Part shown: piece by piece, positions 1 to 64,000 of the stretch
How positions within the stretch are numbered: the stretch's first letter is position 1
How the letters are laid out: every line of letters begins with the position of its first letter
Assembly (NCBI GenBank): GCA_022823365.1
Contig: JAJDXG010000040.1
Coordinates: 1-64,000, forward strand
DNA: 64,000 nucleotides
Direction: 5' to 3'
Source: Gemmatimonadota bacterium
Lineage (GTDB): Bacteria > Gemmatimonadota > Gemmatimonadetes > Longimicrobiales > Gaopeijiaceae
Notes under the pieces: model-generated
Seen by the model: the letters and a program-made list of their open reading frames with translations, nothing else
What the model was told of the DNA's origin: nothing
Database searches by the model: none
Position numbers and translations under genes: made by a program

Positions 1-631
1 AGCTCTGTTGGGCCGAGAGGCCGCCCCCGTCCGTGGCCGTCACGGTCACCGCGGCGGCGCCCGACGCCACGCCGGCGACGGTCAGGACGCTCCCGGACAC
101 AGCCACCCTCACACGGGTCGTGTCCGACGAAACCGCCCCGAACTCCAGGTCGTCCCCGTCCGGATCCGAAAAACGCCCGGCGACTTCCACCTCCGACACG
201 CCGCCCACGGCGACTTCCAGATCCCCGATCTCGCCGACCGCCTCCGGCGCCCGGTTCGGCACCGTGACGGCGAAGCTCTGTTGGGCCGAGAGGCCGCCCC
301 CGTCCGTGGCCGTCACGGTCACCGCGGCGGCGCCCGACGCCACGCCGGCCACGGTCAGGACGCTGCCGGACACGGCCACGGATGCGACCGCCATGTCGGA
401 GCTGGAGGCGCCATAGGTCAGGATATCCCCGTCAGGATCAGTAAAATAGCCGGCCAGGTTCACCGTGGCCGTCTCCGCGACGCCAACGGTCTGAGCCGGA
501 ATGGAGCCGCTGGGCAACGGCGCCCGGTTCGGAGCTGGTGCAGGCTCCGTGCTACCGTCGCCGCAGGCCGTGATCGACAGGGCGATCAATGCCGTGCCAA
601 ATAGGACCCGGCGAGCGCATGGGGGAGGCAT
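1..631 (-). CDS. Ig/cadherin-like repeat lipoprotein (3' end outside window)
   Basis: Reading from an ATG at 631, the protein starts with a short basic and hydrophobic segment ending in the lipobox ITAC, so it is probably a lipoprotein. After a Pro/Ala spacer come tandem units of about 91 residues, each with the signatures NRAP, DPDGD and ATDGGG typical of cadherin-like or bacterial Ig-like folds. The repeat is also visible in DNA: bases 1-75 and 274-348 are identical, 273 bp apart. A GGAG lies about 9 bases upstream of the ATG. The frame runs off the window at base 1 without a stop. It follows the serine-rich lipoprotein gene by 57 bp on the same strand and shares its domain, so the two look like tandem paralogues. 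Binding or adhesion at the cell surface is an inference. Confidence 0.75.
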   Translation of the reverse strand, partial: MPPPCARRVLFGTALIALSITACGDGSTEPAPAPNRAPLPSGSIPAQTVGVAETATVNLAGYFTDPDGDILTYGASSSDMAVASVAVSGSVLTVAGVASGAAAVTVTATDGGGLSAQQSFAVTVPNRAPEAVGEIGDLEVAVGGVSEVEVAGRFSDPDGDDLEFGAVSSDTTRVRVAVSGSVLTVAGVASGAAAVTVTATDGGGLSAQQS

Positions 632-688
632 CTGGTTGGTCTCCGGTGCAACCGCGGGTTGCTGTGACCGGTTCGCTTCGCGTCAGCT

Positions 689-1567
689 CTAGGACGAACT
701 ACTCGAACTGGTCGACGACGAGCCGCTGCTCGAACTCGACAAGGAACCACCGGATGCCTGGCCCCCACCCCAGCCGCTGCTTGAACTCGACGAAGAGCTG
801 CTCGAACTGGACGACGAACCGCCGGAAGCATTGCCCCCACCCCGACCGCCGTTGCTCGACGAGCTGCTCGAACTCGACGACGAGCTGCTCGAACTCGAAC
901 TGGACGACGAACTGCTCGACCTGGGCGACGAGGTGACCATGAACCTCTGCGAAGTCGAGAGGCCGCCCCCGTCCGTTGCAAACACTGTCACCCTCGCGGT
1001 ACCCGCTGCCAGGGCGGCGATGGTCACAACCTTGCCGGACGAGGTCACCCTCACGCGCCTCCTTTCCGACGAAACTGCCTCGAAGTCAAGTTCGTCTCCG
1101 TCGGGGTCGCGGAAGTACCGGGCGACATCCAGCTCAGTCACGTTGTTCACTTCGATCTCCATGTCCCTGATCCTGCCGACCCGCTCCGGCGCTCGGTTGG
1201 AATTCGTACTGGAACTGGAGGACGAGCTGCTACTCGAGCTGGACGAGGAGGAGCTGCTGGAACTCGACGACGAGCTGCTGCTGGAACTCGACGATGAACT
1301 GCTGCTGGAACTGGACGATGAACTGCTGCTGGAACTCGATGACGAACTGCTGCTGGAACTCGACGACGAGGAACTCGACGACGAACTGCTACTGGCCGAC
1401 CACGAGTCGGATCCGTCGTCGTCAGGACCAACCAGACCAACGCCGGCATACGTGCAGGCAGCAAGTTGCGTCATCCCGGCACTCACTACCCCACCCGCCA
1501 GCAGTCGCAGGAATGCCCGTCGGTCCTCGCGGTAGCCGACATCGGAGCCTGTCTTGGAATCCTGCAT
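689..1567 (-). CDS. Tat-type lipoprotein with polyserine tracts and one Ig/cadherin-like domain
   Basis: 292 residues. The N-terminus holds a twin-arginine-like motif (RRAFLR, residues 16-21), a hydrophobic stretch and a lipobox LAAC with Cys38. Residues 59-120 are 62 consecutive serines. Residues about 125-215 form one Ig/cadherin-like domain (NRAP, DPDGDELDF, ATDGGG) homologous to the neighbouring lipoprotein. The C-terminus is further serine runs broken by short Gly/Asn/Ala/Trp patches. Serine codons are mixed (TCG, TCC, AGC, AGT, TCA), and the first run is built from a drifting 24-bp unit. Polyserine usually acts as a flexible linker, as in secreted polysaccharide-degrading enzymes. No enzyme domain is visible here. 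A role as a surface spacer or adhesin is an inference. Confidence 0.75.
   Translation of the reverse strand: MQDSKTGSDVGYREDRRAFLRLLAGGVVSAGMTQLAACTYAGVGLVGPDDDGSDSWSASSSSSSSSSSSSSSSSSSSSSSSSSSSSSSSSSSSSSSSSSSSSSSSSSSSSSSSSSSSSSSTNSNRAPERVGRIRDMEIEVNNVTELDVARYFRDPDGDELDFEAVSSERRRVRVTSSGKVVTIAALAAGTARVTVFATDGGGLSTSQRFMVTSSPRSSSSSSSSSSSSSSSSSSSSSSNGGRGGGNASGGSSSSSSSSSSSSSSGWGGGQASGGSLSSSSSGSSSTSSSSSS
1208..1393 (-). repeat. 24-bp tandem repeat encoding a 62-serine run
   Basis: This segment encodes residues 59-120 of the serine-rich lipoprotein. From about 1258 onward the DNA is organised in roughly five imperfect 24-bp units, each encoding eight serines with one or two synonymous changes between units. 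Copy-number changes would stay in frame. Confidence 0.7.
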
Positions 1568-1787
1568 CCAACGCTCCCACGATTTGCTTTACCACCCAAG
1601 TCTAGGACGGAGTTTCGGAAATGGCCAGTGTGTAGTGCAAGTGTCGTTTCACGCTCTCTAACGCTTATGATGGGGCGCGGTTATCTCGGAGCTTGGGGCT
1701 TGCGGAGCGCCATGGACAGGTCAACCAGGACGTGGTTCGGGGCTCAGGTGCTCTGCCGGACTGGCAAGGCGCCGTGAAGGCCGCGGG

Positions 1788-2756
1788 ATGAAGCCGGCCC
1801 GGCCCATCGACGTGGCCGCCATCCGGGCTGCGCGCGGGCGTATCGCGGGGGCCGCCATCCGCACGCCGGTGGTGCGCCTGGAGGCACCCGGGGCGTCCTC
1901 GGAGGTGTGGCTCAAGCTCGAGTGCCTGCAGCCCATCGGGTCGTTCAAGATCCGGGGGGCCGCCAACGCCATGGCGCTCGCCGATCCCGCCCTGCTGGCG
2001 CGCGGGGTCTACACCGGAAGCGCCGGCAACATGGCCCAGGGGGTCGCGTACGAGGCCCGGCGGCGCGGGATCCCCTGCCGGGTGATCGTCCCGGACACCG
2101 CGCCCGCGGCCAAGCTCGACGCCATCGCCCGGCTGGGGGCGACCGCCGTCCAGGTACCGTTCGCGGAGTGGTGGGGTGTGCTGCGCGACCACGGCCATCC
2201 AGGCGAGGATGGGTTCTTCGTGCATCCGGTGAGCGACCCGGACGTGATCGCCGGCAACGGCACCATCGGGCTGGAGATCATGGAAGACCTGCCGGACGTG
2301 CGCGCGGTGGTGGTTCCCTTCGGCGGGGGCGGCCTGTCGTGCGGGATCGCCACGGCCCTCCGGGCACTTCGGCCGGAGGCGCGGGTGTTCGCGGCCGAGG
2401 TGGAGACGGCGGCCCCGCTGGCGGCGTCGCTGGCGGCCGGCGAGCCGGTGGAGGTCGCGCACACCCGCTCGTTCGTGGACGGGATCGGGGGCGCCGGCCT
2501 TCTGCCCGGGATGTGGCCGCTGGCCCGCGCGCTCCTGGCCGGGTCGCGGGTGGTGTCGCTCGAGGACGTCCGCGGGGCGATCCGGCTCCTCGTCGAGCGC
2601 ACGCACGTGGTCGCGGAGGGGGCGGGCGGGGCGGGGGTGGCGGCGGCGCTGCGGGGGCTCCCCGGGGTCGACGACGGTCCGGTCGTCGCGGTGGTCTCCG
2701 GCGGCAACATCGACGCGCGCGTTCTCGCGGCCATTCTCGAAGGCAGAGCGCCCTGA
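1788..2756 (+). CDS. Threonine/serine dehydratase-like PLP enzyme (fold type II)
   Basis: 322 residues, the usual length of catabolic threonine dehydratases and serine racemases without an ACT regulatory domain. The Schiff-base lysine sits in GSFKIRGA (about residues 45-52). The substrate/asparagine loop is SAGNMAQG, the phosphate-binding glycine loop is GGGGLSCG, and the C-terminal cofactor contact is SGGN. The family deaminates threonine or serine to a 2-oxo acid plus ammonia in the cytoplasm; some members are racemases or act on hydroxyaspartate. Nothing here separates these options. The missing C-terminal regulatory domain argues against a classical feedback-regulated IlvA. It is followed after 64 bp by an M50 peptidase on the same strand. 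Confidence 0.85.
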   Translation: MKPARPIDVAAIRAARGRIAGAAIRTPVVRLEAPGASSEVWLKLECLQPIGSFKIRGAANAMALADPALLARGVYTGSAGNMAQGVAYEARRRGIPCRVIVPDTAPAAKLDAIARLGATAVQVPFAEWWGVLRDHGHPGEDGFFVHPVSDPDVIAGNGTIGLEIMEDLPDVRAVVVPFGGGGLSCGIATALRALRPEARVFAAEVETAAPLAASLAAGEPVEVAHTRSFVDGIGGAGLLPGMWPLARALLAGSRVVSLEDVRGAIRLLVERTHVVAEGAGGAGVAAALRGLPGVDDGPVVAVVSGGNIDARVLAAILEGRAP

Positions 2757-2820
2757 CACGCCTGCCGCAGGGACCGCCGACTCTGGAACCCCTCGCCTGC
2801 GCGCGACGTACCTATCCGGC

Positions 2821-3492
2821 ATGAGCCCCCAGACCAAACGACGCCTCGTCTTCCTCGCCGGCTTCGCCCTCTATTTCGGGACGATCTGGTTCGCGTGGGA
2901 CACACCCATCGTCTATCCACTGAAAGTCTTCGTCGTGCTGCTCCACGAGATCAGCCACGGCATCGCGGCGCTCGCCACGGGAGGCTCCATTCAGGGCATC
3001 GAACTCGACCCGGCCCAGGGCGGCGTGTGCTACTGTCCCGGCGGGAACGCGTTCCTGACGCTGTCCGCGGGATACCTGGGCAGTCTGGGCTGGGGCGCGC
3101 TGCTGCTCATGGGCGCGCGCGCCGGCGCCCGGCCGTCACGGTGGATCGTCGGCGCGGTGGGCGTGATGGTGGTCGTGCTCACCCTGTTGTACGTGCGCAA
3201 CGGCTTCGGCTTCGGCTTCGGCCTCCTGTTCGGGCTGGCCCTCTTCGCCTCGGCGGCGAAGCTCCCGGCGCGGGCCAACCGGGTACTGCTCACCGCGCTC
3301 GGGCTCACCAGCTGTCTGTACGCCATCCTCGACATCAAGAGCGACATCATCGACCGCCCGGAGCTTCAGTCCGACGCGCGCATGCTCGCCGAGATGACCG
3401 GGGTCCCCACCATGGTCTGGGGGTTCCTGTGGATCGGGATCGCGATCGTGGTCGTGCTCGTCCTCTTCCGCAAGGCGTTTCGGGAGGCCTAG
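2821..3492 (+). CDS. M50 family membrane metallopeptidase
   Basis: 223 residues with about six hydrophobic segments. The zinc-binding motif HEISH lies in the second membrane segment (about residue 42), the arrangement of M50B-type site-2-protease relatives. A cysteine pair near CYCPGG follows the HExxH helix. M50 proteins cut substrates within the membrane and often release anti-sigma factors, but no such partner is encoded next door. The second metal-ligand motif (LDG type) is not obvious, so activity is uncertain. The ATG is the natural start because the hydrophobic N-terminus begins directly after it. Confidence 0.75.
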   Translation: MSPQTKRRLVFLAGFALYFGTIWFAWDTPIVYPLKVFVVLLHEISHGIAALATGGSIQGIELDPAQGGVCYCPGGNAFLTLSAGYLGSLGWGALLLMGARAGARPSRWIVGAVGVMVVVLTLLYVRNGFGFGFGLLFGLALFASAAKLPARANRVLLTALGLTSCLYAILDIKSDIIDRPELQSDARMLAEMTGVPTMVWGFLWIGIAIVVVLVLFRKAFREA

Positions 3493-3643
3493 CGCCCCCA
3501 ACCCCAGCGGCCCCACCCACGATGGATCGGGCCGGACCCGACCGGCAGGCCCCTGGGTCTCGTTGCGCCAGCGGATCGGGAGTCAGTCATGTGCGCCCGG
3601 CGGCCGGAAACAAGTGAGCCCATGCGTCCGGGCTTCGGCATTC

Positions 3644-3672
3644 TTGACACGGGCGCCGGCACGGCAGACTAT
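3644..3672 (+). promoter_or_regulatory. Candidate sigma-70 promoter of the acyl carrier protein gene
   Basis: A perfect -35 hexamer TTGACA at 3644-3649 is followed 17 bases later by a weak -10 (GACTAT, 3667-3672). It lies 52 bp before the ACP start codon and suggests the ACP gene has its own promoter rather than reading through from the M50 gene. Confidence 0.4.
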
Positions 3673-3723
3673 CCACCCGTCAGCCAGCAGATTCATGCCC
3701 AACCGAAACGGAGATCACAAACG

Positions 3724-3954
3724 ATGGCCGGAACCGAGAGCCGCCTGCGAGCACTGATCGATGAACACCTGGCGCTTGACCATGAGCCAAGTCTTACTGG
3801 AGGGTTTGCCGATTCAGGCATTTCCTCGATGGATGCGGTCGCCTTCATGAGGATCGTGGAACGCGAGTTCAACGTGTCGATCCCGCCGGAGGACTGCGGC
3901 AAGATCGGCACGTTCGGGGAACTCGTCGCGCACCTCGACTCAAAGATGGGCTGA
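3724..3954 (+). CDS. Free-standing acyl carrier protein
   Basis: 76 residues, typical ACP length. The phosphopantetheine site is in GISSMDAV, where Ser35 aligns with the serine of the usual DSL motif. The preceding Asp is replaced by Ser and the following Leu by Met. I chose the ATG at 3724 because a GGAG lies about 10 bases upstream and ACP homology begins there; the frame is open further upstream but without ACP-like sequence. The gene is convergent with the polyketide synthase and ends 67 bp from its stop codon. A role in trans with the PKS, which has a second ketosynthase but no second ACP, is an inference. A fatty-acid or other carrier role is possible. Confidence 0.8.
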   Translation: MAGTESRLRALIDEHLALDHEPSLTGGFADSGISSMDAVAFMRIVEREFNVSIPPEDCGKIGTFGELVAHLDSKMG

Positions 3955-3976
3955 CGGCACCAATCCCGGGTGCGTT

Positions 3977-3995
3977 GTCCGGCCGACGGCCGGAC
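3977..3995. terminator. Bidirectional hairpin between ACP and PKS genes
   Basis: A perfect 8-bp GC stem (GTCCGGCC/GGCCGGAC) with a 3-base loop lies between two convergent genes, where a shared terminator is expected. No T-tract follows on either strand. Confidence 0.5.
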
Positions 3996-4021
3996 GTGGT
4001 GCTCGCATTAACGGTTCGAAC

Positions 4022-7000
4022 TCACGTAATCGGTTCGAACCAGTAGCGCTCGCGCTGAAAAGGGTAGCCGGGTACCGAGATCCGGCGCCGCGCTTCTCCG
4101 GCAAACAGTCCGGTGAACGTAACCGGAAGGCCTGCGTCGTACGCCTGTGCCACCCACTGTTCGAATGTGCCTGGCGCACGCCCTGGGCCGTTCGCCCAAT
4201 CCTTCAGCGGCACGGGGCCCAGCCCGGGGCCGGCACCGATCTCGAGAACCAGATCGACATCGAGATCCGCCAGCGCCTGGGCTGCTTCGCGTGCCACCCT
4301 TGGCGTCCGCGCCTGCTCGCGCCAGTACGCGACGTCGAGGGCCTCCGCGGGGCCGACGGCCCGCCCGTCCACCTGACTCAGGATGGAAAGCGCGGGTGAC
4401 GAAAGTGCGATCTCGGGGAACGCCGCTTCCCTAACGTCCATACCCAGTGCGGATGCGAAGCGAAGACCGTCTTCGAGGCCGAGCACCCCCGCGCACCATG
4501 CTGCCGCCAACCCGCCGACCCCGCGCCCCGTCACCACCTGGGGTCGGATGCCGACGCTCGCCCAAAGCGCCGTAACCGCACACTGGAGGGCGAAGATCGC
4601 TGGTTGGCTCCAGGCCGGGTCAATGGCGTCCGCCTTGCCGGTGGCCTGGCCGAAGATCAGATCCCGCAGGGTAGACCCGCGACGCTGGTCCTGGAAAACC
4701 TGGTCGCAGCGATCCAGAATCGCGCGCACCACGGGCTCCGTCCGGTACAGAGTCTTCGCCATCCCCGCCCATTCACCACTCTCGGCGGCGTACGAGAAGG
4801 TCAACTTCGGTGTCGCGGCGGCCGCCCGCGACGACCTCGCCCTGTCCGAGTGTGCGACGGCGCGCAACCCCTCACGCAGAGATCCGGCATCGTCGAAAAC
4901 GATACCCGCCCGGTGCGGGAAGTGGTCACGCCCGACGCCCGCCGTCCAGGCCATGTCCGACAACAGGGCGTTCGCGGCCCCACTCGCGGCATCAAGATCG
5001 CGGGCGTGCGCGTCCAGCCAGGCGAGATATCGTTCCGCCAACTCGCGCAGTGCTTCGTCCGATTTGCCGGAAATCGGCAGGACCCGGAGAATGCGGGGGT
5101 TGACGTCGCCTGATGCAGGCGGAAGTACTGTCAGCGGCTCCGGAATCGGAATGCCAACGGTTTGCGCGGGCCCGGCGGGCCGACCCGCCGCGTCGGCCGC
5201 ATGGAACGTGTCGTCGGGCAGTTCGTAGCCCTCGACGACTACATGAGCGTTGGTGCCCGATATCCCAAACGCACTCACGCCGGCACGTCGAGGCCGGTCA
5301 GGATCCCGGGGCCAGGGCGTCGCCTCCGATGTCACCCGCACCGGAAGCGCGTTCCAGTCCACGTGCTCGTTCGGGCTTTTGAAATGGAGGTGCTTCGGGA
5401 TCACTCCCTGCTTCATCGACAGCATGATCTTGATCAGCCCGGCAATTCCCGCAGCCGACTCGAGGTGGCCGATGTTGGTCTTTACGGAGCCGATCAGGAG
5501 TGGACGGCTCGGCTCGCGTTCCTCGCCGTAGACTGCGGCCGCCGACTGCACCTCGATCGGGTCCCCCAGCGTGGATCCGGCTCCGTGAGCTTCCAGATAG
5601 TCCACCTCGCCGGGCGCGACGCCGGCGCGCTCGAGCGCCTCCCCGATCACGCGCTGCTGCGCTCGCCCGTTCGGCACCGTCGGTCCGGCGGTCGCCCCGT
5701 TCTGATTGACCGCGGTGCCGCGAACAACGCCCCAGATCCGGTCACCGTCGGCCTCCGCTTCACGAAGCCGCTTGAGGACGACCATCCCACAACCCTCGCT
5801 GCGCACGGACCCGTTCGCCGAGGCGTCGAAAGTCTTGCACCGGCCCTCCGGCGACAGCATCCCCAACTCGACCATCTCCCTGGTCAGCCCGAGCGAGAAG
5901 ATGGCGTTCACGCCTCCGACCAGCGCCAGGTCCACTTCACCCTGTCGCAGGGCAGTTACGGCGTGGTGCACGGCGACCAATGACGCCGCACAGTTGAGGA
6001 CTACCGGCATCGTGGGTCCCATGAGCCCCAGCTTGTAGGCAATCCCGCCGAGCGCCATGGAACTCGCGGTGCCGAGATAATTGAGGTCCTGGCCGCCCGC
6101 CAGCATCATGAGGTCACGGTACTCGCTGGTCGCGATGCCCGCGTAGACGCCCGTGTTGCTGCCCCGCAAGCTCTCCAGATCGATTCCCGCATCCTCGAAC
6201 GCCCGCCAACTGGTCTCCAGGAGAAGCCGCTGCTGCGGGTCCATCATGCGCGTGCCGATCGGCGTCATGCCGAAAAAGCGCGCGTCGAAACGGTCGATCC
6301 CCTCGACGAACCCGCCTCGGCCCCAGGCGCTGTCCCCGGCCGCGGGGTCGCCCGCAATCCCAGCCCAGGACCCGTCATCCTGTCGCCCGCCCGTCACGGC
6401 ATCGTGGCCGGCTTCGAGTTGGCTCCAGAAGGCCTGCAGATCCGGGGCACCGGGGAAACGGCACGCCATGCCGACGATGGCGATTTCATCGTCCTCCCGC
6501 GTCGTCACCGCTGGACCGGTGGGCGCGGCAGCCGGCTCGGGGGTGGGGGCCGGCTCGGGGACGGGCGCTGAATCAGCGGCTGCTCCCGCCTCGTCGAGCG
6601 CGTCCACCAGATGACCGGCGAGATCGGAGATGGTCGGGTAGTCGAATACCAGCGTATTGGGCGCGACATACGTCTCGGAGAAGGCCCGGTTGAGGCGGTT
6701 TCGCAGTTCAACCGCCATCAGGGAGTCCATCCCCAGATCGAAGAAACCAACCTTGGGCGCGGGTGCCGCAGGCAGTCTCAGGACCGCCTGGACTTCCCCT
6801 TGCAAGAAGGACACAAGCGTGCTCTCGCGCTCTGCCGCCGGCGTCGCAGCGAGCAATGCGAGCAGGTCGTCCGGCGAGGACGTGCCGTCGTCGTCCGCAT
6901 CGACGATGAGCAGTTCCTCCAGCAGGTGTGGACGGCCCTCGAGCGACTCTCCGAAGACGGGCCAGTCCACCGCCGCCACGACGCCGCCCGTCGCGTCCTG

Positions 7001-10000
7001 CCGCAACAGGCGCTCGAATGCCATGAAACCCTGTTCAGGCGTGAACCAGCCAGTGCCGGAGGCCTCTCGCCGCCCGGCGATCCGTTCACGCTGCTCCTCC
7101 GCCTCACCCAGTCCCGACCACGCACCCCAGGCAATGGCTTGCCCGGGAAGCCCAAGCGCACGCCGGTGGGCGGCGAGCTGATCGAGGAATGCGTTGGCGG
7201 CCGCATGGTTGGCCTGGCCTGGATTGCCCAGGACTCCGGCGACGCTGGAGAACAGGACGAAGATGTCCAGATCACGTTCCATCGTCGCACGGTGAAGATG
7301 CCAGGCCCCCAGCATCTTCGGCCACAGCACGGTCTGGAAGCTCTCCCAGCTCTGGTTCCCGAGGGCGGCGTCCGACAGCACGCCGACGCTGTGGATGACG
7401 CCGGCGAGCGGCGGCAGCGTCCCGTCGATCCGGCTCAGCATGTCATCGAGCGCGGCCGTGTCCGTGACGTCCGCAATCTCCACCTCGATCCTGCAGCCGC
7501 GGGCGCGCAGCGCCTCGATCTCTTCTTCCGCCGCCGCGTCGGGCGTCCGGCGACCGTTCAGCACGACCGATCCCGCGCCGCGCTCGGCGAGCCATTCGGC
7601 GAGGGCCAGGCCAATGCCGCCCAACCCGCCCGTCACCAGATACGTCCCATCCCGCCGCAGCCGTCCTCCCGTGAGCGGCGGCGTCGTGAGCACGATCTTG
7701 CCGATGTGCCGTGCCGCGCGCATGTAGCCCATCGCGGCGCTCGTTTCGGCGAAGGGCCATATGGTGTGCCTGAGCGGTTCCAGCTGGCCTGTTGCGATGC
7801 GTGCCAGCACATCTCTCAGGGCCGCGCCCGGCGCCGCGGGGTCGTGCTGCTTCAGGGTGTAGAGATCGAGGATCGCGTAGGTGACATCGGGCCGCAGCGC
7901 CGCCATCTCGTCCTCGCTCAGGATGTCCCGCCTGGCGAGCTCCACGAAGCGGCCGCCCTGCGCGAGACAGGCAAGGCTCGCCTCGATGAAGCCCTCGCCC
8001 GTCAGGCTGTTGAGAACGACGTCGACACCGGCGCCGCCCGTTGCATCGAGGATATCCTGGCCGAACGCGGTCGAGCGGCTGTCGAACACGTGCTCGACGC
8101 CAATCGAGCGGAGATACTCACGCTTGCGCGCGCTCGCCGTCGCGAACACCTCCGCGCCCGAAGCCCGAGCCAGCTGAATGCCCGCAAGCCCGACGCCGCC
8201 CGCGCCGGCGTGGATCAGCACCCGGTCCCCGGCCTTGAGCCCGGCAAGCTCATAGGACAGCACGCAGGTGACGAAGACCGAGGGAATCGTGGCGAGCGCC
8301 GTCGCCGGCACGTTCGGCGGCACCAGCGCCACAAGCTCCTCCCGCGTCACCACTTCCTCCCCGAACGTGCCGAACGCGAATCCGGCCACGCGATCGCCCA
8401 CGGAGACGGTGGTGACGTCGGACCCGGTCTCGACGATCCGCCCGCACAATTCCTCGCCGAGCGATCCCTCCTCCTCGACAAGGCCCATGGCCCGGAACAC
8501 GTCGAGGAAGTTGAGCCCGCAGGCCTCGACTTCGACCCGCACCTCCTTCGGCTCCAAGGGGCGCGGCGACAGCGGCTCGATCCGCAATGTCTCGATCGCC
8601 CCGCCCTCGCCTGGCGCCAGCACCCAATCTGCGTGCTCCGGCAGGGCGAGGCGCTGCACACCGCCGCCCGCCCGGACGAGCCGGGCCGTCTGGCGGCGCC
8701 CCTGCCGATGCGCAATGTGGTTCTCCGAATCAGGGAACAGCAATTCGTCCGCGAGGACCGCCTGCGGCTGCGCTGCTTCGGCGTCGAGATCGAGCATCCG
8801 CGGTTGCAACTGGGGCGCCTCCCGCGCCACCACCTTCCCGAAGCCCCAAAGGGGGGCGCCGGCCAGTTGCCCGGTCCGTTCCCGTTCGAGCACCTGCGCC
8901 CCCCGGGTGACGAACCACACGCCCTTGTCGGGCACGGCATCCGCGTCCGCGATGCCCTGCACCAGCGCGAGGGCGCTGGCCGCGGCCCGTTTTGCATCCG
9001 CCGCGAGGTCCGCGGTCGTCGCCTGCGCTCCGTGGCCGTCCTGCGCCACGAGATGCACCACGCCGGCGAAGGGCACATCAGGGGACAGGCCTTCGATGAG
9101 CGATCGCCACGACTCGCGCCGCTCAATGTCGACCGGTGCCGCAATGATCGCGGCCTCGCTCTCCGCCGCCGCGACCTCCGGATCGTCGCCCGCCAGCACG
9201 ACCCGCTGATTCTGTGCCGCCAGTTGCGCCGCCAGCTCCGCGGCCACGCCGCCCCGGTCGGCGGCCAGGACCCAGACGCCCTCCGGCAAGTCGATCTCGG
9301 CCGGACCCTGCGCCACGATCACCCCTCGATCCGGCAGACCGGCCACTTCCTGCAGGTCCAGGCCGAGAACCTCCGATTCGGCAAACCCCGTATCGGCAAG
9401 CGCTCGACGCCACACCTCGGGCCCCGCGAGAGCGTGGTCCGTGCGGTAGCGATCGTCGAAGCGCCACCATCCATCCAGCTGCCCGAATATCAGATCCATC
9501 CAGCCCCTGCCGCGCTGGTTTTCGAGCGCCACCAGCAGCCCGGAGGGCGCGAGGAGCGTCCTGCAGTGGGCAAGCGTCTCATCCAGATGGCGGGTGGCGT
9601 GCAAGACGTTGGCCGCGATTACCAGGTCGTAGCCGTGGGCCTCGAAGCCCTGGTCCACCGGGTCCTTCTCGATGTCGAGCACCCGGTAGTCGATCGAGGC
9701 ATCCCCGGCGCTGAAGCGTGCCTCTGCCTCCGCGAAGAAGCCCGCGGAGATGTCGGTATACATGTAGTCGCACCGTCCCGCCGGAAGCTCTGGCAGGACG
9801 TATTCGGTCGCCGAGCCGATCCCGGCGCCGACCTCCAGCACACGGAGGCGCCGGTCCGCCGGCAACTCGTCCACGAGCGTGCGAACCACCTCGCCCAGCA
9901 TCCGGTTTGCCGCGCGCCAGACCGCCGCCCGCCGATAGAGATCGGCCGCCGTCGGCTCCGCATCACCGAACAGCAGCGACAGCGGGTCCGCATTGCCGCG

Positions 10001-13000
10001 AAGCACCTCGGGCAAGGCGCCGGCACAGCGCCGAAACAGCCCGATCTCGTTCGTCGCGTGCGGGAACCGCCCCGCTGTCTCGCTCAGAAACGCTTCGACG
10101 TCGGGCGGCATTCGATCCGGCAGCGGCTCGTCGGCTCCGATCGTTACGACGAAGCCCTCGTCCTTCGGCTGCAACACGCCTGAACGAGCCAGTATCGCGA
10201 GCATCCGGCGCAACAGATTCAAGTGCTCGGGCAGGACTTCCAGGCGCACGCACAGCTCTTCGGGGTCGACGACCTCGCCCGCCCTGCGCTCCCACCCCAG
10301 TGCTTCGAGGGCTGAAAGCGCGTAGCACCACGACACCCGCTCCATAACCCCCTGCAGGTCGGTCTCGTCCGCGACCTCGACTCCCTCGTCAGCCAGATAA
10401 CCGGAGAACGGCTTCGAGCGGGAGGCCGCGGCCGACGGACTGGGGAGGAAGTCCGCCGCCGGCATGCCCGGCGGCAAAGCGCGGTCCCGCCATACGACCT
10501 CGTAGAGCAACTCCTCCAACCCCTCCACGGCGGGGAGCAGCGCACTCCGGGTCGCCCGCTTCACCGTGTACCCGATCAGCGTCCCGATCCGGGATCCACC
10601 GAGGTCGTAGAGGGTGATATCCGAGCTCAGCACTTCGGGGATTCCGGTGCCCGCGCCGTCCGGCGCCTCCCTCATGCGGACATGGCAGAACAGCCGCTCC
10701 GGCAGCTGTTCCGGCACCGAGAGGCGCTCCCACCCGAAGGGCAAATAGGTGACGTCGTCGTCGGACCCGAAGGTCTCGCGGGCTGCACCCATCACTTGAA
10801 AGCACCCGTCCAGGACGAGCGGATGAAACGCCAACCCGCCGCTGTCGGCCGAGTCCGGCAGGGATACATCGCCCAAAGCTTCGCCCGGCCCGGCCCAAAG
10901 CGCTTCCAATGTGCGGAAGGAGGGGCCGAGCTCGATCCCCACCTCGTCCTTGGCGCGGTAGTAGGCCGGAAGATCCACCGGCGCCAGATCCGTCCTGAGC
11001 CGTGCGAGATCCGGCGATGCGGCGAGCGGCGGATCCGCACCGGCGCCGGTCGAGACCCGGCCCTCCGCGTGCAGCGTCCATTCCTCGTCGGCGGCACCCC
11101 GGCTCAGAATCCGGACGCGGCGCGATCCGTCCTCGGCGGCATCGTCCAGCAGCACCTGCAGCCGCCGACCCTCTTCCTCGCTTCCGTCTCCACCGTCCCG
11201 CTCCGGGAAGACAAGCGCGCTCTGCATCTGGAAGTCTTCGACGACCGCCGGACCGGGGCCCTCCATGGTGCAGGCCGACGCGGCCATCGCGCCGTGGAGT
11301 GCGCCGGGAGCCACCACCCGGTCGAACACGCGGTGGTCGCCCAGCCATGCCGGGTCGGAGGGAAACAACTCGGTGTCGAAGCTGATCTCGCCGCTGGCGG
11401 ATTCGTGGCGGCTGCCGAGGAGCGGATGATCGGCGCTCGAGCGCCTCCGTCTTGGCGCGTCGATCCAGTGGCGGTCGCGGCGGAACGGATACCCTGGCAG
11501 CGAGATTCGGCGCCGCGACTCGCCGGCGAAGAGCCCGTCGAAGCACAGCGGCAGCCCCGCGTCGTACGCTCCCGCGACCGCCGCGAAGAAGGCGTCTTCG
11601 GCCTCCGTTGCCGAAACGTTGCGTCCAGGCCGCTTGAGACTCGACAGCGCCACGGGAGGCTCGGGGGTCGCTGCCGACGCGGGCCAGGCGAGCGTGGTCA
11701 TGGGCGCGAGCACCGCGTGCGGACCGATCTCCACGACCGCGTCCACCCCCAGTCCCGCCAGCGTCTCAACGCAGGCGCGGAACGCGACAGGTGCACGCAT
11801 CTGCCGCCGCCAGTACGCCGCGTCCAGCGCCTCGCCCGGACCGACCGTCCGTCCGGTGAGATTGCTGATGAAGGGAAGCGAAGGTGGCGCAAAGGCGACC
11901 CGCGAGAGAGCTTCCTCCAGATCGTCCAGAGCCGGCTCGATCATGGCGCTGTGGTAGGCGGGACTCTTCCGGAGCCGCGCGACCCGAATCCCCGCCGCCT
12001 CCAGACGCTCGAGGATCGCGGCGACCTCCGCCGCCGGACCGCTGATGACCTGATGAGCGCCATTGTCGGCGGCGATGCAAAGGCCGACGCCGCGGCAGGC
12101 CGCATTGTGCTCGTCCAGCGCCTCCGCGACGTGAGTGGCCGGCGCGAACACCGCGCCCATCGCGCCTTCGCCGGGAAGGGCGCCGACCAGCTCTCCCCGC
12201 ACCGCTGCAAGGCGCAGGCCGTCCTCCAGGCCGAACACGCCCGCGGTATGGGCCGCCGCGATCTCGCCCAGGCTGTGTCCCAGCACCACGTCCGGCCGAA
12301 TGCCGAGGCTTGACCACAGCGCCGCGAGGGCGCATTCGAGTGCGTAGATCGCGGGCTGCTTCCACTGCGGATCGTCCAGGTCCCCCGCGGCCGCAGGGCG
12401 ACCGAACATCACGTCGAGCAGCGAGGCGTCACGCTCTCGCCGGAGCACTTCGTCGCAACGATCGAGTACCGCGCGCACTACCGGCTCGCTCGCATAGAGC
12501 CCCGCGCCCATGCCCGGCCACTGACTGGCCTGTCCGGTGTAGGCGAAGGCGATCTTCCGTCCCGCCCCTGGCCGGGGAGACTCCGTTGGCGGACCCTGTT
12601 CAGGCGAGACAAGCGCCTTCAGCCTCTCACGCAACGACTCCGCGTCCCGGAACACCACGCCTGCCCGGTGATCGAAGTGACTGCGCCCCACACCCGCCGT
12701 CCAGGCCATGTCCGCAAGAAGCGCTTCATCCGCGCCGCTCATGGCGGATTCCTTCCCCACTCCTTCGTCGACCCAATCGAGATACCGACCCGCCAACTCG
12801 CGGAGCGCCTCTTCGGACTTGGCGGAAAGCGGCAGAATACGTGTCACGCGGGTAGCGAGTCCTCCCTGTCGCGGCGCAAGCGACGGCATCGCATTCGCGC
12901 TCTCCTCCGCCGGCGGGACGGCGACGGGCAACGCCGGCCCGACGGGCCACCGTCGGTCGTTCGGCCCCCCACCCTCCGAGGCGCCGTCGGCGGGTTCGTG

Positions 13001-14302
13001 CCCTTCCAGGAGGATGTGGGCGTTCGTCCCGGACCACCCGAAGCCACTTACCCCGGCCCGCGGAGGTCGGCCCGCACGAAGCGGCCACTCCATCCGGTCT
13101 CCCGTCACCCGCAGGGGAATCCGATCCCAGTCGATCCGGGGGCTTGGATTATGGAAATGCAGGTGTTTCGGGATCGTTCGCTGCCCCATGGAAAGGACGG
13201 CCTTGATCATCCCCGCCACGCCCGCGGCCGCCTCCAGGTGGCCGATGTTCGTCTTCACGGAACCGATCAGGACCGGGCGCTCCGGTTCCCGTCCCCTGCC
13301 GTAGGCGGCTGCCGTCGCGCGCGCCTCGATGGGGTCCCCTACTTCCGTTCCCGTGCCATGCGCCTCCACGTAGTCCACATCCGAAGGCTGGAGTCCCGCC
13401 CGCAGGAGCGCGTCCTCGATGCAACGTTCCTGCGCGTCCTGGCTCGGCACCGTCAGGCCCGGGGTCGCGCCGTCCTGGTTCACTGCGGTGCTGCGGATCA
13501 CGGCCCAGATCCGGTCGCCGTCGGCCAGGGCCTCGCCGAGCCGCTTCAGGACCAGGATGCCGCACCCTTCACCTCGCACATAGCCGTTCGCCCCCGCGTC
13601 GAAGGTGGCGCACCGTCCATCCGGCGACAGCATCCCGGCGTTTGCGCGCATTTCGAACAGCTGGGCCGACAGGATCGCATGCACGCCACCCGCCAGCGCC
13701 AGGTCCGCCTCCCGACGTTGCAGCCCCGACACGGCCTGGTGAATCGCCACCAGCGACGAGGAGCAGGCGGTGTCGAGGGCCATCGCCGGACCGTTCAGCC
13801 CCAATGCGAAGGCAACCCGCCCGATGGCGGTGTTGAAGGATGTTCCCGTGACCGAGTAGAGGCTTGCGGCCGGTTCCGTCGGCTGTCCCGCGTCGAGGAC
13901 CAGCGCCCGGTAGTCGTAGTTGCTGATGCCCGCGTATACGCCGGTGCGGCTGCCCTTCAGCCGATCCGGATCGATCCCGGCATCCTCGAGCGCCTGCCAG
14001 CTCGTCTCCAGCATCATGCGCTGCTGCGGATCCAGGCGTTGCGCCTCGACCGGCGAGATACGGAAAAACGAGGCGTCGAACTCGTCCAGCCGATCGAGGA
14101 AGCCGGCAAACTGACAACCCCTTGCAACCTTGTCGTCTGAGAACAGCTGGCCCGCACGCCCGGCTCCGGAACCCGGAACCCCCTCGGTGACCGCGTTTAC
14201 GCCGGCTTCGAGCAGGTCCCAGAACTCGCGAACACCGGGTGCACCGGGAAATCGGCAGGCCATGCCGACAATCGCAATGGGCTCGGAGTCATTGGGGGGC
14301 AT
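4022..14302 (-). CDS. Highly reducing, C-methylating type I polyketide synthase, KS-AT-DH-cMT-ER-KR-ACP-KS-pseudoAT
   Basis: About 3426 residues from the ATG at 14302, which has GAGG five bases upstream; an in-frame GTG at 14332 without a ribosome site is less likely. Domains, by residue: KS 7-433 (Cys180 in DTACSSS, EAHGTGT, KTNIGH). AT 584-880 (Ser677 in GHSLGE, PAYH rather than HAFH, malonyl-like). DH 958-1250 (His990 with Asp in place of Gly994; DxxxQ intact at 1165-1169). C-methyltransferase 1320-1660 (SAM loop VLEVGAGIG). ER 1895-2205 (HAGAGGVGL). KR 2218-2400 (GGLGGIG, with His2366 at the usual Tyr). ACP 2490-2570 (Ser2527 in GMDSL). Second KS 2604-3025 (Cys2771 in a changed LNCAAS context). 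Degenerate AT 3075-3390. The first module matches the fungal highly reducing PKS order and would make a reduced, methyl-branched chain. There is no loading, thioesterase or reductase release domain. It lies 23 bp downstream of the DUF5916 gene and probably shares its transcript. Confidence 0.93.
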   Translation of the reverse strand: MPPNDSEPIAIVGMACRFPGAPGVREFWDLLEAGVNAVTEGVPGSGAGRAGQLFSDDKVARGCQFAGFLDRLDEFDASFFRISPVEAQRLDPQQRMMLETSWQALEDAGIDPDRLKGSRTGVYAGISNYDYRALVLDAGQPTEPAASLYSVTGTSFNTAIGRVAFALGLNGPAMALDTACSSSLVAIHQAVSGLQRREADLALAGGVHAILSAQLFEMRANAGMLSPDGRCATFDAGANGYVRGEGCGILVLKRLGEALADGDRIWAVIRSTAVNQDGATPGLTVPSQDAQERCIEDALLRAGLQPSDVDYVEAHGTGTEVGDPIEARATAAAYGRGREPERPVLIGSVKTNIGHLEAAAGVAGMIKAVLSMGQRTIPKHLHFHNPSPRIDWDRIPLRVTGDRMEWPLRAGRPPRAGVSGFGWSGTNAHILLEGHEPADGASEGGGPNDRRWPVGPALPVAVPPAEESANAMPSLAPRQGGLATRVTRILPLSAKSEEALRELAGRYLDWVDEGVGKESAMSGADEALLADMAWTAGVGRSHFDHRAGVVFRDAESLRERLKALVSPEQGPPTESPRPGAGRKIAFAYTGQASQWPGMGAGLYASEPVVRAVLDRCDEVLRRERDASLLDVMFGRPAAAGDLDDPQWKQPAIYALECALAALWSSLGIRPDVVLGHSLGEIAAAHTAGVFGLEDGLRLAAVRGELVGALPGEGAMGAVFAPATHVAEALDEHNAACRGVGLCIAADNGAHQVISGPAAEVAAILERLEAAGIRVARLRKSPAYHSAMIEPALDDLEEALSRVAFAPPSLPFISNLTGRTVGPGEALDAAYWRRQMRAPVAFRACVETLAGLGVDAVVEIGPHAVLAPMTTLAWPASAATPEPPVALSSLKRPGRNVSATEAEDAFFAAVAGAYDAGLPLCFDGLFAGESRRRISLPGYPFRRDRHWIDAPRRRRSSADHPLLGSRHESASGEISFDTELFPSDPAWLGDHRVFDRVVAPGALHGAMAASACTMEGPGPAVVEDFQMQSALVFPERDGGDGSEEEGRRLQVLLDDAAEDGSRRVRILSRGAADEEWTLHAEGRVSTGAGADPPLAASPDLARLRTDLAPVDLPAYYRAKDEVGIELGPSFRTLEALWAGPGEALGDVSLPDSADSGGLAFHPLVLDGCFQVMGAARETFGSDDDVTYLPFGWERLSVPEQLPERLFCHVRMREAPDGAGTGIPEVLSSDITLYDLGGSRIGTLIGYTVKRATRSALLPAVEGLEELLYEVVWRDRALPPGMPAADFLPSPSAAASRSKPFSGYLADEGVEVADETDLQGVMERVSWCYALSALEALGWERRAGEVVDPEELCVRLEVLPEHLNLLRRMLAILARSGVLQPKDEGFVVTIGADEPLPDRMPPDVEAFLSETAGRFPHATNEIGLFRRCAGALPEVLRGNADPLSLLFGDAEPTAADLYRRAAVWRAANRMLGEVVRTLVDELPADRRLRVLEVGAGIGSATEYVLPELPAGRCDYMYTDISAGFFAEAEARFSAGDASIDYRVLDIEKDPVDQGFEAHGYDLVIAANVLHATRHLDETLAHCRTLLAPSGLLVALENQRGRGWMDLIFGQLDGWWRFDDRYRTDHALAGPEVWRRALADTGFAESEVLGLDLQEVAGLPDRGVIVAQGPAEIDLPEGVWVLAADRGGVAAELAAQLAAQNQRVVLAGDDPEVAAAESEAAIIAAPVDIERRESWRSLIEGLSPDVPFAGVVHLVAQDGHGAQATTADLAADAKRAAASALALVQGIADADAVPDKGVWFVTRGAQVLERERTGQLAGAPLWGFGKVVAREAPQLQPRMLDLDAEAAQPQAVLADELLFPDSENHIAHRQGRRQTARLVRAGGGVQRLALPEHADWVLAPGEGGAIETLRIEPLSPRPLEPKEVRVEVEACGLNFLDVFRAMGLVEEEGSLGEELCGRIVETGSDVTTVSVGDRVAGFAFGTFGEEVVTREELVALVPPNVPATALATIPSVFVTCVLSYELAGLKAGDRVLIHAGAGGVGLAGIQLARASGAEVFATASARKREYLRSIGVEHVFDSRSTAFGQDILDATGGAGVDVVLNSLTGEGFIEASLACLAQGGRFVELARRDILSEDEMAALRPDVTYAILDLYTLKQHDPAAPGAALRDVLARIATGQLEPLRHTIWPFAETSAAMGYMRAARHIGKIVLTTPPLTGGRLRRDGTYLVTGGLGGIGLALAEWLAERGAGSVVLNGRRTPDAAAEEEIEALRARGCRIEVEIADVTDTAALDDMLSRIDGTLPPLAGVIHSVGVLSDAALGNQSWESFQTVLWPKMLGAWHLHRATMERDLDIFVLFSSVAGVLGNPGQANHAAANAFLDQLAAHRRALGLPGQAIAWGAWSGLGEAEEQRERIAGRREASGTGWFTPEQGFMAFERLLRQDATGGVVAAVDWPVFGESLEGRPHLLEELLIVDADDDGTSSPDDLLALLAATPAAERESTLVSFLQGEVQAVLRLPAAPAPKVGFFDLGMDSLMAVELRNRLNRAFSETYVAPNTLVFDYPTISDLAGHLVDALDEAGAAADSAPVPEPAPTPEPAAAPTGPAVTTREDDEIAIVGMACRFPGAPDLQAFWSQLEAGHDAVTGGRQDDGSWAGIAGDPAAGDSAWGRGGFVEGIDRFDARFFGMTPIGTRMMDPQQRLLLETSWRAFEDAGIDLESLRGSNTGVYAGIATSEYRDLMMLAGGQDLNYLGTASSMALGGIAYKLGLMGPTMPVVLNCAASLVAVHHAVTALRQGEVDLALVGGVNAIFSLGLTREMVELGMLSPEGRCKTFDASANGSVRSEGCGMVVLKRLREAEADGDRIWGVVRGTAVNQNGATAGPTVPNGRAQQRVIGEALERAGVAPGEVDYLEAHGAGSTLGDPIEVQSAAAVYGEEREPSRPLLIGSVKTNIGHLESAAGIAGLIKIMLSMKQGVIPKHLHFKSPNEHVDWNALPVRVTSEATPWPRDPDRPRRAGVSAFGISGTNAHVVVEGYELPDDTFHAADAAGRPAGPAQTVGIPIPEPLTVLPPASGDVNPRILRVLPISGKSDEALRELAERYLAWLDAHARDLDAASGAANALLSDMAWTAGVGRDHFPHRAGIVFDDAGSLREGLRAVAHSDRARSSRAAAATPKLTFSYAAESGEWAGMAKTLYRTEPVVRAILDRCDQVFQDQRRGSTLRDLIFGQATGKADAIDPAWSQPAIFALQCAVTALWASVGIRPQVVTGRGVGGLAAAWCAGVLGLEDGLRFASALGMDVREAAFPEIALSSPALSILSQVDGRAVGPAEALDVAYWREQARTPRVAREAAQALADLDVDLVLEIGAGPGLGPVPLKDWANGPGRAPGTFEQWVAQAYDAGLPVTFTGLFAGEARRRISVPGYPFQRERYWFEPIT

Positions 14303-14325
14303 TGCTACCTCGTCGCCACGGCCCG

Positions 14326-16689
14326 TTACCACGATAGGGTCTTCGAGTATTTCACCGAGAACGCCCTTCCCGACGACAGCGGCGTACGCGGAATCATGTT
14401 TTCATCCCGCTCCGTGTGAAGGCCCTCGCTGTATACGAGCCAGAGATCGGTGCCTTCGCTGAAGTGATAGCGAATGCGCGTGTTGATGCTGGTGAGGTCG
14501 TCCACGCCGTTGTACTGGGTGTATGTGCTCAGAGAAAGACGGGTGTCCAGCGCAAACTCCACCTTCAGTTGCGCCAAATGCGTCGTGGTGGCCAGGTCGC
14601 GCTCGGGGAAATCGATCCGGTTGATGGAGTACGCCATCCCGAGCTCGAGATGCCCGGAGACGTTCCACACCGGCCCGGCCGATACACCGATCCGGCTTCC
14701 GTCGTAGAAGGTGCCGGCCGAAGCCGTGAACCTGCCGCGGAAATCGTCGCTGCGAGACAGCATGAAGTTGGCCGCAACCTCGTGAAACCAGTAGTCTCCC
14801 GCCGCGACTTCCACATCGGAAATGGGGAACGGGTCGCGCACGCTTTCGAACTGCGACCTGACACCCACATCGAGCCTGGCTCCGCCCTTGAACTGGACCT
14901 CCGCCTTGGGATATACCTCCCTCGATTCCGGCGTCCCGTCCGAATTGCGGGTGAACTGCGTGGCGGTCAGCCGCACGCCCTGCCTGCGAAACATCGAGCT
15001 GGCGTCCATGTACTCGCCGTATGCCAGTTCCAGGCCGCCAAGGGTGAAGCCCGTGCGCCGCTGGAATCCGAGGCCGGGCCTGTAGTCGGATCCCACTCGG
15101 ACGGCATCGGCGGAGTAAGTGAATCCCTCGTCGCGACGCCGCTCCCAGCGGGCCCGCATCAGTCCGGTCTCCAGGCCGGTGGCGTCCGCCGTCGCCTCGT
15201 CGAAGGTCTGCGCCCATTGCAGCAGGGCGTACTCGTCGCCGGCCACCCGCACCGACGCGTCCAGTCCGTACGCGACGTTGTCCCCGCCGTGCGAACCCAG
15301 CCGGCTGGTGACCATCGCGCCAACGGTCGAGTAGGGGTTCAGGACCTGCTGGCGCAGACGCACCACGCCCATGTTCTCGGAAGACACGCTGCCGTGCGCC
15401 CCGGTCTGCATGTTCAGGAGCCCGTAGTCCGTACCCCCGATCCGTCCAACCGCGCGCACGCCGCCGTAGATCTTCACGATCTCGCCTTCGTGAAGCCCGA
15501 TCTGCCGGCTGTGGAAGAGCCGGTTGAAGGGCCCGCCGGTGTTGAAGTCGAAGGTCGCGGCGCGCTCCTGGAAGAACTGCCGCTTTTCGGGAATGAAAAG
15601 CGGAAAGCGCTCGATGTTGATCTGGGCGCTATCGGCCTCCACCTGTGCGAAATCGGTGTTGGCGGTGAGGTTCAACGCAAGGTTGGAGGTGGGGGAATAC
15701 TTGATGTCGAGTCCTGCTTCACGGGTGCCGTCCTGTTCGGCATCCCACACCGAATCCGGGCCTCGGGGACCGTCCGCGAGCTTCGGGGTCCGGCGCACGC
15801 CGCCCAGCACATAGGGCGTCGCGTAGACGGGAGTCTGCTGTCGCACGTTCTGGAGGGCGATGCGCTGAGCCTGGGAGGGCTTCACGAACGCCACCCCGCC
15901 CCAACCCGGATCGATGTCCGGGAAGAGGTGGCGCTCGTCCTTGCGCGCGATCATCCGGTAGATGATCAGGCCCATCGTCACCTCCTCGCCCAGCACCTGG
16001 AAACCCAGGGTGGAGAAGGGAATCCGAAACTCGGCGAACCAGCCCTCGCCGGTTCGGCTGGTCGCCACATCCCAGTACGAGTTCCAGTCGTTATTCATGG
16101 GCAGTCCGCCGCCGACCGTAAACTGGGCATCGTTGTAGACCGTGCGGTCCACGCGCGTCCCCGCCGGATTGGTCAGGAACATGACGGCGGTCTCATAGTC
16201 ATTGTAGCTGTCGACGATGATGGCCAGGGCGTCGTCCCCGCTGTACCGGTCCCGGTAGAAGGTGTTGGCGCGGATTCCCTCCGGATCGGAGTCGTACATG
16301 CGACCCGACACGTAGAGAAAGCGATCATCGTGGGCGATGCGAACTTCGCTGGCCTCCGTGATGGGGCCATGGTACGTGGGGGCGAACACGATCATCGGGA
16401 CGGGCTCGACGGCCTCCCATGCCGCCTCGTCCACGATCCCGTCCAACTCGATGGGCCCCGAGATACGGGGAATAACCATCGGGATGGTCCGGGAGTCACC
16501 CGTGGACGGGTCGGGTCCGGCCTGCGGAACCTGCCCGCTCAGGGGCGACGGCGGGAGCCAGGGCACCGCCGGAAGCAATGCCACGAGGAAAGCGCGGGCG
16601 AACAGCCTCGGCACATCCACGCGGGATGCCCCGGAGACGGGGCCGGCACCGCCGTCACCCGCCGTCGGGAAGGAAACTGTAGCCCCCAT
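14326..16689 (-). CDS. DUF5916 outer-membrane protein with CBM9-like N-terminal domain
   Basis: About 787 residues from the ATG at 16689, which has GAGG four bases upstream; an in-frame GTG at 16719 is the alternative. A signal-like hydrophobic segment (ARAFLVALLPAVPW) is followed by a CBM9-type domain of about 200 residues that opens with the IELDGIVDEAAW motif typical of this group. The C-terminal part of about 500 residues is rich in alternating aromatic beta-strands and ends in YSKTLSW, consistent with an outer-membrane barrel. The family is common in Gemmatimonadota, Acidobacteria and Bacteroidetes and its substrate is unknown. Its position directly before the PKS gene suggests export or surface handling of the polyketide product, but that is an inference. 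Confidence 0.85.
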   Translation of the reverse strand: MGATVSFPTAGDGGAGPVSGASRVDVPRLFARAFLVALLPAVPWLPPSPLSGQVPQAGPDPSTGDSRTIPMVIPRISGPIELDGIVDEAAWEAVEPVPMIVFAPTYHGPITEASEVRIAHDDRFLYVSGRMYDSDPEGIRANTFYRDRYSGDDALAIIVDSYNDYETAVMFLTNPAGTRVDRTVYNDAQFTVGGGLPMNNDWNSYWDVATSRTGEGWFAEFRIPFSTLGFQVLGEEVTMGLIIYRMIARKDERHLFPDIDPGWGGVAFVKPSQAQRIALQNVRQQTPVYATPYVLGGVRRTPKLADGPRGPDSVWDAEQDGTREAGLDIKYSPTSNLALNLTANTDFAQVEADSAQINIERFPLFIPEKRQFFQERAATFDFNTGGPFNRLFHSRQIGLHEGEIVKIYGGVRAVGRIGGTDYGLLNMQTGAHGSVSSENMGVVRLRQQVLNPYSTVGAMVTSRLGSHGGDNVAYGLDASVRVAGDEYALLQWAQTFDEATADATGLETGLMRARWERRRDEGFTYSADAVRVGSDYRPGLGFQRRTGFTLGGLELAYGEYMDASSMFRRQGVRLTATQFTRNSDGTPESREVYPKAEVQFKGGARLDVGVRSQFESVRDPFPISDVEVAAGDYWFHEVAANFMLSRSDDFRGRFTASAGTFYDGSRIGVSAGPVWNVSGHLELGMAYSINRIDFPERDLATTTHLAQLKVEFALDTRLSLSTYTQYNGVDDLTSINTRIRYHFSEGTDLWLVYSEGLHTERDENMIPRTPLSSGRAFSVKYSKTLSW

Positions 16690-17003
16690 CTGTCGTCCTC
16701 GCTTACCCTCGGCTGTCACCGAACTCGGTCAACGCTCTGCACTCCGAGGATTTTCCGCAACCCGCCGGGGCACGGCTTCCGGGGATGCGTCCGATGTCCG
16801 CAGCGTCCCGGGAACAAATGATCCCCGGTACCCGGGCTTCTGCTTGCCGCCGGTGTAGCGGCCTTGTAGTATTCCTGCAGCCGCTCCATTGGGGGAGTGG
16901 CGGGGCCGCTGGGGAATCGCTCAGATGGCGTTCTCCGACGGACCGCGGGCGCGGGCCCGCCGGCGTTCGGCCCGAGGTCGACTCATGAAAAGGAGGTGAT
17001 CAA
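16690..17003. other. Intergenic region upstream of the leader ORF
   Basis: 314 bases separating the divergent DUF5916 gene and the leader ORF. Apart from a plausible sigma-70 promoter at 16844-16872 and the strong ribosome-binding site at the right edge, I see no gene or repeat in it. Confidence 0.5.
16844..16872 (+). promoter_or_regulatory. Candidate sigma-70 promoter upstream of the leader ORF and permease
   Basis: TTGCCG at 16844-16849 and TAGTAT at 16867-16872 are separated by 17 bases. This is the best promoter-like pair in the intergenic region and points toward the leader ORF and permease. Confidence 0.35.
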
Positions 17004-17057
17004 TTGTCTAGTCCAAGTACTCTGTTCAGCCTGGCATGGGCAAGCGATCGCCGTTAG
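17004..17057 (+). CDS. Putative 17-codon leader peptide with a perfect Shine-Dalgarno sequence
   Basis: TTG-initiated ORF encoding MSSPSTLFSLAWASDRR. It is preceded by AAAAGGAGGTGATC (16988-17001), fully complementary to the 3' tail of 16S rRNA, with AGGAGG ending seven bases before the TTG. No other site in the window shows such a match. An overlapping four-codon ORF (ATG AAA AGG AGG TGA, 16985-16999) lies within the same ribosome site. A 10-bp stem hairpin follows 63 bases after the stop and then the permease gene starts. A leader-peptide or attenuation role is an inference; a free-standing small protein is also possible. Confidence 0.45.
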   Translation: MSSPSTLFSLAWASDRR

Positions 17058-17120
17058 CCGAGTGATCGTATCTGTTCCGGCCAGCGGCCATCGTGCCGGG
17101 CTGAGCAGAAAACGCAGGAA

Positions 17121-17154
17121 GAAGGCGCCGTCGGATCGTTCCGGCGGCGCCTTC
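17121..17154 (+). terminator. GC hairpin between leader ORF and permease
   Basis: A perfect 10-bp stem (GAAGGCGCCG/CGGCGCCTTC) with a 14-base loop and no T-run after it. It lies between the small leader ORF and the permease start and could be a terminator or attenuator. Confidence 0.5.
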
Positions 17155-17168
17155 GTCGTGGTCAGGCG

Positions 17169-19007
17169 GTGCTGCCGCTCACTGCCGGCGCGGCTATCCC
17201 TGTATCCGGACCGGCGCGGACGGTACTGGTTCGGTCCAGCCCGGTGAGCGGCCGCAGTCCCGGGGGCGACCCCCCCCTTCGCTACCAGCCCGACGAGAAG
17301 CCCCCGCCCCGGCTCGCGCTCGGGGTCGGCCTGCAGCTCGCGGTGCTCAACATGGCCGCGGTGATGTTGATTCCCATGGTCGTGATGCGGGCCGCGGGCA
17401 TGAGCGACGCCTACCTCTCCTGGGCCGTGCTCGCGTCGGTGGCCATCTGCGGCATGGCGACCATGCTGCAGGCGCGGCCCGCGGGACGCATCGGCATGGG
17501 GCACGTGATGGTCATGGGCACTTCCGGGGCGTTCATCCCGGCATCCATCATGGCGCTCGAGCAGGGCGGGGCCGCCCTGCTCGCCACCCTGGTCGCGATC
17601 TCCGCGCTGGTCCCGCTTCTACTTTCGTGGCGGCTTTCTCTCTTCCAGCGCGTCCTGACGCCCGCGGTCTCGGGCACCGTGATCATGCTCATTCCGGTCA
17701 CGGTCATGCCGTTCATCTCGAACCTCCTGGCCGGCTCGTCCGAGGCGGGCTCCCCCCCCGGCGCGCCGATCAGCTTCTTCGCGACCGTCCTCGTCATCGG
17801 AGTCCTTGCGCTCAAGGCGAGCGGAGCACTGCGGCTCTGGGCCCCCGTGATCGGCGTGGTGCTGGGCTCGGTGATCGCGGCCGCATACGGCCTCTACGAC
17901 CTGGAGCGCGTCGCGGCCGTCCCATGGGTCGATCTCCCGCGAATCCGGGCGCCCGGTTTCGATTTCGGCTTCGGCACAGCTTTCTGGACGCTCCTCCCCT
18001 CGTTCCTGCTCGTGGCCGTGATCGCCGCCATCCGCACGATGAGCAGCGCGGTGGCGGTCCAGCGCGTCTCGTGGCGCCGCAGGAGCCGCGCGGTCGACTT
18101 CCGCGCCGTACAGGGCGCCATGGCGGTGGACGGCGTGGGCAACCTGCTCGCCGGGCTTGCCGGGACCGTCCCCGGCAGCGCAACCACCACCAGCGTCCCC
18201 CTGACCCAGCTTACAGGGGTGGCCGCGCGCGCGGTCGGGGTCGTCGCCGGGGCTGCCTTCGTTGCCTTCGCCTTCCTGCCCAAGCCGTTCGCCGCCGTGC
18301 TGGCCATCCCCGATCCGGTTTTCGCCGGCTACCTGGTCATCCTGCTCGCCATGCTGTTCGCGATCGGCATGAAGATCGTACTGCAGGGCGGCCTGGGATA
18401 CCGCGAAGGCCTGGTCGTCGGCATCGCCTTCCTGGCCGGGGTGGGATTCCAGTACGGCTTGATCTTCCCGCAGGAAGCGTCCCGATTCGCGGGCGGGCTG
18501 CTTGAGAACGGCATGAATGCCGGTGGCTTCAGCGCCATCCTCATGACGCTCTTCCTCCGCTTCACGGAGCCCCGTCCGAGTCGCATCGAAACCGGACTCG
18601 GCAGCGCCGAGCTACCGACGATCCGGACGTTCCTGAGCGATTTCGCGTCCCGTAGCGGATGGGGCGGGACGATGGCCAAACGGCTCGGGGCCGCCGCCGA
18701 GGAGGCGCTGCTCACGCTGGCGCGCGGGAAGGATTCGGCGCGAGAGCGGGACGGCGGTCAACGGCGCCTGATGCTCTCGGCGCATAGGGAGAAGGGCGGC
18801 GCCGTGCTCGAGTTCGTCGTCGGCCCCGGGACCGAGAACCTGCAGGACCGGATCGCCCTGCTCGGAGAACCGTCCGACGAAGCCAGCATGGAGCAGGAGG
18901 TGTCGCTGCGCCTGCTCCGCCACCTGGCCTCTTCGGTTCGCCACCAGCAGTACCACGACACGGATATCATCACGGTTCGCGTGGAGGCTCCGCGCGACTC
19001 CGGCTGA
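17169..19007 (+). CDS. NCS2-type xanthine/uracil permease with extra C-terminal domain
   Basis: About 612 residues. Residues about 45-460 contain roughly 12-14 hydrophobic segments with features of the nucleobase-cation symporter-2 family, such as GSATTTS in the substrate region and GYLVILLAMLFAIG. These proteins import xanthine, uric acid or uracil with a proton or sodium. The last 140 residues are soluble and weakly resemble a GHKL/anti-sigma ATPase fold (AAEEALLTLARG, then alternating strands ending in ITVRVEA), but the Asn and DxGxG motifs are missing. The start is unclear: GTG at 17169 or GTG at 17244, neither with a good ribosome site. The upstream leader ORF and hairpin may regulate it. 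Confidence 0.8.
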   Translation: MLPLTAGAAIPVSGPARTVLVRSSPVSGRSPGGDPPLRYQPDEKPPPRLALGVGLQLAVLNMAAVMLIPMVVMRAAGMSDAYLSWAVLASVAICGMATMLQARPAGRIGMGHVMVMGTSGAFIPASIMALEQGGAALLATLVAISALVPLLLSWRLSLFQRVLTPAVSGTVIMLIPVTVMPFISNLLAGSSEAGSPPGAPISFFATVLVIGVLALKASGALRLWAPVIGVVLGSVIAAAYGLYDLERVAAVPWVDLPRIRAPGFDFGFGTAFWTLLPSFLLVAVIAAIRTMSSAVAVQRVSWRRRSRAVDFRAVQGAMAVDGVGNLLAGLAGTVPGSATTTSVPLTQLTGVAARAVGVVAGAAFVAFAFLPKPFAAVLAIPDPVFAGYLVILLAMLFAIGMKIVLQGGLGYREGLVVGIAFLAGVGFQYGLIFPQEASRFAGGLLENGMNAGGFSAILMTLFLRFTEPRPSRIETGLGSAELPTIRTFLSDFASRSGWGGTMAKRLGAAAEEALLTLARGKDSARERDGGQRRLMLSAHREKGGAVLEFVVGPGTENLQDRIALLGEPSDEASMEQEVSLRLLRHLASSVRHQQYHDTDIITVRVEAPRDSG

Positions 19008-19017
19008 CGGCTCGTCG

Positions 19018-19039
19018 CGAGACGGCGCCCGACGTCTCG
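19018..19039 (+). terminator. Hairpin after the permease gene
   Basis: A 7-bp stem (CGAGACG/CGTCTCG) with an 8-base loop begins 10 bases after the permease stop codon and precedes the DUF1761 gene. No T-tract is present. Confidence 0.4.
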
Positions 19040-19088
19040 GGGACCGGATCGCGGTAACATCTTCAACTCAACCCACGGGAGAAGAACC

Positions 19089-19502
19089 ATGCACGACGTC
19101 AACCTGCTCGCGGTGCTGGTGGCCGGGCTCGTCCCGATGATTGTCGGCTCGCTCTGGTATGGACCGCTCTTCGGCAAGCGCTGGATGGCGCTGATGGAAA
19201 CGACGCCCGAGGAGATTCAGGAAGGCTTCAGTCCGCTCCGGACCTACGGCATCAGCTTCCTGCTCTCGCTGGTCACGGCCTTCATTCTGGCCCAGTTGAT
19301 CGCCGAAATCGCGCCTGGGAGCGCATCCGCGATGGCCGGGGTACACGTGGGGCTGATGGCGCTGGTCGCGTTCGTTCTTCCGGTGGCGCACCAGGGGGTC
19401 GCCTTCGAGAGGCGCAAGGCGGGGCTCGCGTGGCTGAACGTCGCCTATAACGGGGTGGCGCTCATCGGACAGGCGGTTGTCATCGCCTTGTGGCCTGTAT
19501 AG
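19089..19502 (+). CDS. DUF1761 integral membrane protein
   Basis: 137 residues with four predicted membrane helices. It begins with NLLAVLVAGLVPMIVGSLWY, the conserved opening of DUF1761, in which the GxxWYGPLFGKRWM segment is characteristic. The family's function is unknown. A GGGAG lies about 8 bases before the ATG. It ends five bases from the convergent hydrolase gene. Confidence 0.8.
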   Translation: MHDVNLLAVLVAGLVPMIVGSLWYGPLFGKRWMALMETTPEEIQEGFSPLRTYGISFLLSLVTAFILAQLIAEIAPGSASAMAGVHVGLMALVAFVLPVAHQGVAFERRKAGLAWLNVAYNGVALIGQAVVIALWPV

Positions 19503-19507
19503 CCGAC

Positions 19508-20428
19508 CTACTGGACCAGCCCGCTCTCCTCCAGGAAACCTCGCATCATCGCGACGCAATCCGCCGGATTCTCCACCTGGAGGAAATGCGTCGTCTCCGG
19601 AATGAAATCGTAGTCCACGGTCTCGATGTGGCTGAGGTCGAAGGTGGGGAGGTACGCATAGGGCAATGTCGGATCGGAGCCGATCACCTTCGTCGGGCAC
19701 GGAAGATTCCCGAAGTCCACCAGGAACGCAAAGGTCCTCACGTAGGCGATGATCTGTGCCTCGTATTCGCGAGGACAACGGAGCTCGTACCCCCCTTCCC
19801 CGGAGGACTCCCGCAGAACCGTTCGAGCCATCAGATCCGCGGCCCCCGGAACCGCTCTGGTAAGCAGTGGCAGAAAACTGAGGAGGTCCGTAAACTCCTT
19901 CCTTTTCCGGAACCGGTCGGCACGGCGGCTCGCCATCCCGGCTGCCGCCTCGGCGAGCGCGTCGAAATCCGGGTCCTTGGGACCAGGCCGGTAGAGCGGC
20001 GGATCGAACAGGACCCACGCCGACAACCTGTCGCACCCACCCGTCCCCAAGGGGGACGAAAGGAGCGCCGTCAGCGCGGAAAGCGAATGGAAGACCCCGA
20101 TTGTGGTCCGTTCGCCGTACCGGCGCGCCGCCGCCTCGATAACGCGCTCCTGATCCCGCACCAGGTTGGGCATGTTGTGCTCCGGGCGTTCCCCGACGGC
20201 ATTCCAGCCATGATTGCGCAGATCGTAGAGCAGCACGTCGAAGTCACCCGTCAGGAGCGACCAGAACGGGTAGTAGAAATCCATGGCCAAGCCGTTTCCG
20301 TGGCCCAGCAGAAGACGCGGGCCGGCCGGATTCCCATGCCTGCGCAGAATCGTGACGCTGCCGTCGTCCTGACGGACCTCGTGCACGGAGCGCGGCTCGG
20401 GGATCTCCCATCTGGCTGCCCTGTTCAT
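19508..20428 (-). CDS. Alpha/beta hydrolase
   Basis: 306 residues from the ATG at 20428; an in-frame TTG at 20437 would overlap the upstream stop by 4 bp. The oxyanion-hole motif is LLGHGNG. The nucleophile elbow appears as VFHSLSA, a variant of GHSxG, and a late His sits in the ETTHFLQ segment near the C-terminus. The substrate is unknown; esterase or lipase-type chemistry is likely from the fold. It is the last gene of the purE-greA-propeller-hydrolase unit, five bases after the propeller gene. Confidence 0.75.
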   Translation of the reverse strand: MNRAARWEIPEPRSVHEVRQDDGSVTILRRHGNPAGPRLLLGHGNGLAMDFYYPFWSLLTGDFDVLLYDLRNHGWNAVGERPEHNMPNLVRDQERVIEAAARRYGERTTIGVFHSLSALTALLSSPLGTGGCDRLSAWVLFDPPLYRPGPKDPDFDALAEAAAGMASRRADRFRKRKEFTDLLSFLPLLTRAVPGAADLMARTVLRESSGEGGYELRCPREYEAQIIAYVRTFAFLVDFGNLPCPTKVIGSDPTLPYAYLPTFDLSHIETVDYDFIPETTHFLQVENPADCVAMMRGFLEESGLVQ

Positions 20429-20433
20429 GCCTG

Positions 20434-22323
20434 TCAACGCTCGGGCTCAAGTACGCGTTCCGTCACGAACGCGGGGTCGATTCGCCAGAAGAGAACCCGG
20501 TAGTCGAACACGGTAAAGGCGATGCGGTCCCCGGCCGGCGAATAGGCCGGCTGGGTCTTGTGCGAGGGGTCGAAGGTGAGCTGCTCGGCAGCTCCGCCCC
20601 CGGCGGGAACACGGAAGATCTGGAAGAACCCGTCGCTGGCCCGGTCCACGTACGCGACCCAGCCCCCGTCGGCCGACACCCCGATCCCCGAATGGAGCTG
20701 GTCGGAGTCGTAGTCATGAAAGCGCTCCGGCGCCCCGCCCGTGCGGGGCACCCGCCAGAGGCTCTTGCGTCCGACCGCTTCCGCGGACTCGAAGATGACC
20801 GTCTCGCCCGCGTCGGCCCACTCCCCCTGGATGATGTCCTGTTCGAAGCCCGTCAGCTCGATGCGCGTCTGGGGCTGCGTGACTTCCCCCGTCTCCTGGT
20901 CGATGCCGATCACGAACAGGTACGCCCGGCGCGCCCCGGACTCGTCCACGCGATAGCTGGGATAGAGGATCCAGCGCCCGTCGGCCGACCAGCGCGCCCA
21001 CCCCGTCTCGTGGCCGTCTTCGCTGATCATGCGTGCCTCGCCGCTTCCGTCGGCGGCCATGAGCCAGATGTCGTCGGATTCCACGTGGGTATGGAAGGCG
21101 ATCCACCGCCCGTTGGGCGAGGTGTGCATGCCCTGGTCCTCGGAGTAGGACTGGCGCACCACGCGCCCGGGCGCATCGTGGGGGGTGACACGGTCGGCCG
21201 TCACGATCCCGATGTGCTGCGCGATATCCGGGTAGTGGAAGTCGTCGGTGACGTGGCGCCAGCTGCCGAAGGTGAAGGCGACCTCCGAGCCGTCCCAGCT
21301 CCAGGTGGGCGTCTCGGACTGGAAGGTGGTCAGCGGCGTGGAGGGCCCGCCCGCGGCCGGCGCGGTCGCCACGAATACGCGGTAGTCCTGCGACTTGAAC
21401 AGGATGCGCCCGTCCACTCCCACCGAGGGTGCGTAGGCGTCGCGCGAGAAACCGGTGAGCCGGACAGGCGCACCGCCCGAGGCCGGTCGGGCCCACAGAT
21501 CCAGAAACCCGCCCGCGCCCGGTGCCGCGTAGTAGACCTGGTCCCCGGCGGGCGAGAAGGCGAGCGGCCCGTACACCTCCTGGTCCGTGAAGAGCGGCTC
21601 GGGCGCGTCGCAGGGGAGGTGCAGCCGCTGATGGTCGCCTTCGAGCGACAGGCAGGCCAGCCGCCCGTCCGCCGACCACGCCGGGAAGGAGAGCCGCGTC
21701 CCCGTTGCCGCCGGGCGCGGGTTGGCGCCGTCCGCATCCACCAGCCACACCGTGGATGCACCGCCGGCCGACGACACGCCCGCCACGGTGGTTCCGTCCG
21801 GCGACCAGACGAGCATGTCCAGCGAGAGCAGGTCGGGCGATGCGTCGCGCCCCGGCCACAGCGGCTCGTGGGCGCCGGACGCGCGGTCGTAGACCCACCA
21901 CTCTTGGCGGCTGCGGTCGAAGACACGCTCCCGGGCCGCGATGCGACGGCTGTCCGGAAGCCAGGCGAGGAATCTAATCGACGCGGCGCCCGACCCCATA
22001 ACGCGCTCGGCGCCACCCCGAGCCGGAACCACGTGCACCCGGTCGCGCTCGGTGTACGCGAGCCAGCGGCCATCGGGAGACACCACCCCGAGCGGGTCCC
22101 GGTACGCCACCGGCCCCACCTGCTCCGCGGAGGCGACGAAGTCGAGGGGTGGAAGGCCCGCGTCCGCCCGGGGGCCCTCGGCACACCCGCCGACCGCGAG
22201 CACGAGGAGGCCGGCGGGGAGGACTCGGCCTGCCCGACGAGTGCAGCCGGGCACGGCGGACCGGCCCGACCGACCACGGGACGAGCCCATCATCCCCCAA
22301 GTCATCGCGCCAGCGTCTTGCAT
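20434..22323 (-). CDS. TolB-like beta-propeller lipoprotein
   Basis: 629 residues. A basic N-terminus and hydrophobic segment end in the lipobox VGGC, so it is probably a lipoprotein. The rest consists of WD40-like PD40 repeats, seen as recurrent SPDGRW, SADGRW, SPNGRW and SPAGD motifs about 45-60 residues apart. These propellers are found in TolB and in N-terminal domains of prolyl oligopeptidases, but no peptidase domain follows. The ATG at 22323 has AGGG a few bases upstream. It starts five bases after greA stops and is likely co-transcribed. The precise role is unknown; protein-protein contacts in the periplasm are likely. Confidence 0.8.
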   Translation of the reverse strand: MQDAGAMTWGMMGSSRGRSGRSAVPGCTRRAGRVLPAGLLVLAVGGCAEGPRADAGLPPLDFVASAEQVGPVAYRDPLGVVSPDGRWLAYTERDRVHVVPARGGAERVMGSGAASIRFLAWLPDSRRIAARERVFDRSRQEWWVYDRASGAHEPLWPGRDASPDLLSLDMLVWSPDGTTVAGVSSAGGASTVWLVDADGANPRPAATGTRLSFPAWSADGRLACLSLEGDHQRLHLPCDAPEPLFTDQEVYGPLAFSPAGDQVYYAAPGAGGFLDLWARPASGGAPVRLTGFSRDAYAPSVGVDGRILFKSQDYRVFVATAPAAGGPSTPLTTFQSETPTWSWDGSEVAFTFGSWRHVTDDFHYPDIAQHIGIVTADRVTPHDAPGRVVRQSYSEDQGMHTSPNGRWIAFHTHVESDDIWLMAADGSGEARMISEDGHETGWARWSADGRWILYPSYRVDESGARRAYLFVIGIDQETGEVTQPQTRIELTGFEQDIIQGEWADAGETVIFESAEAVGRKSLWRVPRTGGAPERFHDYDSDQLHSGIGVSADGGWVAYVDRASDGFFQIFRVPAGGGAAEQLTFDPSHKTQPAYSPAGDRIAFTVFDYRVLFWRIDPAFVTERVLEPER

Positions 22324-22328
22324 TGGCC

Positions 22329-22808
22329 CTATGTCATCCCCATCCGCTGTGGCAACGTCTCGAGCGCGACGATCTCGTATCGGCGCGCCCCCCTGGGGAG
22401 CTTCACCTCGACCTCCTCGCCCGGGCGCGCGCCCATCAGGCCGCGGCCGATCGCAGAGGCCATCGATACATGGCCCGCCTCGATGTCGATGTAGTCACCG
22501 GCCGCGATCGTGTACGTTATCTCCGTTTTCCGTACACAATCACGGACCGTAACCCGCGAACCGAAGCCAACCCTGTCGGCGGGCATTCTCTCCACGTCGA
22601 TCTGCGACAGCTCGGCCACGCGCTGCGTCAGATGTCCGATGCGCGCGTTCACGAACTGCTGCCGCTCCAGCGCCGACTTGTACTCCGAGTTCTCGCGCAG
22701 ATCTCCGAGTTCGACGGCCTTGCGAATGCGCACGGGAAGCTCGAACTGCAGTTCCCGGGAAAGCGCCTCGATTTCTTCTTCGATCCGTTGCCTGATCTCG
22801 TTCAGCAT
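22329..22808 (-). CDS. greA: Transcription elongation factor GreA
   Basis: 159 residues, the standard GreA length. The N-terminal coiled coil contains the conserved segment [12 protein letters not shown], with the acidic tip residues that reach the RNA polymerase active site and stimulate transcript cleavage. The C-terminal FKBP-like domain includes [19 protein letters not shown]. It sits 42 bp downstream of purE and five bases upstream of the propeller lipoprotein gene, in one apparent operon. Confidence 0.95.
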
Positions 22809-22850
22809 GCGGCCTCTCCGAACGAAACGGGCAGGCGGAGCGGCGCGCCC

Positions 22851-23345
22851 TCAGGCACGCGGGTCGGAGGTGGCCAGGACCACCTCGCGGCGGGCCTTCC
22901 TGTCCGCCCTGACCGCCTCCCGGAACCCGGCGTCCGCGACCCCGAGGATCTGGGTTGCCAGAATCGCGGCGTTGACGGCCCCCGCCTTGCCGATGGCCAG
23001 CGTCGCGACCGGCACACCCCCTGGCATCTGGACTGTGGACAGGAGCGAATCGAGGCCGTCCAGCGCCGAACTCATGGGCACGCCCAGCACCGGCAGCGCG
23101 GTGCTCGACGCCACCACCCCGGCCAGGTGCGCGGCTCCGCCGGCCGCCGCGATGATCACGCCCAGCCCGCGCTCCTCGGCCGTGCGCGAGTAGTCGAGCA
23201 CCACCTCCGGGGTCCGGTGGGCGGACATCACGCGCACTTCGTGCGGGACGCCGAGTGACTCGAGGGTGGCCGCGGCGTGCGTCATCACGGGCCAGTCGCT
23301 CTTCGAGCCCATGATCACGCCAACTTTGGGACTATTGGAATCCAT
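22851..23345 (-). CDS. purE: 5-(carboxyamino)imidazole ribonucleotide mutase PurE
   Basis: 164 residues from the ATG at 23345, where PurE homology begins ([14 protein letters not shown]). The frame stays open upstream but without recognisable sequence. SAHRTP and the GGAAHL segment mark the active site, and the protein has the length of class I PurE. It converts N5-CAIR to CAIR in purine synthesis. No purK lies next to it. A poor ribosome site precedes the ATG. Confidence 0.95.
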
Positions 23346-23511
23346 GCGAATGAAACCGGTGCAGGGCGGAGGAAGTGAACGGAGAAAGCCCACGATGCAG
23401 AACCGCCGCGAAGGGGTCAAGGGTTGAATTGGCGCCGAAGCCGGAGTTACTGTCGGTAGCTCCGTCCGCATCCGTCCCGCACAGCACCGTCAGATCAACA
23501 GGGGAAACCGC

Positions 23512-23925
23512 ATGAACATCAGGGTTACGCTTCGCTGGCTGCAGGTACTCGACAAGCTCGAGCCCTGGTACAAGGCCAAGGGCCAGTTCGTCTTCTGGAC
23601 CAGGGTCACCAGCGGAGGCAACACCGACGAACGCCGGTTCCCCGAAGAGGGTCACTACCCCATCTCGGATCATCGGCGCTGGAACAAGCTCGACCACCTG
23701 AACAAGGTCATGTACGAGGGTGAGGCGGGCGACTCCCTGCGCATCGAAGTACGCGGCGTCGAGATGGACCTGTTCTCGAGCGACGATGAACTGGAACGCT
23801 ACTCGCGCGAGTTCCCGGGCCCGGCCGACTCGTGGGTCGGCCGCCATCAGCCCGGGGACGAAGGGCCGCCCGATCCCGAGGCCATGACCAACTGGCGGAT
23901 CTGCTACGACGTGGAGGTCGTCTAG
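23512..23925 (+). CDS. Conserved hypothetical protein, soluble beta-rich
   Basis: 137 residues, strongly hydrophilic, with no signal peptide or membrane segment. Alternating strands, a central DLFSSDD acidic loop and a C-terminal NWRICYDVEVV strand resemble a small beta-sandwich such as a C2-like fold, but I cannot assign a family. The gene is divergent from purE with 166 bp between the starts. The codon bias is like its neighbours, so it is probably a real gene. Confidence 0.65.
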   Translation: MNIRVTLRWLQVLDKLEPWYKAKGQFVFWTRVTSGGNTDERRFPEEGHYPISDHRRWNKLDHLNKVMYEGEAGDSLRIEVRGVEMDLFSSDDELERYSREFPGPADSWVGRHQPGDEGPPDPEAMTNWRICYDVEVV

Positions 23926-23999
23926 CGTCAGGCGCGCAGGGCGGGCGTCGACCCCCAATCGGGCGTCGAGCCCCGATCAGCATCTGTCGGAGCCGCGGT

Positions 24000-25280
24000 T
24001 CACCGGTCTCCCGTGCGGACCAGGTGATACCGCTTCTTCCCGCGTCGCAACACCACGAACTCGCCATCCAGGGTCTGGTCCATCGTGACGCGCGCGCGCA
24101 CGTCCGCGACACGGTGGTTGTTGACGTAGATGCCTCCCCCGCTGATGGCGCGGCGGGCATCGCTCTTCGAGGCGGCCAGGCCAGCGCCGTGGAGCAGGTC
24201 CACGAGCAGGAGCCCCTGTCCCTGCAGGGCGTCGCGCGTGATCCGACTGGAGGGCACGTCCGCGAAGATGTCCGCGATCTCGGCGGCGTCCAGCCCTTCG
24301 ACTTCGCCCCCGAACAACACCTCGCTCGCCTTGCGCGCGCGGCCCAGTCCGTCCTCCCCGTGGAGCCGGCGGGTAACGTCGGCGGCCAGCGCCTTCTGCG
24401 CGAGGCGTCGATGCGGTTCCGCCTCGATGGACGCCTCCAGCTCCTCGACCTCCTCCCGCGGGAACAGGGTGAAGAGGCGGAGGTAGGGCGCCGCGTCGGC
24501 GTCCGGGGTGTTCATCCAGAACTGGTAGAACCGGTAGGGGCTTGTGCGCGCGGGGTCCAGCCACACGGTACCGCTCTCGGTCTTGCCGAACTTGGTGCCC
24601 GAGGAGGTGGTCAGGAGCGGGAAGGTGACCCCGTACGCGCGGGCGCCCCGCACGCGCCGGATCAGTTCGATGCCGGCGGTGATGTTTCCCCATTGATCGC
24701 TTCCGCCCATCTGAACGGTGCACCCCATACGGTCGTGGAGTTCGAGGAAGTCGTAGGCCTGCAGCAGCACGTAGCTGAACTCGGTGAACGAGATGCTCGC
24801 CTCCGGATCCTGTACGCGCCTGCGGATCGAGTCCTTGCCGAGGAGGGCGTTGATGGAGAAGTGCTTGCCCACGTCGCGCAGGAAGTCGACCATCCCCACC
24901 CGGCCCAGCCAGTCCAGATTGTTGGCCATGCGCGCGGGATTGCCCTTTACCTCGAAATCGAGGAAATGCGCGAGCTGGGAGTGGATGCCGGCGGCGTTGG
25001 CCTCGGCCTCGTCCTTCGACAGCAGCGCGCGCTCCGCGGCCTTCTCGGACGGGTCGCCGATCAGGCCGGTGCCTCCGCCGACCAGCGCAACCGGGGTGTG
25101 TCCCGCGCGCTGCAGGTGTACCAGCCCCATGATGGGCAGCAGGCTGCCGACGTGCAGGCTGGAGGCGGTCGGGTCGAAGCCGATGTAGGCGACCCGCGGC
25201 CTGGAAGCGAACGCCGGCGCGGAGCCGTCGGTCGCGTCGTAGAGCAGGCCGCGCCACGTGTATTCGTCGAGCAGGTTCAT
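24000..25280 (-). CDS. tyrS: Tyrosyl-tRNA synthetase
   Basis: 426 residues from the ATG at 25280 (MNLLDEYTWRG). Class I synthetase motifs are present: a HIGH-like SLHVGSL near residue 46 and the KMSKS-like KFGKTE near residue 235. GGSDQWGNI binds tyrosine and tRNA elements, and a C-terminal S4-type RNA-binding domain contains SKSDARRAI. It attaches tyrosine to tRNA-Tyr in the cytoplasm. It lies 118 bp downstream of menE on the same strand. Confidence 0.97.
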   Translation of the reverse strand: MNLLDEYTWRGLLYDATDGSAPAFASRPRVAYIGFDPTASSLHVGSLLPIMGLVHLQRAGHTPVALVGGGTGLIGDPSEKAAERALLSKDEAEANAAGIHSQLAHFLDFEVKGNPARMANNLDWLGRVGMVDFLRDVGKHFSINALLGKDSIRRRVQDPEASISFTEFSYVLLQAYDFLELHDRMGCTVQMGGSDQWGNITAGIELIRRVRGARAYGVTFPLLTTSSGTKFGKTESGTVWLDPARTSPYRFYQFWMNTPDADAAPYLRLFTLFPREEVEELEASIEAEPHRRLAQKALAADVTRRLHGEDGLGRARKASEVLFGGEVEGLDAAEIADIFADVPSSRITRDALQGQGLLLVDLLHGAGLAASKSDARRAISGGGIYVNNHRVADVRARVTMDQTLDGEFVVLRRGKKRYHLVRTGDR

Positions 25281-25398
25281 GGATCGGGGGATGGCGGGAC
25301 GGCGCCGGGGCTGCGGGTGAACGATGGCGGGACGGGTCGGTGCGCGCGGGGCTGTCGGGACGGCCAAAGCTACAGGGTCGAGCAGCGTTCTACCATGG

Positions 25399-26946
25399 TC
25401 ACGGGGGCGTCGTGCCGGAAAGGCGGGCGGCGAGACGGTCGCGGTCGATCTTGCCGTTCGGGTTGCGAGGAAGTCGGGCGAGCACCACGAGGGCGCGCGG
25501 GCGGGCGGCGGGTCCGAGCAGTTCCCGGCAGTGCCGGTGGATCGCCTGGACGCGCAGCTCGCGCGCAGCGGCGGGGACGATCGCGGCCGCCACCCGTTCT
25601 CCCCACTCGGGGTCGGGCAGCCCCACAACCGCCGCCTCCGCCACCGCGGGGTGCGCGGCGAGCACCCGTTCGACTTCGGCGGGGTGGACATTGACTCCTC
25701 CGCTCACGATGCGGCGGGCCTTGCGGCCGGTGACCCACAGGTGGCCGTCCTTGTCCAGGCGGCCCAGGTCGCCGGTGCGATGCCAGCCATCCGGACGAGC
25801 GATGGGACCACCCTTGTGGTACGCGCGCGCCACCATTTCGCCGCGCACCTCGAGCTCCCCGTCGGCGGCGACGCGGACCTCGACGCCGTCGAGGGGGGCG
25901 CCCGCGGTGCCGGGTTTGGCGCGCACCAGGGCGGGCGGGGCGGTCGCCACCTGCGAGCAGGTTTCCGTCATGCCGTAGGTGAGCGCCAGCGGCAGCCCGG
26001 CGGACAGCGCGCGGTCCACCAGGTCGGGCGGGGCGCCCGCGCCGCCCACCAGCACGCACCGCAGGGAGGAGGGGAGGGGATGGGGGAGGCCGGCGTCCAG
26101 CAGGCGGCCGAGCATGGTGGGCACCAGGGAGACATGGCTGACGGCGCCCGCCTCGAGCAGTTCGACCAGCGCCTCCAGCCGCCATTCGCCGCGCGTCACC
26201 ACCCGGCTGCCGGCCGCCAACGCCCGGTCCACCAGCGCCATCCCGCCGATGTGGGCGAGCGACAGGGAGGCGTGCCAGGCATCGTGGGGCCCCAGTGCCA
26301 AGCGGGCGCGCACGGCGCGCGCGCTGGCGAGGAAGTTGCGCCGTGTGAGCGCAACCGACCGCGCCCGCCCCCCGGTCCCCGAGGTGCGCAGGATGGCGAC
26401 CACGTCGTCCGGGGTCGGCCCGGGGAGAGGCTCGTCGCAAGGGATCACGCGGCGGATGTCGCCGGGGGTGCGATTGCCGACGCCGGGCTGCCGGTCCCCG
26501 GGCGGGGCCTCGCGGCTCGCAAGCGAAACCACCCGCGACTCCCCCCCGCCCACCGCCCCGGCCAAATCGCGCGCCAGCGCCAGCTGAGCGGGGTCGCACA
26601 ACACGACCGCCGGCCGCGCGACCGCGAAGGCATCCTCCATCTCCCGGCGTGCCAGCGCCGGACTGAGCGGGGCGAGCGCCGCGCCCGCGCGCTGCGCCGC
26701 GTACATCGCCGCCACCGCCCCGGGCCCGGCCGACGCGAGCATCGCGACAGCATCCCCCGGTCTCACGCCGAGCGTCACCAGGCGCCGCGCCAGGCGGTCG
26801 GCCGCCGCGTCCAGGTCGTGGTAGCTCAGCCGCGCACCGCCGTCGTCGAGCGCGATCCGGCCCGGATGCGCCCGTGCTCCGGCAGCGACCACGTCCTGCG
26901 CCGGGCGTTCGATCACGTGCGCGTCATCGCCCCGCCGCCTGATCAC
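25399..26946 (-). CDS. menE: o-Succinylbenzoate-CoA ligase MenE
   Basis: 515 residues of the acyl-adenylate-forming superfamily. The P-loop-like A3 motif is TSGTGGRARS, A5 is YGMTET, the A8 hinge region contains GWHRTGDLG, and the catalytic lysine lies in NPNGKIDRDRL. Family knowledge plus position, directly after menA with a 4-bp GTGA overlap, supports activation of o-succinylbenzoate in menaquinone synthesis. On sequence alone another carboxylic acid:CoA ligase cannot be excluded. Confidence 0.88.
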   Translation of the reverse strand: MIRRRGDDAHVIERPAQDVVAAGARAHPGRIALDDGGARLSYHDLDAAADRLARRLVTLGVRPGDAVAMLASAGPGAVAAMYAAQRAGAALAPLSPALARREMEDAFAVARPAVVLCDPAQLALARDLAGAVGGGESRVVSLASREAPPGDRQPGVGNRTPGDIRRVIPCDEPLPGPTPDDVVAILRTSGTGGRARSVALTRRNFLASARAVRARLALGPHDAWHASLSLAHIGGMALVDRALAAGSRVVTRGEWRLEALVELLEAGAVSHVSLVPTMLGRLLDAGLPHPLPSSLRCVLVGGAGAPPDLVDRALSAGLPLALTYGMTETCSQVATAPPALVRAKPGTAGAPLDGVEVRVAADGELEVRGEMVARAYHKGGPIARPDGWHRTGDLGRLDKDGHLWVTGRKARRIVSGGVNVHPAEVERVLAAHPAVAEAAVVGLPDPEWGERVAAAIVPAAARELRVQAIHRHCRELLGPAARPRALVVLARLPRNPNGKIDRDRLAARLSGTTPP

Positions 26947-27839
26947 CCCAGCGCGAACCCGAGGCCGAGCAGGAAGCCGAAGAGCCCCACGAAGCGCGCG
27001 GTCCCGGCCAGCGCGCGGTTGAGCACGGCCGGCTCGCGGTGGTCAAGCACAAGCTTCAGCGGACCCGCCACCGCCGCAAGCGCGCACAGGGAGACCAGGA
27101 CCCAGGGACTCCAGCCGTGCAGTGCCATCCCCGCCGGGGGAATGACCGCGGTCAGCACGACCAGCAGGACGTACTGCACCTTCGTCCACCGGCCCCCGAT
27201 GCGCACCGCCAGGGTCCGCTTTCCTGCGCGCGCGTCGGTCTGGATGTCGCGCAGGTTGTTCACCACCAGAATCGCCGTGCTGGAGGCTCCCAGGGCGACG
27301 CCGGCGGTCAGCGAGTCGGGGCGGAACTCAAGCACCTGCACATAGCAGGTTCCCGCGACCGCCACCAGGCCGAAGAAGACGAACACGAACAGGTCGCCCA
27401 GCCCGTGATACGCCAGCGGCCAGGGGCCTGCGGTGTACGCGATTCCCGCGGCGATGCTGGCCACGCCGATGGCCACCACCGGCCACCCCGCCACCAGCGC
27501 CAGGAAAATCCCCGCGCCCGTGGCGAGCGCAAACGCCAGAAAGGCCCCCCGCAGCACGTCCCTCCCTTCGATCAGCCCGGCCTGGGTGACGCGCACGGGA
27601 CCCAGCCGCCCCTCGCTGTCTCCCCCCTTCTGGTAGTCGTAGTAGTCGTTGGCCAGGTTGGTGCCGACCTGGATCAGCACGGCCGCGGCCAGCGCGGCCA
27701 GCGCGGGCAGGAGGGCGAAGCCGCCGTGCATGTGCGCCAGCCCCGTGCCGGCGGCAACCGGCGCGATGGTGGCGGTAAGGGTACGGGGCCGGCAGGCCAT
27801 CACCCAGGCCTGCGTCCGGGAGATGCTCCCGCCGGTCAT
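26943..27839 (-). CDS. menA: 1,4-Dihydroxy-2-naphthoate polyprenyltransferase MenA
   Basis: 298 residues with about eight membrane helices. The UbiA-family Asp-rich motifs are NDYYDYQKGGD (about residues 63-73) and the second motif around RDIQTDARAGKRT, which bind the Mg-prenyl diphosphate. It attaches the isoprenoid tail to dihydroxynaphthoate in the inner membrane. It follows menB by 101 bp and overlaps menE by 4 bp. Confidence 0.95.
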   Translation of the reverse strand: MTGGSISRTQAWVMACRPRTLTATIAPVAAGTGLAHMHGGFALLPALAALAAAVLIQVGTNLANDYYDYQKGGDSEGRLGPVRVTQAGLIEGRDVLRGAFLAFALATGAGIFLALVAGWPVVAIGVASIAAGIAYTAGPWPLAYHGLGDLFVFVFFGLVAVAGTCYVQVLEFRPDSLTAGVALGASSTAILVVNNLRDIQTDARAGKRTLAVRIGGRWTKVQYVLLVVLTAVIPPAGMALHGWSPWVLVSLCALAAVAGPLKLVLDHREPAVLNRALAGTARFVGLFGFLLGLGFALG

Positions 27840-27940
27840 GCCTCAGCCCGGCCGGGCCGATCCGAACATCGCCACGCCCGGGCTTCGCGACCGCCGCACC
27901 CCCGAAAGGATGCCCCGGGGTCTCGGGTCCGGTGCGCCTG

Positions 27941-28777
27941 CTACGGCAGCCACGGATACTTGCGGAAGTCCGGCCTGCGCTTCTGCAGATAGGCGTTCCT
28001 GCCCTCCTGCCCCTGCTCCGTCATGTAGAAGAGCAGGGTCGCGTTGCCGGCCAACTCCTGGAGCCCGGTCTGGCCATCCACGTCGGCGTTGAAGGCGGCC
28101 TTGAGGCAGCGGATCGCCAGCGGGCTCTTGTCCAGGATCTCCTGCGCCCAGCGCCAGCCTTCCATTTCCAGCTCTTCCACGGGCACGACCTTGTTGACCA
28201 GCCCCATCTCCAGCGCCTCGGCGGCGTTGTACTGCCGGCACAGGTACCAGATCTCGCGCGCCTTCTTCTGCCCCACGATGCGCGCCAGATACGAGGAGCC
28301 GTACCCGCCGTCGAAGCTGCCCACGATGGGCCCGGTCTGGCCGAAGACCGCGTTGTCGGCGGCGATCGTCAGATCCGACACCACGTGCAGCACGTGGCCG
28401 CCCCCTATGGCGTATCCGGCCACCAGGGCGATGACCGGCTTGGGCATGGTGCGCATGTAACGCTGCAATTCGAGCACGTTCAGCCGCGGAACCCCGTCGC
28501 CTCCCACATATCCGGCGTCGCCGCGCACGCGCTGGTCTCCTCCCGACGAGAACGCGTACTTGCCGTCCTTCGCGGGACCGTTGCCGGTGAAGAGGACGAC
28601 GCCGATGCCCATGTCCTCGCCTGCGTCGCGGAAGGCCTCCTGCAGCTCGAAAAGCGTTTCCGGGCGGAAGGCGTTGCGCACCTCGGGACGGTTGAAGGCG
28701 ATGCGCGCCACCCCGTCGCTCTTGTGATAGGTGATGTCCCCGTATTCGCGGACCTGCTTCCAATCCGGCTCTCTCAT
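27941..28777 (-). CDS. menB: 1,4-Dihydroxy-2-naphthoyl-CoA synthase MenB
   Basis: 278 residues of the crotonase superfamily. Typical MenB segments include [10 protein letters not shown], the GGGHVLH oxyanion stretch and [12 protein letters not shown]. It closes the second ring of o-succinylbenzoyl-CoA. The ATG overlaps the menD stop as ATGA, implying translational coupling. Confidence 0.97.
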
Positions 28778-30690
28778 TCACGATCTCCCATTTGGTCCGG
28801 CCTGCCCCCGCCCCCGCCCCGCCGGGACCGCGCGGGGGCCCGGCCCGGATCGGCCGCATTCTCTCGCAGATACGAGCGGACGGCGTCGCAGACAGCCCGG
28901 CGGCAGAGCCGGTTCCGCTCGCGGTCCGTTTCCACCTCGATGATCCTGCTCCCTCCCCGCGTGATCGCCCGCTCCAGCGAAGACCCGAGCTCCGCCCGCG
29001 TCCGCACCCGCTCGTGCGGCAACCCGTAGAGGCCGGCCGCGTGAGCGAAGTCCAGCCCGTGCGGCGCTGCGAAGTGCCGGGTGAACGCCGGTTCGAAGCT
29101 CCGGATGGGCAGGAAATGGAAGATACCGCCGCCGTCGTTGTTGACCAGAACGAAGATGACCTCGGCGTGGTCGCGCGCGCTCAGGAGCCCGTTCATGTCG
29201 TGGATGAACGCCACGTCGCCGACGACGGCCAGCACCGGGCCCTCTCCCCCAGCTGCGACGCCCGCTGCCGACGACAGGATGCCGTCGATGCCGCTGGCTC
29301 CGCGGTTGCCGTGAACCAGAAGCGGCTTCCGGCAGGGAAAGGCGAAGGCGTCCAGGTCGCGCACCGGCATGCTCGACGACACGAAGACTGTGCTCCCGGG
29401 AGGTGCGGCGCGCACCACCTGGGCACACACGGCGCCCTCGAACAGTTCGCCCTGCGAGGCCTCGGCGACCGCGCGCGCGGCTGCCTCCTGCGCCCGGCGC
29501 CAGAGGGCGGACCACTGCGCCTTCGACTCGTCGCCCGCGCTGGGGCCCTCGAGTCCCGCGGCCTTTGGGGCCGCCTCGGCACCCGCGTCCGCGGACCCGG
29601 CGTCCATCGCCGCGCACAGCGCTTCCGCGAAGCCCGCCACATCGGCGCGCAGGTAGTCGCTGGCGACATTGAGGTGATCCTTCCACCGATCCCCCGCGTC
29701 GATCACCCACTGCTCGCCTCCCGCTTCCCCCAGGAGCGACAGGAGATTCGCGGAGGTGGGGCTCGCGCCGAGGCGGAGGACCAGTTCGGGGCGCAGCGCC
29801 TCCCGCGTGGCCGCGTCCCCCAGAAAGAGGTCGTAACCACCGAGGCGCAGCGCCCCCCCGGCGTCTCCGAAGCGGGCCCCGGAGAGGGCGTCCGGTAGAA
29901 GCGGATAGCCGGTGGCGGCGGCGAGGGCCTTCGCGGCGGGCCCGTCGCGCTCCGGCTCGGGCGAGGGGCCGGCCACAATCAGGCCGCGGTCGACCTCCCG
30001 CACCCGCGCCGCCAGCTCGGCCAGGCGGCCGGCGGGCGGTGCGGAGCGGCGCACCGCGATGCGCGTGACGGGCGCCGCCTCCGGGCGGCCCCGCGCGGCC
30101 AGCGGATGCGCGGCGGCGAACCCGTCCGGAACGTCGCCGGGGACGCGGGTGGGTGCGAGCGGCTTGGCGAAGGGCAGGTTCAGGTGCACCGGGCCGGCTG
30201 GGCGACCGAGGGAGGAGGCGACCGCCCGCGCCGCCAGCGCCCGCAGATGGACGAGCGCAGCCTCCTCCGCTTCGGGCGGCGCAGCCTCCACGAAGTCGCG
30301 GACATGCCTGCCGAATATCCCGGCCTGATCGATCGCCTGGTTCGCGTCCGCGCCCCGCAGCCGGTGCGGGCGGTCGGCGGTCAGCAGCAGGAGGGGCGCC
30401 TCGCTGTACGACGCCTCCACCACGGCGGGAAGGAGATTGGCGACCGCGGTCCCCGAGGTGGTGATCACGGCGGCGGGCCGCCGGGCGCGCTTGCCCACTC
30501 CGAGCGCGAAGAACGCCGCCGACCGCTCGTCCAGGTGGGTGAAAACGCGCAATCGCGCGTCCGCGGCGGCGGCCATCACCAGCGGGGCGGAGCGGTAGCC
30601 GGGCGCCAGCACCACCTCGCGCACGCCGGCGCGCGCCAGTTCGTCCAGCAGGACGCCGGCCCACATCAGGTTCCGGTTCGGACCGGTCAA
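28774..30690 (-). CDS. menD: SEPHCHC synthase MenD (thiamine-diphosphate enzyme)
   Basis: About 638 residues, somewhat longer than usual because of an Ala-rich insert near residues 350-380 and a basic Gly/Arg-rich tail. The conserved opening [14 protein letters not shown], the [12 protein letters not shown] segment, TSGTA, and the ThDP/Mg region with [12 protein letters not shown] and NNDGGGIF are all present. It joins 2-oxoglutarate to isochorismate. I chose the TTG at 30690 because it keeps the NxN-WA opening and lies 13 bases after menF; an ATG at 30666 is the alternative. It overlaps menB by 4 bp. Confidence 0.93.
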
Positions 30691-30703
30691 CTTCCGCCGC
30701 CGC

Positions 30704-32083
30704 TCAGCGGATCCCGCGGGCCCCGGCCGCGTCCAGCGCGCGCAGCACCGGCTCGAACTTGATCCCGGTCTCGTCCCACTCCCCGTCGGGATCCGAACCG
30801 GGCACGATTCCGGCGCCGGCGAAGAGCCGCCAGGTGGTCGAGCGCGCCACCGCGGTGCGCAGCGCCGGCACGAAAACGCCGTCGCCGCGCGTGTCGAACC
30901 ACCCCACGGGACCCGCGTACCATCCGCGCTCGAAGGGTTCGTTCCGGGAGAGCAGGTCGAGCGCCGCATCCCGGGGCAGACCGCACACCGCGGGCGTCGG
31001 GTGGAGCGCCGCCAACAGATCCAGCACCGAGGTGCCGGGCCGCAGAACCGCCTTGATGCGGGTCTCCAGGTGCTGGATGCGGGCCAGCGTGAGAACGTGC
31101 GGTTCGGCTTCGGCCTCGACCGTCCGGCACAGCGGCTCCAGGCGCGCGACCATGTCCTTCACGGTGAACGCGTGCTCCACCCGGTCCTTCGCGCTGTTCA
31201 GGAGCTGCCGGGCCAGGGCGCGCTGCTCTTCGTCGGTCGCGCCGCGGGACACCGAACCGGCCACGGCGGTCGCGCGGAAACGGTCGCCCCGCACCATGGC
31301 GAGCGCCTCCGGGGTGGCCCCGACGATCGGCGATCCGGCCGCGGGCTCGAAGAGAAACACATGGGCATCGGCGTTTTCACGGCGCAGGTACGCGAGCACG
31401 TCCACCGGATCAATGGCGCCCGTCGTGGACACATCGAGAATCCGCGCCAGCACCGCCTTCTCCATCCGGCCCTCCTCGATGGCCGAAAGGATCTCCTCGA
31501 CCGCCCGCTGCCAGCTCCGGCGCCCGGACCGCAGCCGAGCCGCGGGATGCAGCGCCCGATCATCCCCCTTTCGAGCAGCCAGGGCCACACCCTTGATCGT
31601 ATGGTCGAGCCGCGCCCGCAGCTGGGTGCGCACGGTCGTCACGTCTTCCCCGGGGGCCACCAGCTCCTGGGCAGTGAGGCGCACGGCCTCCCCGTCATGT
31701 TCGAGCTCCAGGTCCGGAAGAACGAAACGCGCGCGCGGGTACGCGGCCCAGAAATCCCGCGGCACGTGATCGTCCCGGAACGAGAAGCCTCCATAGAAGC
31801 GCAACGCGGGCTCCGGCCCCTCTCCTCGCCACCCGTTCCCGTCCCCCTGCCCCGCACGACGTGCAGCACGGTCCTGGATTTCAAGGAAGCGATTCCGCGG
31901 CCGGGACCCGGGATGAACCACCAGCGAGTCGAGTTCCCCAACATGGGCCAGCCATCCCCGGCCTCTCGCCCAGAAGCCGCGCGCGCGGCCCCGGCCCCAT
32001 CTCAGGAATGCACCGGGCTCGAGGCCACTGTCCTCGACGGTTTCGCGCACCGGCTCGAAGCGCGGGGGTGCCTGTAGTCTCAT
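30704..32083 (-). CDS. menF: Isochorismate synthase MenF
   Basis: 459 residues from the ATG at 32083 (MRLQAPPRF), close to normal length. The chorismate-binding C-terminal half includes KAVLARILDV, FEPAAGSPIVGATPE, AVAGSVSRGATDEE, HPTPAVCGLPRDAA and GAGIVPGSDPDGEWDET. These match isochorismate and salicylate synthases, including the Mg-binding glutamates. It diverts chorismate to isochorismate and is the first gene of the men cluster. The frame is open further upstream but without homologous sequence. Confidence 0.93.
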   Translation of the reverse strand: MRLQAPPRFEPVRETVEDSGLEPGAFLRWGRGRARGFWARGRGWLAHVGELDSLVVHPGSRPRNRFLEIQDRAARRAGQGDGNGWRGEGPEPALRFYGGFSFRDDHVPRDFWAAYPRARFVLPDLELEHDGEAVRLTAQELVAPGEDVTTVRTQLRARLDHTIKGVALAARKGDDRALHPAARLRSGRRSWQRAVEEILSAIEEGRMEKAVLARILDVSTTGAIDPVDVLAYLRRENADAHVFLFEPAAGSPIVGATPEALAMVRGDRFRATAVAGSVSRGATDEEQRALARQLLNSAKDRVEHAFTVKDMVARLEPLCRTVEAEAEPHVLTLARIQHLETRIKAVLRPGTSVLDLLAALHPTPAVCGLPRDAALDLLSRNEPFERGWYAGPVGWFDTRGDGVFVPALRTAVARSTTWRLFAGAGIVPGSDPDGEWDETGIKFEPVLRALDAAGARGIR

Positions 32084-32234
32084 GTCTCCGGCAGGTGATC
32101 TCCGTGGTCCCGGCGGCCCCCGCGGCAACGTGTCCCGCGATGGCTTGTGCTCCATCATGCAGCGCCGGCGGCCGGCCAGCGGCCACGGCGCCGGAAAACG
32201 TTCACTGTGCTTGCGATGACGTGCAAGGGGCGCG

Positions 32235-32263
32235 TTGCCCCGCACTCCGCGCGCGTCTATCAT
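32235..32263 (+). promoter_or_regulatory. Candidate sigma-70 promoter of the Tat-exported aminotransferase gene
   Basis: TTGCCC at 32235-32240 and TATCAT at 32258-32263 are 17 bases apart and lie 44 bp before the start codon, in the divergent gap between menF and the aminotransferase. Confidence 0.45.
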
Positions 32264-32307
32264 CAGCCGGGTTTTCGCCTTGTACCATCTCCCCTGTGAG
32301 GAACCCG

Positions 32308-33432
32308 ATGGACCGCAGACTCTTCGTTCGTTCCGGCGCCACCCTCGGAGCCCTCGGCATGGGAGGCCTCGGCTTCCCCCGCTTCGCGAGCGCCAACTGG
32401 TCGCCCAGGCTCCAGGCCGGCGCCATCCGCATGAACTCCAACGAAAACCCCCTGGGGCTCTCGGCTGCGGCCCGTCAGGCCGTCATCGACAACCTTGATC
32501 TCGCGAACCGCTATCCTGGCGATCTGATCGGGCAACTCAGCGACAGGATGTGCTCCTACTACGGCATCAACCCCGATCAGTTGGTGCTCGGGGCGGGCTC
32601 CACCGAGATCCTGCAGATGATCGTGCAGGCGTATGCGTCGCCGCTGCGCAAGCTGGTGCTGGCCGAGCCCACCTTCGAGGACGTGAACGACTATCGCGAC
32701 ACCTATCCGTACGATGTCGCGACAGTCCCCCTCAACTCCAGGTACGAGCACGACCTGAACCGCATGCGCGAGGAGTCCGAGAAGGACAGCCGTCCGGCCA
32801 TGGTCTACATCTGCAACCCCAACAACCCGACGGGCACCATTACGCCCAGCGCCGAACTCGACAACTGGATCGCCGACGCGCCCGAGCACGTGCTCTTCCT
32901 CATGGACGAAGCCTACTACGAGTACGTGGAAGACCCCGCGTACTGGACCGCGCTCAAGTGGGTGCACGACCGCCCCAACGTGATCGTGGTGCGCACCTTC
33001 TCGAAGATCTACGGGATGGCGGGGCTGCGCCTGGGCTTCGGCATCGCTCACCCGCACGCCGTCCGGCGCATGCAGGACTTCGCGATACACAGCAGCGCCA
33101 ACCAGCTCGCGCTGGCGGCCGGCATCGCCTGCTTCGGCGACGAGGAGCTGATGGCGAAGAGCCGCGAGGTGAACCGGGAGGCCCGCGAGGTCACCGAAGC
33201 CTGCCTGGATGAACTGGGTCTCGAGTATCTGCCCACCCACGGCAACTTCCTGATGCACCGCATCAGCGGGGATCTCGACACCTACATCAACCGCATGAGC
33301 GACGCGGGCCTCCTGGTGGGCCGCAGGTTCCCGCCCATGCTGGGCTACAACCGGCTCTCCTTCTCCCTCCCCGAGCACATGGAGCAGTGGGCGGACACCC
33401 TGCGCGACTTCCGCAGCAAGGGCTGGGTGTAG
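32308..33432 (+). CDS. Tat-exported histidinol-phosphate-aminotransferase-like protein
   Basis: 374 residues from an ATG with GAGG seven bases upstream. The N-terminus has a twin-arginine motif (DRRLFVRSG) and a hydrophobic Gly/Ala segment ending near FASA, so it should be exported folded with its cofactor. The rest is a fold type I PLP enzyme: SNENPLG opening, CNPNNPTGT, DEAYYEY, and the Schiff-base lysine in TFSKIYGMAGLRLGF. It most resembles HisC but is not near his genes. The substrate is unknown. It is followed after six bases by a CPBP protease gene and then transporter and D-aminoacylase genes on the same strand. Confidence 0.85.
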   Translation: MDRRLFVRSGATLGALGMGGLGFPRFASANWSPRLQAGAIRMNSNENPLGLSAAARQAVIDNLDLANRYPGDLIGQLSDRMCSYYGINPDQLVLGAGSTEILQMIVQAYASPLRKLVLAEPTFEDVNDYRDTYPYDVATVPLNSRYEHDLNRMREESEKDSRPAMVYICNPNNPTGTITPSAELDNWIADAPEHVLFLMDEAYYEYVEDPAYWTALKWVHDRPNVIVVRTFSKIYGMAGLRLGFGIAHPHAVRRMQDFAIHSSANQLALAAGIACFGDEELMAKSREVNREAREVTEACLDELGLEYLPTHGNFLMHRISGDLDTYINRMSDAGLLVGRRFPPMLGYNRLSFSLPEHMEQWADTLRDFRSKGWV

Positions 33433-33438
33433 TCGCCC

Positions 33439-34380
33439 GTGACCGACAGCCATGACACATCCGAGCATCCGGCCGCCCCGGAGGCCGGGAGGCCTGCGGA
33501 CGACGTGCAGGACGCGGCCCCGGGGCGGGTCCCGTTAACGCGACCCTTCCCCACCTTCGGGAAGGCGCTCGGGCTGGTGGTGCTGGTCCTGGTGCTGCAA
33601 ACGGCGATCGCCTTTACGGCCTTCCTGCTGGATCCGACCTCCGGCACCTACAGCCAGCACCCGCTCACGCTCGGCGTCGCCAACCTGCTCGCCTTCGGCA
33701 TCGTGATCGTGGTGGCCACACGGCGCAGCGGCGTCGGCTTCCGCGAACCCTACCCGCTGTCGTCCGTCTCCATCCGGGTGCTCGCGCTCACCGCCGTTCT
33801 CATCCTGGGCACGGTCATCCTGCTCTCCGACATCGACAATCTCACGCGCTCGGTCTTCCCGCCTCCGCAGGCGCTGATCGAGGCGTTCGAGAGCATCATG
33901 AATGCGGCGGACTATCCCTTCAGCAGCTTCTTCCTGCTCGTGGTCGTGGCGCCGGTGACCGAGGAAGTGCTCTTCCGGGGCCTCATCCTGAGGGGGTTCC
34001 TGGCCAACTACTCGAAGAGGAGCGCCATCCTGCTCTCCGCGCTGCTCTTCGCCGTAATGCACACCAACCCGTGGCAGTTCATCTCCACCTTCGTCGCCGG
34101 AGTGGTGCTCGCCTGGCTGCTGATCGAGACGGGGTCGCTGCTGCCGTGCCTGTTCGCGCACGCAGCGGCCAACGGCACCGCGTATCTCGCGGGACTGAGC
34201 CGGGTGGAGGTCCCCGGCTTCACCGGCGGAATGGGCGATGCCGTGCAGTTCCAGCCCTTCTGGCTGAACGCGGTGGGCGTGGCCTTCGCCGCAGGCGGCT
34301 ATCTGCTGCTCCGGCGCACGTTCCGGGAGGCGGCTCGTCCGCCCGAAGATCTGTACCGCCGTCCGGGTCTGACCTCCTGA
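33439..34380 (+). CDS. CPBP family intramembrane metalloprotease
   Basis: 313 residues with about eight membrane helices. The CPBP (Abi, Rce1-like) motifs are EEVLFRG with the paired glutamates, FAVMHTNPWQF with the His, and a later HAAANGTAY. Such enzymes cleave within membranes, often in peptide maturation or immunity. The GTG at 33439 starts six bases after the aminotransferase stop codon. The N-terminal 35 residues are hydrophilic. Confidence 0.85.
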   Translation: MTDSHDTSEHPAAPEAGRPADDVQDAAPGRVPLTRPFPTFGKALGLVVLVLVLQTAIAFTAFLLDPTSGTYSQHPLTLGVANLLAFGIVIVVATRRSGVGFREPYPLSSVSIRVLALTAVLILGTVILLSDIDNLTRSVFPPPQALIEAFESIMNAADYPFSSFFLLVVVAPVTEEVLFRGLILRGFLANYSKRSAILLSALLFAVMHTNPWQFISTFVAGVVLAWLLIETGSLLPCLFAHAAANGTAYLAGLSRVEVPGFTGGMGDAVQFQPFWLNAVGVAFAAGGYLLLRRTFREAARPPEDLYRRPGLTS

Positions 34381-34409
34381 ACCTCATCGCTCCGCGCGAG
34401 GATCCGCCG

Positions 34410-34679
34410 ATGACCACTCCCCCATCCGTCCGGCCGGGATACTGGACCGCCAACCTGCGCTATCTGGCCATCCTGCTGACGATCTGGTTCCTGGTGTCGT
34501 TCGGCTGCGGCATCCTGTTCGCGGACGCGCTCAACGGCTTCCGGATCCCCGGCACGGGATTCAAGGCCGGATTCTGGTTCGCCCAGCAGGGCGCCATCTA
34601 CGCCTTTCTGGTGCTCATCTTCATCTACGTCCGGCTGATGAACCGCCTGGACCGCGAGTACGGGGTGGAGGAGGAATGA
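34410..34679 (+). CDS. DUF4212 small subunit of a sodium/solute symporter
   Basis: 89 residues with two membrane helices. YWTANLRYLAILLTIWFLVS and FWFAQQGAIYAFLVLIFIY are hallmark segments of DUF4212, which is found almost always next to an SSS-type symporter. GAGG lies about nine bases before the ATG. The large subunit gene starts 13 bases downstream. Confidence 0.9.
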   Translation: MTTPPSVRPGYWTANLRYLAILLTIWFLVSFGCGILFADALNGFRIPGTGFKAGFWFAQQGAIYAFLVLIFIYVRLMNRLDREYGVEEE

Positions 34680-34692
34680 GGGGGGCGGCTCG

Positions 34693-36414
34693 ATGAACGT
34701 TCAGGCCTGGACCTTCACCCTGGTTGCAATCTCCTTCGCGCTCTACATCGGCGTGGCGGTGTGGTCCCGCGCGAACACGACCCGGGATTTCTATGTGGCG
34801 GGCAAGGGCGTGCATCCGCTTTCGAACGGAATGGCGACGGCCGCCGACTGGATGTCGGCCGCATCCTTCATTTCGATGGCCGGGCTGATCGCCTTCCTCG
34901 GATACGACGGCTCGGTGTATCTCATGGGGTGGACGGGCGGCTACGTCCTGCTGGCGCTGCTCCTGGCGCCCTACCTGCGCAAGTTCGGCCGCTACACCGT
35001 TCCCGACTTCGTGGGCGAGCGCTACTACTCGAAGACGGCGCGGGTGGTGGCGGTGGTGTGCGCCATCTTCATCTCGTTCACCTACGTGGCCGGGCAGATG
35101 CGCGGGGTGGGCATCGTCTTCAGCCGCTTCCTCGAGGTGCCGATCGAGTGGGGCGTGGCGATCGGCATGGCGATCGTCTTCTTCTACGCCGTGCTCGGGG
35201 GGATGAAGGGCATCACCTACACGCAGGTGGCGCAGTACTGCGTGCTCATCTTCGCGTACATGGTGCCCGCCATCTTCCTCTCGATCCTCATCACGGGGAA
35301 CCCCGTGCCGCAACTGGGGCTGGGCGGCGCCGACCTGGTCAGCGGCGAATACCTGCTGGACCGGCTTGACGGGCTCCACGAACAGCTGGGCTTCGCCGCC
35401 TACACGGACGGCTCCAAGTCGACGCTGGACGTGTTCGCCATCACGGCGGCGCTCATGGTGGGCACGGCGGGGCTGCCCCACGTGATCATCCGCTTCTATA
35501 CCGTACCGCGCGTGCGCGACGCCCGGATCTCGGCGGGATGGGCGCTGCTCTTCATCGCAATCCTGTATACCACGGCGCCCGCGGTGGCCGTGTTCGCGCG
35601 CACCAACCTGCTCAACACGGTGTCGGAGCAGCCCTACGAGGCGGTCCCGGAGTGGTTCACCACGTGGGAGAACACGGACCTGATCGCCTACGAGGACCAC
35701 AACGGGGACGGGCTGATCCAGTTCGTGGGCCCCGATGCCATCGATGACTCGGGCCAGCCGGTGGAGAACGAACTCACCATCGACCGCGACATCATGGTGC
35801 TGGCCAACCCGGAGATCGCGGGGCTGCCGGCCTGGGTGGTCGGGCTGGTGGCTGCCGGCGGGCTCGCGGCGGCGCTCTCCACCGCGGCGGGCCTGCTGCT
35901 GGTGGTCTCGTCGGCCATCAGCCACGACCTGCTCAAGGGAGTGTTCCGGCCCGGCATCTCCGAGCGCGGAGAGCTTGTCTGGGCGCGCATCAGCGCGGCT
36001 TTCGCGGTCGTCCTGGCCGGCTATCTGGGCATCAACCCCCCGGGCTTCGTCGCCCAGGTGGTGGCGTTCGCCTTCGGGCTGGCCGCGGCCTCGTTTTTCC
36101 CTGCCATCATCCTGGGCATCTTCTCGCGGCGCATGAACCGCGAGGGCGCCATCGCCGGCATGATCTCGGGAATCGTTTTCACGGCCGCCTACATCATCTA
36201 CTTCAACTACGTGAATCCGGCCGCCAACACGGCCGACAACTGGTTCCTGGGGATTTCGCCGGAGGGCATCGGTTTCGTGGGCATGCTGATCAATTTCGTG
36301 GTCGCGGGCATCGTGTCGCGGTCGAGCGCGGCGCCGCCCGAGGAGGTGGGCCGGCTCGTGGAGAGCATCCGGGTGCCGAAGGGATCCGGACCTGCGCACG
36401 AGGTGTCGGCATGA
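34693..36414 (+). CDS. Sodium:solute symporter (SSS family) large subunit
   Basis: 573 residues with about 13 membrane helices. The conserved SSS segments GMATAADWMSAASFI and the sodium-site region GLAAALSTAAGLLLVVSSA are present. Together with the DUF4212 protein it forms the paired symporter type related to acetate permease ActP. A soluble insert of about 65 residues near residues 310-375 includes an EDHNGDG loop that resembles a calcium-binding turn. The substrate is unknown. It overlaps the next gene by 4 bp (ATGA). Confidence 0.92.
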   Translation: MNVQAWTFTLVAISFALYIGVAVWSRANTTRDFYVAGKGVHPLSNGMATAADWMSAASFISMAGLIAFLGYDGSVYLMGWTGGYVLLALLLAPYLRKFGRYTVPDFVGERYYSKTARVVAVVCAIFISFTYVAGQMRGVGIVFSRFLEVPIEWGVAIGMAIVFFYAVLGGMKGITYTQVAQYCVLIFAYMVPAIFLSILITGNPVPQLGLGGADLVSGEYLLDRLDGLHEQLGFAAYTDGSKSTLDVFAITAALMVGTAGLPHVIIRFYTVPRVRDARISAGWALLFIAILYTTAPAVAVFARTNLLNTVSEQPYEAVPEWFTTWENTDLIAYEDHNGDGLIQFVGPDAIDDSGQPVENELTIDRDIMVLANPEIAGLPAWVVGLVAAGGLAAALSTAAGLLLVVSSAISHDLLKGVFRPGISERGELVWARISAAFAVVLAGYLGINPPGFVAQVVAFAFGLAAASFFPAIILGIFSRRMNREGAIAGMISGIVFTAAYIIYFNYVNPAANTADNWFLGISPEGIGFVGMLINFVVAGIVSRSSAAPPEEVGRLVESIRVPKGSGPAHEVSA

Positions 36415-38150
36415 GCCGCGTGCGGTGGCGGACGGCCGCGGTGCTGTGCGCGGGCGCGCTCACGGCCGCATGCGCGGGTGAGGAGACCGGATACGATGTC
36501 GTGATCCGCGGGGGCACCGTCTACGACGGTTCCGGCTCACCCCCGGTGGTCGCCGACGTCGGCATCCGCGGAGACCGGATCGCGGCGCTCGGCGACCTCT
36601 CCGGCGCCGAGGCCGCGCAGGTGCTCGACGCTTCGGGGATGGCGGTATCCCCGGGCTTCATCAACATGCTCAGCTGGGCCACCGAATCGCTCATCGTGGA
36701 CGGCCGCTCGCTCGGCGACATCCGCCAGGGGGTGACGCTCGAGGTCTTCGGCGAAGGCACATCGATGGGACCGGCGAACGACGCCATGAAGGCCGACTTC
36801 CTCGAGGGCTTCGTCTCCTGGCTGGGTGGGACGGAAGCCGCCGCGCGCGCCCTGGGGCTGCCGCCGGATGCGCCGCTGGAAGTGCCGTGGACGACGCTCG
36901 GCGAATACCTGAGCTTCCTGGAGCGCAAGGGGGTCGCCACCAACGTTGCCTCCTTCATCGGCGCCACCACCGCGCGCATCCACGAGATCGGTTACGACGA
37001 CCGCCCCCCCACCGCGGACGAGCTGGAGCGCATGCGCGCCCTGGTGCGCACGGCCATGGAGGAGGGCGCCGTGGGGGTGGGTTCGTCGCTCATCTACACC
37101 CCCGGCTTCTTCGCCGACACCGACGAGCTGATCGCGCTCTCCGAGGTCGCCGCCGAATACGACGGGCTGTACATCTCGCACATGCGCAGCGAGGGCGCGC
37201 GGCTGCTCGAATCGGTCCAGGAACTCATCACCATCGCGCGCGAGGCCGGCATCCGCGCCGAGATCTACCACCTGAAGGCGGCCGGACGCGAGAACTGGCA
37301 CAAGCTGGAGGACGTGATCGCGCGCGTGGAGCAGGTGCGTGCCGAAGGCCTGGGCATCACCGCCGACATGTACACCTACACCGCCGGCTCCACCGGGCTC
37401 GACGCCGCCATGCCGCCCTGGGTGCAGGAGGGCGGCTACGACGCCTGGGCGGAGCGCATCCGGGATCCGGAGATCCGCGCGCGCGTGGTGGAAGAGATGC
37501 GCACCCCGACCGACGAGTGGGAGAACCTCCTGCTGTCGTCCGGCCCCGAGGGGGCGCTGCTGGTCGGGTTCCGCAACGAGGAGCTGCGCCGCTACCAGGG
37601 CATGACCCTGGCCGAGGTGGCGGAGGAGCGCGGCACGCCGCCCGAGGAGACCGCCATCGACCTGGTAATAGAGGACGGCACCCGGGTGCAGGTCGTCTAC
37701 TTCCTCATGTCCGAGGAGAACGTGCGCCGCCAGATCGCGCTGCCCTGGGTGTCGTTCGACTCCGACGCCGCGTCCATGGCGCCGGAAGGCGTCTTCCTGC
37801 AGAACAGCACCCATCCGCGCGCATACGGCAACTTCGCCCGCCTGCTGGGCAGATACGTGCGCGAGGAAGGCGTCATCCCGCTGGAAGAGGCGGTGCGCAA
37901 GCTGACTTCGCTTCCGGCCGCGAACCTGCGCATCTCCGACCGCGGGCGGCTCGCGGAAGGCTATTTCGCGGATGTCGTGGTGTTCGACCCGGCCACGATC
38001 ATCGACCACGCCACCTACCAGGACGCCCACCAGCTCGCCACAGGCGTGACGCACGTGTTCGTCAACGGCGTGATGGTGCTGGAGGACTCCGAACCCACCG
38101 GCGCGATGTCCGGCCGCTTCGTGCGCGGGCCGGGCTGGAGAGGTAATTAG
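36411..38150 (+). CDS. N-acyl-D-amino-acid deacylase-like amidohydrolase, lipoprotein
   Basis: 579 residues with lipobox TAAC, so it is probably anchored in the envelope. The fold is that of D-aminoacylase: VIRGGTVYDGSG opening, SHMRSEG and IYHLKAAG each with a metal-type histidine, a DSDA aspartate and a FADVVVFDP composite barrel end. The usual first metal motif HxH after PGFID is replaced by PGFINMLSW, and EVFGEG stands where the family normally has a cysteine-containing VGNCG. Activity on N-acyl-D-amino acids is therefore not certain. Translational overlap with the symporter suggests joint use of the product. Confidence 0.82.
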   Translation: MSRVRWRTAAVLCAGALTAACAGEETGYDVVIRGGTVYDGSGSPPVVADVGIRGDRIAALGDLSGAEAAQVLDASGMAVSPGFINMLSWATESLIVDGRSLGDIRQGVTLEVFGEGTSMGPANDAMKADFLEGFVSWLGGTEAAARALGLPPDAPLEVPWTTLGEYLSFLERKGVATNVASFIGATTARIHEIGYDDRPPTADELERMRALVRTAMEEGAVGVGSSLIYTPGFFADTDELIALSEVAAEYDGLYISHMRSEGARLLESVQELITIAREAGIRAEIYHLKAAGRENWHKLEDVIARVEQVRAEGLGITADMYTYTAGSTGLDAAMPPWVQEGGYDAWAERIRDPEIRARVVEEMRTPTDEWENLLLSSGPEGALLVGFRNEELRRYQGMTLAEVAEERGTPPEETAIDLVIEDGTRVQVVYFLMSEENVRRQIALPWVSFDSDAASMAPEGVFLQNSTHPRAYGNFARLLGRYVREEGVIPLEEAVRKLTSLPAANLRISDRGRLAEGYFADVVVFDPATIIDHATYQDAHQLATGVTHVFVNGVMVLEDSEPTGAMSGRFVRGPGWRGN

Positions 38151-38153
38151 CTA

Positions 38154-38179
38154 ACTGGACTAAACTAGATTAGTCCGGT
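38154..38179. terminator. Bidirectional terminator hairpin
   Basis: The perfect core GGACTAA/TTAGTCC (38157-38163 and 38170-38176) with a 6-base loop extends by three pairs including one G-U. It lies between convergent genes. Confidence 0.6.
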
Positions 38180-38188
38180 CGCCGTTCC

Positions 38189-38998
38189 TCAGTCGGGCAC
38201 GAAGGCCACGATGCGCAGCGGCCCTCCGCTGCCCCCCGCGATCTTCATCGGCAGCGCCACGACGAAGGCGCCCCATTCGGGGAGTTCCGGCAGCGAAACC
38301 ACGTTCTCGTACCCCGGGATGTTCTCCCAGTAAAGGATTCGGTGCGTCTCGAAGGCGCTCGACTGCCCGTAGTCGAGGCTGGGCGTGTCGAGGCCCAGCG
38401 CAGCAATGTCGCGGTTGTCGACCAGCCACTGCGCCGCCTCCGGGTCCAGTCCGGGGAAGTGGAGTTCCGGAACCGCCTCCTCGCCCCGCAGGGCAGTCCC
38501 CAGGTAGCGGACGGGGTCCGGCCAGCGGTCGGCCCAGCCCGTGTCGAGCAGGACCGTCGTTCCCGGTGGGATGGGGCCGTGGCGGGCCTCCCACGCGGCG
38601 ATCGCCTCCACACCCACCTGGTGGTCCGGATTGTCCCCTGCGGGGTCGCGGATGACGGCGGCCGGCCCGATCAGGGCGGAAAGGGGGATCTCGGCGGTGG
38701 ATATCCTTCCCTCGGCGAAGTGGATGGGCGCGTCGACATGGGTGCCGCCGTGCTCGGACGACGCGAAGTTGAAGGCGGCGTAGAAGTACCCTCCCTCGGT
38801 CATGCCGTAGGCGACCGTGTCCAGCACGAACGGATCCGCAGTGGGCCAGAAGACGGCGTCGGCGGACACGTCGTGGGTCAGATCGATCCAGCGGCCCGCG
38901 GTCCCGTCGAATACGGCCGAGTAGTCGGGGGTCCTGGGCGCGCAGGCCGAAGCCAGCGCCAGCGCGATGATGATGTGAAGTCCGGTCGCTCGTTTCAT
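38189..38998 (-). CDS. Cyclase family (kynurenine-formamidase-like) lipoprotein
   Basis: 269 residues from the ATG at 38998, which has GGGAGG five bases upstream; an in-frame upstream ATG at 39067 lacks this. The signal segment ends in SACAP. The metal-binding motif of the family, HGGTHVDAPIHF, is intact, and a GLDTPSLD segment follows. Relatives are zinc or manganese hydrolases such as kynurenine formamidase and isatin hydrolase. The substrate is unknown; export makes a scavenging role more likely than tryptophan catabolism inside the cell. Confidence 0.85.
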   Translation of the reverse strand: MKRATGLHIIIALALASACAPRTPDYSAVFDGTAGRWIDLTHDVSADAVFWPTADPFVLDTVAYGMTEGGYFYAAFNFASSEHGGTHVDAPIHFAEGRISTAEIPLSALIGPAAVIRDPAGDNPDHQVGVEAIAAWEARHGPIPPGTTVLLDTGWADRWPDPVRYLGTALRGEEAVPELHFPGLDPEAAQWLVDNRDIAALGLDTPSLDYGQSSAFETHRILYWENIPGYENVVSLPELPEWGAFVVALPMKIAGGSGGPLRIVAFVPD

Positions 38999-39181
38999 GA
39001 CAACCTCCCGCGGGAAACGTGATCGGCCCATATCGACATTCCGAAGCCCGGCGTCGGCACGTATCATTCATGTGCGCCTGCGGTGTTCACCGGCTCGCTG
39101 CATGGGTGATGCGCGGTGACCCGGAACCTCAACCTGGGGCCAAGCGATGCAAGGGGAAAGCCTCGTCGGCGGGATAGGCCC

Positions 39182-39706
39182 GTGAGCGGCGACCTGATCG
39201 CAATCCTGGCCGTCGGCATCACTCTGGCCAGCCTCCAGTGGCGCATGGCCAGCGTGTTGCGGGGCAACATGGCGTCGTTCAGGAACGAGACCAAAGCGGA
39301 GTTTACGACGCTGCGGGTCGAAATGACCGCATCGCGCAGCGAGTCGAAGGAAGACACCGGAGCACTCAGGACGGAGTTGAGGAAGGACATCTCTGTGCTC
39401 AGGACCGAACTCAAGGGCGACATCGCCGACCTCAGGACCGAACTCAAGGGCGACATCGCCAAGCTCAGGACCGAACTCAACGGCGACATCGCCGAGCTCA
39501 GGACCGAACTCAAGGGCGACATCACCGAGCTCAGGACCGAACTCAAGGGCGACATCTCTGCGCTCAGGACCGAAATGAGGGAGGACAACGGTGCCCTCAG
39601 GACCGAGATGCGCGACGGGTTTCGTCAAGTGGATACGCGGATTCGTTTCCTTGAAGAACGCGCTTTTCTGGACCGGCGCTCGAGGTCGGCGTCCGGGGAC
39701 AGTTGA
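39182..39706 (+). CDS. Membrane-anchored coiled-coil protein with 11-residue repeats
   Basis: 174 residues from the GTG at 39182. The opening SGDLIAILAVGITLASL is a single hydrophobic anchor common to small coiled-coil proteins of this kind; an in-frame GTG at 39116 would add a polar extension. Residues about 62-149 consist of eight 11-residue units of the type LRTELKGDIAD, a hendecad pattern predicted to form a long coiled coil. A basic tail follows. No function can be assigned. Confidence 0.75.
   Translation: MSGDLIAILAVGITLASLQWRMASVLRGNMASFRNETKAEFTTLRVEMTASRSESKEDTGALRTELRKDISVLRTELKGDIADLRTELKGDIAKLRTELNGDIAELRTELKGDITELRTELKGDISALRTEMREDNGALRTEMRDGFRQVDTRIRFLEERAFLDRRSRSASGDS
39365..39628 (+). 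repeat. Eight tandem 33-bp units encoding a hendecad coiled coil
   Basis: Units begin at 39365, 39398, 39431, 39464, 39497, 39530, 39563 and 39596. The central five are nearly identical in DNA; the first and last two have drifted. Confidence 0.85.
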
Positions 39707-39800
39707 TCGCGGCCACCGAACCACCCACAGGCTGGCGCGGTCCGGGGCGTCTCTCCATCATCCATGGCGTTGCACCAATCAGGCGCCGGAGGAACGCCCC

Positions 39801-41645
39801 ATGCCTCGATCCGAACACCAGATTGCCCTGATCGCTCTCGCGCTCGCGCCATGGCTGACGACCGCTTGCGGCCCCGCCGGACCCTCGGGCATGCAGGCGG
39901 ACATGAACGCGGATCTGCTGGCCGCCGCGGTGCGCACGCACATTTCCGCAGCCTCGCTCGAACCGCACGCGCGCGCGATCGTGGAGCACGACCGCCTCTC
40001 CGGGAGCGAGGGCGAAAACGCTGCGATCGACTACATCGTCGCGACGCTCGAGGCGGCCGGCGTACCGGTGGAGGTGCACGCCTTCGAGACCTACGTATCC
40101 GATCCGATCTCGGCATCGGTGTCCGTGCCCGACGGCCCCGCCTTCAGCGCCATCACGTCGTCGTTCTCCGCCACGGTGGGCTCGCTGCGTGCGCCGCTGG
40201 TCGACCTGGGTGCGCTTGCCAATCTGCCTCCCGTCGAACTCGGCACGGGCGAGCGCATCGTGCTCGCCGGCGAGGGAATGGACGGAGCCGGCGCTCGCGA
40301 CCTTCCCGACGTCGCGGGGGCCATCGTGCTCGTGGACGGGCAGCCGAGGAACATCCCGGTCATCATTCTGGACCGGCTGGGTGCCGCCGGGGTCATCTTC
40401 GTGCACCCCGAGGAGCGGGTGAACGACCTCATCGTCACCTCGACCTGGGGCACGCCTTCGCTGCTCAACTACCACCGCCTGCCCGACATGCCCGTCGCGC
40501 ACATCGCGCGCAGCGCCGGGGAGCGACTTCGGGCGCTGCTCGCCGGCGGCCCGCTTGAGGTCGAGCTGTCGGCGCGCGCCGACGCCGGATGGAAGGAGCT
40601 TCGACTTGCCGTCGCCCGCATCCCGGGACCCGAGCCGGAGAGCCCGTACGTCCTGTTCGGCGGGCACATCGACGGATGGCACTACGCAGCGACCGACGAA
40701 GGGGCGTCGAACGCGGCGATGCTCGACCTGGCCCTCGCCTTCCACGCCGAGCGCGAACGCATGCGGCGCGGCCTGGTGGTGGCCTGGTGGCCGGGGCACT
40801 CGAACGCGCGCTATGGCGGATCGACCTGGTTCGCCGACCACTTCTTCCAGGAGCTGCGCTCGCGCGCGGTGGCCCATGTGAACGTGGACGGGATCGGACA
40901 GATGGGCGCGCGCCTCTTCGCAGCCGCGACGACCACCTCGCTGGCCGAGGTCGCGCGCTTCGCCATGCAGCGCGGGGAGGACGCCGACATCCAGCCCACC
41001 CGGCCGGGACGGAACTCCGACCAGTCGTTCAACGGAGTCGGCCTGCCGCTCCTGCAGCTCTACCGCAACCGCGCGCAGGAGGACGGCGGCTACTGGTGGT
41101 GGCATACCCCCGAGGACACGTTCGACAAGATCGACTTCGACATCCTGGAGGGCGACACCTACCTGTACGCGATCGCGCTCTCGGCGCTGGTAGGACGGGA
41201 GGTGCTGCCGGTGGACCTGGTGGGCCAGGTCGAGGCTCTGGGCGCGGCCATCGCCGCGCGCTCCGAATTGGGCAGCGGTCAGTTCGATCTCTCGCAGGCC
41301 GCCGAGGCCCAGGGCGAACTTCTCGCGCTGGCGGGCCGGCTGCAGGCTGCCCTGCCCCGCGCGACCGCCTCTCCCGAGCTCGACATGGCGCTCGTGGACG
41401 TGCTGCGGCCACTGCACCGGGTGCTCTACGTCCCCCTCACCCCGCACCACCCGGACGCGGGCGCCGTCCCCGGCCCGCTTCCCGGCCTGGCCCCGACCCG
41501 GATCCTCGCCGAGGAGGCGCCCGGCAGCGAGCGCTACCGCCTCGCCATGGCCACGCTGGTGCGCGACCGGAACCGGCTGCTGGAGGCCATCACCGAATCG
41601 AACCGCCGCGCGACCGCGCTGCTCGCGTCGCCGGGGATCCGCTAG
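39801..41645 (+). CDS. M28-like peptidase lipoprotein with PA domain
   Basis: 614 residues from an ATG with GGAGG about eight bases upstream. The signal ends in LTTACG, a lipobox. A PA-type insert (about residues 120-260) precedes the zinc-peptidase-like domain. GGHIDGWHY and TDEGASN match the first metal ligands, HVNVDGIG the next Asp and WHTPEDTFDKID the last His. However, where M28 enzymes have the catalytic EE pair, this protein reads WWPGHSNARYGGS. Whether it is an active peptidase is open. It is followed after 11 bases by an epimerase gene. Confidence 0.85.
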   Translation: MPRSEHQIALIALALAPWLTTACGPAGPSGMQADMNADLLAAAVRTHISAASLEPHARAIVEHDRLSGSEGENAAIDYIVATLEAAGVPVEVHAFETYVSDPISASVSVPDGPAFSAITSSFSATVGSLRAPLVDLGALANLPPVELGTGERIVLAGEGMDGAGARDLPDVAGAIVLVDGQPRNIPVIILDRLGAAGVIFVHPEERVNDLIVTSTWGTPSLLNYHRLPDMPVAHIARSAGERLRALLAGGPLEVELSARADAGWKELRLAVARIPGPEPESPYVLFGGHIDGWHYAATDEGASNAAMLDLALAFHAERERMRRGLVVAWWPGHSNARYGGSTWFADHFFQELRSRAVAHVNVDGIGQMGARLFAAATTTSLAEVARFAMQRGEDADIQPTRPGRNSDQSFNGVGLPLLQLYRNRAQEDGGYWWWHTPEDTFDKIDFDILEGDTYLYAIALSALVGREVLPVDLVGQVEALGAAIAARSELGSGQFDLSQAAEAQGELLALAGRLQAALPRATASPELDMALVDVLRPLHRVLYVPLTPHHPDAGAVPGPLPGLAPTRILAEEAPGSERYRLAMATLVRDRNRLLEAITESNRRATALLASPGIR

Positions 41646-41656
41646 GAGTTGTTGAC

Positions 41657-42652
41657 ATGACGCACTCCCGCCCCCTCAGCATCCTCGTCCTGGGCGGCAC
41701 CGGGTTCATCGGCCCGCACCAGGTGCGCTACGCAATGTACCGGGGCCACCAGGTCAGCATCTTCAACCGGGGCCGCACCGCCCCGGACCTCTTTCCCGGC
41801 GTGGAGACGCTGATCGGTGACCGGGACGGGCAGCTCGGCGCCCTGCAGGGCCGCACCTGGGACGCGGTGATCGACAACAGCGGCTACGTGCCCCGCCATG
41901 TGCGCGACTCGGCGGAACTCCTGCGCGACTCGGTGGGCCGATACCTCTTCACCTCGACCGGATCGGTATACAGCTTCGACCAGGACGAGCTCACCGAGGA
42001 AGCGGAACTCCTCCCCATCGAGGATCCGGAAAGCGAAGACGTCGACCGCTACTACGGACCTCTCAAGATCCTCTGCGAGAATGCGGTCACGGACACCTAC
42101 CGGGAACGCGGCACCGTGGTGCGGCTCCATGTCGTGGCGGGGCCCGGCGACACCACCGACCGGTTTACCTACTGGCCCGTGCGCATCGACCACGGCGGTG
42201 AGATCATCGCGCCCGGGAGCCGGCACACACCGGTCCAGTACATCGATGTCCGCGATCTGGCCGAGTTCATGATCCTGTGCCTGGAGCGCGACGTCGGCGG
42301 CACCTTCAACGCCGCCGGCCCGGCCCTCGCCCCGACCTCGATGGCCGAGTTCGTCTACGGCATCCGCGCGATCACCAGCGCGCCGCTGTCCTTCACCTGG
42401 ATCGATGAGCAATTCCTCGCCGACCGGCAGGCGCGGTTCCCGCTCTGGTATCCGCCCACGGAGGGCGCCGTTCGCGGTATCTCGCGCGTCAGGTCCCACA
42501 AGGCCGTCGCCAGAGGGCTCAAGTTCCGCCCCATCGCGGTCACCGCTCTCGACACGCTGGAATGGTTCAGGACGCTTCCCGAGGAACGGCGCAACCAGCT
42601 TCAACTCAACCTGGAGCGCGACCGGCAACTCCTGGAGGAGTGGAGAGCCTAG
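41657..42652 (+). CDS. NAD-dependent epimerase/dehydratase family protein
   Basis: 331 residues of the extended short-chain dehydrogenase fold. The Rossmann motif is LVLGGTGFIG at residues 10-19, with VIDNSGYVPRHV and TSTGSVYS. The usual YxxxK appears as YYGPLK. The family acts on nucleotide sugars or similar substrates. The ATG has GGAG eight bases upstream and lies 11 bases after the M28-like gene. The substrate is not predictable. Confidence 0.85.
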   Translation: MTHSRPLSILVLGGTGFIGPHQVRYAMYRGHQVSIFNRGRTAPDLFPGVETLIGDRDGQLGALQGRTWDAVIDNSGYVPRHVRDSAELLRDSVGRYLFTSTGSVYSFDQDELTEEAELLPIEDPESEDVDRYYGPLKILCENAVTDTYRERGTVVRLHVVAGPGDTTDRFTYWPVRIDHGGEIIAPGSRHTPVQYIDVRDLAEFMILCLERDVGGTFNAAGPALAPTSMAEFVYGIRAITSAPLSFTWIDEQFLADRQARFPLWYPPTEGAVRGISRVRSHKAVARGLKFRPIAVTALDTLEWFRTLPEERRNQLQLNLERDRQLLEEWRA

Positions 42653-42674
42653 CCTGAGTCCGGAAAGCCTGGGA

Positions 42675-43793
42675 CTACACCCGGAAGAGCACCGACTCGC
42701 GCCCGTAGAGCCGGATCGAGCACCACGTCAGTAGCGCGAAGCCCAGAGCGTTAACGCCGGCCAGGAGCGCCAGCGCCAGCCAGTCGAGCTGCCCCTGTAT
42801 GGCCTCCCGCATCGCCAGCGCGTTGCCGAGGATGGGCACCGCGTACACCGCTGCTCCGAAGGAGGTCGGCGCGAGGGCGAAGATGGCCAAAAAGACCGAC
42901 AGAAACACCAGCGGCGCAGTGTACATTCCCGCCTCGCGCTGCGAGCGCGCCCAGGTCCCGATCACCATGACCAGCGCGGACACCAGCAGAGCGAGCGCGG
43001 CGAGGTTCACGGCCAGCGCCGCGACCTGCGCCGGCGCCAGCGACAGTTCGCCCGGCCCCGCGAAGTCCTCGGGCGCGAGCCCCAGGCGGGCCGCCATCAT
43101 CATCCCGACGATGAGCAGGAGCGACGCCGCCACCGCGAACGTCATGATGGCCAGGCTCTTGCCGATCACGATGGCCGGACGCGGCACCGTCGACACCAGG
43201 AGCGCCGCCAGCGTGTTCTTCTCCTTCTCCCCGACGGCGACGTAGAGCGCGCGCGCCGCGTTGGTGACCAGCAGGATCACCGCCATGTAGGGGATCAGCA
43301 GGCTGAGCGCCCCCCCGATGCCGCCCGAGGTATCGATCAGCACGACCTCGAAGGGCCGCAGATCGCGCATGCGCAGGCCCCGCTCGGCAAGCCTGTCCTC
43401 GACGGCCCGCTGCTGCACCGCCTGCAGATCCTGGCGCAGCGACACCGCCGCGGCCCAGACCGCGTTCTCGGCGGATGCCGCCCGGATCCGGTACGCGGTC
43501 CCTTCCCGCAGCACGGTCACGTGGGCGTCGCCGCCCTCCGCGACTTCTTCCAGCGTAGCGACACGCACCAGCGGATTGGCGTCGAGCAGCCGGCGCAGGA
43601 CCTCATCACCCCCCGGGGCGACGACCGGGACCGGCCCGGAGTCGTCCCCGGTCAGCCGGTCGAGGTTGCTGGCCAGCCCCATCAGCAGGGGGAAGAAGAC
43701 GAGCGCGCTCGCCACCATCCCTCCGATGAGCCGGGCGTCCCGCCTCAGAACCCGCATCTCCTTGCCGTAGATCAGCAGCGCCTTGCGGATCAT
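42675..43793 (-). CDS. ABC-2 type transporter permease (NatB-like)
   Basis: 372 residues. A first membrane helix near residues 25-45, a periplasmic domain of about 120 residues, and five further helices match the NatB/ABC2_membrane_3 group. The cytoplasmic loop GEKEKNTLAALLVSTVPR is a family signature. Substrates of relatives are sodium, drugs or peptides. The ATG overlaps the ATPase stop codon by 4 bp. Confidence 0.9.
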   Translation of the reverse strand: MIRKALLIYGKEMRVLRRDARLIGGMVASALVFFPLLMGLASNLDRLTGDDSGPVPVVAPGGDEVLRRLLDANPLVRVATLEEVAEGGDAHVTVLREGTAYRIRAASAENAVWAAAVSLRQDLQAVQQRAVEDRLAERGLRMRDLRPFEVVLIDTSGGIGGALSLLIPYMAVILLVTNAARALYVAVGEKEKNTLAALLVSTVPRPAIVIGKSLAIMTFAVAASLLLIVGMMMAARLGLAPEDFAGPGELSLAPAQVAALAVNLAALALLVSALVMVIGTWARSQREAGMYTAPLVFLSVFLAIFALAPTSFGAAVYAVPILGNALAMREAIQGQLDWLALALLAGVNALGFALLTWCSIRLYGRESVLFRV

Positions 43794-44542
43794 CGGCCGC
43801 CCGCTTCCCCGTCGGCCCCGACAAGCGAAAAGAAGATGTCCTCGAGGTCCCCGAGCCCGGTCCGGGCCCGCAGCGATTCCAGGGTGCCTTCGGACCTGAG
43901 CCTTCCCCGATGGATGATGCCGATGCGGTCGGCGAGCTTTTCCGCTTCCCACAGGATGTGGGTCGAGAACAGGACCGTCTTCCCCTCCCCCTTCAGCAGG
44001 CGTATGTAGTCGATCACACGCTTGGCGGTGAGGACGTCGAGCCCGGAGGTGGGCTCGTCCCAGATGAGGATCAGCGGGTTGGTCACCAGCGCGCGCATGA
44101 GCACGGTCTTTTGCTTCATGCCGGTCGAGAACGTATCGGTGCGCTCGTCGGCGAACTCCGTCATGTCCAACAGATCGAAGATGTATGCGAGGTTGTCTTC
44201 GATGGCGGCCCGGGCCATGTCGTTGAGGCGGCCGAAGAAGTGGCCGATCTCGCGCGGCGTGAGGCGCTCGTACACGCGGGTCTCGTACGAGACGAAGCCG
44301 ATCAGGGCGCGGATGGCAGCCTTCTCCGTGCGCACCGAGTGTCCCCGCACCCACGCTTCGCCCGAGGTCGGGTCCATCAGGGTGCTCAGGATGCGCAGCA
44401 CCGTGGTCTTCCCCGCCCCGTTGGGTCCCAGGAGGGCGTAGATCTCGCCCGGGTCGCAAGTGAGGTCCAGACGATCCACCGCCTGCACCCGCCTGGCCCC
44501 GCGAGACCGGAATTCCTTGCTGAGCGCCTCGGTGCGGATCAT
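43790..44542 (-). CDS. ABC transporter ATP-binding protein (NatA-like)
   Basis: 250 residues from the ATG at 44542. Walker A is GPNGAGKTT, the signature is the variant FSTGMKQK, Walker B is LILIWDEPTSGLD, and the switch His is in FSTHILWEAEKLADR. It energises the permease encoded 4 bp downstream-overlapping. The FSTGMKQK signature is typical of NatA-type exporters. The frame extends upstream to 44632 without homologous sequence. Confidence 0.93.
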   Translation of the reverse strand: MIRTEALSKEFRSRGARRVQAVDRLDLTCDPGEIYALLGPNGAGKTTVLRILSTLMDPTSGEAWVRGHSVRTEKAAIRALIGFVSYETRVYERLTPREIGHFFGRLNDMARAAIEDNLAYIFDLLDMTEFADERTDTFSTGMKQKTVLMRALVTNPLILIWDEPTSGLDVLTAKRVIDYIRLLKGEGKTVLFSTHILWEAEKLADRIGIIHRGRLRSEGTLESLRARTGLGDLEDIFFSLVGADGEAGGR

Positions 44543-44673
44543 GTCGTTCTCTTCAGCGGTTCTCCTCGCGTCCCGGCTCCGGCGCCGGCACCGGCCCCCT
44601 TGCCCTTGATCGTCGATGCCGAAGCCGATCACTATTCAGGGGAAGCCCGCGGGAGAGGACCCGGAGAAGCTAC

Positions 44674-45843
44674 ATGCGCACATGGCTTTCCGCGATATTG
44701 CTCGCCGTCCTGGCATGCGACGGCGGCACATCGCCCTCGCCTCCCGCCTACGTCGTCGTATCGCCGGACAGCAAGTTGCTGGTGGAGCCGGGCACGACCT
44801 TTCGCTTTGCCGTCCAGGTTACCGACGCGCAGGGCTCGGCCATCACCGGGGCGGAGGTTGCCTGGTCGGTCGACGATCCCTCCGTCGCGACCGTCGACGC
44901 CAACGGACGGGCCACCGCCGTCGCAACGGGCAGCACGGAGATCCGGGCCACGGCGGGAGACGTGTCCGGCACGGCCAGGCTGGAAGTGTACGTCCCTCAG
45001 CCCGTCGCCGAGTACGTGCCCGGCCGGACCTACTTCGGACGCAACCGGTACGTCGAGTATATCGCCGGCGACCTGCCCCTGGTGGTGAGCGCAGGGCACG
45101 GAGGCGGGGAGGAGCCCGACGAGATTCCACGCCGCACCTATGGGACCCTCGCGCGGGATTCGTGGACACAGGAGACCACCCGCGCGGCTCGCGACTCGAT
45201 CATCGCCTATTTCGGGGGCGGCCAGCCGCACATCGTGATCAGCCGGCTCCGGCGCACGCGCCTCGACCCCAACCGGGAGATCGTGGAGGCAGCCCAGGGG
45301 AGCGAGTTCGCGGAGCAGGCCTGGCGGGAATACCATCGCTTCATCGCGATCGCGCGCGACCGGGTCGCCGAGGACCACGGCCACGGATTCTATGTGGACC
45401 TGCACGGCCATTCGCACCCCACCCCGCGGGTCGAGCTGGGATACCTCCTCACCGGGAGCGACCTGAGCCGCTCCGACACCCAGTTGAACGCGCCGCGCTT
45501 CCCGGAGCAATCGAGCATCCGTTCGCTCGCCCGCCGGGTCGACCTCTCCTTCGCCGACCTCGTGCGCGGACCCGAGAGCCTGGGCGCGCTGCTGTTCGGG
45601 GAGCGGGTCACGACGGTGCCCAGCCCGCTGATTCCCGATCCGCATGGCGAACCCTTCTTCAGCGGAGGCTACAGCACGCGCCGCCACGGGTCACTGGATG
45701 GAGGCGTGATCGACGGCGTGCAGATCGAGCTGCATGGCCCGGGGATTCGAGACACGGACGAGAACCGACGGCGGTTTGCGGGCGCGCTGGCGAGGTCGCT
45801 GAGGTACTTCCTGGAGACGCACTACGGGTTTGAGTGGGACTAG
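44674..45843 (+). CDS. Lipoprotein with Big_2-like Ig domain and N-formylglutamate-amidohydrolase-like domain
   Basis: 389 residues. The signal segment ends in the lipobox VLAC. Residues about 25-108 form a bacterial Ig-like (Big_2) domain with DDPSVATVDANGRATAVATGSTEI. Residues about 120-389 resemble zinc-dependent N-formylglutamate amidohydrolases: VVSAGHGGGEEPDEIP, VDLHGHSHPTPRVELGY and IELHGPGIRDT supply candidate metal ligands. Export as a lipoprotein argues against a role in histidine catabolism. It may act on cell-wall or extracellular amides. Function is inferred from fold only. Confidence 0.75.
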   Translation: MRTWLSAILLAVLACDGGTSPSPPAYVVVSPDSKLLVEPGTTFRFAVQVTDAQGSAITGAEVAWSVDDPSVATVDANGRATAVATGSTEIRATAGDVSGTARLEVYVPQPVAEYVPGRTYFGRNRYVEYIAGDLPLVVSAGHGGGEEPDEIPRRTYGTLARDSWTQETTRAARDSIIAYFGGGQPHIVISRLRRTRLDPNREIVEAAQGSEFAEQAWREYHRFIAIARDRVAEDHGHGFYVDLHGHSHPTPRVELGYLLTGSDLSRSDTQLNAPRFPEQSSIRSLARRVDLSFADLVRGPESLGALLFGERVTTVPSPLIPDPHGEPFFSGGYSTRRHGSLDGGVIDGVQIELHGPGIRDTDENRRRFAGALARSLRYFLETHYGFEWD

Positions 45844-45856
45844 GCGGAATCCCGCC
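45843..45856. terminator. Short hairpin between convergent genes
   Basis: The stem GGCGG/CCGCC with a 4-base loop overlaps the stop codon of the Ig-amidohydrolase gene and lies just before the autotransporter stop codon. It is a weak candidate for a shared terminator. Confidence 0.35.
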
Positions 45857-45873
45857 TTGCACGACCCTCCCCC

Positions 45874-48800
45874 CTATCGGAATCTGATCCTTCCGCGAAC
45901 GCCCACCGTGTGGTGTGCTCCGGCGAGCCCGCTCTCGCGCCGCGTGCCTTCGAGGCGCAATCCGACATCCGCGCCCAGGTCGTAGCGTACGCCGCTCGAG
46001 AAGGCACGCATTCCGCTCTCAGCCAGGTAGAAGCCGCTGTAGGGCGTCCCTTGGAAGCCGCGGATGCCGTAGGCGATCTCGCCGTCCACGTTGGGGCCCA
46101 TGCCCAGGTCGGGGCCGCCCACGGCGTCGTGCACCCCGCGCTCCCAGAGCTGGCTCACCCCGCTCGTGTAGTCGCCGTAAGACGGCGCCACCCGGATCGA
46201 GAGCCCCTCGCCGCGAGCCGCAGGATCGAACATGAGCGTGCCGCCGAGACCCCATTCCTCGTAGCCGTCGCGCGCCGAGATCACGAACCTGCCGCGGCCC
46301 TCCGCGGTCAGTCCCAAGCCGGAGTTCGTATAGCGGAGTCCGCCGCCGACTTCGGCGCTGGCGCCGTTCACGCCGTCGCCGTTGTCGTAGCGCATCCCGC
46401 CCTCGAGCACGAACGCCATCTCCTGCCCCTCATTGGCGCGAAGGGCCTGCGTCAGCTCCAGCGCGAGCTTGCCGCGCTGCATGCTCAACGTGACCTCTTC
46501 GATCTGCTGGCTGGCATCGACCATGACCTGGCCGGCCCAGCCCTCGGCCTTGAGGCGGACGCCGCCCGAGCCTCTCGTGAGCAGTTGGTAGCTGGCGCCT
46601 CCCGCCCCGGTCAACATGCTTGCCGGGCTGGTGCGGAGTCCTTCGCGCACGTCATCGACCTCGATGTCGCCCCGGCCGAATCCCGCCGAACCCCACAGCG
46701 AGGTGCCCGGTGTTCCCGAGAACCATGCCACGTAGGGATGCACGCTGGTCATGGTGGCACCGTACGTGCCGGTCACCGCGCTCGCGCCGGTCCTGTCGGT
46801 GAAGTCGAAGGAGCCCGAGGAATACGAGCCCGCGACGCCCGCCAAGATGTCCGGCCCCACACGCACATCCACGCCCACGTGGGCGCTCACCATGTTGCCC
46901 TTCCAGTCGACGCCGGTCGCGCCGGGTTCGCCGAGGTGGTGGTACTCGCCGGCGCCCCAGCTCGCCAGTTGCGTGCCCGTGGCGGACTGCTGCGGCGCGG
47001 CGATGGCCCCGAACGGCATCGTAAAGGAGGTGCCGCCGAAGAGGGCGGCCAGGCCGGCCTGGTCGCCCTGGGCGATCCCGAGGCCGCCGGCGCCCGGTGC
47101 GGACAGGCTGGCAGCCATCGACGTTAGCCCGTTCGTCGCCACGCGCTGCTCCATGCCCATCCCTCTGGCCACGGCATCGACGCGCCCCGCGATCGCCGAG
47201 ACGGTGCTTGACGTCATCGCCGCGGCCACGTGCGGCAGGACGCGCGTGTTCAGGCGCCCTGCACGCTGCAACGGGTCGTCGGTCGCGGCCGAAGCGCTCG
47301 CCGAAGCTGCGCCCGTGCCCGCCCGGTTGATCGCCGCGACGCGGTAGTGGCGCGTGCTGCCCGGCAGCAGGCCGGTGTGCGAGAAGGTGGTGACCGTTGA
47401 CTCGGTGTTGGTCACCAGGTCTGACCAGATGGCGGCGTCTTCCGAGACCTCGATGCGGTAGCCGGTGATGCGCGCACCGCCATTGTAGGCGGGCGCGAGC
47501 CAGAACAGGTCGATCTGCGTGGGCGTGACGTCATTGGCGGTCAGCCCGGTGGGCGCGTCGGGCACGGTCGCGTCGGTGGTGGAGCCAGCGACCCGCGACG
47601 CGTTGCCCACGCCGACCCGGTTGACCGCCGAGACACGGTAGTGGCGTGTCGAGGCCGGCGCGAGCCCGGTGTGCGTGTAGACGGTGGCCGTGGTGCGCGT
47701 GTTGGCCACCAGGTCTTCCCAGCTCCCGCCCCCGTCGGCCGAGACCTCGATGCGGTAGCCGGTGATGCGCGCCCCCCCGTTGTCCGAGGGCGCCTGCCAG
47801 GAGAGGTCGATCTGCGAGGTGCCGACGGCCTCGGCGCTCAGACGCCGCGGCACCCCCGGCACGGTCGCGTCGGTGGTCGCGCGGGCCGTGTTCGACCACG
47901 CGCCGTCCCCCGCGAGGTTCCTCGCGGCGACCCGGTAGTGCCGCGTGGTGGCAGGCTGCAGGTTCACGTCGGAGAAGGTCGTCGTCGTCGAGTTGGTGTT
48001 GCGGCGGAGGATGGTCCAGGTAGCGCCCCCGTCGTCGGAGGTCTCGATCCGGTAACCGATGATCGAGACACCGCCGGTGTAGCGGGGCGCGTTCCACGAA
48101 AGGTCGATGCGCGCCGTGCCCACCGCCCGCGCCGTCAGCCCGGTCGGGGCCCCGGCTTTGTCCGCGTGCGTAATGGCCGCCGCCGGGAGGTCCGGGGGCG
48201 ATGGCGCGAACTCCCCTCGGCCCCTGCGGTTGATGGCCGCCACGCGGTACTGGTACCGGGTCACCGGCTCCAGGCCGGTGTCCGTGAACGTGGTTGCCGT
48301 CGTCCCCGTGTTGGAACGGTGGGTGATCCAGTTGTTGTCGTTGGGCCCGATCCTCTGGATGGCATAGCCGGTGATTCGCTCTCCGCCGTCGGTCTCCGGC
48401 CGGTCCCAGGCGAGGAGGATGCCGTGCGGCCCGGTGCTGTGCGCGCGCACGTTCTGCGGCGGCCCGGGAGGCGCTGAGTTGGTGGTGCCTTCGGCCACGT
48501 TGGAGAACGCCCCGAAGCCCTGGCTGTTGCCCGCGGACACGCGATAGAACTGGGTGCTGGCGGGAGCGAGGCCGGTGTGCACGTAGGTGGTGCCCGTGCC
48601 GCCGGTGCTGGCCACAAGGATGACCCAATCCGAGGTAATGGTGGAACGCCACCAGATGCGGTAGCCGGTAATCGGACTCCCGCCATCGTCCGTCGGGGCA
48701 CTCCAGGAAAGGACGATCTGGTCTGTTCCCCGAACCCCGCCCGGCACCGCCCTCAGGCCCGTGGGCGCGCCCGGGGTAGTGGTGGCGGTGGTCGCCTGGG

Positions 48801-50157
48801 CAACGCTCGACCACGCGCCCCTGCCCGCGCGGTTGATCGCCGCGACGCGGTAGTGGCGGGTGGTGGCGGGCCTGAGGCCGTCGTGGATGTACCTGGTTGT
48901 GGTGGACTCGGTGTCGGTTTCGAGCGGCGTCCATCCCCCGGTCCCCGTGCTCGAGACTTCGATGCGGTAGCCGGTAATCGGAGCCGAGCCGCTGGAGGAG
49001 GGGGCGGTCCAGCTCAGCTCGATGACGGACGTCCCCCGGGCCCGCGCCCTCAGGCTCCGGGGCGCTTGCGGGAGTGGGTCCGCGGTGGTGGCGCTGGCAA
49101 CGTCGGAAGGGTCTCCGGCTCCGTTGAAGTTGATCGCCGAGACTCTGTAGTGGCGCGTGGCTCCGGGGGACAGGCCCGTGTGGCGGTAGGTGGTGTTGGT
49201 GCTCCGGGTATCGGTCTCCAGGTACCTCCAGGTGTCGCCGGCGTTCGTCGATACCTCGATCACGTACCCGGTAATGCTGGTTCCGCCGTCCGAGGTCGGC
49301 GGATCCCAATCGAGTTCGATCGCCGTAGGTCCGTCGGCGGCCGCCGTAAGGTTGCGCGGCTCGCCCGGCACCGCGGTGCGGGTCTGCCCGGTCACGTTTC
49401 GCACTGCCCTCGTGAAGCTGAAGGCGAGATTGCCGACCCGATCCCTGATCGCGTTGACGCCTCTGTCGTCGTAGAACACCCGAACCAGGTATTCCCTTTC
49501 CACGGGGGTGTCCAGGGTCAGAAACACCTCTCGCGCCACCACATCATCGACGGCGGACAGGGGCGTGACTCTGTACGGACCGCCCGTGCTGAACGACACC
49601 GAGAAGTCGCCCACCGACGGCACGAAGGTCTCGTCGAGTTCTTCGTCGAAGCCGAGGATGAGCTTGTTGCCGTCGATCTTCGCGTCCTGCACCTCAGGCG
49701 CCCGATTGTCGGCGTCGAAGGTGATCGCCCGACCGATGTTCCCCTCCCCGCCGGTGTTCCGCGCCACGCCCGAATGGACGGTGATGACCACCGGGCCCTG
49801 ATAGTTCGCCTGCGTCGTCATGTCGATCGAATAGCTGCGCCCCGAACCGCGCAGCGGGGGCACCTTGACGGCTCCTTCCACCAGGATGTCATCGATATCG
49901 AAGCCCGTCACCGCCTCCGAGAAACGGATGATGACCTGGAATGCTTCGTTGGCCCTGGTCCAGTCGCTCGTAATGGTAGTGATGGGGGGAGCGGCCGCGC
50001 CCAGCCTGTCACCTCGCGCGACCGGCCGCGCCACCTCGTGCGAACCATCCGGAGACGGTTCCTGGGCGCGCGCGCCGATGGATGGAACCAGCGACGCGCA
50101 TACCACTGCGGCGGTCAGGAGGGAACGGGCTGCTACACCAGGCTGGTTCCGAATCAT
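45874..50157 (-). CDS. Autotransporter-like surface protein with seven fibronectin type III domains
   Basis: 1427 residues. Signal peptide at residues 1-32 ending GARAQ. Residues about 58-255 are two Ig-like/SwmB-type domains (ITSDWTRANEAF, FSEAVTGFDIDDI, LILGFDEELDE). Seven fibronectin type III domains of about 95 residues follow from residue 264 to about 945, each with ITGYRIE and RHYRVAAINR motifs. A helical linker leads to a C-terminal beta-barrel of about 360 residues (from WGAGEYHHLG) that ends in GVRGRIRFR with terminal aromatic-Arg, as in autotransporter barrels. It is probably displayed on the outer surface as an adhesin. Two hairpins lie in the upstream gap, so it may be regulated separately from the giant repeat-protein gene before it. 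Confidence 0.88.
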   Translation of the reverse strand: MIRNQPGVAARSLLTAAVVCASLVPSIGARAQEPSPDGSHEVARPVARGDRLGAAAPPITTITSDWTRANEAFQVIIRFSEAVTGFDIDDILVEGAVKVPPLRGSGRSYSIDMTTQANYQGPVVITVHSGVARNTGGEGNIGRAITFDADNRAPEVQDAKIDGNKLILGFDEELDETFVPSVGDFSVSFSTGGPYRVTPLSAVDDVVAREVFLTLDTPVEREYLVRVFYDDRGVNAIRDRVGNLAFSFTRAVRNVTGQTRTAVPGEPRNLTAAADGPTAIELDWDPPTSDGGTSITGYVIEVSTNAGDTWRYLETDTRSTNTTYRHTGLSPGATRHYRVSAINFNGAGDPSDVASATTADPLPQAPRSLRARARGTSVIELSWTAPSSSGSAPITGYRIEVSSTGTGGWTPLETDTESTTTRYIHDGLRPATTRHYRVAAINRAGRGAWSSVAQATTATTTPGAPTGLRAVPGGVRGTDQIVLSWSAPTDDGGSPITGYRIWWRSTITSDWVILVASTGGTGTTYVHTGLAPASTQFYRVSAGNSQGFGAFSNVAEGTTNSAPPGPPQNVRAHSTGPHGILLAWDRPETDGGERITGYAIQRIGPNDNNWITHRSNTGTTATTFTDTGLEPVTRYQYRVAAINRRGRGEFAPSPPDLPAAAITHADKAGAPTGLTARAVGTARIDLSWNAPRYTGGVSIIGYRIETSDDGGATWTILRRNTNSTTTTFSDVNLQPATTRHYRVAARNLAGDGAWSNTARATTDATVPGVPRRLSAEAVGTSQIDLSWQAPSDNGGARITGYRIEVSADGGGSWEDLVANTRTTATVYTHTGLAPASTRHYRVSAVNRVGVGNASRVAGSTTDATVPDAPTGLTANDVTPTQIDLFWLAPAYNGGARITGYRIEVSEDAAIWSDLVTNTESTVTTFSHTGLLPGSTRHYRVAAINRAGTGAASASASAATDDPLQRAGRLNTRVLPHVAAAMTSSTVSAIAGRVDAVARGMGMEQRVATNGLTSMAASLSAPGAGGLGIAQGDQAGLAALFGGTSFTMPFGAIAAPQQSATGTQLASWGAGEYHHLGEPGATGVDWKGNMVSAHVGVDVRVGPDILAGVAGSYSSGSFDFTDRTGASAVTGTYGATMTSVHPYVAWFSGTPGTSLWGSAGFGRGDIEVDDVREGLRTSPASMLTGAGGASYQLLTRGSGGVRLKAEGWAGQVMVDASQQIEEVTLSMQRGKLALELTQALRANEGQEMAFVLEGGMRYDNGDGVNGASAEVGGGLRYTNSGLGLTAEGRGRFVISARDGYEEWGLGGTLMFDPAARGEGLSIRVAPSYGDYTSGVSQLWERGVHDAVGGPDLGMGPNVDGEIAYGIRGFQGTPYSGFYLAESGMRAFSSGVRYDLGADVGLRLEGTRRESGLAGAHHTVGVRGRIRFR

Positions 50158-50189
50158 CGTACTGTCTCAGGTCAGGTGAAAACGTGCGT

Positions 50190-50222
50190 CACCCCCCGCC
50201 CGGGAATCCCGGACGGGGGGTG
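50190..50222 (-). promoter_or_regulatory. GC-rich hairpin in the 5' leader of the autotransporter gene
   Basis: An outer 9-bp stem (CACCCCCCG/CGGGGGGTG) and an inner 6-bp stem (CCGGGA/TCCCGG) are separated by one C-A mismatch, with a one-base apex. It sits 32 bp before the autotransporter start codon and might block translation or terminate transcripts. Confidence 0.5.
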
Positions 50223-50234
50223 AGCTGTCCTGCG

Positions 50235-50275
50235 ACCATCAGCCTGGCTGGTGACGAGTCAGCCAGGCTGATGGT
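50235..50275 (-). terminator. Perfect 16-bp stem terminator after the giant repeat protein gene
   Basis: ACCATCAGCCTGGCTG pairs perfectly with CAGCCAGGCTGATGGT around a 9-base loop. It lies 13 bases after the stop codon at 50289. No T-tract follows, but the stem is the strongest in the window. Confidence 0.7.
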
Positions 50276-50288
50276 GTTGAAGTGTTGG

Positions 50289-53200
50289 TTAGCCGCCGGA
50301 TGCTGCTCTCGCAGCGAGCGGGACTGCCGCGGAGCGCACCCACTTGGGAGCGTCGTCGCCCGCACCGGCGGTACCCTGCACCGACTCGACGGCGATATTG
50401 ATCGCCGCTGCAAGCTCGTCTTCAGTGACGACCACGGTGGTACCCGCGCCGTTGGCGACGGCCGTGGTCGTGCTCAGGCCGCCGGCGGTGCTGATGTCCG
50501 CCGAGACGGTCGCCCTGTCGGTTGCCGCGACCGTACCCTGCAGGACCACCCACACCGTGGCCCCCAGAGTGCCGGACTCAACCTCGGCAACGAGCCTGAA
50601 GTCGGAGTTGTCATTCGTCACGGCGCTCCAGCTGGCTTGGATGAAGTTGCCGGTCGCAGCTGCCTCATCCGAGTCTACTGCGGCCTGACGCCTCGCACCC
50701 ACACCGCTGGCCGACGGATCGATCGCCGCAACCGTCACCTCCGCCGAGGTGTGGGAGTACGGCGCAGGCGGGGTCGAAGGCGTGGTCTCATCAGCGGTGG
50801 TAACGACCCGAACCATGAACTCGCCGTCGCCACCATCGGTAGCGGCCGGAGTCGGGATCGTGAACTGACCTGGGAGATCCTCGGTGTCGTCCGCGTTCCG
50901 CACGGCCGTTCCCGTAGCGTCCGTCCAAGCACCGTCAGTGCCGGTGTTGGTCTGGATCGTGTACGTCGGCGCGGCGAACCCTTCAGGCATGTTGTCGGCG
51001 TCGGCGTCGTATTTCACCAGGATGGTGGTACCCCATTGCTGCGTGGACTCGTCGACATCATCGGTGGTCTCGTCGTCGTCAACGCGCTCACGCACCGCCG
51101 AGAGGTTCAGAGCCCCCGCCGTCGCAGCCTTGATGCGGCCGAAGTCCGCGGTCTGGCCAGGACCGGCGAAGATGGTCTGGTTGTTGTTCGGGTACGTGAA
51201 GACGTGGTTGCCCAGCGTCGCTTCGATACGGTAGGTGCTGACCGGCGGCACGCTGAGCGTGAACTGACCGACCGAATTGGTGGTCGTCATGTCCGCGGGC
51301 GTGGTTGCACCCTCGGCCGTCGATGTCGCGGTGACCGTCACACCAGCCAGGGCGCGGCCGCTCGGACCTTCAACGGCGCCTGTAATCGTGCCGTTCTGGT
51401 AACCCTGGAAGTTCACCACCGCCGGCGAGTTCCCGTCGGCCAGGACAGGCGACGCGTCGACCGGGAAGTGGTAGTGATCCTTCGCCACGGAGACGCTGGC
51501 AGTCTGGCCTCGGTTCTTGGTTTCGATCCGCGCCGTGTAGGTGCCGTCGGCGCCCGTAACCAGCTTGCCCGCGTACTGGCCACGCGTCGCCTTGTTGAGC
51601 GGCGCCACGCCGTCGACCTTGACTTCCACGGCCGCGATTCCGTCACCCGTCAGGATGTCGGTGACCCGGCCGGTGATGTCGACGGTTGCGGTTACGCCGC
51701 CGAGCTGCATGTCATGCATGAACGGAGCGTTGGCGGGCGTCATTTCCATCACGCCTGCGGGGTTGGAATCCTCCCATCGGTCGTCGCCATCGGGAATGTC
51801 CCAGTGGCTACCATTCCACAGCATGGTGTCCGCGGCGACCTTGAAGTCTTCCATCGACGCTGCGACGACGACGATTCGCTTGTTCCGGTAGATGTCCTGG
51901 GTCGGACGTCCGTCAAAGCCGGTGACCGGACCGAAACCCTCCACGATATAGCGGCCCTTGGAGTCGGTGGTGGCCTGCTCACCGTTCACGTCCACGGTCG
52001 CGCCTACCACCGCAAAGTCGTCGGAGTCGATGATCCTGCCATAGATCACACCCGTTGCCGGAACAACGTCGATCTGCAGGGTTCCCGTGTGACGGAACTC
52101 CGACGAGAGCGAGGTCAGGCTGCCCGGAACGCCTTGCTTCGTCGTCCAGCCGGCCGGAACGCTGACCTTGTAGACGCCCTCTGCCATCTGACCGAAGTCG
52201 AACTGCTTGCGGTCGTCGAGCGGCGTTGCCCGGCTGTTCGTCGACGCGGCGGTGAAGGAGCCGGAATCGTCTCCCAGGTTCTTGCCTTCGACCGGATCGA
52301 CGCTGACCGTGGTTCCGGTCACGTGCCGCAGGTCGGTGTACTCGAAGCCGTCGCCGTCGGCATCAGTCTCGACCAGGCGCTTCCACGCCTGTCCCGTCAC
52401 CTCGTGGGTGTTGACGTAGGCGAACGACGAACACTCATCGTGGTTCTGGTCGGTCGGATCGACGGCCATCAGCGGACAGAGGCGAACCGTGTGGCTGGTC
52501 CCGCCCATGTCGCCGAAGGCGCCGCCCATCACGCCGTTCATGTCCAGATTCCGGTAGGTCGCGAGCTCGTCGGGATCGAGAATCCGGATGTTCGCGTCGG
52601 AGTCGGCCTTGCCCGCGCTGACGACGACGTTCGCATCCGCCGGCAGGTGGCTGAAGACCGCGAGCCCGGTCTTGCCGTGACCCCGGTGGATCAGGCTGCC
52701 CGACGCAGTCTCGGAATCCGCTGCGAACTGCGAATTCGCCACCTCGTCCCACTCGTCCTTCGTGAACGAACGCGAGCGTCCGGCGTCGTCGATGTAGCGG
52801 ATGTCGAGGTCGAAGTGGTCGGTCGAAGCCCTGACGTCGCCCTCGATGACGTTGCCGGTGTACCCGTGTACATGATCCCGCTCGTAGTGCACGTAGACCA
52901 TGAGGGTCTGGGTCGTGAACGCCGCCTCCAACATGCCGGCGTCCACCGTGCCGGCCAGCTTGAGGCCGGTGTGCAGGTGGGTTACCGGCTCTGCCCCGAA
53001 GCTCTCGCCACCGTCCATCGCGTCGTCCTGGTCGTCGGCGAGCGAGATGGCGTAGGACACGGGCAGATCGGTGGGCATCACGGTCGTCATGAACGCCGCG
53101 TTGCCTTCGTCATCAAGCATCTCCGGCGCGCCCTCGACCGGCATCAGGCTGGTCGAGTCGGTCGGATCGCCGCTCACAACGGTGATCGCCCAGCCGGCGA

Positions 53201-55097
53201 GCACGTCGCCCCCACCGGCATCGGTGGTGACGGTGGCGCCGCTGACGCTCACGTCGACGTTCAAGTTGACGATGTCGTTGTCGTTCGTGCCCGCGGTTGC
53301 GAACATCTGCGGATCCCACGACACGGCCGTCATGCCGTCGGCCACCTCGTAGCCCTCCACGGCGACGCCCGCATGCACCATGTTTCCGCTGGTGCCGGCA
53401 CGCGCGACCTTGATCGCAACCGAGCCGTCTTCGCCGGTCTCGCCGCTGGCGATCTTGGTCTCGCCGGCCGCGTCCGAGAAGAGTGTGACCATGGCGCCGG
53501 GAACCGCGTCGCCGGTGTCGTCGCCGTGCTTCAGCGACACCGTGAAGTTCACGGTCGTGTGCGTGATGTCGAACGGGATCGCTTGCGAAGCGGCCTCGCC
53601 GACACCAAGGGCTACCGAGTAGCCTTCGCCCGGTCCGCCGTACGCGATGTCGTTGGCCGAGAGCGCCGCCGCAACCGTGGCGTTGATGAGCACGACCAGC
53701 TGGTACGGGCCGGCCTGCAGCCCCTCGAACGAGAACGCACCCATGGCGTCCGTGGCCCCGAGCCGCTGCTCGTTGACGCCCGGGCCCACCAGCGCCACCG
53801 GAATCCCGGCGTGCGCGAGCGGATGCTCGCCCTCGTCGTACATGTCGTTCTTGGTCGCCTCGTCGAGGAACACCATCCCCGACACGCTCGCGGTGCGCGC
53901 GTGCGCGCCCTCGAAGCTCACGATCGCCGACTCGTCGTCGCCGACCGTCACGTCCTGGCTCATCGACTCGAACACGTACGCGTCGCTCTCGACCGCGATC
54001 GTGACCGTGTAGTCGCCCGCCGCCAAGCCCGCGAAGGAGTACTGGCCACCGTTTGCGGTCATGGCGGTGCGGCTCTCATCACCACCCGCCAGCGTGACCT
54101 CGATGCCGTCGAGACCCATGCCTTCGACGCTCACCCGACCGCTGATGCCGGAGGTGCGGAGCAGGACGCCGGTGAACGACACCGTCCCCGTCTCGTCGAG
54201 ATCCACGCTCACGTCCTGCGAGGTGGCGGCGAACTCGTAGTCCCTGGGGTCAAAGTCCGCGATCTCGACCGTGTAGTCGCCGGGGCGCAGGTCCTCGAAC
54301 CGGAACATGCCGTCGCCGTCGGTCAACATCGTGTAGCTCTCGTCGGCCGGTCCGCCGCTCAGAGTCACGGTAACGCCGGCAAGCCCCTCGCCCTCGATCA
54401 CCACCTGGCCCTCGACCGCGGAGGTGCGGATGAAGTGGCCCGTGAAGTCGGCGCTGCCGACCTCGCCCACGTCGACCTCGATCTCAAGGCTCACCGTCTC
54501 GAACGACACGTCCTCCGGGAAGTCCGAGATCGTGACGGTGTAGGTGCCGGCCCGGAGCCCGGTGAAGGCGAAGCCGCCGTCCTCGGCGGTCTCCATGGTC
54601 TCGCCCATGGCGTGCTCGCCGCCGAGCGTGACCGTCACGCCCACCAGCGTCTCGGGCTGGCCGTCGCCTCCGCTCATCATGGCGTCGGCCGCTACCACGT
54701 TGCCGACCACCGCTGAGGAGCGGATGTACTCGCCGGCGAAGTTGAGTTGCACGTTCTGACCATCGGTCGCGATGGTCGCGGACTGCGTCACCTGGGCGAA
54801 CGTCGCGTCCTCGGGAAAGCCGCTGATGGTGACCGTGTAGGTCCCGGCTTCCACGCCCGAGAAGGCGAAGCTGCCACCCGACCCCGTCGTCGTGGTCGCG
54901 CCCGACGACAGAGTGGCGGTGATGCCGCTGGCGGCCGTCCCTTCGATCGTCACCGTCCCGGAGATGGTTCCCACGGGAGTCGGCGGCGGGGGCGGCTCCA
55001 CAGGCGGCGGAGTGCCCTCGTCGCAGTGCCCTCGGATAGGCAAAGGTGGTGCCAGTTTGGAAACCTTCATATTTGACAACCAGTTACGGACTATCAC
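50289..55097 (-). CDS. Giant repeat protein with carboxypeptidase-regulatory-like/SpaA-type beta domains
   Basis: About 1602 residues. After a Pro-rich segment (PPPVEPPPPPTP) come at least four units of about 85-100 residues with the pattern GxVxxEGxxLxGVTVTL...GxFxFxGLxAGxYTVTI, followed by a longer fifth unit. Three more such domains occur in the second half (VIYGRIIDSDDF, DITGRVTD, GTITGAVEG). The C-terminus is a different Ser/Thr/Ala-rich beta region ending in ARAASGG. These domains resemble carboxypeptidase-regulatory and SdrD/SpaA folds of surface proteins. No hydrophobic signal peptide is visible; HCDEG near the N-terminus looks like a lipobox Cys without its hydrophobic stretch. The start is uncertain: GTG 55097 with AGGAG, ATG 55070 or GTG 55112. 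Confidence 0.85.
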   Translation of the reverse strand: MIVRNWLSNMKVSKLAPPLPIRGHCDEGTPPPVEPPPPPTPVGTISGTVTIEGTAASGITATLSSGATTTTGSGGSFAFSGVEAGTYTVTISGFPEDATFAQVTQSATIATDGQNVQLNFAGEYIRSSAVVGNVVAADAMMSGGDGQPETLVGVTVTLGGEHAMGETMETAEDGGFAFTGLRAGTYTVTISDFPEDVSFETVSLEIEVDVGEVGSADFTGHFIRTSAVEGQVVIEGEGLAGVTVTLSGGPADESYTMLTDGDGMFRFEDLRPGDYTVEIADFDPRDYEFAATSQDVSVDLDETGTVSFTGVLLRTSGISGRVSVEGMGLDGIEVTLAGGDESRTAMTANGGQYSFAGLAAGDYTVTIAVESDAYVFESMSQDVTVGDDESAIVSFEGAHARTASVSGMVFLDEATKNDMYDEGEHPLAHAGIPVALVGPGVNEQRLGATDAMGAFSFEGLQAGPYQLVVLINATVAAALSANDIAYGGPGEGYSVALGVGEAASQAIPFDITHTTVNFTVSLKHGDDTGDAVPGAMVTLFSDAAGETKIASGETGEDGSVAIKVARAGTSGNMVHAGVAVEGYEVADGMTAVSWDPQMFATAGTNDNDIVNLNVDVSVSGATVTTDAGGGDVLAGWAITVVSGDPTDSTSLMPVEGAPEMLDDEGNAAFMTTVMPTDLPVSYAISLADDQDDAMDGGESFGAEPVTHLHTGLKLAGTVDAGMLEAAFTTQTLMVYVHYERDHVHGYTGNVIEGDVRASTDHFDLDIRYIDDAGRSRSFTKDEWDEVANSQFAADSETASGSLIHRGHGKTGLAVFSHLPADANVVVSAGKADSDANIRILDPDELATYRNLDMNGVMGGAFGDMGGTSHTVRLCPLMAVDPTDQNHDECSSFAYVNTHEVTGQAWKRLVETDADGDGFEYTDLRHVTGTTVSVDPVEGKNLGDDSGSFTAASTNSRATPLDDRKQFDFGQMAEGVYKVSVPAGWTTKQGVPGSLTSLSSEFRHTGTLQIDVVPATGVIYGRIIDSDDFAVVGATVDVNGEQATTDSKGRYIVEGFGPVTGFDGRPTQDIYRNKRIVVVAASMEDFKVAADTMLWNGSHWDIPDGDDRWEDSNPAGVMEMTPANAPFMHDMQLGGVTATVDITGRVTDILTGDGIAAVEVKVDGVAPLNKATRGQYAGKLVTGADGTYTARIETKNRGQTASVSVAKDHYHFPVDASPVLADGNSPAVVNFQGYQNGTITGAVEGPSGRALAGVTVTATSTAEGATTPADMTTTNSVGQFTLSVPPVSTYRIEATLGNHVFTYPNNNQTIFAGPGQTADFGRIKAATAGALNLSAVRERVDDDETTDDVDESTQQWGTTILVKYDADADNMPEGFAAPTYTIQTNTGTDGAWTDATGTAVRNADDTEDLPGQFTIPTPAATDGGDGEFMVRVVTTADETTPSTPPAPYSHTSAEVTVAAIDPSASGVGARRQAAVDSDEAAATGNFIQASWSAVTNDNSDFRLVAEVESGTLGATVWVVLQGTVAATDRATVSADISTAGGLSTTTAVANGAGTTVVVTEDELAAAINIAVESVQGTAGAGDDAPKWVRSAAVPLAARAASGG

Positions 55098-55180
55098 TCC
55101 GCTCCTGGACACATGGTCGGTCGCGAAATCCTCGAATTATCGAAGACGACCACTGTTTTCTGATACGAAAAAAGCGCCGT

Positions 55181-55210
55181 AATATATACGAATAAAACGA
55201 TGATTGTCTC
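55181..55210 (-). promoter_or_regulatory. Candidate promoter of the giant repeat protein gene
   Basis: On the minus strand GAGACA (55210-55205) and TATATT (55186-55181) are 18 bases apart in an unusually AT-rich stretch, about 85 bp before the likely start codon. Confidence 0.4.
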
Positions 55211-55269
55211 GAGCGGCATGCCCATAGTGCTTCGGGCCGCGGACGGAAACCATCAAACAGGCCGGTGCG

Positions 55270-55300
55270 ATACCCTGTAGGAATATAGGGGTAATACCCT
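55270..55300. promoter_or_regulatory. Candidate operator with three TACCC(C)T elements
   Basis: ATACCCT occurs at 55270-55276 and again at 55294-55300, and the inverted form TACCCCT (minus strand, 55293-55287) lies between them. The cluster sits in the divergent gap between the giant surface gene and the HTH gene, where a regulator would bind. Confidence 0.35.
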
Positions 55301-55379
55301 TTTTCCTGAAAGGCGCGACGGAACGGTGTTCCTGCCATATTCCGATAGTCGAGCGCAAACGGGCAAGGAGAGCCGCCTC

Positions 55380-55916
55380 GTGGAAGTTCCTGAGAGTTCC
55401 GGGAGGCCGAGCCGGGATCCGATGCACGGTCTCGGCTTGAGGCTGCTCTCCGACCCGTCCTTCAGACCGTCCGTCAGGGAAGCCATCAGCCGGGTTTGCG
55501 GCCTGCACGGCGACGCTGCCGCCGCGAGGTTCGTGCCGGCGAGTTCAGTTCGCCGACTGGCGGGGCAGGTCAACCTGGCCGCGTCGACGCTGCGCCAGTA
55601 CTGGAGAGAGGACCCGCCGCTCCGATGCCGTCTGAAGGAGTTCGTGAACTGGGCCGTCCTCCTCTGGGCCGTTCGCGCTCGCGCCGGGGCCGGCTGGGAG
55701 ACGGTCGCCGACCAGGTGGGGCTGCGGCGCCGCACGCTGGAAATCAACGTCAAGCGGATGGCCGGATGCACACTCGCGGCTGCGGCCAGGGATCCGGAAC
55801 GCGTCGTCGGGCGATTCGATGAGTGGGTCGATTCGGTTTGGGAGCCCCGCTCCGCGAACGGATCAGGGACGCATGATCGGGTCTCCGCGCCGGCATCCGG
55901 CGCGCGGGCGACGTGA
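55380..55916 (+). CDS. Helix-turn-helix regulator-like protein
   Basis: 178 residues from the GTG at 55380, with AAGGAG nine bases upstream; GTG 55326 and ATG 55422 are alternatives. Residues about 55-85 look like a first helical DNA-binding element (SSVRRLAGQVNLAASTLRQYW). Residues about 95-150 look like an AraC-type helix-turn-helix (WETVADQVGLRRRTLEINVKRM). No transposase, HUH or serine-recombinase motif is present. It is divergent from the giant surface-protein gene, and its stop codon overlaps the start of the TnpB-like gene (GTGA), so the two are translated together. DNA binding is inferred. Confidence 0.6.
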   Translation: MEVPESSGRPSRDPMHGLGLRLLSDPSFRPSVREAISRVCGLHGDAAAARFVPASSVRRLAGQVNLAASTLRQYWREDPPLRCRLKEFVNWAVLLWAVRARAGAGWETVADQVGLRRRTLEINVKRMAGCTLAAAARDPERVVGRFDEWVDSVWEPRSANGSGTHDRVSAPASGARAT

Positions 55917-56959
55917 CCGTGGACGCATCGGCTGCCCGGCGCTACGTCGGCTGGCGGTGCAGGCTCTACCCGAATCCTGCGCAGGACTCGGGGCTGCTCC
56001 GGTGCAGAAACGGTCTGCGCGAGCTCGCGAACGAATTGCTCGCAGCCTCTCAGCTCAGGTACGGAGAGACCGGACGGCGCTTGTCTCTGACCGAGATGCG
56101 GGCCTTCGCGCGCGAGTGGCAGCGGCGCCCGGAGCACCGGAACTCTCCCGCCAGCGCCACCTACCGGATCGCCAGCGATCTCGACCGGGCCTTCCGCACC
56201 TGGTTCGCCAAACCCGACAGACGCGGGCGCCGCGGGTTCCCCCGGATCAAGGCCATCGGACGGGAGCCCGGCATCTACTTCAGCAACCAGGGTATCCGCT
56301 TCGAGGGCAGCCGGGTGTGGCTGCCCAAGTTCGGCTCGGTGCGCTGGAAAGGCGGGAGCCTCCCTCGGGGAAGGCTCAAGGGGCCTGCCGGACGAAAGAC
56401 CCTCGGTCTGCTCTCGGCACGGGCCTGGCTGGATGCGGGCAATCGCTGGATGCTCTCGTGCCTCTTCGAGTGCGCGCCGCTCACGCCCATCGAACCGAGG
56501 ACGGACAGGGCTGCGGTCCGCCAGAACGGCAGCGAGATCAGCGTGACGGTCGACGGGGAGGCCGTCCACGTGGTGAGGGAGAGCAGGGCGCTCCGGAACG
56601 CGCGACGCCGCCTGGCCAGGCTGGAGCGGCGGCTCGAGCGATGCGCGTTCAGGTCCGAAGGCCGCAAGCGCGCTCTGGCCCTCATGCGCAACCAGGCGCG
56701 CAAGGTGAGAAACCACCAGGCGGATCTGCAGCACAAGACCACGACCGGCGTCGTGCACGACGCCCGCGAGATCGAAGTCGAAGGCGCGAGCTCGGAACTG
56801 CTGCGCCAGCTCGAATACAAGGCGGAGTGGCACGGCCGCCGACTGAAGGTACGGCGAGGCCCGCCGAAACCGGGGACCGGCAAGCCCCGACGCGCGCGGA
56901 GACCGGGGAGCCGGTCGCAGAAACGCGAATCGCGGACGCGAAGGCCGAAAGCTCTGTAG
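55913..56959 (+). CDS. TnpB/OrfB-like protein lacking the zinc finger and last RuvC segment
   Basis: 348 residues. The N-terminal half is clearly TnpB-like: YVGWRCRLYPNPAQ, ELLAASQLRYGETG, FPRIKAIGR and LPKFGSVRWKGG. The helical bridge LRNARRRLARLERRLER and the segment NHQADLQHKTTTGVVHD are also kept. Degeneration is specific. The first RuvC site GxDxG reads RTDRA (Asp198). The second site is IEVEGASS, after which about 30 residues are missing. The CxxC zinc finger and the final RuvC aspartate are absent, and the protein ends in a basic tail. It should therefore not cut DNA. It may be a domesticated RNA-guided binding protein like the TldR repressors, or simply a decayed transposon gene. It is coupled to the HTH gene and ends 23 bp from a convergent luxR-type gene. 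Confidence 0.75.
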   Translation: MTVDASAARRYVGWRCRLYPNPAQDSGLLRCRNGLRELANELLAASQLRYGETGRRLSLTEMRAFAREWQRRPEHRNSPASATYRIASDLDRAFRTWFAKPDRRGRRGFPRIKAIGREPGIYFSNQGIRFEGSRVWLPKFGSVRWKGGSLPRGRLKGPAGRKTLGLLSARAWLDAGNRWMLSCLFECAPLTPIEPRTDRAAVRQNGSEISVTVDGEAVHVVRESRALRNARRRLARLERRLERCAFRSEGRKRALALMRNQARKVRNHQADLQHKTTTGVVHDAREIEVEGASSELLRQLEYKAEWHGRRLKVRRGPPKPGTGKPRRARRPGSRSQKRESRTRRPKAL

Positions 56960-56982
56960 CCGTCTGCGAGGGCCGGAACGAA

Positions 56983-58134
56983 TCAGGGGCTGAAGTCCGG
57001 AAAGCCCTCCAGCGACAACACGCGCCGCACAAGATCCGCCTGACCCGATATGCCCTGTTTGCGGAAGATGTTCTGTATGTGCCAGCGTACGGTGCCTTCG
57101 CTGCGTCCCGTGCGCGCGGCGATGTCACGCGTGTGTTGCCCGGAGGCCACCATGACCGCCAGCCGGCTCTCGGCCGGGGTCAGGTCGAGCGCCGCCTGCA
57201 CGAGGCGGGCGTCGATGCTGGGCCGGCGCTCGGGGTCGGCGACCAGCACGAGCGCGGCGACCTGCCGGGCGCGGAAGTCCCGCTGGCGCGCCGCCACCGG
57301 GGTAACGTGCACGACCACGTTCGTGCGGGATGACGAACGCTTGATCGTCATCGAGCCGGACGATCCGGGGCCGCCCAGCCGCGGCAGCGCCTGAGCCAGC
57401 AATTGCTGCAACTCGCCGTTGTCGCGGGGCGTAGTGGCGCTCAGGAACCCGTCCCGGTCCGACAGCACTTCCGCCTCTCGCAGCAGACGGGAGGCCCGGT
57501 CGTTCGCCGCAATGATGCGCGCGTTCCGGTCGAGTTGGATGACGCTGCAGCGGCTCTCGTCGAGCAGCGCGATGAGCGAGCGTCCCAGCGCCCCCGCATC
57601 GGTCAGCGTCTTGCGCACGCGCACGAACTGGCGCACATGCGGCAGCAGGCGCCGGACCGCGGCAAGCTGAGACGAACTCCAGCCTCCCGGTTCCAGGGAG
57701 TCCGCGAGACTCAGTACGATGCTCGATCCGCCCGGCCCGTCCAACCGCACGTTGAGGCCGTTCTGCATCCCGGTCCTGCGCCTCGCCTCGGTGTACGCCG
57801 GCGACAGTCTCTTCTCGCGGTCCGTGTACAGTTCGGCGGTGGACGCCAGCGCTCCATCCGGCAGACGGCCGATTCGGGGAATGCTCTCGTCCCGTTCCCA
57901 GTACTGGCTGAAGTACTCCCTTTCGAGGTCCTCGCGGCGTTGGCCATCCTGGCACAACTGCATGAACAGGAAGTGCGCATCAGCCTGGGCGCGCCCGTCG
58001 GCGAACGCCAGGGCGCTGCCGCTTGTCCCGCTGATCTCGTTGATCAGCAGCGCCGCCTCCGACCAGCGCGCCTTGCCGAGCGCGGCCTCCTGCAGCGACA
58101 TCACGACGCGCTCGAACGGATCCGGTGGGTTCAT
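56983..58134 (-). CDS. LuxR-type helix-turn-helix transcriptional regulator
   Basis: 383 residues. The C-terminal 60 residues are a GerE/LuxR DNA-binding domain: LTPAESRLAVMVASGQ, then IAARTGRSEGTVRWHIQNIFRK. The N-terminal 300 residues have a GAF/PAS-like character, with DRNARIIAANDRASRLL typical of a PAS core. No receiver or acyl-homoserine-lactone domain is obvious. It is probably a signal-responsive regulator. It is divergent from the hybrid kinase gene and convergent with the TnpB-like gene. Confidence 0.88.
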   Translation of the reverse strand: MNPPDPFERVVMSLQEAALGKARWSEAALLINEISGTSGSALAFADGRAQADAHFLFMQLCQDGQRREDLEREYFSQYWERDESIPRIGRLPDGALASTAELYTDREKRLSPAYTEARRRTGMQNGLNVRLDGPGGSSIVLSLADSLEPGGWSSSQLAAVRRLLPHVRQFVRVRKTLTDAGALGRSLIALLDESRCSVIQLDRNARIIAANDRASRLLREAEVLSDRDGFLSATTPRDNGELQQLLAQALPRLGGPGSSGSMTIKRSSSRTNVVVHVTPVAARQRDFRARQVAALVLVADPERRPSIDARLVQAALDLTPAESRLAVMVASGQHTRDIAARTGRSEGTVRWHIQNIFRKQGISGQADLVRRVLSLEGFPDFSP

Positions 58135-58280
58135 GGCACCTGCCTCGACGCGTCATCTGAACACGCGCCTCCGGTAGACGAATGGAGTCATGGCTTGGAT
58201 ACAGCACTCCACGCTACCGTGGGCATCATTCAAGATAGCCGATGGCATGTGATTTGTCAGTCATATTTCGAGGTCGCATG

Positions 58281-58299
58281 GTGATATTCCAGTGATATT
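58281..58299. repeat. Direct repeat GTGATATT in the luxR/kinase divergent gap
   Basis: Two copies (58281-58288 and 58292-58299) lie 11 bp apart, one helical turn, within the 299-bp gap at 58135-58433. It is a possible operator. I see nothing else certain in this gap. Confidence 0.3.
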
Positions 58300-58433
58300 A
58301 TTGGTGCGAACACGCCCGACCCCTTCCTGTATGGTGCAAGAGATGATAATTCGGGCTGCATTTGCGGCGTTTTGGTGATGCGACGGTTGTATCCGGGGAC
58401 AGGACGACGGACGAGCTCCGGGGGGACGGGCCG

Positions 58434-60401
58434 GTGACAGGGCACCCGGACGCGCTGAGAATCGAGGAGCGCGTCTCGCAACTCTGCAACGCGATCCTGT
58501 GCATCAATGCAAGCCTGGACCTTGAGACCGTCCTGCAGGAAGTCGTCGACAGCGCCCGCGCCCTGACCGGTGCGCGCCATGGCCTGATCGCCACCGTCGA
58601 CGACGGGGGCGAACCCGGATCCTGGGTCGTCTCCGGCCTGACCCGGGAGCAGTTGCGGCAGCTCGAGGAGTGGGAAGATGCGCTCCGGGTCTTCGAGCAC
58701 TTCCGCGACCTTCCGGGTGCGGTGCGGATCGGGGATCTGCCGACCTGGCTCCGTTCGTCCGGCTTTCTGCCCGTCGCCATTCCATCCAGGACGCTGCAGG
58801 CCACGCCGATCCGTCATCGGGGCGTCTATGCCGGCAGTGTCTTTCTCGTCGGAAAGGACGGGGACCGCGAGTTCACCCGCGAGGACGAGGAGGTTCTCGT
58901 GCTGCTGGCGTCGCAGGCGGCGACGGCGATCGCCAATGCCCGCACCTTCCGCGAGGAGCAGAGTGCGCGCGCGAAGTTCCTGGGGATCGTGACGCACGAG
59001 TTGCGCGCGCCGCTGGCCGCCATCAAGGGCTCGTCAACCACGGTGCTCGCGGCCTCCAGGCGCTTCTCTTCCACCGAAATGCTGCAGTTCTTCCGGATCA
59101 TCGACGAACAGGCCGACAACATGAGCGTCCTCATGGGCGACCTGCTCGATGCGGGGCAAATCGCGACGGGCACGCTGTCGATCTGGTCCGAAGCCTCCGA
59201 CGTAGGGGCGCTGATCGACCGGGCCAGGAACACGTTCCTGAGCGCCGCCGGCCCGCATGGCGTGCGCGTCGACGTTCCTCCGGACCTGCCGGGCGTGCTG
59301 GTGGACCGGCAGCGCATTGTGCAGGTCCTGGGCAACCTCCTCTCCAATGCGGCGAAACACTCTCAGGCATCGTCCCCGATAGAAGTGAGAGCCCGGCGGG
59401 ACGGTGTGCACGTCGCGATCTCGGTCTCGGACAATGGCAGGGGCATCCCGCCCGCCCGGCTCGCGCGATTGTTCTCCGGGCAGGCCGGTGCGGGCGACGG
59501 AAGGCGCGGTGTGGCGACGGGCCTGGGGCTCGCCATCTGCAAGGGGCTGGTGGAGGCGCACGGAGGGCGCATCTGGGCGGAGAGCGACGGCGAGGACCGG
59601 GGCGCCCGCTTCACGTTCACCGTCCCCATCGCCGCGGAGGCCGGCGGCGACGTGACGGCGCCGGAGTCCTACGCGCGGCAACGCTCCCACCGGGGTGGGG
59701 AGGCGACGCGCATCCTGGTGGTGGACGACGACCCGCAGGCGCTGCTCTTTGTCCGCGATGCGCTCACCACGGCAGGGTACGCCGTGCTCGAGACGGGCGA
59801 GCCACGGGAACTGTCGAGCATCATTCGCGCGGAGCGGCCCCGCCTGGTCCTGCTCGATCTGATGTTTCCGGGGACCGACGGCATCAAGCTGATGGAACAG
59901 GTTCCGGACCTGGCCGACCTGCCGGTCATCTTCATCTCCGCCTACGGACGGGACGAAACGATCGCGAAGGCTCTCGAAGCCGGGGCCGCCGACTACATCG
60001 TCAAGCCGTTCTCGGCGACGGAATTGACGGCGAGGATCCGGGCGGCGTTGCGCAGGCGCGCCGAGCCCGCATCCTTCGTGCTCCGAGAGCTGGCCATCGA
60101 CTATGATACGCGCCGGGTGACGTTCGCCGGCGAGCCGCTGGAGCTGACAGCCACCGAGTACGAGCTGCTGCGCGTGCTCTCGACCAACCCCGGACGGGTG
60201 CTGACCTACCGCGCGCTTCTGCGCCTCGCCTGGGGCACCCGCTACCGGGGTTCCGTCAACCCGAGGCTGGTGCACGCCGTCGTGAGGAGGCTGCGCGACA
60301 AACTGGGCGAGGACGGGGCTCGGCCGGCCTACATCATCAACGAACGAAGGGTGGGCTACCGGATGCCGGCACCGGGCGACCGCCCCACGGGGCCTGCCTA
60401 G
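58434..60401 (+). CDS. Single-chain GAF-histidine kinase-receiver-winged-helix signalling protein
   Basis: About 655 residues from the GTG at 58434, which has a G-rich ribosome site eight bases upstream; TTG 58362 is the alternative. Order of domains: GAF about 10-175. HisKA with the phospho-His in FLGIVTHELRAPL (His188). HATPase about 300-405 with NLLSNAAKH, DNGRGIPP and GLGLAICKGL. Receiver about 420-535 with DDDP, the phospho-Asp in LLDLMFPG and Lys in IVKPF. OmpR-type winged helix about 545-650 with LTATEYELLRVL and HAVVRRLRDKLGE. A complete two-component pathway including DNA output thus sits in one soluble protein without membrane segments. The GAF domain probably senses an internal signal. 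Confidence 0.92.
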   Translation: MTGHPDALRIEERVSQLCNAILCINASLDLETVLQEVVDSARALTGARHGLIATVDDGGEPGSWVVSGLTREQLRQLEEWEDALRVFEHFRDLPGAVRIGDLPTWLRSSGFLPVAIPSRTLQATPIRHRGVYAGSVFLVGKDGDREFTREDEEVLVLLASQAATAIANARTFREEQSARAKFLGIVTHELRAPLAAIKGSSTTVLAASRRFSSTEMLQFFRIIDEQADNMSVLMGDLLDAGQIATGTLSIWSEASDVGALIDRARNTFLSAAGPHGVRVDVPPDLPGVLVDRQRIVQVLGNLLSNAAKHSQASSPIEVRARRDGVHVAISVSDNGRGIPPARLARLFSGQAGAGDGRRGVATGLGLAICKGLVEAHGGRIWAESDGEDRGARFTFTVPIAAEAGGDVTAPESYARQRSHRGGEATRILVVDDDPQALLFVRDALTTAGYAVLETGEPRELSSIIRAERPRLVLLDLMFPGTDGIKLMEQVPDLADLPVIFISAYGRDETIAKALEAGAADYIVKPFSATELTARIRAALRRRAEPASFVLRELAIDYDTRRVTFAGEPLELTATEYELLRVLSTNPGRVLTYRALLRLAWGTRYRGSVNPRLVHAVVRRLRDKLGEDGARPAYIINERRVGYRMPAPGDRPTGPA

Positions 60402-60452
60402 GCGAAGCCGACTCGAGTCGGGCGGCTGCCAGGGTGCACCGGCGGGCTGCCG

Positions 60453-60953
60453 TCAAACGATCAGCGCGGTGACGATCGCCGTTACCCAGCCCATGAGCAC
60501 GTCGCCCGGATAGTGCACGCCCAGGTAGGCGCGCGACACGCCGATGGCCAGCCCCAGGCCGAGAACGGTGAAGGCCGCCAGCGCGGGGAGCGCGACGTAC
60601 AGCGGGATGGCAACCGCCAGCCCGGCGGTGGCGTGGCCCGAGGGGAAGCTGAAGCGGTCGGGAGGTTTCAGTACGAACAGCCCCGTCGGACGCAGCTTCG
60701 GCCTCGCCCGATTGATGGTGCGCTTCATCAATTGCACCGCCAGGTGCGACACCGTAAGCACGGCCATGCATTCGAGCCCCACCCGGCGGAGTCCGGACGG
60801 GAATCCGAAGCTGAGGATCAGCGTGATGCCCACCATCGACGGCCAGTCGCCCGCATGCGTGACACCGCGCATGAAGATGTCCAGCCACCGTTTCCGGCGA
60901 GCCGTGATGACATCCAGCATGCGCTCGTCGTAGGCTCTCAGCGCTGCCATCAT
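60453..60953 (-). CDS. PAP2 superfamily phosphatase
   Basis: 166 residues with about five membrane helices. The three phosphatase motifs are present: KRTINRARP, FPSGHATAG and SRAYLGVHYPGD. Relatives dephosphorylate phosphatidate or undecaprenyl diphosphate. It is divergent from the dolichol-kinase-like gene 123 bp away, so a shared role in lipid-phosphate metabolism is possible. Confidence 0.92.
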   Translation of the reverse strand: MMAALRAYDERMLDVITARRKRWLDIFMRGVTHAGDWPSMVGITLILSFGFPSGLRRVGLECMAVLTVSHLAVQLMKRTINRARPKLRPTGLFVLKPPDRFSFPSGHATAGLAVAIPLYVALPALAAFTVLGLGLAIGVSRAYLGVHYPGDVLMGWVTAIVTALIV

Positions 60954-61076
60954 GATTGGATTCCTGGCGAGGTGTGCGAGGCGCCTTCCATCTTACGAAG
61001 AAGCGAACGGTCGGCAAGGGGCTCGAGGTAGCGAACGGCTTGGCAATTCCGACATCCGACGTGTAGCAGTGCGGAC

Positions 61077-61736
61077 ATGTTTCGCGTACGCGAATCCCGC
61101 CCACCCGCAGTCGAGACGGCAGATTCCCGCAAAATGGACCCGGCCCTGGAGAAACTGGTGCAGCAGACACGCGGCCTGCAGCCGTGGCGGCGCGTCGTGC
61201 ACGCCGGCTGCGGCCTGGGGCTGGTCGGGCTCATCTGGCTGGACGTCCTGCCGCCGCTGGCGCTCTCGGTGGGTCTCGGCGCGATCATCGCGGTGGCCGT
61301 CGGGACGGATGTCCTGCGCCTCCGGCGACCCGACCTCAACCGCAAGTTCTTTCAGGTGTTCCGCCACCTCGCCTCGCCGCGGGAGTCCGGCAAGTGGGCG
61401 TCGTCGACCTGGTACGTGATCGGCGCCTCCGCGGTGATGCTGGTGTTTCCGAGCCGGGTCTGGATCCCCAGCATCCTGGTGGTCGCGCTGGCCGATCCGT
61501 GCGCCAGCGTGTGCGGGCAGTTGTGGGGCCGCGCGGAGCCCGGACAGCCGTCGCTGCTCGGGTCCGGCGTATTCTGGGCGGTCGCGACGGCGTGCGTGCT
61601 GCCGTTCGCCGGACCCGTCCCCGCGGTTGCCGTCGGCCTGGTGGCGGCGGCGGCGGAACGGGCGCCCATCCCGGTGGACGACAACGTGACGGTGGCCCTG
61701 GTGACCGCGGTCGCGCTGACCCTGCTCGGGGGGTAG
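61077..61736 (+). CDS. Dolichol/phytol-kinase-like (CTP-dependent lipid kinase) membrane protein
   Basis: 219 residues with about six membrane helices. The VALADPCASVCGQLWGR segment corresponds to the conserved GDaxAalxGxxxG motif of the SEC59/phytol kinase and CdsA-like family. AAAERAPIPVDDNVTVAL matches the EalPxxDNxxxP end motif. The family phosphorylates polyprenols or phytol with CTP. The usual KSxEG motif is only weakly represented by SLLGSG. An internal ATG at 61134 is an alternative start. Confidence 0.75.
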   Translation: MFRVRESRPPAVETADSRKMDPALEKLVQQTRGLQPWRRVVHAGCGLGLVGLIWLDVLPPLALSVGLGAIIAVAVGTDVLRLRRPDLNRKFFQVFRHLASPRESGKWASSTWYVIGASAVMLVFPSRVWIPSILVVALADPCASVCGQLWGRAEPGQPSLLGSGVFWAVATACVLPFAGPVPAVAVGLVAAAAERAPIPVDDNVTVALVTAVALTLLGG

Positions 61737-61748
61737 GGATCAGGGGCA

Positions 61749-61773
61749 GGCCGCGGCCACCCGGGGCGCGGCC
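61749..61773. terminator. Hairpin between convergent genes
   Basis: The stem GGCCGCG/CGCGGCC has an 11-base loop and lies between the lipid-kinase-like gene and the M16 peptidase gene. No T-tract is present. Confidence 0.4.
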
Positions 61774-61801
61774 GCGCTCCCGCCAGCTTGCCGGCGACGT
61801 C

Positions 61802-64000
61802 TCAGGGCACGGGGTTCTCCGGGTACAGCACGACCTTCACGAACCGGTCGTCACGCAGGTACCGGAGCGCGGCCTCCTGCACGTGGTCCGCCGTCCATCC
61901 CTCGATGAACTCGTAGGAAGTCGCGTAGCCGTAGTCCACGCCGAGCTGGTGCAGCCGCTGGAGGCGGCCCAGCCAGTAGCGGTTCTGCTCCAGCTGGGTC
62001 TCCCTGTTGCGGCGCTGGGTCTCGCGCACCTTCTCCACGGTCTCCGCATCGGGCCCTTCCAGCTGGATGCGGTCGATCTCCTCGAACACCACGGCCGCCA
62101 GCTCCTCGGCCCGCTCCGGCGCCGACCCGAAGCTGATGCGCACCGAGTACTCCTCGTCCGGGCGGGTCGACAGGAAACTGCTTACGCCCACCCCGTAGGT
62201 GCCGCCCAGATCCTCGCGCAGCAGCTCGCGAAGACGGATGTCCAGGACATCGGCGAGCGCGGCGAGCGCCATCTCCTCCTCGCGCGAGAACTCGGCGTCC
62301 CCCGCGAAGACGATCCGGGTCTGGCTCTGGGGTTCGAGTCCCTTGCGCACCTCCCTCTCGATCACGCCCTCGGGAGGATCAATCCCCACGTCCCGCCACG
62401 TCTCCACTCGTCCCAGGCTCGGGAGTCCGCCCAGCCAGGTCTCCACCAGCGGCCGCATCTCGTCCGGGTCGAACGCGCCCACGAAGAAGAAGACGAAGTC
62501 GCTGGCGTCGGCGAATCGATCCTGATAGAAGGCGAAGGAGGCGTCCAGATCGAGCCGCTCGATCATCTCGTCGTCCGGCGGGAGCGCCCTGGGATGCCCC
62601 TGCGTCAGGATCAGCGACACGGTGTCGCCGAGCGCCGCGGCGGGACTGGCCCCCCGGTTGGCGAAGATGCCGGACAGCAGCGTCTTGTAGGCCGCGAACG
62701 CGATTTCGTCCTTCCTCGGGGCCATGAAGCGCTGGTAGATGAGCTGGAAGGCGGTCTCGATGTCGCGCGGGGAAGCACTGCCGCCGATGCTCTCGGTCAG
62801 CGAGCCCACGCTCGCGGACACGCGCACGTCCAGGCCCGCCAGCTTCTTGTCCAGCGCGAGCTTGTCGAATTCGCCGACGCCGCCCTCCACGACCACCGCC
62901 GAAGCCATGCGGATGCCCGCGAACTCCTCGTCGGGAACCAGCGAGCTGCCCCCGGGGCTGGTGGCCGCAAAGAGGATCTCGTCGTCCCGGAAGTCGGTGG
63001 GCTTGAGGACCACGCGCACGCCGTTCTCGACGGTCCACACGGTCACCCCCACCTCCTCCACCACTTCCTCGTCGACCACCGGGGATCCATCGGGAATCGC
63101 GGCTACAAGCGGCGCGTCGACCGCCGTGTCCTCCCAGGGGTCGATCTCCCGGCTCACCACGGATGCGAACACGCTCTGGATCGCCTCTTCGTCGGGCACC
63201 TCCAGGTCCGCCTTCTCGGGAGCGTTGGCCATGACCACGCGTCCGCGCTCCTGCAGCCATTCCTCGGCCAGGCCGTTGACTTCCTCCAGCGTGATCGCGG
63301 GCAGAAGCGCGTTCGCCAGCTCCAGCTCGTCCTCGGGGCTCGTGAAGGCGCTGCCGGTCAGAAACGCCTGGACGTAGCGGCCCGCCAGACTGGCGGACTC
63401 CTGGTTCTCGCGCTCGGCGAAACGGCGCTCGAAGGCGCGTGTTACCTCGGCCTTGCGGCGTTCGAACTCCGTCGCGGTGAAGCCGTGGCGGCGGACGCGC
63501 TCGGCCTCCGTGAGCAGCGCGTCCAGTCCGCGCTCGAGCCCGCCGTCCGGCACCAGTGCGAGGAGCTGGTACATGTCCAGCACGCGCACGAAGCTGCCGC
63601 CGGCCGGGAAGGCGATGAGGAAGGGCGGGTCGGCTTGCTGCGTCAGCTCCTCGAGGCGCGCCGCCATCATTCCCTCGTACAGGCTCTCGGTGATGCCGCG
63701 GCGGAAGGCGGCCAGGGTGCCCCTGGCGGCCACCGGCCTCTTGTACAGCACCGACACCTGCGACTGGAGCGCCTCGACGTCGGTCGCGATGGCCACCCGC
63801 GGCGGGTGGTCGAAGGGCACCTCCAGCGTCTCGCGCGGGCGGGGATTCGCGGGCGGTGCAAGGCCCTCGAACCCGCTGCGGATCATGCCTTCGATGGCTT
63901 CCCCGTCGAAGTCCCCCACGGCCACCACCGCCATGAGGTCGGGCCGGTACCAGTCACGGTAGAACCGCTCGAGCACCGAGGCGGGAGCCGTCTCCAGCAC
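61802..64000 (-). CDS. M16 family peptidase, C-terminal part (5' end outside window)
   Basis: 733 codons are visible; the frame enters at base 64000 and the start lies beyond the window. The visible part begins inside the first M16 domain (LERFYRDWYRPDLMAVVAVGD), continues through its inactive companion domain and then a second M16 pair (NGVRVVLKPTDFRDDEI, AFAAYKTLLSGIFANRG, LREDLGGTYGVGVSSF with the R-Y pair). The zinc motif HxxEH would lie upstream and is not seen, so catalytic status is unknown. The length and layout match the PqqL/zinc-protease type with four M16 domains. It is probably periplasmic. Confidence 0.9.
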   Translation of the reverse strand: MLETAPASVLERFYRDWYRPDLMAVVAVGDFDGEAIEGMIRSGFEGLAPPANPRPRETLEVPFDHPPRVAIATDVEALQSQVSVLYKRPVAARGTLAAFRRGITESLYEGMMAARLEELTQQADPPFLIAFPAGGSFVRVLDMYQLLALVPDGGLERGLDALLTEAERVRRHGFTATEFERRKAEVTRAFERRFAERENQESASLAGRYVQAFLTGSAFTSPEDELELANALLPAITLEEVNGLAEEWLQERGRVVMANAPEKADLEVPDEEAIQSVFASVVSREIDPWEDTAVDAPLVAAIPDGSPVVDEEVVEEVGVTVWTVENGVRVVLKPTDFRDDEILFAATSPGGSSLVPDEEFAGIRMASAVVVEGGVGEFDKLALDKKLAGLDVRVSASVGSLTESIGGSASPRDIETAFQLIYQRFMAPRKDEIAFAAYKTLLSGIFANRGASPAAALGDTVSLILTQGHPRALPPDDEMIERLDLDASFAFYQDRFADASDFVFFFVGAFDPDEMRPLVETWLGGLPSLGRVETWRDVGIDPPEGVIEREVRKGLEPQSQTRIVFAGDAEFSREEEMALAALADVLDIRLRELLREDLGGTYGVGVSSFLSTRPDEEYSVRISFGSAPERAEELAAVVFEEIDRIQLEGPDAETVEKVRETQRRNRETQLEQNRYWLGRLQRLHQLGVDYGYATSYEFIEGWTADHVQEAALRYLRDDRFVKVVLYPENPVP

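What the first reader, a model, noticed from the sequence alone, without database searches (positions are those of the whole stretch)
55380..56959. HTH protein translationally coupled to a TnpB-like protein that has lost nuclease parts, beside giant surface genes
The TnpB-like protein keeps the N-terminal binding region and bridge helices but lacks the zinc finger and third RuvC residue, has a changed first RuvC site, and has an internal deletion of about 30 residues after RuvC-II. It is an intact ORF in a GTGA overlap with an HTH gene instead of a TnpA transposase. Family knowledge: nuclease-dead TnpB-like repressors (TldRs) are encoded beside genes they repress, such as flagellin or transporter genes. 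Here the pair is divergent from a roughly 1600-residue surface protein gene and close to a fibronectin-repeat autotransporter. I infer a possible RNA-guided or HTH-guided switch for surface proteins. A paired HTH partner would be a new arrangement.
Basis: partly seen in the sequence, partly recalled or inferred. Interest (0 to 1): 0.8.

Follow-up and report, generated by a model that had tools for sequence, protein, structure and literature searches.

The report
Dead TnpB beside surface-protein genes
In bacteria from sponges, a DNA-cutting transposon protein has lost its cutting parts, kept its partner RNA scaffold, and been preserved beside genes for giant surface proteins, probably as a regulator, although the usual matching target for its guide RNA could not be found.

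Summary
The 55913-56959 protein is a TnpB (fold and profile match ISDra2 TnpB) with RuvC-I Asp changed to Arg, RuvC-II Glu kept, ~30 residues deleted, no zinc finger and no third Asp. It belongs to one chromosomal clade of dead TnpBs in Palauibacter-type Gemmatimonadota (up to five loci per genome). These sit beside the same surface lipoprotein and/or FN3 autotransporter genes; ten TnpBs outside the clade do not. Protein and HTH partner are under purifying selection (dN/dS mostly 0.2-0.4). No Y1 transposase was found in 11 genomes. This supports domestication and a TldR-like protein-RNA complex. The guide-slot sequence matches no surface-gene promoter or paralogue beyond chance, and in one subclade a stable hairpin fills that slot. 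The HTH partner (AraC-type domain, normally with a receiver-like domain) occurs essentially in one subclade and is truncated here. The window copy is partly eroded: its surface gene lost its signal peptide and its guide slot runs into luxR. New variant of a known kind.

The parts
55380..55916 (+). HTH partner: AraC-type DNA-binding domain; the N-terminal receiver-like domain of full-length relatives (~287 aa) is missing
   Evidence: (dN/dS mostly 0.2-0.4)
55913..56959 (+). nuclease-dead TnpB-like protein, 348 aa
56519..56521 (+). RuvC-I position (Asp191 of ISDra2 TnpB) is Arg203
   Evidence: alignments
56780..56782 (+). RuvC-II Glu290 retained; ~30 residues deleted after it
56848..56986 (+). 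omegaRNA-like scaffold overlapping the tnpB 3' end, ending GAATCAG
56987..57006 (+). predicted guide slot, GGGCTGAAGTCCGGAAAGCC; runs into the antisense of the luxR 3' end after loss of a stretch present in L040/L042/L043
50289..55112 (-). giant surface protein gene (SURF), divergent from the pair; lipoprotein signal peptide and RBS deleted at 55025/55026 in this copy
45874..50157 (-). fibronectin type III repeat autotransporter-like gene (AT)
   Evidence: neighbours
55113..55379 (.). SURF/HTH intergenic region, conserved in sister loci
56983..58134 (-). LuxR-type regulator, convergent; conserved neighbour in orthologous loci
58362..60401 (+). hybrid GAF histidine kinase/response regulator; conserved neighbour

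Best explanation
This is a domesticated, nuclease-dead TnpB that most likely still binds its omegaRNA-like scaffold. It was inactivated once in the ancestry of Palauibacter-type bacteria and kept with genes for surface lipoproteins and autotransporters, where the protein-RNA complex most likely acts as a TldR-like, non-cutting regulator of gene expression. Shown by sequence: loss of catalytic residues, a single clade, purifying selection, a conserved structured RNA, and association with surface genes. Inferred: that the complex forms, that it binds nucleic acid, and that it regulates the surface genes. In one subclade it is co-translated with an AraC-type regulator that is divergent from the surface gene, so the two proteins probably work on the same locus. 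How it finds its target is unknown. If a guide is used, it is short or acts on a site we did not find.
For: All 20 dead forms form one group against the other TnpBs, support 97/97. Surface-gene neighbours within about 6 kb in 24 of 30 deduplicated dead loci versus 0 of 10 TnpBs outside the clade, Fisher p 9e-6. dN/dS mostly 0.2-0.4 for both proteins, including window vs L031 at 0.29. Synonymous differences are 0.064 in the scaffold overlap versus 0.306 upstream. The RNA is intact where the protein tail is frameshifted, in L046/L047. 41 double-change cells versus 9.4 in shuffles. No Y1 transposase in 11 genomes. Fold of a TnpB-omegaRNA complex.
Against: No guide-target match beyond chance. The guide slot drifts between orthologues and has been replaced by luxR sequence in the window lineage. 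A stable hairpin fills the slot in the autotransporter subclade, p 2e-5. Some copies are decaying, e.g. L057 with a stop. Several surface-gene copies have no dead TnpB. No expression data.
Confidence: 0.55

Rival explanations
1. Guide-less complex: the dead TnpB and its scaffold RNA act without a base-pairing guide, for example by binding and controlling the HTH-tnpB mRNA 3' end or by TAM-like DNA contacts alone.
For: The scaffold is nearly invariant while the guide slot drifts. In the autotransporter subclade a stable hairpin starts 3-5 nt after the scaffold in its strongest members (z to -5.6). No target match anywhere searched.
Against: The surface-protein subclade mostly lacks the hairpin. 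Guides as short as 6 nt can suffice in TldRs (PMC13418256), so missing matches are weak evidence.
Confidence: 0.2
2. Passenger: a dead TnpB carried along by duplication of surface-gene modules, without a regulatory role of its own.
For: Copies are duplicated together with their neighbours, e.g. L034 and L040 about 15 kb apart on one contig. Some copies decay (L057, L065). The window lineage has lost the signal peptide, the HTH N-terminus and the original guide slot.
Against: dN/dS mostly 0.2-0.4 outside the RNA overlap, retention across deep divergence with one neighbour type, scaffold covariation.
Confidence: 0.2
3. Decaying IS605-type transposon remnant still able to move.
For: TnpB ancestry; copies often at contig ends.
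Against: No Y1_Tnp in 11 genomes, no intact close copy, selection on the protein, orthologous positions shared by several species.
Confidence: 0.05

Closest known systems
TldR, TnpB-like nuclease-dead repressors (fliC- and csrA-linked clades; PMC13418256)
   Same: RuvC inactivation, retained guide-RNA scaffold beside the gene, association with non-transposon surface-structure genes, a second regulator next to some clades (csrA there)
   Different: No guide match found here; hairpin in the guide slot of one subclade; AraC-type partner; linked genes are surface lipoproteins and FN3 autotransporters; chromosomal family in Gemmatimonadota, no close relative in viral contigs
IS200/IS605 TnpB with omegaRNA (ISDra2 TnpB, 8h1j/8bf8)
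   Same: Overall fold, bridge helices, RuvC-II Glu, scaffold RNA overlapping the gene's 3' end
   Different: No catalytic triad, no zinc finger, no Y1 transposase in the genomes
Natural nuclease-dead Cas12f associated with sigma factors (from memory; only the dCas12f structures 9n9c/9n9m were seen)
   Same: Dead TnpB-superfamily protein possibly coupled to a DNA-binding transcription protein
   Different: Partner here is AraC-type, not a sigma factor; the literature was not found here, so this is a lead only

Membership tests
TldR | TnpB homologue with inactivated RuvC triad | tested here: met
   Arg at RuvC-I, third Asp absent
TldR | guide-RNA scaffold conserved at the 3' end of the gene | tested here: met
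TldR | stable association with non-transposon genes and loss of transposase | tested here: met
TldR | guide complementary to a promoter or ORF of a target gene | tested here: inconclusive
   searches found none beyond chance; 6-nt guides would escape the tests
TldR | RNA-guided transcriptional repression | not testable with these tools
   needs RIP-seq, ChIP-seq and RNA-seq
Active IS605 TnpB element | intact DED triad and zinc finger | tested here: not met
Active IS605 TnpB element | Y1 transposase present in the genome | tested here: not met
   0 of 11 genomes

The most novel reading that the evidence does not exclude
A dead TnpB-omegaRNA complex that has lost its guide and regulates surface-protein loci together with an AraC-type partner, using the scaffold RNA without base-pairing to a target.
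Probability: 0.18. Interest if true: 0.85.

Novelty: new variant of a known kind. Interest (0 to 1): 0.62.

Why it matters
It would extend domesticated TnpB regulators to an uncultured sponge-associated lineage and to surface proteins that may face the host. It offers a graded series, from full-length forms with one lost catalytic residue to truncated ones, for following how a nuclease becomes a regulator. The conserved scaffold without a recognisable guide raises a direct question: can such a complex act without a guide?

Tried and rejected
Guide searches: within each locus, between surface paralogues of one genome, against the SURF/HTH upstream region, and 16 nt with 2 mismatches in G000, G002, G004, G009 and G010. 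All were at chance. A 13-nt match inside a TonB-receptor-like gene of the own genome is expected about 0.1 times by chance and was not pursued. Rfam gave no relevant hit. The viral-contig scan gave only generic TnpBs. L058 is identical to L059 and probably a misbinned contig, so it is not counted as a second family. Foldseek on the HTH model gave only weak hits.

Full report
Observation. A Shine-Dalgarno-like AGGAG lies 8 nt before the 55380 GTG (sequence). Single-sequence family searches are weak (Pfam OrfB_IS605 5e-6; NCBIfam guided_TnpB 3e-21 but under its cut-off). A profile of the family reaches ISDra2 TnpB at E 4e-93, and the AlphaFold2 model (pLDDT 83) matches the TnpB-omegaRNA-DNA complex 8h1j at E 9e-21 with query TM 0.75. 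In those alignments the first catalytic Asp is Arg203, the RuvC-II Glu290 is kept, about 30 residues after it are missing, and the zinc finger and third Asp are absent.

Relatives. The window lies in a 3.8-Mb genome, G000, which holds one further copy at 54% identity. Of 196 related genomes searched, 24 have matches, some of them to intact TnpBs; the richest genomes hold about five dead loci. Named records place the close relatives in Candidatus Palauibacter, the BD2-11 clade and Gemmatimonadetes MAGs. Some records labelled Gammaproteobacteria or Vicinamibacteria carry near-identical or closely related loci; I take these labels as misnamed or misbinned, which is inference. No close relative was found in viral contigs.

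One dead clade. In a tree of 42 TnpBs all 20 dead forms fall together, support 97/97. The tree is midpoint-rooted, so strictly it shows the group as one side of a branch. Within it, L056 and L059 are full length with a zinc finger but GVALG in place of GVDLG. The larger group to which the window belongs lost the C-terminal part. A third branch, L062/L067/L068, is only about 28% identical to the window protein.

Neighbours. The surface protein gene (SURF) and/or the fibronectin-repeat autotransporter gene (AT) lie within about 6 kb of 24 of 30 deduplicated dead copies. They lie beside none of ten TnpBs outside the clade in the same or related genomes (Fisher p 9e-6). Caveats: the loci are related by descent, several contigs are short, and only eight of the ten outside TnpBs were checked to carry the RuvC-I motif. 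SURF is a multigene family, and several copies have no dead TnpB.

Selection. dN/dS upstream of the RNA overlap is mostly 0.23-0.38, and 0.29 for the window against its nearest relative. A few very close or very distant pairs give 0.5-0.6. The HTH gene gives mostly 0.17-0.39, with one short pair at 0.71. No Y1 transposase was found in 11 genomes.

RNA. The last ~110 nt of tnpB plus ~27 nt beyond it form a block of 139-145 nt, GGTACGGCGAGG...GAATCAG or ...ACTCAA, after which sequences diverge abruptly. Synonymous differences fall to 0.064 inside the block from 0.306 upstream. L046 and L047 carry a one-base change that shifts the protein tail but leaves the block intact. A covariance model finds the block at nearly every dead tnpB of the main group, with extra copies in L036/L037 and around L056 and a solo copy upstream of SURF in L217. 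On 28 distinct sequences 97.9% of cells pair, and 41 cells change on both sides against 9.4 in shuffles. That alignment was fitted to the model, so the counts lean toward the structure.

Guide. The slot after the block should hold a guide if this works as a TldR. No match beyond chance was found in the same locus, in surface paralogues of the same genome, in the upstream region, or (16 nt, 2 mismatches) in five genomes. TldR guides of 6 nt have been reported to suffice (PMC13418256), so this does not exclude a short guide. In the autotransporter subclade the 45 nt after the block fold more stably than controls (p 2e-5), with a 12-14-bp hairpin starting a few bases after the block in L048 and L049. 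In the window and L031 the slot runs straight into the antisense of the luxR 3' end because a stretch present in L040/L042/L043 is missing.

HTH partner. Full-length relatives are about 287 aa with a receiver-like (beta-alpha)5 domain and an AraC-type DNA-binding domain (model pLDDT 69, so moderate confidence). The window form keeps only the DNA-binding part. The partner accompanies tnpB in the SURF subclade, usually overlapping it or within a few bases, and a distant form stands beside SURF in L062 with tnpB on the opposite strand. Related HTH genes also occur without TnpB beside hybrid kinases.

Reading. The evidence supports domestication and a TldR-like protein-RNA complex tied to surface genes. 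It does not show targeting, repression or switching. I rate regulation with an unknown guide or target at 0.55, a guide-less complex at 0.2, a passenger at 0.2 and a mobile remnant at 0.05.

Noticed in passing
window 55025/55026: The SURF gene has lost its lipoprotein signal peptide (MNRLKLLATATLMALTFTAC in L031) and RBS through a ~113-bp deletion between GTCGC repeats, so this copy may not be exported.
   Followed up: partly
window ~54575-55025 and sister loci: The first ~450 bp of SURF are about 90-98% identical between most paralogues and species of the genus, while the rest drops to 60-90%, suggesting gene conversion or DNA-level constraint.
   Followed up: partly
L048 (G000:C13), both ends: A second dead TnpB copy behind an autotransporter, with an inverted near-identical repeat of its scaffold and downstream sequence at the other contig end.
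   Followed up: partly
L036 9295-9435 and 11470-11610; L056 7680-9605: Two or three scaffold copies around one protein gene, with different downstream sequence.
   Followed up: partly
L217 471-647 (-): A solo scaffold copy about 200 bp upstream of a SURF start codon, on the SURF strand.
   Followed up: no
G000:C14 (L250) 7130-10367: Two TnpB-free relatives of the HTH regulator beside a hybrid kinase homologue.
   Followed up: no
L058 and L059: Identical dead TnpB proteins in genomes assigned to different families, probably a misbinned contig.
   Followed up: no
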